From Bacillota bacterium (GTDB lineage: Bacteria; Bacillota; UBA4882; UBA10575), in the NCBI GenBank assembly GCA_012727895.1, contig JAAYGG010000035.1:1-32188 (forward strand): a stretch of 32,188 nucleotides of DNA. Reading direction: 5' to 3'. The position numbers and the translations under genes are program-made. Each line of letters opens with the position of its first letter. The first letter of the stretch is position 1. The notes below the pieces were generated by a model. It was not told the origin of the DNA and searched no databases. It saw only the letters and a program-made list of their open reading frames with translations. Shown here one piece after another: positions 1-32,188 of this stretch.

Positions 1-77
1 GAGAAGAACCATCGATAATTCTATTACCCAAAACTTTTTTAGAAGGGAACTATTGCCAAAAACAGGGAGGCGTTACC

Positions 78-2111
78 ATGCTAAACAGGCTAAAATTAAG
101 GCCAAAGCTGATGCTTCTGTTTATACTTGTTGGTTTGATCCCTGTGTTGATCGCAGCAATAATAAGTTATAGGGCTGCGGCTGAAGAACTGAATGACCAG
201 ATTAACAAGCGAATTCAATTGTTTGTCGCGGAAAAGGCGGCAGTTTTTGACTATTGGTTTGTGACACACCGCCAAGCGGCCCATGTCTTCGCGACCAGCC
301 GTGAAATCTATGAAAGTATGAACCTCTATTATCAAGACCGGAAAGAATGGGAGTCTTATAATGCCCAGTTTACCGTCCCCTTCATGAAAAAGATCGTGGA
401 CGAATATGGCTACAGCGGTGTTTTCCTCACCGATGTCAACGGAGAGATAATCACATCTACCCTGGGCATAAATATCGGCGCCAACCTGTCTCACCGTGAA
501 TATATCCAAACCGCCTTACGTGGCAGGACCTTTGTCACGGAGATGTTCTATACCGACGTTATTAAGCAAAGCCTCATCAATGTGGTTACCCCGGTTTACA
601 GCGATAGGGACCGCGGCCGGATCATCGGTGTACTCTGCCTGGAGTTGTTTACCGATAGAGTCACCCAGAGTCTCATAACACTTCTCGATGAGATCGGTGT
701 CTCCGCCGATGCATATATCATCAATGCAAACCAAATGCTCCTAACCTACCCCCGGTTCCTGCCGGACGCCAAAGTCCTAGAGACCCGTATCGAAGTTCCA
801 GGAATAACTGAGCTTAGCAATGCGATCCGGGCAAAAAACCTCAATTACTCGACAGTGACACGTTACCATAATTACAAAGGAGATAAAGTCATCGCATATC
901 ATGGCGTCATGATGCTGGGGGATCATCCCGCCGGCCTTATTCTCCAGGTTAACTACGATGAAGTTTTCGGCAAAATCCTGGCCACTCTCCGGACTGTCCT
1001 TATTACATTGGGAGTTATTGGTTTAGCCATTATAATCTTTGGCTTCTCCTTTGCCTCCTCTTTAACCCGGCCAATCTTAAAAATCCAGACCTGCCTGGAA
1101 CAGTACGCCACCGGTGACCTGACGGCGGTTGTGGAGGTAAACCGGGGCGACGAAATCGGGGAAATTGCCCGCCAGCTTAATGCAACCACCCGGCAGATTT
1201 CCGGGCTGATCTCGCAGATTATCGCCACCGCCAACCAGGTCCAGAGTGCCTCCCAGCAGATTGCCGCCGGTAATCAGGACCTTTCCCAGCGCACCCAGGA
1301 ACAGGCTTCCACCTTGGAAGAACTGGCCGCAACCATGCAAGAGATCAGCGCCTCCATCCAGCAGACTGCGGCGAATTCCAACCAAGCCGACCAGCTTGCC
1401 CAGGATACCCTGGAGGCGGTGAAGGAAGGCGAAAGGGCTACCCAGGAGACAATCGAGGCCATGTCCCAGATCTCCGCCAGCAGCAAGCAGATTGCAGAGA
1501 TCATCAAAGTGGTAAATGATATCGCCTTCCAAACCAATCTCCTGGCACTAAACGCCGCTGTGGAGGCGGCACGTGCCGGCGAACAAGGCCGCGGGTTCGC
1601 AGTAGTCGCCGCCGAGGTCAGAAACCTGGCCAGCCGGACCGCAGAATCGGCCAAAGAAATCGAAGCCTTGATCCAGGAGAGCGTAGACCGGATTGACCGC
1701 GGTAACCTCCTGGTGAAGAAGTCCGCAGAGATCCTTGGACAAATTGTCACCAACACTAAGCGTACTTCGGATGTGGTAATTGAAGTGGCCGCCGCCATGC
1801 GTGAGCAAGCCGCCGCTACCAAGGAAATCCAGGCCGCCACTGATCAGATGAACCAAACGACCCAGGATAACGCCGCCATGGTGGAAGAAATCTCCGCTTC
1901 CAGCCAAGCCTTGTACAGTGAGGCGGAGAGCCTCCGGGATATCGTCGGCAGGTTCAAAGTGAAGCTGCATCCTCGTGACGCGGGCAGTAAAGAACTCCCG
2001 GAGATAAAGGACCCCGGTGAACCGGAGAGCGAAATACCCGTTTCCTACCAGCCGCCAGTTCACGGGCAAGACGCTTTTACCCAGGACAGCCTGGAGCATT
2101 TTTGGGATTAA
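78..2111 (+). CDS. Methyl-accepting chemotaxis protein (dCache sensor, 36H-type signalling domain)
   Basis: A transmembrane chemoreceptor that senses an extracellular ligand and controls the CheA kinase encoded next to it. Seen in the 677-residue product: a first membrane segment at about residues 10-32, an extracytoplasmic region at about 33-300 resembling a double Cache domain (for example [15 protein letters not shown]), a second membrane segment at about 303-326, a HAMP domain to about 380, and a long coiled-coil signalling hairpin with the invariant tip [20 protein letters not shown]. From the start of the signalling repeat to the tip it aligns without gaps to E. coli Tar/Tsr, which places it in the 36-heptad class. 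A Pro/Glu-rich tail of about 47 residues follows and ends in EHFWD. ATG 78 is preceded by AGGGAGG. First gene of the mcp-cheA-cheW-cheR-cheB operon; the ligand is unknown. Confidence 0.95.
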
Positions 2112-2159
2112 CGCCTTCCCTAAAACAAATGATGGTTTCCATACGGGGGGAGATAATTC

Positions 2160-4139
2160 ATGCAGCATGCTGAAAACATGTGGGACCTTGTCGATCCGGA
2201 ACTGCTCTCTGTTTTCGTGGCCGAAACCAATGAGCAAATAGAGAATTTAGTCTCCATCCTCCTCCAGTTGGAACAGGAGCCGCAGCTACAAACCGCTTAT
2301 ATCAACGAGATGTTCCGTATTGCCCATAACATCAAAGGCTCTTCAGGAATGGTCGGCATGGAGGATGTCAAAGAGACCGTGCATGAACTGGAGAACCTTT
2401 TTGGCCTGGTCCGGGACGGCAAGTATCGTCTGGAGAAACCCGAGATCGATCTTTTATTCCAATTCACCGATGCCTTAAGAGATTACTTCCAGGGAAAGAC
2501 GAACGGTTCTTCCCTCGCCCTATGGAAGGAAAGGTTTCAAGGGCTAACCACAATGGCCGGGACAACCGGCCCGGACGCTATCGCCAAGCCCCTCCAGGAG
2601 GTACCGTTGGTCCTCAGCACGCAAGAAAAACGGACAGTAGCCTCCTGGCAAGAAGAAGGGAAACCCGTTTACGGCGTGGAGGCCGCTTTTAGCCCGGAGT
2701 TCCCGGAGCGTAGTTCCGTGGCGACCGAGTTCTTTGGCTTCATGCAGAAATACGGCAGGATCCTCACGGCCGCTCCCCCCCTCAACCAACTGGCGGAGGA
2801 TAACTTTGCCGCGTTAAAATTGGTTCTCCTCAGGGAAACGCCGTTATCCCTGGAAGATGAAGAAGCAATCTACGGATTTCCGTCCGAAGGGATTCTGGAG
2901 ATCAAAATCCGCCTTTGGAGCTACCACGAAGAGGCACGGATCGGCGACCGGGAAAGGATGGTGGAGACCAGCACCATCCGGGTGGAATCGGACCGGATCG
3001 ATCATGTCATCAACCAGGTGGGTAAACTCCTGACCTTAAAGACTTCCCTGCGCCACCTTTATGAAGACGGTTACCATGGGAAGAACACCTGGCAGCAATT
3101 GGGCAAATCTGTACAGGAGTTGGAACAGATCGCCAACAGCCTCCAGGACAAAACCCTGGACTTGCGGATGATCCCGGTGCGGCGCCTTTTCTCCCGTTTT
3201 CCCAAGATCGTCCGGGACATCGCCCGGCAAAGCGGGAAAAAGGTGGAGTTGAAGTTTTCCGGCGAAGATACGGAGATTGACAAGCAAATCGCAGAAGAGC
3301 TGGTCGATCCCCTTACCCACCTGCTGCGCAACTCCGTCGATCACGGCCTGGAAGAGAGTGAAGAACGGAAAAAACTGGGTAAAGACGAGACCGGCCACAT
3401 CCTGATCGAGGCCCGCCAGGAAGGGGGGCACATCGTCATTAACGTCTCCGACGACGGCCGTGGGATTGACCTGGAAAAAGTGAAAAATAAGGCTATATCC
3501 TTGGGGTTGATTTCTGAGGAAGAAGACCTTTCCGAGAAAGAACTGACCGCCCTTCTCTTCAAACCCGGGTTTTCCACTGCCGAAAAAGTCAGCGATGTTT
3601 CCGGCCGGGGTGTGGGCCTGGACGTGGTAAAAGAGAAGATTAGCCAGTTAAAAGGGAGTATTGAAGTAAAAACCGGGTTGCACCAAGGCACCACCTTTTC
3701 CCTGCGGCTCCCCCTTACCCTCGCCATTATCCAGGCCTTCATGGTGAAAATCGGCGACCAGGTATTTGGTCTTCCCGTCACTGATATGGAACGGAGTCTT
3801 GTGATCAAAGAGAGTGAAATCCACTATGTCAACGGGAGACCCCTATATTACCGTTATCCAGAGGTTATTCCCCTCCTGGACCTTGGCACGCGGTTTAACT
3901 TCCCGTTTAGGCACGATCCCCGCCGCATGCCCGTGGTCGTAGTTAATTACGGCCGCAGCAGGGTCGGGTTTATCGTTCAGGAGTTGTTAGGCTTGGAAGA
4001 CATCATGGTTAAATCGCTCCAAAAAAGCATGGGAAAGATCACCGATATCTCCGGCGCCGCCTACCTTGGCAGCGGCGATATCGCTTTAATCCTGGATACG
4101 CAAACACTGGCCCGGGACTTGGCCGCACTGGACCAATAA
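2160..4139 (+). CDS. cheA: Chemotaxis histidine kinase CheA
   Basis: Cytoplasmic histidine kinase that autophosphorylates under receptor control and passes phosphate to response regulators. Domains in the 659-residue product: an HPt domain at about 1-110 with the phosphorylatable His56 in AHNIKGSSG; a central region at about 150-260 that does not look like the usual CheY-binding P2 domain; dimerisation helices at about 268-340; an HATPase core with N box HLLRNSVDHGLE near 387, G1 DDGRGID near 430 and G2 GRGVGLDVV near 482; and a C-terminal CheW-like P5 domain from about 515. All catalytic boxes are intact. ATG 2160 follows a GGGGGAG ribosome binding site and lies 48 nt after the mcp stop. Only CheB carries a receiver domain nearby, so its other phosphate acceptor, if any, is encoded elsewhere. 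Confidence 0.95.
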   Translation: MQHAENMWDLVDPELLSVFVAETNEQIENLVSILLQLEQEPQLQTAYINEMFRIAHNIKGSSGMVGMEDVKETVHELENLFGLVRDGKYRLEKPEIDLLFQFTDALRDYFQGKTNGSSLALWKERFQGLTTMAGTTGPDAIAKPLQEVPLVLSTQEKRTVASWQEEGKPVYGVEAAFSPEFPERSSVATEFFGFMQKYGRILTAAPPLNQLAEDNFAALKLVLLRETPLSLEDEEAIYGFPSEGILEIKIRLWSYHEEARIGDRERMVETSTIRVESDRIDHVINQVGKLLTLKTSLRHLYEDGYHGKNTWQQLGKSVQELEQIANSLQDKTLDLRMIPVRRLFSRFPKIVRDIARQSGKKVELKFSGEDTEIDKQIAEELVDPLTHLLRNSVDHGLEESEERKKLGKDETGHILIEARQEGGHIVINVSDDGRGIDLEKVKNKAISLGLISEEEDLSEKELTALLFKPGFSTAEKVSDVSGRGVGLDVVKEKISQLKGSIEVKTGLHQGTTFSLRLPLTLAIIQAFMVKIGDQVFGLPVTDMERSLVIKESEIHYVNGRPLYYRYPEVIPLLDLGTRFNFPFRHDPRRMPVVVVNYGRSRVGFIVQELLGLEDIMVKSLQKSMGKITDISGAAYLGSGDIALILDTQTLARDLAALDQ

Positions 4140-4181
4140 CCGCCGCCGGGGCCCGGGATAAAATGATTGAAGGAGGGCGCC

Positions 4182-4745
4182 ATGAAGATGACCGGAAAGA
4201 CCGATAACACAATGGACCTTCTAAACCTGCAGTTTACAGGGGCGGAGAATGAAAAGCAACTGATCGTCTTCACCGTAGGTGACGAGGAATTCGGCCTTGA
4301 CGTCTTACGGGTGCAAGAGATTATCAGGTATACGCCGCCAATCAAGGTCCCGAATGCCCCGGCTCATGTGGAAGGGGTCATTGATTTCCGGGGAGAGGTC
4401 ATCCCCGTTCTCTGCCTGCGGGAAAAATTTGGCCTGCCGGTTTTGGAGAATAAGGAATACATGGTCATAATTGTCGTGGAAGTCAACGGGAAAATCTTAG
4501 GGCTCATTGTCGACCAGGTCTCCGATATTCTCAACCTTCCGGAAGAGAAAATCCAGGAGACTCCGGAGTTTTCATCGCGGGAAAAAACCAAATACCTAAA
4601 GTCCGTGGGCAAGTTCGGGGACCGGTTAATTCTCCTCCTGGATCTGGACAAAATCATCAACCTCGAGGATCAAGAACAACTCGAAGAGATTATTGCCGAA
4701 AAGGAAGAGGAATTTCTCGACGGGGAAAAACCTGAGTTGGACTGA
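4182..4745 (+). CDS. cheW: Chemotaxis coupling protein CheW
   Basis: Adaptor that links the receptor to the CheA P5 domain in the signalling array. The single CheW fold is recognisable from LIVFTVGDEEFGLDVLRVQE, the HVEGVIDFRGEVIPVL segment and GLIVDQVSDIL. The 187-residue product is slightly longer than a minimal CheW because of a Glu-rich C-terminal tail of about 28 residues. A TTG at 4167 would extend it by five residues, but it lies in front of the AAGGAGGG site (4170-4177) that serves ATG 4182, so 4182 is chosen. It follows cheA by 42 nt and precedes cheR by 13 nt. Confidence 0.93.
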   Translation: MKMTGKTDNTMDLLNLQFTGAENEKQLIVFTVGDEEFGLDVLRVQEIIRYTPPIKVPNAPAHVEGVIDFRGEVIPVLCLREKFGLPVLENKEYMVIIVVEVNGKILGLIVDQVSDILNLPEEKIQETPEFSSREKTKYLKSVGKFGDRLILLLDLDKIINLEDQEQLEEIIAEKEEEFLDGEKPELD

Positions 4746-4758
4746 GGAGTTGCCGCCG

Positions 4759-5592
4759 ATGAAAACCTTGGCGCCTATTCCCCCTTCCGACCGGGAAGTG
4801 GAGGAGATCATCCGGCTGGTCAATACCGGCCTTGGCTTCAAATACAATATCAGCAAAAAGCACCTGATCATTTCCCGCCTCAACCGCCGCCTTATCCAGT
4901 TAAAACTGGGAAATTACCGGGAATACCTGGAGTATTTGCATGCGCATCCCCAAGAGCAGGACACCCTTTTTGAATTAATCACAACCAATATAACCTCGTT
5001 CTTTCGTGAACCGAAACAGTTTGAATACCTTCAAACCCGGCTTTTGCCTGAACTCAAGGAGAACAAGAAAACCGGGACGAAATTGCGCTGCTGGTCGGCG
5101 GGGTGTTCCTCCGGAGAGGAACCCTACAGCATCGCCATCTCCTGCCTGGAAACCCTGGGCCCCGGCTGGGACGTGAAAGTACTGGCTTCGGATATCAATA
5201 CCATCCGGTTAAAGATGGGGACAGAAGGGAAATACCATACTGAACAATTAAAGACCGTTCCCCCTGCATGGCTCAGGAAATACTTCCTCCCGCTTAAGGA
5301 GGAAAAGGAGTTTTACCGCGTCACGCCCGGGCTCCGGCAAAAAATCTTTTTCCGGCAGATGAACCTCCTTGATGACAGTTCTTTGCCTCCCTTTATCCGT
5401 TTTTCCTTTATTTTCTGCCGGAACGTTTTCATCTACCTAAACGACCAGGCCAAAGAGGAGCTGCTTGCCATCTTTTACCGGCGGCTGAACCCCGGCGGCC
5501 ATCTTTTTTTGGGGCACTCGGAATCCATAAATACCGCAGTAGACAACCGCTGGCTTCTCCTGGGAAATTCAATCTACCAAAAGAAGGACTGA
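4759..5592 (+). CDS. cheR: Chemotaxis protein methyltransferase CheR
   Basis: SAM-dependent methyltransferase that methylates glutamates of chemoreceptors for adaptation. Evidence in the 277 residues: an N-terminal helical domain with the family segment TTNITSFFREPKQFEYL, the SAM-binding LRCWSAGCSSGEEPYS, VLASDIN for the adenosine site, FSFIFCRNVFIYL and the closing GHLFLGHSESI. The frame is open back to 4693 inside cheW, but ATG 4759 is preceded by GAGGAG at the cheW stop and gives the usual family length. The stop overlaps the cheB start (TGATG), which suggests translational coupling. Whether its beta-subdomain binds the receptor tail cannot be settled by eye. Confidence 0.95.
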   Translation: MKTLAPIPPSDREVEEIIRLVNTGLGFKYNISKKHLIISRLNRRLIQLKLGNYREYLEYLHAHPQEQDTLFELITTNITSFFREPKQFEYLQTRLLPELKENKKTGTKLRCWSAGCSSGEEPYSIAISCLETLGPGWDVKVLASDINTIRLKMGTEGKYHTEQLKTVPPAWLRKYFLPLKEEKEFYRVTPGLRQKIFFRQMNLLDDSSLPPFIRFSFIFCRNVFIYLNDQAKEELLAIFYRRLNPGGHLFLGHSESINTAVDNRWLLLGNSIYQKKD

Positions 5593-6707
5593 TGAAGATG
5601 AAGACCAGTGCCAACCGCAACCCCATTCGTGTCTTGATCATTGACGACTCCGCCTTTATCCGCCAGTTTCTCACCGGTATTCTTAAAGAAACCGGCGATT
5701 TCCAGGTGATCAGCGCCGTCGGCGACCCCCTAAAAGCCATGGAAAACAACTTATACATGGAGGCCGATGTCATCACCCTGGATCTGGAGATGCCGCATAT
5801 GGACGGTTTGGAATTTCTCCGTCTCCTGATGCGGACCCAACCCAAGCCGGTTGTAATGATTAGCTCCTGGACCAAGGAGAACAGTGAAATCGCTCTAAAA
5901 GCCCTGACGCTGGGCGCCGTGGATTTTGTTACCAAACCCACCCTGGGGTTGCGGGAGGGAATGGATAAATTAAAAGCGGAGATCATCACGAAAATACGGG
6001 CAGCCGCCGCCGCCCGCATCCCGGTCCCGGCAGCGCCGGGACAAAACCCCGCCGGAGAAGGCCCTTCTCCCTCCCCTTCCCCCGATCCCGTCCAGCCGGA
6101 GGCCTACGAACTAAAGGATACAACCGACAAAATGATTGTGATCGGGGCTTCAACTGGCGGTACGGTCGCCTTGACAGAGATCTTTAAGAGCCTCAGCCCC
6201 AACATCCCCGGGTTAATCCTCGTCCAGCACCTGCCGGCGATGTTTACCACTTCCTTCGCCGCTTCCCTCGATAGAGCCGGCCGGATACGGGTGAAAGAAG
6301 CAACAAACGGCGACCGGATCCTGCCCGGCCACGCCCTGGTGGCCCCCGGCGGGAAAGACCTGCTGGTCAAGAGGAGTGGCGCCCAATACTATGTGAAGTT
6401 AACCCCGCCGGCTACGGGTTCAATCTATACCCCTTCCATTAACCGGACATTATCCTCAGTTGCCAAGGAAGCGGGGAAAAACGCCATGGGGGTTATTTTA
6501 ACCGGCATGGGCGACGACGGGGCCGAAGGCTTAAAAGCCCTCCGGGATCGCGAGGGCTATACGATTGCCCAGGACGAAAAAACCTCAGTCATCTACGGGA
6601 TGCCGCAAAAGGCCTGGGAGATCGGGGCGGCGGTTAAACAGGTTCCCTTGGGGAAAGTCGCCGAGGAGATTCATCGCTGGGCTGGACTCCGCAAAAAAGA
6701 AGAGTAG
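5592..6707 (+). CDS. cheB: Chemotaxis response regulator / protein-glutamate methylesterase CheB
   Basis: Removes receptor methyl groups (and may deamidate glutamines) when phosphorylated by CheA. The 371 residues show a receiver domain with the acidic pair D18-D19, phospho-acceptor D64 in TLDLEMPHMDG and a conserved Lys in FVTKPTLG. A Pro-rich linker of about 35 residues follows. The esterase domain has the catalytic Ser in VIGASTGGT, His in VQHLPAMFTTSF and Asp in LTGMGDDGAEG, so it looks active. ATG 5592 overlaps the cheR stop; a second in-frame ATG at 5598 has better spacing from AAGGA (5584-5588) and may be the true start. Last gene of the operon; only 15 nt separate it from the convergent HypB-like gene, and no clear terminator is visible. 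Confidence 0.95.
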   Translation: MKMKTSANRNPIRVLIIDDSAFIRQFLTGILKETGDFQVISAVGDPLKAMENNLYMEADVITLDLEMPHMDGLEFLRLLMRTQPKPVVMISSWTKENSEIALKALTLGAVDFVTKPTLGLREGMDKLKAEIITKIRAAAAARIPVPAAPGQNPAGEGPSPSPSPDPVQPEAYELKDTTDKMIVIGASTGGTVALTEIFKSLSPNIPGLILVQHLPAMFTTSFAASLDRAGRIRVKEATNGDRILPGHALVAPGGKDLLVKRSGAQYYVKLTPPATGSIYTPSINRTLSSVAKEAGKNAMGVILTGMGDDGAEGLKALRDREGYTIAQDEKTSVIYGMPQKAWEIGAAVKQVPLGKVAEEIHRWAGLRKKEE

Positions 6708-6722
6708 TACGGTTTCTCAATC

Positions 6723-7394
6723 CTAACCGCTCTCCTCAAAGAGGCTTTCACCGCAAAACCGCAAAAGCCAGTCCCGCCAGCGCCCCAACCCCACCCCGGT
6801 CCGGCAGGAAAGGGCCAACTCCTCTGCGTCCGGGTTGATCTGCCGGAGATAAGCCGTGAACCGCTGGTGGGAAAACCCGGAAAAAGGCAGGAGGTCAATC
6901 TTGTTTAAGAGGACAAGGTCCACCCCGGCGTAGGCCCGGGGAAATTTTGCCGGAGCCTCATCCCCTTCGGACACGCTATGGATCAGTACCCGGCACTCCT
7001 CACCATAGTCAAAATCAACGGGCGAGAACAATTCCCCCGGGTTTTCGATAAAAACCAGGCTGCCCGGGGAGAGCGGCAGTTGCCGCAGGGCGGCGCCGAC
7101 CTCGCCGGCCTTTAAATACCCTCCTTTCCGCCCCGTCCTGGCCGCACAGGCGGGAATCCCCACCGCCCGCAACCTTTCCAGATCCAGTTCCGCTGCGGCC
7201 GACCCTGCCACCGCCTGGATGAAAAGCCGGCCCTGCAAGATCTCGTGGGTCCTCCGGATTACTTCGGTCTTGCCCGCACCGCAGCTCCCGATGAGGTTAA
7301 AGAGGGTGACTTTCCGTGAGGCGAGAAAGAGTTTGTTCTCCATGGCCTGCTGCCGGTTGCTGGCGATTCTTTTCTCCCAAAACCCGGACCCCAT
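6723..7394 (-). CDS. HypB-like GTPase lacking the nickel-binding Cys-His pair
   Basis: A SIMIBI-class GTPase of the HypB (hydrogenase/urease nickel insertion) family. In the 223-residue product the P-loop GSCGAGKT is at about 36-43, followed by the HypB signature ENPGELFSPVDFDYGE, then SVSEGDEAPAKFP and the guanine-specificity motif LLNKIDLLPF. In HypB a Cys-His pair (TGGACHLDA) binds metal at the dimer interface. The matching segment here reads TGRKGGYLKA, with both ligands lost, and there is no N-terminal His-rich or CxxCGC motif. ATG 7394 is chosen over upstream codons because AAGGAGGT at 7401-7408 sits 6 nt away. No other hyp or hydrogenase gene is nearby, so a role in nickel insertion is doubtful; it may serve another metalloprotein or be a regulatory paralogue. 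Confidence 0.8.
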   Translation of the reverse strand: MGSGFWEKRIASNRQQAMENKLFLASRKVTLFNLIGSCGAGKTEVIRRTHEILQGRLFIQAVAGSAAAELDLERLRAVGIPACAARTGRKGGYLKAGEVGAALRQLPLSPGSLVFIENPGELFSPVDFDYGEECRVLIHSVSEGDEAPAKFPRAYAGVDLVLLNKIDLLPFSGFSHQRFTAYLRQINPDAEELALSCRTGVGLGRWRDWLLRFCGESLFEESG

Positions 7395-7506
7395 CCCGCC
7401 ACCTCCTTCACCCCATTTCTCTTTCCTTTCTTTATAATTATTACGCAAAATTGCCTTTTTTAGACATTACCGCCAAATTCCCTTTGGAATTGGTAAGGTT
7501 TTAAAT

Positions 7507-7541
7507 AAAAAAACGCTTATCCCAGGTCACTGGGTAAGCGT
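7507..7541 (-). terminator. Intrinsic terminator of the rpmE-yqhQ-prfA-prmC unit
   Basis: Read on the minus strand, ACGCTTACCCAG, a four-base loop and CTGGGATAAGCG form a stem of about 12 bp with one bulged base. A run of seven T follows at once (7513 down to 7507). It lies 70 nt past the prmC stop and is a convincing rho-independent terminator for that transcript. Confidence 0.85.
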
Positions 7542-7610
7542 CCTTCTATGCTGCTGTGCCGGCAAGCCACCGGCCCTCAACCGGCTGTGTATGGTTATGG
7601 CTTCATGGTT

Positions 7611-8504
7611 TCACCTGTTTTCCCTGGAAAGAACCGTCACCCGGGAGCGGCCGGCCAGGTCCTTATAGGTGCAAACATGGGAAAAGCCTTCTCTTCTTGC
7701 GATCTCTGCCACCAGCAGGTGTTGATCGTCCCCATGTTCCAGGGCAACAAAACCCCCCGGCGCCAAGTACTCGCCGGCCCGGCGCAAAATGGCTTTAATC
7801 ACCTCCAGGCCGTCCTCGCCCCCATCCAGGGCGACCCGCGGCTCCGCCTGGACCTCCTTGGGCAGGGCGGGCCAGGCATTACTGGGAATATAGGGGGGGT
7901 TGGAGACAATCCCGAGATATTTCTTCTCCGCCGGCAGGGCTGAGAAGAGATCCCCTATGTAGAAAGTGATCCTTTCTTCCATCCCGAGCGAACGGGCATT
8001 TTCCATTGCCACTGCCACCGCAGCCGGGGAGATATCGACCGCGTCGATCCGGCATTCCGGGAGATAATGGGCGAGGGCGACCGCCACCGCGCCGCTGCCG
8101 GTTCCCAGATCCAGGAGGTCGCATGCGCCCCGCTCTTTACCTGCGCAGGCGGACGCAGCCATCCGCTGGTTAACCGCTTCCACCGCCTTCTCCACCAGCA
8201 GTTCCGTTTCCGGCCTGGGAACAAGGACCTCCGGGGTTACTTTAAACTCCCACTTTAAAAAGGCCTTTTTTCCCGTGATGTAGGCCGTGGGCGTCCCCAT
8301 GAGCCGGAGGCGGATCACCTCCTTATACTTCCGGATCTCTTCCGGATCCAGCGGCCGGTCGGGCATTAGATAAAGGTGGAGCCGGTCGGTCCCGAGGACA
8401 TGGGCTAAAAGAACCTCGGCCTCCAGGCGGGCGGCCTCCAGGCCTTTATCTGTAAAAAAAGCGGCGGTTGCCGCAAGAACTCCCTTGATATCATTCATCT
8501 TCAT
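7611..8504 (-). CDS. prmC: Peptide chain release factor glutamine methyltransferase PrmC
   Basis: SAM-dependent enzyme that N5-methylates the glutamine of the GGQ motif in release factors. The 297-residue product has the SAM-binding LDLGTGSGAVAVALA and the catalytic NPPY in IVSNPPYIPSNAW, preceded by a helical N-terminal domain that contacts the substrate. ATG 8504 overlaps the stop of prfA, which encodes its substrate (TGATG), so the two are probably translationally coupled. A TTG one codon upstream and an ATG two codons downstream are less likely starts. It is the last gene before the terminator at 7507-7541. Confidence 0.95.
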   Translation of the reverse strand: MKMNDIKGVLAATAAFFTDKGLEAARLEAEVLLAHVLGTDRLHLYLMPDRPLDPEEIRKYKEVIRLRLMGTPTAYITGKKAFLKWEFKVTPEVLVPRPETELLVEKAVEAVNQRMAASACAGKERGACDLLDLGTGSGAVAVALAHYLPECRIDAVDISPAAVAVAMENARSLGMEERITFYIGDLFSALPAEKKYLGIVSNPPYIPSNAWPALPKEVQAEPRVALDGGEDGLEVIKAILRRAGEYLAPGGFVALEHGDDQHLLVAEIARREGFSHVCTYKDLAGRSRVTVLSRENR

Positions 8505-9583
8505 CAACCGCCCGTTCCGTCCGCTTGTTTCAGCTTTTCTGTCTGTTCCGAAAGGAGGAGGGTGGAGATGATCTCCTCCAGATCCCCGGCGATCACCGCA
8601 TCCAGGCGGTGCAAGGTTAAACCGACCCGGTGGTCGGTCACCCGGTTTTGCGGGAAATTATAAGTGCGGATTCTTTCACTCCGGTCGCCGCTTCTCACCA
8701 GGCTCCGGCGGGTCTTGGCCAGTTCCTCCTGTTGTTCCTGGCGCATCTGATCCAAAAGCCTGGCCCGCAGGACCTTCAGGGCTTTCTCCCTATTTTTTAA
8801 CTGCGATTTTTCGTCCTGGCAGGAGACGACGATCCCGGTGGGCAAATGGGTGATGCGCACCGCGGAATCGGTGGTATTCACGTGCTGTCCCCCATGGCCG
8901 GAAGCACGGAAAACATCAATCCGCAGGTCGTTGGGGTCCAGTTCCACATCGACTTCTTCCGCTTCCGGCAGGACAATAACGGAGGCGGCCGAGGTATGGA
9001 TCCGCCCGCCGGCTTCAGTCACCGGCACCCGCTGGACCCTGTGGACCCCGCTCTCAAATTTCAACCGGTTATAAGCGCCTTTTCCCTCCACCATGAAGAT
9101 GATCTCTTTAAAGCCCCCCAGTTCCGTGGGGTTGGCGTTTAAAATCTCAACCTTCCAACCCTGGGCCTCGGCGTACCGGGTGTACATCCGGAAGAGGTCC
9201 CCGGCAAAAAGAGCGGCCTCTTCCCCGCCGGTGCCTGCCCTGATCTCCACGATGACATTTTTCTCATCATCCGGATCCTTCGGGAGAAGCAGGAGTTTTA
9301 ACTCCTGCAACAACTCCCGTTCCTTCTTCTCCAGTTCAACCAGGTCTTTTTTGACCAGGGCCACCTCTTCTTCGGAGAGGGGCTCCTCCAGCAGGCCCCG
9401 GGCAACCTCCAAATCCGACTCTACCTGGCGGTATTTCTGGTAAACAGAAACAATACCGGCCAGGTCCGCATGGGCCTTGGCCAGTTTCTGCATTTCTTTG
9501 GGGTTGGCCACCACTTCCGGGTCAGCCAGTTTTCTCCCCAGTTCCTCGTATTTCTTGGTGATGGCATTCAGTTTCTCAAACAC
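8504..9583 (-). CDS. prfA: Peptide chain release factor 1 (RF1)
   Basis: Recognises UAA/UAG stop codons and triggers peptide release on the ribosome. The 359-residue product carries the GGQ catalytic motif in [17 protein letters not shown]. It also has the RF1-type codon-recognition tripeptide in [16 protein letters not shown] (PxT class, not the SPF of RF2) and the C-terminal [12 protein letters not shown] segment. GTG 9583 is chosen because it gives the usual family start [18 protein letters not shown] codons at 9586 and 9598 are alternatives, the latter with GGGAG upstream. The start overlaps the end of the DUF1385 gene by 8 nt. Confidence 0.95.
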
Positions 9584-10532
9584 CACTGTCAACCTCACTC
9601 ATTATTCTCCCGGCGGAAGCGCGCGGCCCTGCCCGTGAAAGAAGGGGTTGAACCTCCTTCTCCCTCTCCTGGTTCAATACTTCTTGCAGAGCCATGATTG
9701 CCACTTGCAATTGCTCTTCATCCGGCCGCCGGGTGGTAAGGCGTTGCAACAAGAGACCGGGCCAGCTTAGCCACTTCCAGAGAAAGAAAGATTGGTGCTT
9801 CCCGGCCAGCTTGATGATTTCATAGGAGATACCAGCTATTACCGGTAAAAGCAATATCCGCGAGAGAAAACGCATGGACAGCGTCTGTTCGCCCAGGAAC
9901 GAAAAGAGAATGGCACTGATGATTACGACAAAGAGCAAAAAACTCGTCCCGCACCTGGGATGAAGCGGCGATTTGGTCCGGGCGTTTTCCACCGTCAGTT
10001 CTTCGCCCGCTTCATAGGTATGGATCACCTGGTGTTCCGCACCGTGATAAGCAAATACCCGCTTAATATCTTTGACCATGGAAACGGCTAAGATATACCC
10101 CACCAGGATCAAGGCCCGTACCAGCCCCTCGCTGAGGTTCTTCCAGAAGAGCCCCGGAAGATACCCGGCGATTACCTGGCGGATAAACAAGGGCAGGGCG
10201 ATAAAGAGAAGGACCGTCATGCCCAAGGCCAAAATTATGGCCACGGCCATCTCCCGGGGGGTGATCTCCCCTTCGCCTTCCGCCTCCATCAATTGGTTGG
10301 CGGAAAACTCCAAGGCCTTCAGCCCCAGGATAAAAGCTTCCCCCAGGGCGACTATCCCCCGGATGAACGGCCGTTTCAATATGGGATGCTTCTCTGTATA
10401 GGGATTTAACTCCCGGCTTTGGAGCACAACATTCCCCGGCCCACGGCGGACAGCCACGGCATAATGATGCCGGCCGCGCATCATTACCCCTTCCAGGACG
10501 CCCTGGCCGCCGTATTGAAAATTATTGGGCAA
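9576..10532 (-). CDS. yqhQ: DUF1385 (YqhQ-like) membrane protein
   Basis: A polytopic membrane protein of the DUF1385/YqhQ family, often found beside prfA/prmC in Bacillota; its biochemical role is not established. The 318 residues begin with the conserved [14 protein letters not shown]. Hydrophobic segments lie at about 90-120, 135-155, 195-215 and 222-245, and the family hallmarks [15 protein letters not shown] and [10 protein letters not shown] surround His/Cys residues that could bind metal. The TTG start at 10532 follows GGGAAGGTGA. It lies 45 nt after rpmE and overlaps prfA, so co-transcription is very likely. Confidence 0.88.
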
Positions 10533-10577
10533 GCTTTTTCACCTTCCCGTTATTTTTTGGCTTAAACAGCTTCCCAT

Positions 10578-10799
10578 TCAAGCTTTCTTCTTTTTCTTCT
10601 CGGTTCCGCCATAACGTTTCTGGAATTTCTCAACCTGGCCTCCGGAATCGACAATCCGCTGTTTCCCGGTGAATAACGGGTGGCATTTGGAACAGATCTC
10701 TACCCGGATCTCTTTCTTGGTCGAGCCGGTAACAAAAGACTCCCCGCAGACACAAGTCACTTTCGCCTGGTAGTACTCGGGATGAATATCTTTTTTCAT
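10578..10799 (-). CDS. rpmE: 50S ribosomal protein L31, zinc-binding type
   Basis: Small protein of the large ribosomal subunit at the inter-subunit bridge. The 73 residues begin [11 protein letters not shown], the normal family start. They hold four cysteines (C16, C18, C36, C39: CVC and CSKC), so this is the zinc-ribbon form used in zinc-replete cells. The C terminus is a Lys run. An in-frame ATG two codons upstream lies too close to the AAAGGTGA site, so 10799 is preferred. First gene after the promoter at 10841-10869. Confidence 0.95.
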
Positions 10800-10840
10800 C
10801 TGCATCGATCACCTTTCTTACTGCACTTTTCAACTTTTCA

Positions 10841-10869
10841 ATTATAACACAACCGGGAGGCATGCGCAA
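10841..10869 (-). promoter_or_regulatory. Sigma-A promoter for rpmE operon, extended -10
   Basis: On the minus strand a perfect -10 TATAAT (10841-10846) is preceded by TGT, giving an extended -10. A partial -35 TTGCGC (10864-10869) lies 17 bp upstream. The -10 box lies about 42 nt before the rpmE start. The -35 sits inside the loop of the metK-distal hairpin at 10853-10889. Confidence 0.75.
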
Positions 10870-10889
10870 GAAAAGAACCAACCTCCCGG
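10853..10889 (-). terminator. GC-rich hairpin after metK, possible weak terminator
   Basis: CCGGGAGG (10853-10860) and CCTCCCGG (10882-10889) form a perfect 8 bp stem with a 21-base loop, 12 nt past the metK stop. On the minus strand the 3' side continues TTGTGTT rather than a pure T run, so termination may be inefficient. It overlaps the rpmE promoter. Confidence 0.5.
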
Positions 10890-10900
10890 CAAAAGAGGCC

Positions 10901-12094
10901 TTACAGCCCGGCTTCTTTCCGCAAGATTTCAACCTTGTCCAGTCTCTCCCAAGGCAGATCCAGATCGCCCCGCCCGAAATGGCCGTAACTGGCCACTTTT
11001 TTATAGAGCGGCTGCCGCAGGTTCATATCCCTAATAATCGCCGCCGGCCGGAGGTCAAAGACTTCCATAATCAGTTTTTCCAGCCGTTCCGGAGCGATCC
11101 GTTCCGTACCAAAGGTCTCGACCATCACGGAAACCGGGCGGGCCACCCCGATGGCGTAAGCCACCTGGATTTCACAACGGCTGGCCAAACCGGCGGCAAC
11201 CACATTTTTCGCCACATACCGCGCGGCGTAAGCGCCGGAACGGTCGACTTTTGTGGGGTCTTTCCCGGAAAATGCGCCCCCGCCGTGCCGGGCGGCGCCG
11301 CCGTATGTATCAACGATTATTTTCCGCCCGGTCAAACCGGAATCCCCTTGCGGCCCGCCGGTGACAAACCGCCCGGTAGGATTCACATAATACTTGGTCT
11401 TTTCATCCAGGAGTTCCGCAGGGAGCGTCTTTTTGATCACCTCTTCCCGGATCTCCGCACGGAGGGTCGCCAGATCAACCTCCGGATGATGCTGGGCGGA
11501 AACCACCACCGCCTCCAGCCTTAAGGGGCGGCCGTTTTCATACTCCACTGTTACCTGGGACTTCCCATCCGGCCGCAAATAAGGGAGGATCCCCTTCTTC
11601 CTCACCTCCGCCAATTTACGGGTGAGTTGGTGGGCATAAAAAATCGGCGCCGGCATATATTCGGGGGTCTCGTCGGAAGCGTAGCCAAAAACCATCCCCT
11701 GGTCGCCTGCGCCCAAGCGGTCAAGGGGGTCCTTGCCTTCCCCGGTCTGGGTCTCCCACGAGCTGTTAACCCCCAGGGCAATATCGGGCGACTGCTCGTC
11801 AATGGTGGTCAAAACCGCACAGGTTTCAGAGTCAAACCCGTATTTGGCGCGGGTGTACCCGATCTCCCGCACGGTCTCCCGGGCAATACGGGGGATGTCC
11901 ACATAACAATCGGTGGTGATCTCACCCATCACCAGGATCAACCCGGTGGTAACAGCAGTCTCACAAGCTACCCTGGCATTAGGGTCTTTGCTGAGAATAT
12001 CATCGAGAATCGCATCGGAGATCTGGTCGCAGATCTTGTCGGGATGGCCCTCGGTCACCGATTCCGAGGTAAAAAGTTGACGTACGGATCCCAT
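10901..12094 (-). CDS. metK: S-adenosylmethionine synthetase MetK
   Basis: Makes S-adenosylmethionine from ATP and methionine in the cytoplasm, supplying the methyl donor for CheR and PrmC among others. The 397 residues match the family over full length: [20 protein letters not shown] at the N terminus (His of the ATP site), [18 protein letters not shown], the P-loop-like [19 protein letters not shown] and a C-terminal [14 protein letters not shown] 12094 is preceded by AAAGGAGG. It appears to be a single-gene unit with its own consensus promoter at 12187-12215. Confidence 0.97.
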
Positions 12095-12180
12095 CTTTTC
12101 CTCCTTTTCTGCCGCATGGACGGCGTTTGGTTTCTATGCAAAAAAAGAACCCCGTCGCGGGAAATTACGAACCAAATCTA
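12095..12180 (-). other. metK 5' leader, about 86 nt
   Basis: The transcribed leader before metK. TTTGGTT and AACCAAA arms (7 bp), separated by about 36 nt, enclose a small CCCG-CGA-CGGG hairpin that is followed by GTTC and seven T, so an attenuator-like fold is possible. It is too short for a SAM-I (S-box) riboswitch, and none of that element's conserved stems was recognised. Confidence 0.4.
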
Positions 12181-12186
12181 ATCAGG

Positions 12187-12215
12187 ATTATAGAAGATTT
12201 CACAACCCCTGTCAA
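12187..12215 (-). promoter_or_regulatory. Consensus sigma-A promoter of metK
   Basis: Minus-strand TTGACA (12210-12215), 17 bp spacer, TATAAT (12187-12192): a perfect match to the housekeeping consensus, with the -10 box 92 nt before the metK start codon. An inverted repeat (12210-12235) covers the -35 box and the DNA upstream of it. Confidence 0.9.
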
Positions 12216-12235
12216 GATAGAGATATACCTTGACA
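12210..12235. promoter_or_regulatory. Inverted repeat over the metK -35, possible operator
   Basis: TGTCAAG (12210-12216) and CTTGACA (12229-12235) are perfect 7 bp inverted arms 12 bp apart. One arm contains the -35 hexamer. It could be a repressor site, or simply a second -35-like copy; no regulator is known here. Confidence 0.4.
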
Positions 12236-12268
12236 ACAACACCGGCTTGCTTATACACTCCCCTTTAT

Positions 12269-13243
12269 TTAAGGGATATTTAAAGGCCTATTGGCCGATC
12301 CAAAGAGGAGCTTCAGCTCTCCGCAGAGGGTGTAACGCCCCAGGCAGGCGGGGAGTAAATAGGAATCCCCGTACCGTAAAGGATAAACCCGGCCCTGGTG
12401 CCGCAGTTCCCCCTCTCCCCCCACAACGGTTAGGATGGTAAAAGCCTCAGGACTTTGGCTCATGTTGTTTTCTCCTGTTACCCGCCGGTACAAGAGGGTA
12501 AAATCCTCGTTTTCCAGGGAAAAGCCGTCGTCTACCTCCTCCGGGGAAAACCCGCGGGGGGGTGCCTTGCCAAAATCAATAACCTGCAATGCTTTTTCCA
12601 CATGCAAGGGACGGGCTTGCCCCTGCCCGTCCAGGCGGTTCCAGTCAAACACCCGGTAAGTAAGGTCGGAATTCTGCTGCAACTCCACGACCATAATCCC
12701 TTCCCCCAGCGCATGTACGAGGCCGGGCGGGATCGGGTAAATTTCTCCCGCTTTCACTGCCACCTCGTTCAAGCATTTTTCCAGCTGGCCGCGGTTGAGG
12801 GCGGCAATAAACTCCTCTTTTGTGACACCCGGCCGGAGCCCGTAAATAATCCTCGCTCCCGGGCGGGCTTTCAGGATATACCAGACCTCGTTTTTCCCAG
12901 CACAGCCTTCATGGGCGGCGGCAAACTCGTCGTCCGGGTGCACCTGCACGGAAAGGACGTCCTGGGCATCGAGGATTTTCAATAAGAGAGGGAAACCATA
13001 ACGGGCAGTTCCGGCAATCTTCTCCCCCAGCAACTCCGGGCCAAATTCGTCAACCAGTTCCGATAAGTACTTGCCTTGCAAGGGCCCGGCAGCCACCCGG
13101 CTGTCCCCATCCTCCCGGCAGGTAATCTCCCAGCTTTCACCGATCTTGCCGTCGGGAAGTTCCCGGCCCAGTTCATCCCGGAGGCCGGTTCCCCCCCAGA
13201 TCCGTTCCTTAAGTACCGGTTCAAACCGTAAAGGGTAGAGCAT
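12269..13243 (-). CDS. manA: Class I mannose-6-phosphate isomerase
   Basis: Zinc enzyme interconverting mannose 6-phosphate and fructose 6-phosphate, for mannose use or GDP-mannose supply. The 324-residue size matches the short Bacillus-type ManA. Zinc ligands are visible as Gln and His in VQVHPDDEFA, Glu in KNEVWYIL and His in PPGLVHALGEG, all in a cupin fold. The frame stays open upstream into the tRNA-Ala gene, but that part is not protein-coding. ATG 13243 gives the normal start MLYPLRFEPVLKERIWGG and has AAAGGGGG 8 nt upstream. No separate promoter was recognised between the tRNA terminator and this start. Confidence 0.93.
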   Translation of the reverse strand: MLYPLRFEPVLKERIWGGTGLRDELGRELPDGKIGESWEITCREDGDSRVAAGPLQGKYLSELVDEFGPELLGEKIAGTARYGFPLLLKILDAQDVLSVQVHPDDEFAAAHEGCAGKNEVWYILKARPGARIIYGLRPGVTKEEFIAALNRGQLEKCLNEVAVKAGEIYPIPPGLVHALGEGIMVVELQQNSDLTYRVFDWNRLDGQGQARPLHVEKALQVIDFGKAPPRGFSPEEVDDGFSLENEDFTLLYRRVTGENNMSQSPEAFTILTVVGGEGELRHQGRVYPLRYGDSYLLPACLGRYTLCGELKLLFGSANRPLNIP

Positions 13244-13276
13244 CCCGGAGACCCCCTTTCCCTTTATGGCAGCATG

Positions 13277-13303
13277 AAAAAAACCCCGCTTCTTGGGGTT
13301 TTT
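13277..13303 (-). terminator. Intrinsic terminator after tRNA-Ala
   Basis: Minus strand: AAACCCC, loop AAGAAGC, GGGGTTT followed by more T (seven in a row down to 13277). It begins about 8 nt past the tRNA CCA end. The symmetric A/T flanks would allow it to work in both directions. Expression of manA would need read-through or an unseen promoter. Confidence 0.85.
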
Positions 13304-13311
13304 CTTTCTTT

Positions 13312-13387
<76 letters not shown>

Positions 13388-13407
13388 ATATTTTCACGTC
13401 AACTATT

Positions 13408-13436
13408 AGTTTAACTTGCCGCGGCTGATTTGTCAA
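13408..13436 (-). promoter_or_regulatory. Promoter of tRNA-Ala
   Basis: Minus-strand TTGACA (13431-13436), 17 bp spacer, TAAACT (13408-13413), about 20 nt before the tRNA 5' end. It lies directly after the ribF stop, where no terminator was recognised. Confidence 0.75.
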
Positions 13437-13459
13437 GGGGAACTTTTGTTTTTCTTCTG

Positions 13460-14479
13460 TTAACCGCTTAAGGTCTGCTTGGAAAAGCGGGAGTGCCGCC
13501 GCAGCAGCCGGCGCGCTGCCGCTTCGTCCTTTTTCATCTGGGCGACCAGCGCGGCGGCGGAAGGAAATTTCTGCTCCTTCCGGATAAAGGCCAGGAATTC
13601 CACAACCATGGTTTTACCGTATAAATCCGCAGCCACATCCAGGAGATAGATCTCCGTTGTCGGCGGGTTTTCCGTCTTCAACTGGCTCTCTGTCTCCGTC
13701 CGGCCTTCTGTTTCCGGCCGGTTCCCGGAGAAAGTCGGCCGCACCCCGATATTGGCCAGGCCAAAATGGGCCTGGTCGTCAAAGAATACCCGCACAAGGT
13801 AGACCCCGTATCCGGGCAATAAACGGTTGGCCGGTACTTCCAGGTTGGCCGTGGGAAACCCCAATCGCCGCCCGCGGTGGGCGCCGTGGGCCACCCGGCC
13901 GGTGACCATGTAAGGGCGGTCCAGCATGAGGTTGGCCTTTGCCAATTCCCCGGCCAGGAGAAGCTCACGTATGCGGGAACTGGAAACGATCTCCTTCCCC
14001 ATTTTAACCGGGGGGATGACCTCCCCCAGCAACCCATGGCGCCGGCAAAACTCCAAGATCTCGCCGGTCCCGCCGGCCGCCCCGGCCCCGAAACGGAAAT
14101 CGTACCCGACAATAAATCCCTGTGCGCCCCAGTCCTTTACCATGGTCAAAAACTCCTCCGGGGCCATGGAAGCCAGTTCCCGGTTGAAATCCAAGACCAG
14201 GCAGCCGTCCAACCCCAAGTCGCTGAAGACGGCGGACCGTTCTTCGACGGTGGTTAAGAGCAAAGGGGCGCCCTGCCGTAAAAAGCCGGCGGGGTGCTCC
14301 CGGAAGGTGACAACCAGGCTAAACCACCCGTTTTCCTGCGCTTTTTCTTTCAATCGCTTAAGTAAAAGCCGGTGACCGCGGTGGACACCGTCAAAATTAC
14401 CGATAGTCACCAAAAGGTCTCCGCGCGCGTGTGCGTCCAATTCCCGGCGCATTTCCCCAATGGAAAACCAGGATTTCAC
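13460..14479 (-). CDS. ribF: Bifunctional riboflavin kinase / FAD synthetase
   Basis: Converts riboflavin to FMN and FMN to FAD. The 339 residues show the nucleotidyltransferase part, TIGNFDGVHRGHRLLL at about 25-40 and SSSRIRELLLAGE at about 167-178, and the C-terminal flavokinase part with HRGRRLGFPTANLE at about 201-214. After GVRPTF there is an extra hydrophilic Thr/Glu-rich stretch (about residues 253-274) before the normal EIYLLDVAADLYG. GTG 14479 is preceded by GAAGGTG. It is the last gene of the rimP-ribF cluster, 19 nt after truB. Confidence 0.95.
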   Translation of the reverse strand: MKSWFSIGEMRRELDAHARGDLLVTIGNFDGVHRGHRLLLKRLKEKAQENGWFSLVVTFREHPAGFLRQGAPLLLTTVEERSAVFSDLGLDGCLVLDFNRELASMAPEEFLTMVKDWGAQGFIVGYDFRFGAGAAGGTGEILEFCRRHGLLGEVIPPVKMGKEIVSSSRIRELLLAGELAKANLMLDRPYMVTGRVAHGAHRGRRLGFPTANLEVPANRLLPGYGVYLVRVFFDDQAHFGLANIGVRPTFSGNRPETEGRTETESQLKTENPPTTEIYLLDVAADLYGKTMVVEFLAFIRKEQKFPSAAALVAQMKKDEAAARRLLRRHSRFSKQTLSG

Positions 14480-14498
14480 CTTTTCACCTTCTTTGCCC

Positions 14499-15428
14499 TT
14501 ATCCGTCTGCTTTCCGCGGGAAAACCCTGACCGGCTGGAAGAATTCTTTCCCGCCCCTTGCGGTCAGTTTCAGGATCGCCGCCAACCGGCCGCCGGCGAC
14601 ACCGGCAACAATTTTCCCCCTGCCGTAGATAGCTCCTTCTCTACCGGCGGGGATCATATTTCCATGCTCGACCCGGGCGGCGGCTTCCGCGTCCAGTTCC
14701 AACCGGGGCAGGTGGGCCAGGGCCTGCAGGGGTGGGATAATTTTCTCTGCCACTGTCCCCTCCTCGACCGCGGCGGCAATCTCCGCCAGCGACCAGGCAT
14801 CCTCCAGGGTGAAAGGGCCGGAAGCCAGGCGCTCCAGTTCGCCCAGGCAAGCGCCGCACCCGAGTTCCCGGCCGATATCATGGCAGAGGGTTCGTACATA
14901 CGTCCCTTTGGAGCATTCCACCAGGAACTCCGGGCCCTCCTGGAAACCGTAGACCGGCTTTACCGGGCCGGAAAACTCCAGGCGGTAAATGTGGATTCTC
15001 CTCTTTTTCCTGGGGAGTTCCTGCCCGCGGCGGGCCTGTTTGTAAAGGGGTTGCCCCTCAACTTTGACCGCGGAGAACATCGGGGGGAGTTGCTCCTGGA
15101 CCCCGGTCTTCCCTTGAAAAACTGCGGCCAGTTCTTCCTGGAGGACCCGGGTCTCCCGGTCCTGGGCAATAATCCGGCCGGTGATATCCTGGGTATCAGT
15201 GACCACCCCCAGGACCAGCCGCCCGCGGTAAAGTTTACGCTCTTCATCCAGGTAGGGAATGATCCTGGTAGCCTGTCCCACGGCGGTAACCAAAACCCCG
15301 CGGGCCATCGGGTCCAAGGTTCCCGTATGGCCGATCCGCTCTTCCCCAAGTAAGCGCCTTAACCGGGCCACTACTTGGTGCGAGGTACAACCAGGTTCCT
15401 TCTTAATGACCAGAAAACCATTAAGCAC
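14499..15428 (-). CDS. truB: tRNA pseudouridine(55) synthase
   Basis: Forms pseudouridine 55 in the T loop of tRNAs. The 309 residues contain the catalytic Asp motif GHTGTLDPMARGVL at about 33-46 and the SKGTYVRTLCHDIG segment at about 173-186, with a C-terminal PUA-like portion. The GTG start at 15428 overlaps the nrnA stop by 8 nt (GTGCTTAA), so translation is probably coupled; the ribosome binding site is weak. Confidence 0.95.
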   Translation of the reverse strand: MLNGFLVIKKEPGCTSHQVVARLRRLLGEERIGHTGTLDPMARGVLVTAVGQATRIIPYLDEERKLYRGRLVLGVVTDTQDITGRIIAQDRETRVLQEELAAVFQGKTGVQEQLPPMFSAVKVEGQPLYKQARRGQELPRKKRRIHIYRLEFSGPVKPVYGFQEGPEFLVECSKGTYVRTLCHDIGRELGCGACLGELERLASGPFTLEDAWSLAEIAAAVEEGTVAEKIIPPLQALAHLPRLELDAEAAARVEHGNMIPAGREGAIYGRGKIVAGVAGGRLAAILKLTARGGKEFFQPVRVFPRKADG

Positions 15429-16425
15429 GCTCTTTTTCTTCCCCTGCCGTATTTTCCTGACCGGCGCTAGTTAAATAATCATGCAAAAACGGTAACACCT
15501 GCTCAACCGCTTGGGTGACCGGGGCTTTAATGGTGCAACCCGCGGCCCGGGCGTGTCCCCCGCCGCCAAAATGGGCCGCCAGGCGGCTGACATCCACCGC
15601 GCTCTTCGACCGCCAGCTCACTTTCGTCTCTTCCGGGTTAATTTCTTTGAAAAACAAACCAATTTCCACACCGCTAATGGAGATGGTATGGTTGACGAAG
15701 TTTTCCGTCTCCTCCAGCGGTACGGAATATGCGGCCATCAATTCCTGGCTCATCGCCATCCAGGCGATTCTGCCGCCGGCGGCCAGGCGCAAAGTGGCGA
15801 GGACCTCCCCCAGCAGCCGGAGGGAGTCATAACTCCTCTCCTCGTACACTTCTTCGGCGATCCGGGACGGGGAAATCCCGTAATCAGCCACCAGCCCGGC
15901 AGCAAGCGAAAGTACCCGGCCGCTGGTGTTGGAGTAGCGAAAGAACCCGGTATCCGTGGCTACAGCGGTATAAATGGCCTCTGCGATCCTCTTGTCCGGC
16001 GCAAACCCGCCATCGGCCAGGAGATCGTAGACGATCTCGCCGGTGGCGGCCGCTTCGGGTAAGACATGGTTGAAATCCCCAAACATGGAGTTGGAAATAT
16101 GGTGGTCAATATTGACCAGCGGCGCGCCGGTGGCAAACACCGCTTCCGGGAGGAGCAACCGTTCCCGGTCGGCGCAATCCAGGGCGATTATCACCTCCGG
16201 CGTGAGAGAGGCGGTTGTCGTGATCTTCTCTGTTCCCTCCAAAAAACGGTAAGTCGCCGGCACACCCCCGGGAACAACCATCGCCACCTCCTTGCCGGCG
16301 TTTTCCAACCCCAGGCCCAGGGCTAACAAAGACCCGATGGCGTCGCCATCGGGATGTACATGGCAGCCGAGTACATAACGATCATATTCCGCCAAGAGCT
16401 GCAGGATCTCTTCTCTTCCGGTCAC
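15421..16425 (-). CDS. nrnA: NanoRNase / 3'-phosphoadenosine phosphatase NrnA (DHH-DHHA1)
   Basis: Phosphoesterase that degrades 2-5 nt RNA fragments and, in Bacillus, also dephosphorylates pAp. Visible motifs are CHVHPDGDAIGS, IALDCAD, VNIDHHISNSMFGD (the DHH metal site) and the DHHA1 substrate loop GGGHARAAGC. The frame is open to ATG 16443, which lacks a ribosome binding site. GTG 16425 has GGGGAG upstream and overlaps the rbfA stop as GTGA, so it is preferred and gives 334 residues. Its place between rbfA and truB is the usual Bacillota order. Confidence 0.93.
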   Translation of the reverse strand: MTGREEILQLLAEYDRYVLGCHVHPDGDAIGSLLALGLGLENAGKEVAMVVPGGVPATYRFLEGTEKITTTASLTPEVIIALDCADRERLLLPEAVFATGAPLVNIDHHISNSMFGDFNHVLPEAAATGEIVYDLLADGGFAPDKRIAEAIYTAVATDTGFFRYSNTSGRVLSLAAGLVADYGISPSRIAEEVYEERSYDSLRLLGEVLATLRLAAGGRIAWMAMSQELMAAYSVPLEETENFVNHTISISGVEIGLFFKEINPEETKVSWRSKSAVDVSRLAAHFGGGGHARAAGCTIKAPVTQAVEQVLPFLHDYLTSAGQENTAGEEKERA

Positions 16426-16784
16426 TCCTGTTTCTCTCCCCATTCACTGCTGATTTCGTCCAAAAGCGAGAATATACGCGCACCTTCCTCCAGTGAGGTA
16501 TCGGCAACAAACTGGATTTCCGGGGTGTGACGGTTCCGGATTCTTTTCCCAAGTTCAGCACGGATAAAACCCTTTGCGCTTTCCAACCCCTCCATAGTAC
16601 TCTCCTGCTGGCTCTTGTCCCCAAAGACACTGACGTAGACCTTGGCATGGCTCCCGTCCCGGGAAACCTTCACCTTGGTGATGGAGGCAAAACCAATCCT
16701 GGGATCCTTTATCTCTGTTTGCAAGAGTTTCCCCAGTTCTTCCTTGATTAATCCTGCCAGCCGTTCCGCCCGGTGACCCATCAT
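16422..16784 (-). CDS. rbfA: 30S ribosome-binding factor A
   Basis: Assembly factor for the 30S subunit that acts on the 5' end of 16S rRNA and is important in the cold. The 120-residue product has the family start GHRAERLAGLIKEELGKLL, IKDPRIGFASITKVKVS, the YVSVFG strand and IRNRHTPEIQFVADTSLEEG. Adjacent ATGs at 16784 and 16781 share the GGGGGTGAGGAG site; either could be used. It lies 44 nt after infB and overlaps nrnA. Confidence 0.95.
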   Translation of the reverse strand: MMGHRAERLAGLIKEELGKLLQTEIKDPRIGFASITKVKVSRDGSHAKVYVSVFGDKSQQESTMEGLESAKGFIRAELGKRIRNRHTPEIQFVADTSLEEGARIFSLLDEISSEWGEKQE

Positions 16785-16828
16785 CTCCTCACCCCCAATT
16801 AAGGTGCATACGCGTGGGCGAAGAAACC

Positions 16829-19258
16829 TTATCCCCCAGCGTCGGTCGTTCCTGTTCTCTTCACCGCTTCGATGATGAAGGCCTCGATAATATCGCCTTC
16901 CTTAATATCGTTGAATTTCTCGAGCCCTATACCACACTCAAAACCCTCGGCAACCTCCCTGACGTCATCCTTAAACCGTTTCAAGCTCCCGATCTTTCCT
17001 TCATGAATGACCACGTTATCCCTGAGCACCCGGACCTCGGCGTTCCTGGTGATCTTCCCTTCCGTCACATAACAGCCGCCCACACTCCCGATTTTCGGCA
17101 CTTTAAAGACGGCCCTGACCTCCGCCCGTCCCAGGACCACCTCACGGTATTCGGGGGCCAACATTCCTTCCATCGCCTTCTGCACGTCTTCGATGATATT
17201 ATAGATTACCCGGTAGAAACGGATATCCACCTTCTCCCTCTCTGCCAGGCGCTTGGCAATGGGATCGGGCTGGACGTTGAAGGCAATAATCACCGCGTTG
17301 GAAGCGGAAGCCAGCATGACGTCGCTTTCATTAACCGCGCCAACGCCGCCGTGGATCACCCGGACCCGCACCTCATCGGTGGCAAGCCGCTCCAAGGATT
17401 GGCGGGTCGCCTCCACCGTCCCGTGGACATCGGCCTTGAGGATGATGTTTAACTCCTTAATCTGGCCTTCCTTAATCCGGTCAAAAAGATCTTCCAGGCT
17501 GACCCGTTGTTGTTTTCTAATCTCTTTTTCCCTATGAAACTGCTGCCTCTTCTCTGCCAGTTGGCGGGCAACCTTCTCATCGGTGACGTAAAAGGTGTCG
17601 CCGGCTTCCGGCAGATCCTCCAGGCCCACTATCTCCGCGGGCTCGGAAGGACCGGCCTTGCGCACCTGTTTACCCTTATCATTGACCAGGGCCCGGACTT
17701 TACCGGAGAACATCCCGGCGATCACCGTATCTCCCACCTTCAGGGTGCCGTTTTGGACCAGGACCGTGGCCACCGGGCCCCGCCCTTTATCCAGTTTCGC
17801 CTCGATCACCGTTCCTTTGGCCGGGCGGTTGGGGTTGGCCTTTAGCTCCCGTAATTCGGCAACCAGGAGAATCATATCGAGTAATTCGTCCAAGCCCTGC
17901 TTTTTAAGGGCGGAAACCTCCACAAAGACCGTGTCGCCGCCCCAGTCTTCAGGGACCAGTTCGTACTGGACCAGTTCCTGTTTTACCCGGTCCGGGTTGG
18001 CAGCGGGTTTATCAATCTTGTTAACCGCTACAATAATTGGGATCTGGGCGGCTTTGGCGTGGTTGATCGCTTCCACCGTCTGCGGCATCACCCCGTCATC
18101 CGCCGCCACCACCAGCACGGCAATATCCGTGACCTGGGCTCCTCTCGCCCGCATGGCGGTGAAGGCCTCATGCCCCGGGGTATCCAAGAAAGTAATCTTT
18201 TTCCCCTTCACATCCACCTGGTAGGCGCCGATATGCTGGGTAATGCCCCCGGCTTCCGAGGCGGTGACATTGGACTCCCGGATGGCGTCAAGCAGCGAGG
18301 TTTTTCCGTGGTCCACGTGGCCCATAATCGTTACCACCGGCCAGCGCGGCTGGAGGGAAGCGGGATCGTCTTCGATCTCTTCCACCTGGAGGACCTCTTC
18401 CTCAGTGGGGGCGGCGGTCACTTCCACGCCGAATTCTTCCCCCACCAAAGCGGCGGTATCAAAATCAATCTCCTGGTTAATACTGGCCATAACCCCCAGG
18501 GCGATGAGTTTCTTGATTACCTCGGACGCCGCCACCTCTATCGCCTGGGCAAACTCTTTCACCGTAATGCTGCCGGGGATCTCCACCGACTTAACGTTAG
18601 TGACAGGTTGTGAAGGACGGGCTCCTTTCCCGGCTGGCCTTTTTCCCGCTGGGCGCTGCGGGCGCTTTTGTGCCTGCGCAAACGGGGCCTTCCCCTTCTC
18701 CCTTTTGCCCGGGGATTTTTCCATTGTTTTCCCGCGCCCGCTTACCGCCGGTTTTTGCCTTTCTCCCTTAGGGGGAGCGGCAGGCCGTTCCTTTTTCACC
18801 TCTGCCCGCACCGCCTGTTTAGCGGCGGCAGCGGTTTCTTTCGGCTTTTCTTTTTGAGCCGGTCCCGCCTGTTTCTTACCGGCGGCAACTGCCGGTTCCT
18901 GCTTTTTGGGAGGTACAGCCGCTTCTTTCGCGGGCTTTGTTTTCGTAGCGCCGGCCGCCTTGGATTCTTTCTTCCCGGAAGAGGTGGTCACTTTCGCTTT
19001 TGCTTTTGCTTTCTCTGCATCCTGTGTGGGCGACGCGTCCTCTTTCCGCCGGGGTACCGCTTTCGCTTCCGGCGCAGGTTTGCCCTCTTTCTTGACGCCG
19101 GTATTAAAAGACCGGCGGACCTGTTCCAAATACTGTTCATCCACCGTACTCATGTGGTTTTTTACTCCGGCGCCCAGTTCATTCAAGATGCGGATCAAAT
19201 CTTTGCTCTGAATCCCCAACTCTTTGCTGAGTTCATGGACGCGTATTTTCCTCGACAT
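16829..19258 (-). CDS. infB: Translation initiation factor IF-2
   Basis: GTPase that brings fMet-tRNA to the 30S subunit. The 809 residues begin with an IF2 N domain ([20 protein letters not shown]). A Lys/Ala/Pro-rich linker of about 150 residues and a second N-type module ([20 protein letters not shown]) follow. The GTPase has G1 GHVDHGKT near 313, G3 DTPGHEAF near 359 and G4 NKID near 413, then the C-terminal domains with [18 protein letters not shown] 19258 has GGAGGTG upstream; a TTG directly before it is not needed. It lies 14 nt after ylxQ. Confidence 0.97.
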
Positions 19259-19272
19259 CAAACCACCTCCGG

Positions 19273-19614
19273 TTATTTTTTATCATCCTCGCCCGGCGCG
19301 CGCTGCGCCGCACCCGCTGCCTGTAACTCTTCCATGATTAAACCAGTCAAACCGTGAGCGGGCAATCCCAATACAACCTGGGCCTTTTTCCCGATGGCAC
19401 GGCCCAGTTCTTCACGGTTGGCCAGATAGTAAAAGGGCACATCATAACGGCGGCAGATCCTCTCCATCTTTTTCCGGGTATGGCCCGCGGTATCCCCGGC
19501 CAAAATCACCAGCTGGATACGGCCCTTTTCCACGGCGGCACAGGTGGCGTCAAAGCCCAAGACGGTTTTCCCCGCCCGCCGCGCCAGGCCAAGGAGGGAA
19601 AGGATCCTATTCAC
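19273..19614 (-). CDS. ylxQ: L7Ae-family RNA-binding protein YlxQ
   Basis: Small L7Ae/L30e-fold protein expected to bind kink-turn-like RNA; the cellular role is uncertain. The 113 residues show [18 protein letters not shown] and [10 protein letters not shown] near the N terminus, typical of YlxQ, ending in a charged tail. GTG 19614 overlaps the ylxR stop; a TTG one codon upstream is an alternative. Neither has a clear ribosome binding site, so coupling to ylxR is likely. It occupies the standard position between ylxR and infB. Confidence 0.9.
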
Positions 19615-19891
19615 CAAGAATCACGGCGGCCAATTGCTCCCGTAACCGTTCCTTGTCCGGCGGGGCAATTGTTGCCTCCAATTTTTTCGCCAGCAGATCC
19701 CCTTTAAAGGCCTTCTCCAGGCATTCCGTTGCCGGGCAGATATAAGCCCCCCGGCCGGACTTCTTTCCCGTCGGGTCAAGAAGGACCTCCTGTTCAGGGG
19801 TGCGGACAATACGCAAGAGTTCTTTCTTGTTACGGATTGCCCCGCAACCGATGCAGGTGCGCTGGGGGATCTTCTTCATGCGCTGCTTCAT
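19607..19891 (-). CDS. ylxR: YlxR / RnpM (DUF448) RNA-binding protein
   Basis: Nucleic-acid-binding protein of the DUF448 family; in B. subtilis it has been linked to modulation of RNase P. The 94 residues carry RTCIGCGAIRNKKELLRIVR with C13 and C16, the signature GRGAYICPATEC with C52 and C57, and a basic surface. Four cysteines could hold a metal ion. ATG 19891 overlaps the nusA stop as ATGA, and GGGGAG lies upstream. Confidence 0.93.
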   Translation of the reverse strand: MKQRMKKIPQRTCIGCGAIRNKKELLRIVRTPEQEVLLDPTGKKSGRGAYICPATECLEKAFKGDLLAKKLEATIAPPDKERLREQLAAVILGE

Positions 19892-21468
19892 TTGGATTTA
19901 CTCCCCTTTTTCTTCTGGCCTGATTCTTTTTCCCCCTCCCCGCTGAGCTTTGCCTTTAATTGATCGGCCAAAAGCTGGCCAATGGTAAACCCGCTGGAAC
20001 TCTCCTCACTGAAGACCACTTCCGTCTCTTCCTGCGGCGGCTGCGCCACTGTCTCCAGTTCCTCTTCTTCTTTCAATATATCTTCAAAGAGATCCATGCC
20101 TTCTTCCATCTCGTCCATTAAGTCCCGGGCCCTTTCCCGCCGCCGCGCCCGTTTTTTGGTCTTCTTCTTTGCCGGCCGTTCTTCTTCCTCTTCTATCTCC
20201 TCAATTTCCTCGGGGATAAAGTCCTCGGCAACAAACTCTTCCTCTTCTTCCCCGGCTTCCTCTTCGTCAAAGATCTCCTCTTCAGCCTGGTCTACGCCGG
20301 GCTCTTCTTCGCCCTCCGCCAGATCCACTTCCTCAACCTCGGGAATGGCGGCCTCTTCAAGCTCCAGTTCCGCTTCAGCCTGGGCCTGGAGTTCCCTTTC
20401 CTCCTCCAGCAGGGCTTCGATCTCTTCCCGGGCCTCCTCGGCCTGGGTTTCGCTCTTAATATCCACTTTCCACCCGGTCAACCGGGCGGCGAGCCGGGCA
20501 TTCTGTCCTTCTTTCCCGATGGCCAGTGAGAGCTGGTTGTCGGGGACAATAACCAGCGCCGTTTTTTTACTGGGAAGCAGCTTAACATCGTAAACCCGGG
20601 CCGGGCTCAGTGCCCGGATGATAAAGAGTTCCGGTTCGGGCTGCCAGGGGATGACATCAATCTTTTCACCCCTCAACTCCCGGACAATCATCTGAATGCG
20701 GGAACCCCGGGTCCCGACACAGGCCCCCACCGGGTCAACATTCTCATATTTGCTGTAAACCGCAACCTTTGAACGGACTCCGGGTTCCCTGGCAACCGCC
20801 TTGATCTCCACGATCCCTTCTTGAATCTCCGGAACCTCGAGTTCCAAAAGCCTTGTCAACAGGCCGTTCCGGGTCCGGGAGAGGATGATCTGCGGCCCCT
20901 TGGTGGTCTTTTTCACCTCTACCAGGTAGGTTTTGAGCCTGGCCCCCTGCTCGTACCGTTCACCGGGGATCTGTTCACCCGCGGGTAAAATCGCCTCCGC
21001 CCGTCCGAGATCGATAAAGACTGTTTTCTGCTCGAAACGCCTGATCACGCCGGTAATAATATCGCCGACCCGGGAGGAATACTCCTCATAGATGAGGGCG
21101 CGTTCCGCCTCGCGGATCCTTTGTACCACTACCTGCTTGGCGGTTTGCGCCGCAATGCGGCCGAACTCCTGGGGGAAAATTTCGATCTCGACTTCATCTC
21201 CAAGCTGGTACTGGGGGTCAATGGCTTTTGCCTCGGCAAGGCTTATCTCCGCCGCGTCGTCCTTTTTCTCCTCGACCACAGTCTTATAGGTAAAAACCCG
21301 GAAGTCGCCGGTTTCAGGGTCCAGTTGCACCCTGACCCTCTGCGCTCCCTTTTGGTCTTTTTTATAGGCGGAAGTAAGCGCCGATTCAATGGCTTCAATT
21401 AAAATCTCCTTGGAGATGCCCTTTTCTTTTTCCACCACCGCCAAGGCTTCAACCAAATCGCGGTTCAT
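19888..21468 (-). CDS. nusA: Transcription termination/antitermination factor NusA with long acidic tail
   Basis: RNA-polymerase-associated factor for pausing, termination and antitermination. In the 526 residues: an N-terminal RNAP-binding domain to about 130, an S1 domain at about 133-190 (GDIITGVIRRFEQKTVFIDLG), KH1 at about 230-290 (DPVGACVGTRGSRIQ) and KH2 at about 300-345 (AIGKEGQNARLAARLTGW). After KH2 the protein continues for about 180 residues: a very Glu-rich part, a basic patch (KKKTKKRARRRERAR), more acidic residues and a closing GFTIGQLLADQLKAKL. Typical Bacillota NusA stops near 350-380 residues. ATG 21468 has GGGAGG upstream, though spaced rather far. Confidence 0.95.
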   Translation of the reverse strand: MNRDLVEALAVVEKEKGISKEILIEAIESALTSAYKKDQKGAQRVRVQLDPETGDFRVFTYKTVVEEKKDDAAEISLAEAKAIDPQYQLGDEVEIEIFPQEFGRIAAQTAKQVVVQRIREAERALIYEEYSSRVGDIITGVIRRFEQKTVFIDLGRAEAILPAGEQIPGERYEQGARLKTYLVEVKKTTKGPQIILSRTRNGLLTRLLELEVPEIQEGIVEIKAVAREPGVRSKVAVYSKYENVDPVGACVGTRGSRIQMIVRELRGEKIDVIPWQPEPELFIIRALSPARVYDVKLLPSKKTALVIVPDNQLSLAIGKEGQNARLAARLTGWKVDIKSETQAEEAREEIEALLEEERELQAQAEAELELEEAAIPEVEEVDLAEGEEEPGVDQAEEEIFDEEEAGEEEEEFVAEDFIPEEIEEIEEEEERPAKKKTKKRARRRERARDLMDEMEEGMDLFEDILKEEEELETVAQPPQEETEVVFSEESSSGFTIGQLLADQLKAKLSGEGEKESGQKKKGSKSK

Positions 21469-21506
21469 TTCCTGATTTTCCTCCCTTATTCCTTACTTTT
21501 CAGGCG

Positions 21507-21971
21507 TTATATTTCCGGATCCAAACGGGCTTTGGCTACCATGCGCCAGGGGATAGCCAGCTTTTCGCCATCGACTTCAACCAAAACCGCCCCGTCTTCC
21601 TCTGCCGACCACCCGGCAAGGATTCCTTTTATCTTCTTCCGTCCCTGCCAGGGAGAGTAGAGCCTCAACTCCGCCGGTTCCCCGGCAAACCTTAGGAAGT
21701 GTTCGGGTTTGGTTAAAGGCCGGTCAATACCGGGTGAAGAAACCTCCAACAGGTACGCGCCGGGAATCGGGTCTTTTTTATCCAAAAGGGCGCCCAGGTG
21801 CTCGCTGAAAACCTCGCAGTCCTTAATGGTGATCCCTTCGGGGCGATCAATAAAGACCCGCAGCACACGGCGGGAACCTTCCCTGGTAAAGAGAAGGTCA
21901 ACCACTTCGTAACCGAGTTCCGCCCCGGCCTGCTCTACGATCTCCCTTAACAGGGATTTTTTCTCCTCCAT
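21507..21971 (-). CDS. rimP: Ribosome maturation factor RimP
   Basis: Binds early 30S assembly intermediates. The 154 residues follow the family: GAELGYEVVDLLFTREG, RRVLRVFIDRPEGITIKDCE, the hallmark YLLEVSSPGIDRPLTKPEHF and a C-terminal SH3-like domain. ATG 21971 has AAGGA upstream. It is the first gene of the rimP-nusA-ylxR-ylxQ-infB-rbfA-nrnA-truB-ribF cluster, 38 nt before nusA and preceded by a clear promoter. Confidence 0.95.
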   Translation of the reverse strand: MEEKKSLLREIVEQAGAELGYEVVDLLFTREGSRRVLRVFIDRPEGITIKDCEVFSEHLGALLDKKDPIPGAYLLEVSSPGIDRPLTKPEHFLRFAGEPAELRLYSPWQGRKKIKGILAGWSAEEDGAVLVEVDGEKLAIPWRMVAKARLDPEI

Positions 21972-22019
21972 CGGTCCTTCTCTTCTTCCCCTCTCTCAGA
22001 TTAGCTCGATAAGATGAAA

Positions 22020-22038
22020 GAGTGGGTCGCGCCCACTC
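22020..22038 (-). promoter_or_regulatory. Strong hairpin in the rimP operon leader
   Basis: GAGTGGG and CCCACTC (7 bp, five-base loop) lie downstream of the rimP promoter and about 50 nt before the start codon. On the minus strand only TTT follows, so it is a weak terminator at best. It may be an attenuator, a pause site or a target for feedback by an operon product. Confidence 0.5.
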
Positions 22039-22064
22039 CTTCTCAGAAAATCTTAATCGCCCAT

Positions 22065-22093
22065 AGTATATCATACTTCGAAAATTTTAACAA
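22065..22093 (-). promoter_or_regulatory. Promoter of the rimP-ribF operon
   Basis: Minus-strand TTGTTA (22088-22093), 17 bp spacer, TATACT (22065-22070) with TG one base upstream (extended -10). The -10 box lies about 93 nt before the rimP start codon. Confidence 0.75.
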
Positions 22094-22124
22094 GAGGTCA
22101 CCGGCGTCCTTGTCCCGGGCGGGG

Positions 22125-23002
22125 TCACTGCCGGCCCGAACTCACCCTATCGCCGTTTATGACCAAATCGAACTTTTTGACCAGGGCTCGGCCGGCCGTC
22201 CGATCGCTGTACATTATGCCGAATTCCACCGCGCCCAGCCAGAGATCGCTGATCTCGCCTCGTGCATCTTTTATATAATCGAGAAAAAGGCTCAGGTCGA
22301 TTTTTTCCGGAATTTTCCCTTTTTTGCCGATCCTGAAATCGAAATAAAACCAATCCGGCCATTTCTCCTCGCGGAATAAATCATATGTATAAGATCCATC
22401 CGCGATGGCCCCGGAGACCTGCGGAGAATGGAGAGAGTCATACCAGTCAAAGAAGATCATAACCTCATCAGTGACTGCTTTGCGAACCTCTTCATCTTTC
22501 TTATCCCCGATGGTGGGTTTTTCTTTTGTCAAGAAGAATTCTAAAGTAACGTACCACGTCCCGGTTGAATTGGTTATTCGATAATCAAAATCCAATTCCA
22601 CCAGCAAAGAGTTGATCTCATGCAGTTATTTGGGTAAGAGTAATTCATCATCGTCCACCCCTTGTCCCCACGGTTTTATCCCGTAGAAGATCTCAGGGTA
22701 ATTGTATTTATCCTCGCCGGAATCTCCCCGCTTCCACTCCCAGCCATAGCTCCCGTCTTCATAAAGGCAAATTTTCTGGTCGGTCGCTTCTTCTGTCCCC
22801 CACATATTACTATGCAATATAAACCCGGGAGCAACTTCGATCTCATCATAGCGTCCGGTTTTATACTCCTTAATAACAAGGTCGGCAAAGGGATCCCAGT
22901 AGACCGGCAGCCGGGAAAAACCACTACCATGCAGGCTACGGCGATAAGTAAAGCCAAAAAGAATCTCCGCGCATTTTTACGCGCACCCACGCAAACACCC
23001 AT
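22125..23002 (-). pseudogene. Broken lipoprotein-like gene of unknown function
   Basis: Not recognised as any family. ATG 23002, with GGGAGG 9 nt upstream, opens a typical export signal (ARRFFLALLIAVACMVVVF) with cysteines at 24 and 32 that could be lipidated. Near 22904 the protein-like frame changes by one base and continues PVYWDPFADLVIKEYKTG to a TAA at 22626-22628. The same frame then resumes as LLVELDFDYRITNSTGTWYV to the stop at 22125. One missing base plus one nonsense codon would explain everything: repaired, the product would be about 292 residues, acidic and Trp/Tyr-rich. If instead the 3' part is expressed alone, a TTG at 22607 could start a 160-residue protein. It lies between the GH9 gene and the rimP operon. 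Sequencing error remains possible. Confidence 0.7.
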
Positions 23003-23051
23003 TCGCTCGATTCCTCCCTTTCTCAAGGTTTTGCCATTAAGTTATGCTATT

Positions 23052-23080
23052 AATATGAAATATACTACATAATATGTCAG
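23052..23080 (-). promoter_or_regulatory. Candidate promoter with overlapping dyad, upstream of the broken lipoprotein gene
   Basis: Minus-strand CTGACA (23075-23080), 17 bp spacer, CATATT (23052-23057) in an AT-rich stretch about 50 nt before the ATG. A near-palindrome, ATACTACATA-A-TATGTCAGTAT (23062-23083), lies across the -35 and spacer. Confidence 0.4.
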
Positions 23081-23157
23081 TATTCTCCAACAACCACCAA
23101 TTTCCTTCTTGAACCCGCGCACCGTTTCTTCTACTTATGGATTGAATAGAATACGGC

Positions 23158-24978
23158 TCAGCGGTCGAAATAAGCGGTGATAAAGACGGCCGGCGAATTC
23201 CAGTAGGTTGTCACCTCATTGGTGGACCAGCTCCCCTCGTGATCAATGTAAGCCCGGGCAGGCGGGTCGTTCCTCCGCAAATATTTCTGGGCCGTCGGGT
23301 CCTGAAGCCTGCTGTTGGGCCCTCCCGCCACCATCCCGGGTACCGGCGCTTTAATATTGTCTGCGCCGGACGGCCGGTGGTGCGGGTTCATCACCGGGTT
23401 GCCGCCAAAACCTGTAACATAGCATTTTCCCAGGACATTACGGCCGAAAAGGTAGTGGAGGTGGTCCTGAGCCGCCCGGATATACTCCTCCTCCTCCGGG
23501 GACAGGAGATGGGCAATGATCAGGATCATCGCCCGTCGCATCACCAGGCCGTTGCTGCCCCAGTAATACTCATTACCGGTCAGGGAAAGCCCGTAACCAT
23601 CGTTGGCGGCCCGGGAGGCCAGTATACGGGCGTGGCTGAGCAATTTCCCCCGTAAAAACTTGGCGATCCTCTGGTCTTGTCTTCCCTCATCCATAAAGAG
23701 ATAGGAGACAGTGCCAAACCCGCCCACGCTCTGCCAGCCCAAGGCGGTCAGGTCAATATTCGCCCGGTGCGTGCGGAGAACATAATTATGATATAACTCC
23801 TTGCCGGTTACCCGGTACAACTCCACCGCAGCCCAAAACCGCTCGTCCTGGTTGTTCCAGTCCCCGTATTCCCCGGTCTCCATCCCGGGCGGGTTTTTGT
23901 AATTAGGCGCATCAGGGTTCTTCTCCAACCACTGCCAGGCCTTCTCCGCCGCGGCCAGCGCCCTGCCGGCGAACTCCGGATCAATACCGGAATAGATCCG
24001 GGAAGCGGCGGCCATAATCGCAGCAAACCCACTAGTGGCCGTGGGCGAAACCTCTGTAATATAACGGGGTTCCCGGTCCGCTTCCGGCATAATGAAACCG
24101 GGAAACCGCCTGGTTGATACCTTATGGTAGACCCCGCCGGTCGCCGGGTCCTGCATCTTCAAGAGCCAGTCCAAAGCATAACTGCACTCATCCAGGAGAT
24201 CGGGGATCCCGTTCCCGCTCTCCGGGATCTGTAAAGAATCGCAAAAAGCCTCGGGGAACAACTCATAGGCCAGCAAGAGATCGGCCAGGGTCACCACTGC
24301 CGGCACGGTATACTTCCCGAAATCGCCCGCATCATGCCAGCCGCCGGTTGTATCCTTATGTTTCTTCCGGTCGGTAAAGAAAAAGGCGTCTTCCAAATGG
24401 CAGGCTCCATGTCTCCAAACCCCGGCATATTCAGGTTCCAGGGCAATACCGCACCGTTGGTAGTAGAGCATCTTCAAAAGGGCCTTTTTTGCCTCGCGGT
24501 AGACCCCGGGGTCAATACGGAAAGGATAGGATCTGCCCACGCCGGGAAGGTAGAGAAAATAGTGGCCGGCCTCCGTCACCTGGGAAAAATCGGCGTAATA
24601 AATCCGGGCCCCGGAAGACCCGTCATCTACCGGTTTTTCCGTGGTTGTGCCGGTAAAGACCACTTCTTGTTCATCCTCTGAACCAACCCGGATAAGAAGA
24701 AACTCACCGCCGTGCCCGTCGATAACCGCCACCTTCCGGTCTTGCGGCCGGTAACCCAATTGATTGATCTGAATCCGCTCGCTGGATCTTTCATCAACAA
24801 TCGCCTTCATCGTCTCTTCACTCCATTCAACGCCTGCGTACATGCGACTACCAGTTGCCGTAATTTTGCTTCCCATCCCTGTCGCGACTCTTTGCCGCCT
24901 GCCGGGAAGAAACTCATGCCCGTTGAGAACGGCGAAAAAAAGAAAGGATGCCAGCAAAATCCTGCCTGCCTTTTTCAT
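23158..24978 (-). CDS. Secreted glycoside hydrolase family 9 (cellulase-type)
   Basis: Probable endoglucanase or related beta-glucanase exported from the cell. The 606-residue product starts with a signal peptide (MKKAGRILLASFLFFAVLNG). An N-terminal Ig-like CelD-type domain follows at about 65-155 (ERIQINQLGYRPQDRKVAVI), then the (alpha/alpha)6 catalytic domain. The GH9 catalytic Asp pair is D216 and D219 in GGWHDAGDFGKY. The His motif NPHHRPSG and the acid Glu in WSTNEVTTYWN near the C terminus are present, so it looks active. No dockerin, cellulose-binding module or anchor is seen. The frame is open further upstream, but ATG 24978 has AAAGGGGGC before it and gives the signal peptide. No partner glycosidase genes are nearby. 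Confidence 0.92.
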   Translation of the reverse strand: MKKAGRILLASFLFFAVLNGHEFLPGRRQRVATGMGSKITATGSRMYAGVEWSEETMKAIVDERSSERIQINQLGYRPQDRKVAVIDGHGGEFLLIRVGSEDEQEVVFTGTTTEKPVDDGSSGARIYYADFSQVTEAGHYFLYLPGVGRSYPFRIDPGVYREAKKALLKMLYYQRCGIALEPEYAGVWRHGACHLEDAFFFTDRKKHKDTTGGWHDAGDFGKYTVPAVVTLADLLLAYELFPEAFCDSLQIPESGNGIPDLLDECSYALDWLLKMQDPATGGVYHKVSTRRFPGFIMPEADREPRYITEVSPTATSGFAAIMAAASRIYSGIDPEFAGRALAAAEKAWQWLEKNPDAPNYKNPPGMETGEYGDWNNQDERFWAAVELYRVTGKELYHNYVLRTHRANIDLTALGWQSVGGFGTVSYLFMDEGRQDQRIAKFLRGKLLSHARILASRAANDGYGLSLTGNEYYWGSNGLVMRRAMILIIAHLLSPEEEEYIRAAQDHLHYLFGRNVLGKCYVTGFGGNPVMNPHHRPSGADNIKAPVPGMVAGGPNSRLQDPTAQKYLRRNDPPARAYIDHEGSWSTNEVTTYWNSPAVFITAYFDR

Positions 24979-25133
24979 GAAAATGCCCCCTTTTGAAAGG
25001 TCTCCCTGTACCAAATGCCCCGTGTTCCCAATCTGTATTCGCCAATATCTTCCGTATCTCCTACCCATAAAGGAATTTCCGGTTTCCTGTCGAAGAGACC
25101 CGTAGAGTTCTCCGGGTGGAAAGGGGGATCCAT

Positions 25134-26213
25134 ATGTGGTCTGAACTGCTCCATTCAGAATTTCTCAATAACCGGGTCATCGATTATTTATCCGCCATCG
25201 CCATCTTTCTTGCGGGTATCATCATCATCCAAATACTGAGAAAGATCGTTTTTGGCCGTATCGGGCAGAAGGTAAAAGAAACCGCCTCGACCTTTGATGA
25301 TTTTCTCCTTAAGGCCCTACGCCGGCGCTTAATCCCATTCTTATATTTTACCGCCTTATACCTAAGCCTGGACGTTCTTTCCCTCAGTCCCCTCGCTGGA
25401 AAAATCCTGCGGGCGGCGGGCGGCATCGTCCTGGCCTATTACAGCGTCAGCTTCCTCCTGGATGTCGCCGGTTACAGCCTGGAGTCCTACTTCCTGAAGA
25501 AAGAGGACCAGACCAGGAAAAACATCCTCAACCTCTTTTTGGTGGGGATAAAGGCGATCGCCTGGGGGTTTGCCTTCCTTGTCCTCTTGGATAATTTCGG
25601 GGTCAAAATCTCCGGGCTCCTGGCAGGTCTAGGCATCGGCGGTGTAGCAGTGGCCTTCGCCGCCCAGGCGGTCCTCGCCGATCTCTTCAGCTATTTTACG
25701 ATCTTCTTTGACCGGCCCTTTGAAATCGGCGATTACATTGTGGTTGGCGAGTACATGGGGACAGTGGAGTATATCGGGATGAAAACCACCCGCCTCCGGA
25801 GCCTTAGCGGGGAGCAGATCATCTTTTCCAATACGGATCTGACCAACTCCCGGGTGCGGAATTACAAGCGCATGAAGGAACGGCGTGTCTCCTTCCGGAT
25901 TGGTGTTACCTATGATACACCCCCGGCACAGTTGAAAGAGATCCCGGGGATTATCGCCGGGATCATCCAAGGGATCGCAGGCGCCCGCTTTGACCGGGCC
26001 CACTTTCTTGCCTACGGGGACTACAGTCTCCTCTTTGAAGTCGTCTATTATGTCTTATCCAGGGATTACCGGCAATACGCGGATATCCAGCAAGAAATCA
26101 ACCTGGCGATTAAAGATGAGTTCACCCGGAGGGGGATAAAATTTGCCCTGCCCACCCGGACGCTCCTGGTGGAAACGGGGAATACCGGAGACGGAAAAGC
26201 CTTTGACGCTTAA
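25134..26213 (+). CDS. MscS-family mechanosensitive ion channel
   Basis: Small-conductance mechanosensitive channel that releases solutes on osmotic downshock. The 359 residues have N-terminal membrane helices (about 17-40, 60-90 and 95-120) and another at about 135-160. The pore helix signature is GLLAGLGIGGVAVAFAAQAV, followed by FTIFFDRPFEIGDYIVV and the soluble beta domain with TTRLRSLSGEQIIFSNTDL. ATG 25134 has AAAGGGGG upstream; an upstream GTG at 25116 is less likely. It is divergent from the GH9 gene and convergent with the phosphodiesterase gene. Confidence 0.93.
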   Translation: MWSELLHSEFLNNRVIDYLSAIAIFLAGIIIIQILRKIVFGRIGQKVKETASTFDDFLLKALRRRLIPFLYFTALYLSLDVLSLSPLAGKILRAAGGIVLAYYSVSFLLDVAGYSLESYFLKKEDQTRKNILNLFLVGIKAIAWGFAFLVLLDNFGVKISGLLAGLGIGGVAVAFAAQAVLADLFSYFTIFFDRPFEIGDYIVVGEYMGTVEYIGMKTTRLRSLSGEQIIFSNTDLTNSRVRNYKRMKERRVSFRIGVTYDTPPAQLKEIPGIIAGIIQGIAGARFDRAHFLAYGDYSLLFEVVYYVLSRDYRQYADIQQEINLAIKDEFTRRGIKFALPTRTLLVETGNTGDGKAFDA

Positions 26214-26287
26214 GAAATCCCGCCCGCCAAAGGAATCCCGCCCCGGACGGTGGGCAATGACCAAACTGGTCCGGCCCTTCATCAAAG

Positions 26288-27298
26288 CTAGTGCTCGATA
26301 AAAACCGGCCCGATCCGGTCGATCCGGTTGGTCCAGATCCCGCCGGTATAATGGGCCGGCAATTGCTGCAGGTCCTCCACCCGGTCAAAGCCCTCCGACC
26401 ACTTGCCGTCCCCCAAAACCAGGATGACCCGGGTATCCACCGCCTTCATCCGCGCCAGGAAGCGATGGGGCCAGCCCCAAAGGAAACGGGCGTATTTTAA
26501 GGGCAGGTGCAGCTGGGTGCCACGGATCGCCCGGGGGATATACCCGGTCCAACCCAAAAGAGCGTAGGAGAGCAGGGCCCTTTTCAGCGTGGCTTTTGAC
26601 ATCACCCGGAGCTGCGGGAGTCTCTCCTTAAGAACGGCCACAGGCCTGTCTCCCCCGTAAACCGTTAAGTTGGCCAGGCGTTCTGCGGGGAATCTCTGGA
26701 GGAAACCGGCCAGGAGTTCCCCTTCTTGCGGGTCGTTGCTTTTGATATGGATCAGAAAAGACCCATCGGGGAAATGGTCAAGGACTTCCTCAAGGGAGGG
26801 CATAAGGCCAACCCCTTTACCGCGGAAGGGATAGGTCTTCCCCCCGTCGGCGGTATAGCCATAACCGATATCCAGCTTTTTCAGTTCCGCCAGCGTATGC
26901 TCCCTGGTCACGCCCTGCCCGTCGGTGCGGTAGTCAAGGATCCAGTCATGAAAGACGGCAAAATGCCCGTCTCTAGTCGGGTGCACATCCAGCTCAACAA
27001 TGTCGGCGCCGGCTGCAAAAGCCGCTTCCATTGACGGGATGGTATTCTCCAGGTAAGGGTGTTCCGGTTCATAAATAATCCGCGCGGTATTGGTCTCCCC
27101 GGTGATCCCTTCCATGGGAAAGGTCTGCCCCAGCCCCCGGTGGGCAAGGAGCAAGGGTCTCCCCTCCCCTTTCGGCACGAAAAGCGAGGTATTATTCAGG
27201 TAAACAAAGAGGAAAAAGGCCAGAAAAACCCGGGTTGTTTTGGATTTGGCAATTCTCCGGATCAAAGCGTTCCCACCCCAGTCTGTACCCAGCCTCAC
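26288..27298 (-). CDS. Membrane-anchored glycerophosphodiester phosphodiesterase
   Basis: Hydrolyses glycerophosphodiesters to glycerol 3-phosphate and an alcohol. The 336-residue product has an N-terminal hydrophobic anchor (about 22-36) that places the enzyme outside the membrane. The catalytic set is complete: H53-R54 in LLLAHRG, the ENT at 84-86, E102 and D104 in ELDVHPTRDG and H117 in AVFHD, with a closing TGGIWTNRIDRIGP. The GTG at 27298 lies 3 nt after the upstream cyclotransferase stop and has no clear ribosome binding site. An in-frame TTG at 27265, behind GGGGTGGGA, is an alternative. It is probably co-transcribed with the cyclotransferase-like gene. Confidence 0.9.
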   Translation of the reverse strand: MRLGTDWGGNALIRRIAKSKTTRVFLAFFLFVYLNNTSLFVPKGEGRPLLLAHRGLGQTFPMEGITGETNTARIIYEPEHPYLENTIPSMEAAFAAGADIVELDVHPTRDGHFAVFHDWILDYRTDGQGVTREHTLAELKKLDIGYGYTADGGKTYPFRGKGVGLMPSLEEVLDHFPDGSFLIHIKSNDPQEGELLAGFLQRFPAERLANLTVYGGDRPVAVLKERLPQLRVMSKATLKRALLSYALLGWTGYIPRAIRGTQLHLPLKYARFLWGWPHRFLARMKAVDTRVILVLGDGKWSEGFDRVEDLQQLPAHYTGGIWTNRIDRIGPVFIEH

Positions 27299-27301
27299 TT
27301 A

Positions 27302-28114
27302 TCACTTGTACTCATTCTCCACCGGGACCAACTGGATTTCGAAAAGAAGCGGCCAGAGTTTTCCGGTGACAAAGATCCGGTCTTCCTCCTGGTCATAGGC
27401 AATACCGTTAAGTACGTCCTCCATGCCTCCGGTTATCTCCGGATGGAGGAGGCCGCTCAGGTCGATCCACCCGGTTACTTTCCCGGTCTGCGGGTCAATG
27501 CGGACAATATAATCCGTTAGCCAGATATTGGCATAAATCTCGCCCTTTATATACTCAAGCTCGTTAAGGTTTTTTACCGGCCCTTTACTGCTGGTGACTT
27601 CGATCTGCCGCACCGGTTTATAGGTCTCCGGATCAAGAAATGTCAAGGTTGAAGAGCCGTCACTCATGATCAGGTGCTTTCCGTCATGGGTCAAACCCCA
27701 TCCTTCGGTCGGGTAAGAGAAAACCTCCAGGACCTCAAAGGACTCGCGGTCATAGACCAGCCCCAGGTTCTCTCTCCAGGTAAGCTGGATAATTTTCTCC
27801 TGGTAAATAGTGATCCCTTCGCCAAAAAGGTTCTCCGTTAATTCCCGCTTTTTTATCACTTCCCCGTTTTCCGGCCTTACCTTCCGGAGGGAAGAGCGCC
27901 CGTAGAGCCCTGTGCCTTCATAAAAAAACCCGTCGCTGTAAACAAGGCCCTGGGTAAAAGCCTGGGGATCATGGGGGAATTGATTAACTATGACATATGT
28001 GTAGTATTGCTCATAGTATTCCTCGCCGGCTTCCGGTTTTTCCGCCCTTCCAGTAACCTGGCTGGAAAAAAGCAGGACCAAAAGAAGACCAATGCCAATA
28101 ACCTTTCTTGCCAA
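27302..28114 (-). CDS. Exported glutaminyl-peptide cyclotransferase-like protein
   Basis: Beta-propeller protein of the plant/bacterial glutaminyl cyclase family, expected to turn N-terminal Gln into pyroglutamate. After a signal peptide the 270 residues show AFTQGLVYSDGFFYEGTGLYG, FGEGITIYQ, PTEGWGLTHDG, IMSDGSSTL, NELEYIKGEIYANIW and LNGIAYDQEEDRIFVTGK. These are the repeated blade motifs and conserved acidic residues of that family. TTG 28114 is chosen because GGAGGAGGAG lies 6 nt upstream and because translation from there begins with the hydrophobic export signal. Only 3 nt separate it from the phosphodiesterase gene. Confidence 0.87.
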   Translation of the reverse strand: MARKVIGIGLLLVLLFSSQVTGRAEKPEAGEEYYEQYYTYVIVNQFPHDPQAFTQGLVYSDGFFYEGTGLYGRSSLRKVRPENGEVIKKRELTENLFGEGITIYQEKIIQLTWRENLGLVYDRESFEVLEVFSYPTEGWGLTHDGKHLIMSDGSSTLTFLDPETYKPVRQIEVTSSKGPVKNLNELEYIKGEIYANIWLTDYIVRIDPQTGKVTGWIDLSGLLHPEITGGMEDVLNGIAYDQEEDRIFVTGKLWPLLFEIQLVPVENEYK

Positions 28115-28221
28115 TAAACACTCCTCCTCCCGGGAAAATATCGCCCGTCGCCAGGCTTTTATCTTCAACACCGGTTTTTCCCTTTTCACTGTAATGCCCG
28201 GTCTGGATTGGTGTTCAGCTC

Positions 28222-28263
28222 AAAATAGCACTTGCGCCTGGCCTTATGGGCCGGCGCAAGTGC
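28222..28263 (-). terminator. Strong intrinsic terminator after putP
   Basis: GCACTTGCGCC (28228-28238) pairs perfectly with GGCGCAAGTGC (28253-28263). An inner GGCC/GGCC extends the stem to about 15 bp with one bulge. On the minus strand TATTTTG follows. It lies 21 nt past the putP stop. Confidence 0.85.
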
Positions 28264-28284
28264 GAAAGACCGGGAATACCTGTC

Positions 28285-29862
28285 TTAGGTTAATTGCCCT
28301 TCTTTTACATATGCTATGCTCCGTTCAAATTCTTCCTGGATCTCTGCTGACGGTTCTTCCGTTAACAAAGTAACAATGACAATCGCGAGACAGGAGGCGA
28401 CAAAAGCCGGAAGCAGTTCATAGATGGCCCAAACGCCGCCCAACGGATTAAGCACGAGCTTCCAGAAGAAGACCATGCCGCCCCCGGTCACCATCCCCGC
28501 GATCGCCCCGGCCCTGTTCAGTCTCTTCCAGAAGAGGGAGAAGAGCATCAGCGGGCCGAAGGTCGCCCCAAAACCGGCCCAGGCAAAAGAGACGATCCGG
28601 AAAATGATGCTGTTTTCATCCAAAGCGATAATCATCGCAATTGCGGCAATGACCAGCAAGGCAATTCTTGTCATGTATAAAACCACCCGGTCGCTGGCGT
28701 CTTTCTTGAAAATACCATGGTAGAGGCTTTTCGAAAAAGCCGAGGCAGCAATGAGCAGGTAAGAGTCGGAGGAGCTGATCGTGGCCGCCAGGATCCCCGA
28801 CATCACCAGACCGGCAAGGAAGGGCGGGAAGAATTTGGTTGATAATAAGATAAAGATATTCTCCGCCGAACTGGGGGTAAGGAAAACCGTGGGGTAAAGG
28901 GCCCTACCCATGAGTCCGATGCCGACGGCGGCCGCCAGGGAAATGGCACACCAGATGGTGGCGACCCTCCGCGACAAGGTGAGTTCGTTGGGGTCCCGGA
29001 TCGCCATGAACTTCAACAATACCTGCGGCATGCCGAAATAGCCCAGCCCCCAGGCAAGGGTGGAAATCACGGCGAGAAAACCGTAACTACCGGCAGCCCC
29101 AAATAAAGGCTTGTTATCAGCTACAACCTGAACACCATCTTCCATTACCGGTTGGGCAAGGCCAAAAAACTCCAGGAACCCGGGGAAGTCTTTGATATTC
29201 TCAACAATGGCATCCACACCGCCGGCCAGTGAAGTTCCGGTCAGAAAAACAACAACCAGGGCAACGATCATCACTGTACCCTGCATAAAATCGGAGGCGC
29301 TTTCCGCCAGGAAACCACCGATAAAAGTATAGAATAACACAAAAACAGCGCCAAGAATCATCATCAGTTGATAATTGACTCCAAATAACGAAGAGAAAAG
29401 TTTGCCCATGGCAACAAGACAACTGGAAGCATAAACCGTGAAGAAGACTAGGATAAACAAGGCCACTATGGCCATGACGACCTTTTTCTCTTCCTTAAAC
29501 CTGTTGCTGAAGAAGTCCGGAATGGTAATGGCGTTGCCGGCCACCACCGAATAAGACCGAAGCCTTTTTGCCACAAACAACCAGTTCAGGTAGGTCCCGA
29601 TTAAAAGCCCGATGGCGGTCCAGATCGCTTCAGCCAACCCAAAAAAATAAGCCACCCCGGGCAAGCCCATTAAAAGCCAGCCGCTCATGTCGGAGGCCTC
29701 CGCTCCCAAGGCGGTAATCCAGGGACCGATTTTTCTCCCGCCAATTAAAAAGTTGGCAGTGCTTTCCCCCGCCCGGCGGGCATAAAAAAACCCGATCCCG
29801 ATAACGATTAACATGTAGATAACCATTGCCAGGACTACCTGGACATTATCTACTGCTTGCAA
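28285..29862 (-). CDS. putP: Sodium/proline symporter PutP
   Basis: Sodium:solute symporter (SSS) that imports proline with Na+, for nutrition or osmoprotection. The 525-residue product has the expected 12-13 membrane helices and the PutP-specific ASDMSGWLLMGLPGVAYFFGL, containing the Asp used in Na+ coupling. It also has GYFGMPQVLLKFMAIRDPNEL and the SDSYLLIAASAFSKSLYHGIF segment. TTG 29862 has AAGGGGG 8 nt upstream. The frame stays open to 29913, but that part has no export or helix character. It lies about 220 nt downstream of the Crp/Fnr gene in the same direction. Confidence 0.94.
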   Translation of the reverse strand: MQAVDNVQVVLAMVIYMLIVIGIGFFYARRAGESTANFLIGGRKIGPWITALGAEASDMSGWLLMGLPGVAYFFGLAEAIWTAIGLLIGTYLNWLFVAKRLRSYSVVAGNAITIPDFFSNRFKEEKKVVMAIVALFILVFFTVYASSCLVAMGKLFSSLFGVNYQLMMILGAVFVLFYTFIGGFLAESASDFMQGTVMIVALVVVFLTGTSLAGGVDAIVENIKDFPGFLEFFGLAQPVMEDGVQVVADNKPLFGAAGSYGFLAVISTLAWGLGYFGMPQVLLKFMAIRDPNELTLSRRVATIWCAISLAAAVGIGLMGRALYPTVFLTPSSAENIFILLSTKFFPPFLAGLVMSGILAATISSSDSYLLIAASAFSKSLYHGIFKKDASDRVVLYMTRIALLVIAAIAMIIALDENSIIFRIVSFAWAGFGATFGPLMLFSLFWKRLNRAGAIAGMVTGGGMVFFWKLVLNPLGGVWAIYELLPAFVASCLAIVIVTLLTEEPSAEIQEEFERSIAYVKEGQLT

Positions 29863-30042
29863 TATTTTTTCCCCCTTTTCGTAATAATGACACGCGGCGC
29901 CCCTGCGCGCCAAAACCCCTTGCTTCCAATGCCTTTATCACCATGACTCTTATCATTCGCCCTTTTCGGGGATTTTCCTTTTTAATTGTGGATTTTTAGA
30001 TTTTCCCCTTTATTTTGCCTTTTCCATCCTTTGTGCCAAAAG

Positions 30043-30065
30043 CGTACCGGTAAAAAACGTACCGG
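30043..30065. repeat. Direct repeat CGTACCGG in the crp-putP interval
   Basis: CGTACCGG occurs at 30043-30050 and 30058-30065, a 15-bp period, separated by TAAAAAA. It lies just past the crp stop, about 180 nt upstream of putP. It could be a regulatory site; no T-run hairpin is formed. Confidence 0.5.
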
Positions 30066-30082
30066 GATTGGTGGAAAACCAT

Positions 30083-30784
30083 TCACTCAATCATATTTTT
30101 TAATGCTTCCAGGTCCTTGATTTTGATTGTGGATTTATGAAAATCAATTACCCCTTCTTCTCTCATCCTACACATCTCCCTGGAAAGGGAAGGCCGCGCC
30201 ACATGCAAGAACTCCGCCATCTCATTTCGTTTCAGCGGCAAAGTGAAAGTGGCCGACCCCTGTTTTTCATGGTGTTCCAGGAGAAAGGCGCTGATCTTGC
30301 CCCGCAGGTTCTTGATGGTCAAATACTCCACTTTTTTATTGAGCGCCAGGGCCTTGTCCGAGACAATCCGGAGCATATTGGTGATTAGCCGCCGGTGGCT
30401 AGGGCATTGCCTTTGACAATTCCCGGTGATCTTCTCCGGTGGCAAGAAAAACGCCTTACAATCCACCTGGGCAAGAACGGAGGCCGGCCATTTCCGCGCC
30501 CCGGAAAAGGCCGCGGTCTCCCCGAAAATATCACCCGCGCCCAAAACCGCCATAATCACCCTTTCCCCGGCGGCATTCTCCTTAACAACCATTACTTCCC
30601 CTTCGAGCAGGACACCCAAGCCATGGAGATCGTCACCCTGGACCGCCAGATATTCATTCTTTTTATAGCTGCGAACCGCCGGGTTTAAGCATTCCAGCAT
30701 AATCTCCAGTTCTTCACTGTCAATCCCGGCAAATAACCGGCAGGCCGCCAATGCTCTTTCCCATTCTGTAAAAATTGTGATCAC
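30083..30784 (-). CDS. Crp/Fnr-family transcriptional regulator with Cys-x3-Cys
   Basis: DNA-binding regulator of the Crp/Fnr superfamily. The 233 residues contain a cyclic-nucleotide-binding fold (LHGLGVLLEGEVMVVKE, GDIFGETAAFSG), a long dimer helix (about 130-160) and a C-terminal winged helix with the recognition segment EFLHVARPSLSREMCRMREEG. The Arg that binds cAMP phosphate in Crp is not conserved (KWPAS at that place), so cAMP is an unlikely ligand. C123, C127 and H130 (NCQRQCPSH) precede the dimer helix and could bind a metal, heme or Fe-S group. GTG 30784 has AAGGG 6 nt upstream; ATG 30790 is the alternative. It is divergent from a metal ATPase and upstream of putP. Confidence 0.88.
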   Translation of the reverse strand: MITIFTEWERALAACRLFAGIDSEELEIMLECLNPAVRSYKKNEYLAVQGDDLHGLGVLLEGEVMVVKENAAGERVIMAVLGAGDIFGETAAFSGARKWPASVLAQVDCKAFFLPPEKITGNCQRQCPSHRRLITNMLRIVSDKALALNKKVEYLTIKNLRGKISAFLLEHHEKQGSATFTLPLKRNEMAEFLHVARPSLSREMCRMREEGVIDFHKSTIKIKDLEALKNMIE

Positions 30785-30795
30785 CCTCATCCCTT

Positions 30796-30811
30796 GGTAA
30801 CTTTGGTTACC
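30796..30811. promoter_or_regulatory. Palindrome at the start of crp, candidate autoregulatory operator
   Basis: GGTAAC-TTTG-GTTACC is a perfect 6+6 bp inverted repeat with a 4-bp centre. It lies between the crp -10 box and the start codon, where a bound regulator would block transcription. Confidence 0.6.
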
Positions 30812-30825
30812 GCTTTTTCAGCATT

Positions 30826-30854
30826 ATTCTATTACAATAAGAGTGAAAATACAA
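30826..30854 (-). promoter_or_regulatory. Candidate crp promoter, back-to-back with a plus-strand -10
   Basis: Minus-strand TTGTAT (30849-30854), 17 bp spacer, TAGAAT (30826-30831). A plus-strand -10-like TACAAT (30833-30838) lies directly beside it and might serve the metal ATPase, although no good -35 is seen for it. Confidence 0.5.
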
Positions 30855-30986
30855 TACGGAGCCTGCGGGAATAGATGTACCGGGTATGGCGAAGTTTCGG
30901 CCGGTAATCACTGCGAAGAGGACCCCGAAGGGCAATTGCGGGAATTGCAATATGCCGGCTGGAACAGACAGGGTGTGCGCCGATAA
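30843..30986 (+). other. Possible small Cys-containing ORF in the crp-ATPase interval
   Basis: GTG 30843 opens 47 codons (MKIQYGACGNRCTGYGE at the start) with a Cys-x3-Cys pattern. An overlapping frame from ATG 30886 to 30996 encodes 36 codons, also with Cys-x2-Cys. Neither has a good ribosome binding site, and they exclude each other, so at most one is real. Otherwise the 30812-31025 interval shows only promoter-like DNA. Confidence 0.2.
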
Positions 30987-31025
30987 AAATATGTAGGGCT
31001 AATTATAGAGAAAGGGGGTAAGAAG

Positions 31026-32188
31026 ATGCAAAGCTACATATTAGGCAAGAAAAAACCGATCACAGTGCTTAGCGGCATTTTGATTATAATCGCCTTTACC
31101 GGCAAATTTGGGTTTAAAAATGAAGCTTTAGCCCTCTGGTCCCTGGCGCTCGCCTCAATTATGGGGGTGGCGCCCATTGCCATCCAAGCCTACCAGGCGC
31201 TAAGGGTTAAGGTCGTCAGTATCGATCTTTTGGTTACCATCGCCGTTGCCGGCGCGTTTTTAATAAAAAACCTTGAAGAGTCGGCCATTGTCACCTTTCT
31301 CTTCCTTTTCGGCGCTTATCTGGAACAGCGGACACTGAACAAGACGCGTTCCGCCATTAAAGAGTTGACGGAAATGGCGCCGGAAAGCGCCCTGAAGCAA
31401 ATGGAGAACGGTGAGTTTGTCGAAGTAAAAATTGACGAGGTTAATGTGGGCGATATCCTCCTGGTGAAAACCGGGGCGAAGGTCCCTGTTGACGGTAGTG
31501 TTTTAGCGGGAGAAGGCTATGTTAATGAGGCCAGCATTACCGGCGAGTCGCTTCCTGTAGGCAAAGAAAAGGGGGCAACCGTCTACGCCGGAACGATTCT
31601 GGAAAACGGAACCCTGCAAATTGTTGCCGACCGGGTCGGGGAAGACACCACCTTTGGCCGGATTATTGAACTGGTTGAAGAAGCGCAAGATTCAAAGTCT
31701 AAAGCCGAACGGTTTATCGACAGGTTCGCAAAACACTACACCCCCGCAGTTTTGGTCCTTGCTTTTATCGTCTGGCTCCTTTCCCACGACATTGAACTGG
31801 CCATTACCATCCTGGTCTTGGGGTGCCCGGGGGCATTGGTGATCGGCGTACCCGTTTCCAATGTGGCCGGTATCGGCAACGGCGCGCGCCACGGTGTTCT
31901 GCTCAAGGGCAGCGAAGTCATTGACGATTTCAGCAAGGTTGATACCATCGTTTTTGACAAAACCGGCACCTTGACAATGGGCAAACCTGAGGTAACAGAG
32001 GAAGAATTCTACGGCGAAGATGTGAAAGAGGTATTGGCCTACCTTGCCAGTGTGGAAAGGGAATCGGACCACCCCCTGGCCACCGCTGTTGTCGAATATA
32101 TCGGGGAGACAAAACTCTACCCGGTGGAAAAAACCAATGTGATAAAAGGAGCCGGGGTTGTCGCCCGGGTCAACGGGCGCCGGGTCGC
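31026..32188 (+). CDS. P1B-type heavy-metal-transporting ATPase, cut by the window end
   Basis: Membrane pump that moves a metal ion using ATP through a phospho-Asp intermediate. The first 387 codons are present. They show no N-terminal HMA metal-binding domain, then four hydrophobic segments to about residue 100 and the actuator TGES (172-175). The membrane metal motif is CPG (267-269, VLGCPGALVIGVPVS), followed by phosphorylation site D311 in DKTGTLT and the P1B-specific HP pair at 349-350. Most bacterial P1B pumps carry CPC, CPH, SPC or TPC, so the transported ion is not predictable here. ATG 31026 has AAAGGGGG upstream. It is divergent from the Crp/Fnr gene, which may control it. The ATP-binding end and last helices lie outside the window. 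Confidence 0.92.
   Translation, partial: MQSYILGKKKPITVLSGILIIIAFTGKFGFKNEALALWSLALASIMGVAPIAIQAYQALRVKVVSIDLLVTIAVAGAFLIKNLEESAIVTFLFLFGAYLEQRTLNKTRSAIKELTEMAPESALKQMENGEFVEVKIDEVNVGDILLVKTGAKVPVDGSVLAGEGYVNEASITGESLPVGKEKGATVYAGTILENGTLQIVADRVGEDTTFGRIIELVEEAQDSKSKAERFIDRFAKHYTPAVLVLAFIVWLLSHDIELAITILVLGCPGALVIGVPVSNVAGIGNGARHGVLLKGSEVIDDFSKVDTIVFDKTGTLTMGKPEVTEEEFYGEDVKEVLAYLASVERESDHPLATAVVEYIGETKLYPVEKTNVIKGAGVVARVNGRRV

Follow-up and report, generated by a model that had tools for sequence, protein, structure and literature searches.

The window, a stretch of 32,188 nucleotides, carries on its minus strand a gene for a GTPase that resembles the hydrogenase nickel protein HypB and in which the metal-binding residues are replaced. 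A preliminary description, made from the sequence, had read it as a stand-alone HypB paralogue with a changed metal or client, or as a degenerate copy. The locus raises the question of where such a protein came from and what it can still do, and it touches on metal-GTP coupling in HypB, which in our view is a standing question of the field.

The gene product and its lost metal site

The features of the gene are:
7401..7408, minus strand, Shine-Dalgarno AAGGAGGT of the metal-less hypB (GAAGGAGG is kept in both genus-mates)
6723..7394, minus strand, metal-less HypB-derived GTPase, 223 aa (open reading frame, TIGR00073, PF02492)
7266..7289, minus strand, P-loop GSCGAGKT, residues 36-43 (sequence and alignment)
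7242..7256, minus strand, helix signature RRTHE, residues 47-51, with His50 specific to the metal-less clade (sequence and alignment)
7200..7202, minus strand, Ser65 replacing the invariant switch-I Asp of EGD, A. fulgidus D66 (alignment)
7182..7184, minus strand, Asp71, equivalent to A. fulgidus D72 of the dimer salt bridge, kept (alignment)
7116..7121, minus strand, Gly92-Tyr93 replacing the metal-binding Cys-His (alignment)
7023..7025, minus strand, Ser124 replacing the third metal ligand Cys, canonical LVCP (alignment)
6945..6947, minus strand, Lys150, equivalent to A. fulgidus K148 of the dimer salt bridge, kept (alignment)
6894..6905, minus strand, G4 motif NKID, residues 164-167 (sequence)

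The start is the ATG at 7394, supported by the Shine-Dalgarno sequence six bases upstream. The product scores 152 bits against the hypB family TIGR00073 (cut-off 121.2) and 28.4 bits against the nucleotide-binding domain PF02492 (cut-off 20.7). The HypB-type ENxGxLxxPxxFDxGE and SEGDE segments of the preliminary description are indeed kept, as ENPGELFSPVDFDYGE and SVSEGDE, and the P-loop, ExxG and NKxD (NKID) that mark a SIMIBI G domain are all present.

The gene was found in all 17 genomes of the order sample (16 of family f1 and one of f2) and in none of the 12 other class genomes, eight of which have canonical HypBs. Its frame is open in 16 of the 17 genomes; in G009 the copy lies in two pieces, each running to a contig end, and this break is probably an assembly artefact. 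Just four of the 17 genes, the window's among them, pass the curated TIGR00073 cut-off, and PF02492 was matched at E 0.001 or better in 14 of the 16 proteins. No further member was found in a sample of 398 genomes of the phylum that includes 11 of the 17, with seven candidates scored per genome. Scores there fall from 245.9 bits (186.2 and 117 for the G009 pieces) to 162.6 bits, and all 17 loci checked below this drop (L187-L203) have the canonical Cys-His. A single-protein query found no close relatives among genome contigs. A 16-row profile recovered 581 relatives, and among the best 80 loci of these there was no member of the metal-less clade, 79 having Cys-His...Cys and one (L142) having Ser for His.

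Residues were counted in the 16 metal-less proteins, the G009 copy being excluded because it is cut by two contig ends, and in 124 distinct canonical HypBs. The latter are those scoring above 230 bits to the in-phylum HypB model together with L187-L203, a set that excludes by construction divergent HypBs such as L034 and L055. The L055 protein (L055:6638-7309, genome G050; TIGR00073 165 bits) keeps Cys-Cys-His and reads ENMGNITSP at the third ligand position, where the Cys of LVCP is missing.

The replacement of Cys-His had been noted before, and it extends to the whole order. Canonical CHL (GCHL) reads GYL (GGYL) at residues 92-94 of the window protein; Cys92 is present in all 124 canonical proteins and in none of the 16 metal-less ones, and His93 in 123 of the 124 (L142 has Ser) and in one of the 16 (L044, with no adjacent Cys). 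The loss of the third ligand, here Ser124, is a point that the preliminary description did not contain, and Cys124 is again found in 0/16 metal-less and 124/124 canonical proteins. The protein ligands of M. jannaschii HypB are given as Cys95, His96 and Cys127 in the accessible part of the source (PMC7055735), so that with Cys-His changed to Gly-Tyr and the third Cys to Ser all three are missing. The metal-less proteins thus do not have the CHxnC metal site at the dimer interface that is required of a HypB, and for this reason we class them as HypB-derived and not as HypB. As a stand-alone HypB-derived GTPase without nickel ligands the protein had been correctly described.

The invariant switch-I Asp, also expected of a HypB, was found in none of the 16 metal-less and in all 124 canonical proteins. 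In A. fulgidus HypB this residue, Asp-66, sits in the gamma-phosphate pocket of the apo form (PMC3262836, accessible in part). The earlier statement that all GTPase motifs are kept is thus right for the P-loop and NKID and wrong for this position, and the loss of the Asp could impair the GTP cycle.

The Asp/Lys pair used for HypB dimerisation is present, with D71 in 16/16 and Lys150 in 15/16 of the metal-less proteins. According to the accessible text of PMC3262836, the Asp-72/Lys-148 intermolecular salt bridge of A. fulgidus HypB forms on GTP binding, and the K148A change abolished GTP-dependent dimerisation and did not significantly affect nucleotide binding. Also retained are the P-loop G-x-GKT, E117 and the NKxD Asp (D167), each in 16/16, and the ExxG Gly and the NKxD Lys (K165), each in 15/16. 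The protein of genome G016 (L054) deviates, with NHLD for NKxD, a gap at the ExxG Gly and Arg for Lys150. By our own count the second residue of the E. coli dimer patch, L246 in the part of PMC7055735 available, aligns with Ser172.

Some residues have become fixed instead. His50 is present in 16/16 metal-less and 0/124 canonical proteins. Arg47 is present in 16/16 against 4/124 and also occurs in three of the five HypBs of the sister family f5, so that of this helix His50 alone is clearly new. Cys197 is likewise invariant in the 16 proteins and found in 42 of the 124 canonical HypBs, and these two are the sole Cys or His residues invariant across the metal-less set. The 16 proteins diverge most in the former metal loop (residues 81-111), where their mean pairwise identity is 0.22; over the P-loop and first helix it is 0.74. 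Among the proteins of the window's genus the loop has an identity of 0.87 and evolves no faster than the rest.

That the gene is a functionless relic in decay, the degenerate copy of the preliminary description, is very unlikely. Such a relic would account for the loss of function-defining residues, for the N-terminal HypB helix positions, filled in four of the 16 proteins and empty in 12, and for the two pieces of the G009 copy at contig ends. Set against this are the open frames elsewhere, the probable assembly origin of the G009 break, the newly fixed residues and the low dN/dS. Pairwise dN/dS of the gene within the window's genus is 0.22, 0.22 and 0.16, and that of its neighbours is 0.18-0.21 (prmC), 0.17 (DUF1385), 0.19 (cheB) and 0.20 (cheR). 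In genus g2 it is 0.083-0.136 for 11 of 28 pairs (dS below 1.1), the other 17 pairs being near or past saturation. Purifying selection equal to that on neighbouring genes makes decay unlikely, and the pattern of residues and selection together fits a changed function better.

Hydrogenase and nickel partners

The host genome (2.3 Mb, 97% complete) has the window gene as its sole TIGR00073 match above the cut-off, and no second, canonical hypB accompanies it. HypA, HypD and the [NiFe] large subunit had no match there at E 0.001, so the HypA partner and the [NiFe] client that go with a HypB are both missing from the genome as searched. The preliminary description had named one case that would tell against it, that of the sole hypB in a genome with a functional [NiFe]-hydrogenase; with no large subunit matched, this is not the case here. 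Ni-CODH and HypF each gave one short match below the cut-off (30.7 and 37.9 bits, respectively). Across the 17 genomes of the order no Ni-CODH (TIGR01702) was found above the cut-off, and 15 have short matches below it. The three other PF02492 matches of the host genome were read by us from their sequences as Ffh, Der and an unrelated protein, and neither UreG nor CobW was seen among them. A separate G3E-type family of 235-239 aa occurs at L042:6295-7014, L057, L058, L059, L060, L065 and L067, with the motifs AGPPSAGKT-like and SGDLCPDHA; the L042 protein, the one scanned, reaches 71 bits to TIGR00073, below the cut-off.

HypD, HypF and the [NiFe] large subunit are above the cut-off in one of the 17 genomes (G009). 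HypA is above it in four (G008, G009, G011 and G012), with weak matches below it in three more, and the same four genomes have a canonical HypB alongside the metal-less gene. In G008, G011 and G012 the canonical hypB and a hypA-like gene lie beside a gene for an oxidoreductase of 895-936 aa (L211:4067-8008, L212:4202-8041 and L213:6308-10118, respectively), and the same arrangement occurs in G060 (L215:7028-11797). FAD and 4Fe-4S domains were found in the L211 and L215 oxidoreductases, the two that were scanned. A profile search found neither HypD nor a [NiFe] subunit in G008, G011 and G012. These loci resemble the gene surroundings of IsrA, a putative isoprene reductase, as described in the accessible part of PMC10134865.

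The [FeFe]-hydrogenase domain PF02906 is above the cut-off in all 17 genomes, the host included. As matches to HypD and the [NiFe] large subunit occur in just one, recruitment of the GTPase to [FeFe]-hydrogenase assembly comes to mind. We regard this as highly improbable: [FeFe] enzymes have a GTPase of their own, HydF (PMC5431965, accessible in part), and the metal-less gene is absent from the eight stretches examined around [FeFe] genes. Reading these eight stretches by eye, we recognised no HydF, an observation of little weight.

Genomic slot and origin

Upstream of the metal-less gene the window contains:
7503..7542, minus strand, intrinsic-terminator-like hairpin with T tract between prmC and the metal-less gene (folding, -17.7 kcal/mol)
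7611..8507, minus strand, prmC, release factor glutamine methyltransferase (profile search)
8504..9598, minus strand, prfA, peptide chain release factor 1 (profile search)
9576..10532, minus strand, DUF1385 protein (profile search)
10578..10805, minus strand, rpmE-like gene (76.6% to the L207 reference; named by reading, no profile)
10901..12094, minus strand, metK (profile search)

Farther along, at 23158-25068 and only a few genes away from nusA, infB and truB, lies a gene whose product belongs to glycosyl hydrolase family 9 and has a cellulase N-terminal domain.

A complete hypABFCDE lies directly after rpmE-DUF1385-prfA-prmC in four of the 12 other class genomes (G020, G021, G022 and G025), with every hypB above the TIGR00073 cut-off; we named hypA, C, D, E, F and rpmE from gene order, length and our reading of the L207 reference proteins. 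G024 has hypA in this slot, at a contig end; in five genomes of f5 and f3 (G017, G019, G023, G026 and G027) the slot is free of hyp genes, and the contigs of G018 and G028 stop before it. Occupancy of the slot by hyp genes is not universal in the class.

In the order the metal-less gene stands on the same strand after prmC or, in four of the 17 genomes (G006, G007, G014 and G016; loci L043, L044, L051 and L054), after prmC-trkH-trkA, in a reading of gene order that includes contigs beginning or ending inside the prmC block. The f3 genome G017 has prmC-trkH-trkA without the metal-less gene. A trkH-like fragment in G012 (L049:5848-6063) suggests a later loss of trkH-trkA elsewhere. A cation diffusion facilitator gene is convergent to the metal-less gene in 12 of the 17 genomes (L039, L040 and L043-L052), coming after a YgjP-like gene at L044, and none stands beside it in the window's genus.

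The hairpin at 7503-7542 was missed by the built-in terminator scan and revealed by folding. The hairpin upstream of the gene is stronger than 40 of 40 shuffles in 10 of the 17 loci; in the other seven 1, 2, 3, 3, 3, 7 and 25 of the 40 shuffles were equally strong. A promoter scan of 6500-7900 found no sigma-70 type promoter. In the window's genus the gene is probably transcribed as a separate unit, and its position then says little about its client. A joint role with the neighbouring prfA and prmC in terminating translation we hold to be very improbable. Wherever the upstream side was seen, the gene is on the same strand and next to prmC, or to trkA after prmC, as such a role would predict. 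However, the slot is common to the f5 hyp operon, the hairpin splits off the upstream gene in 10 of the 17 loci (it is not clear in seven), and trkH-trkA intervene in four.

In a tree of 81 rows the 16 metal-less proteins form one clade (SH-aLRT 99) that joins nine HypBs of the class (97), with the warning that long branches meet inside the metal-less clade. A more careful tree of 64 rows omitted 17: the long L054, L034 and L033, three g2 rows, nine close copies, L085 and L027. Its 12 metal-less rows form one clade (100/100), which joins five f5 HypBs (G020, G021, G022, G025 and one of G028) at 96/77, a branch that was not starred and at which the metal-less branches are long. Four of these five are in the slot; the G028 HypB is on contig C416, where neither prmC nor the slot was seen. 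AU tests, for which the groups were defined once the first tree was known, rejected a clade of the metal-less proteins with the canonical HypBs of G008, G011 and G012 (p 0.00019) and one with the canonical HypB of G009 (p 0.000054).

The shared slot, the tree and these rejections are explained most simply if the metal-less gene is the lineage's own hypB, left over from a hyp operon that was lost, and if the canonical copies within the order came from elsewhere. The earlier word "paralogue" does not hold, the gene being a positional and, by the tree, probable orthologue of the hypB of that operon. Likely orthologues with an intact Cys-His in a hyp operon, which the preliminary description had said would count against it, do exist in f5; they remove that word and leave the order-wide loss of the ligands in place. 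Duplication of a canonical HypB still found in some relatives would fit the four of 17 genomes that carry both genes. It is nevertheless extremely improbable, since grouping with either type of canonical HypB is rejected by the AU test and the canonical genes branch elsewhere and adjoin the FAD/4Fe-4S oxidoreductase or sit in a separate hyp/hydrogenase cluster.

Proposed function and relation to known systems

We consider it probable that the gene was once the native hypB of a hypABFCDE operon, outlasted the rest of that operon and now serves a new client as a metal-free GTP dimer switch. The lineage would have given up its [NiFe]-hydrogenase and kept the GTPase alone at the old slot downstream of prfA-prmC; the metal site (Cys-His...Cys) and the switch-I Asp would have been lost, and the gene recruited to another job. 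GTP may bind at the intact P-loop and NKxD pocket and drive formation of a homodimer by way of the intermolecular salt bridge between Asp71 and Lys150, both of which are retained. The resulting dimer/monomer cycle between GTP and GDP would control a protein partner and not a nickel ion, and contact might be made through the RR-x-HE face that helix 1 presents, which includes the newly fixed His50. More tentatively, and with somewhat less than even confidence, we suggest that across the order this selected HypB descendant acts on a new protein client with metal-uncoupled GTP-dependent dimerisation as its output.

Of the changed metal or client proposed earlier, a changed client is thus the best, though presumptive, reading. 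A changed metal, with the protein still a metallochaperone whose new metal site elsewhere serves another metal enzyme, we judge unlikely. HypB and UreG, its nearest relatives of known structure, handle nickel, the newly fixed His50 and the invariant Cys197 might be ligands of such a site, and a cation diffusion facilitator gene is convergent in most of the order (12/17). However, His50 and Cys197 are the sole invariant candidates and Cys197 is shared with 42 of the 124 canonical HypBs; the transporter is encoded on the other strand, and the window's genus has none next to the metal-less gene.

If the metal-free dimer switch is real, the G-protein switch and the metal cargo of such chaperones would be separable in nature. 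Since the metal site and the switch-I Asp are removed and the rest is under selection, the sister families provide metal-coupled and metal-free versions of one gene that can be compared. There is also a warning for annotation, as the window protein passes the curated HypB cut-off and would be labelled a nickel protein of hydrogenases although its genome yielded no [NiFe]-hydrogenase; automatic annotation would give all four passing genes of the order the name of nickel incorporation proteins. In the literature accessible to us, mostly without subscription papers, we found no description of a HypB without metal ligands or of a hypB beside prmC or prfA.

An AlphaFold2 model of the window protein (mean pLDDT 90.6) has as its best PDB matches the HypB entries 2hf8, 2wsm and 4lps, followed by UreG. 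The model supports a HypB fold and not a function, and its alignment of 41 canonical HypBs pulls it towards HypB. The HypBs of M. jannaschii (2hf8/2hf9), A. fulgidus (2wsm) and H. pylori (4lps) share this fold with Foldseek E values of 3.5e-21 to 5.4e-17. They also share the P-loop, NKxD, the EGD-x-KxP segment and the D72/K148 pair, and the genomic slot is that of the f5 hypB. Unlike them, the metal-less protein has neither the CHxnC ligands nor the switch-I Asp and has His50 newly fixed, and neither HypA, HypD nor a [NiFe] client was found in its host genome. UreG (4hi0, 5xkt) is a related G3E metallochaperone GTPase with a TM-score of 0.68-0.70 to the model, but its identity is 20% and there is no UreG among the PF02492 matches of the host genome. 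The metal motif of UreG differs from that of HypB. The mutase chaperones MeaB and MMAA are remote matches (query TM-score 0.44-0.59) and, in the accessible parts of PMC10481361 and PMC9974510, they provide a precedent in which a G-protein acts as the gate for a cofactor step in its partner protein.
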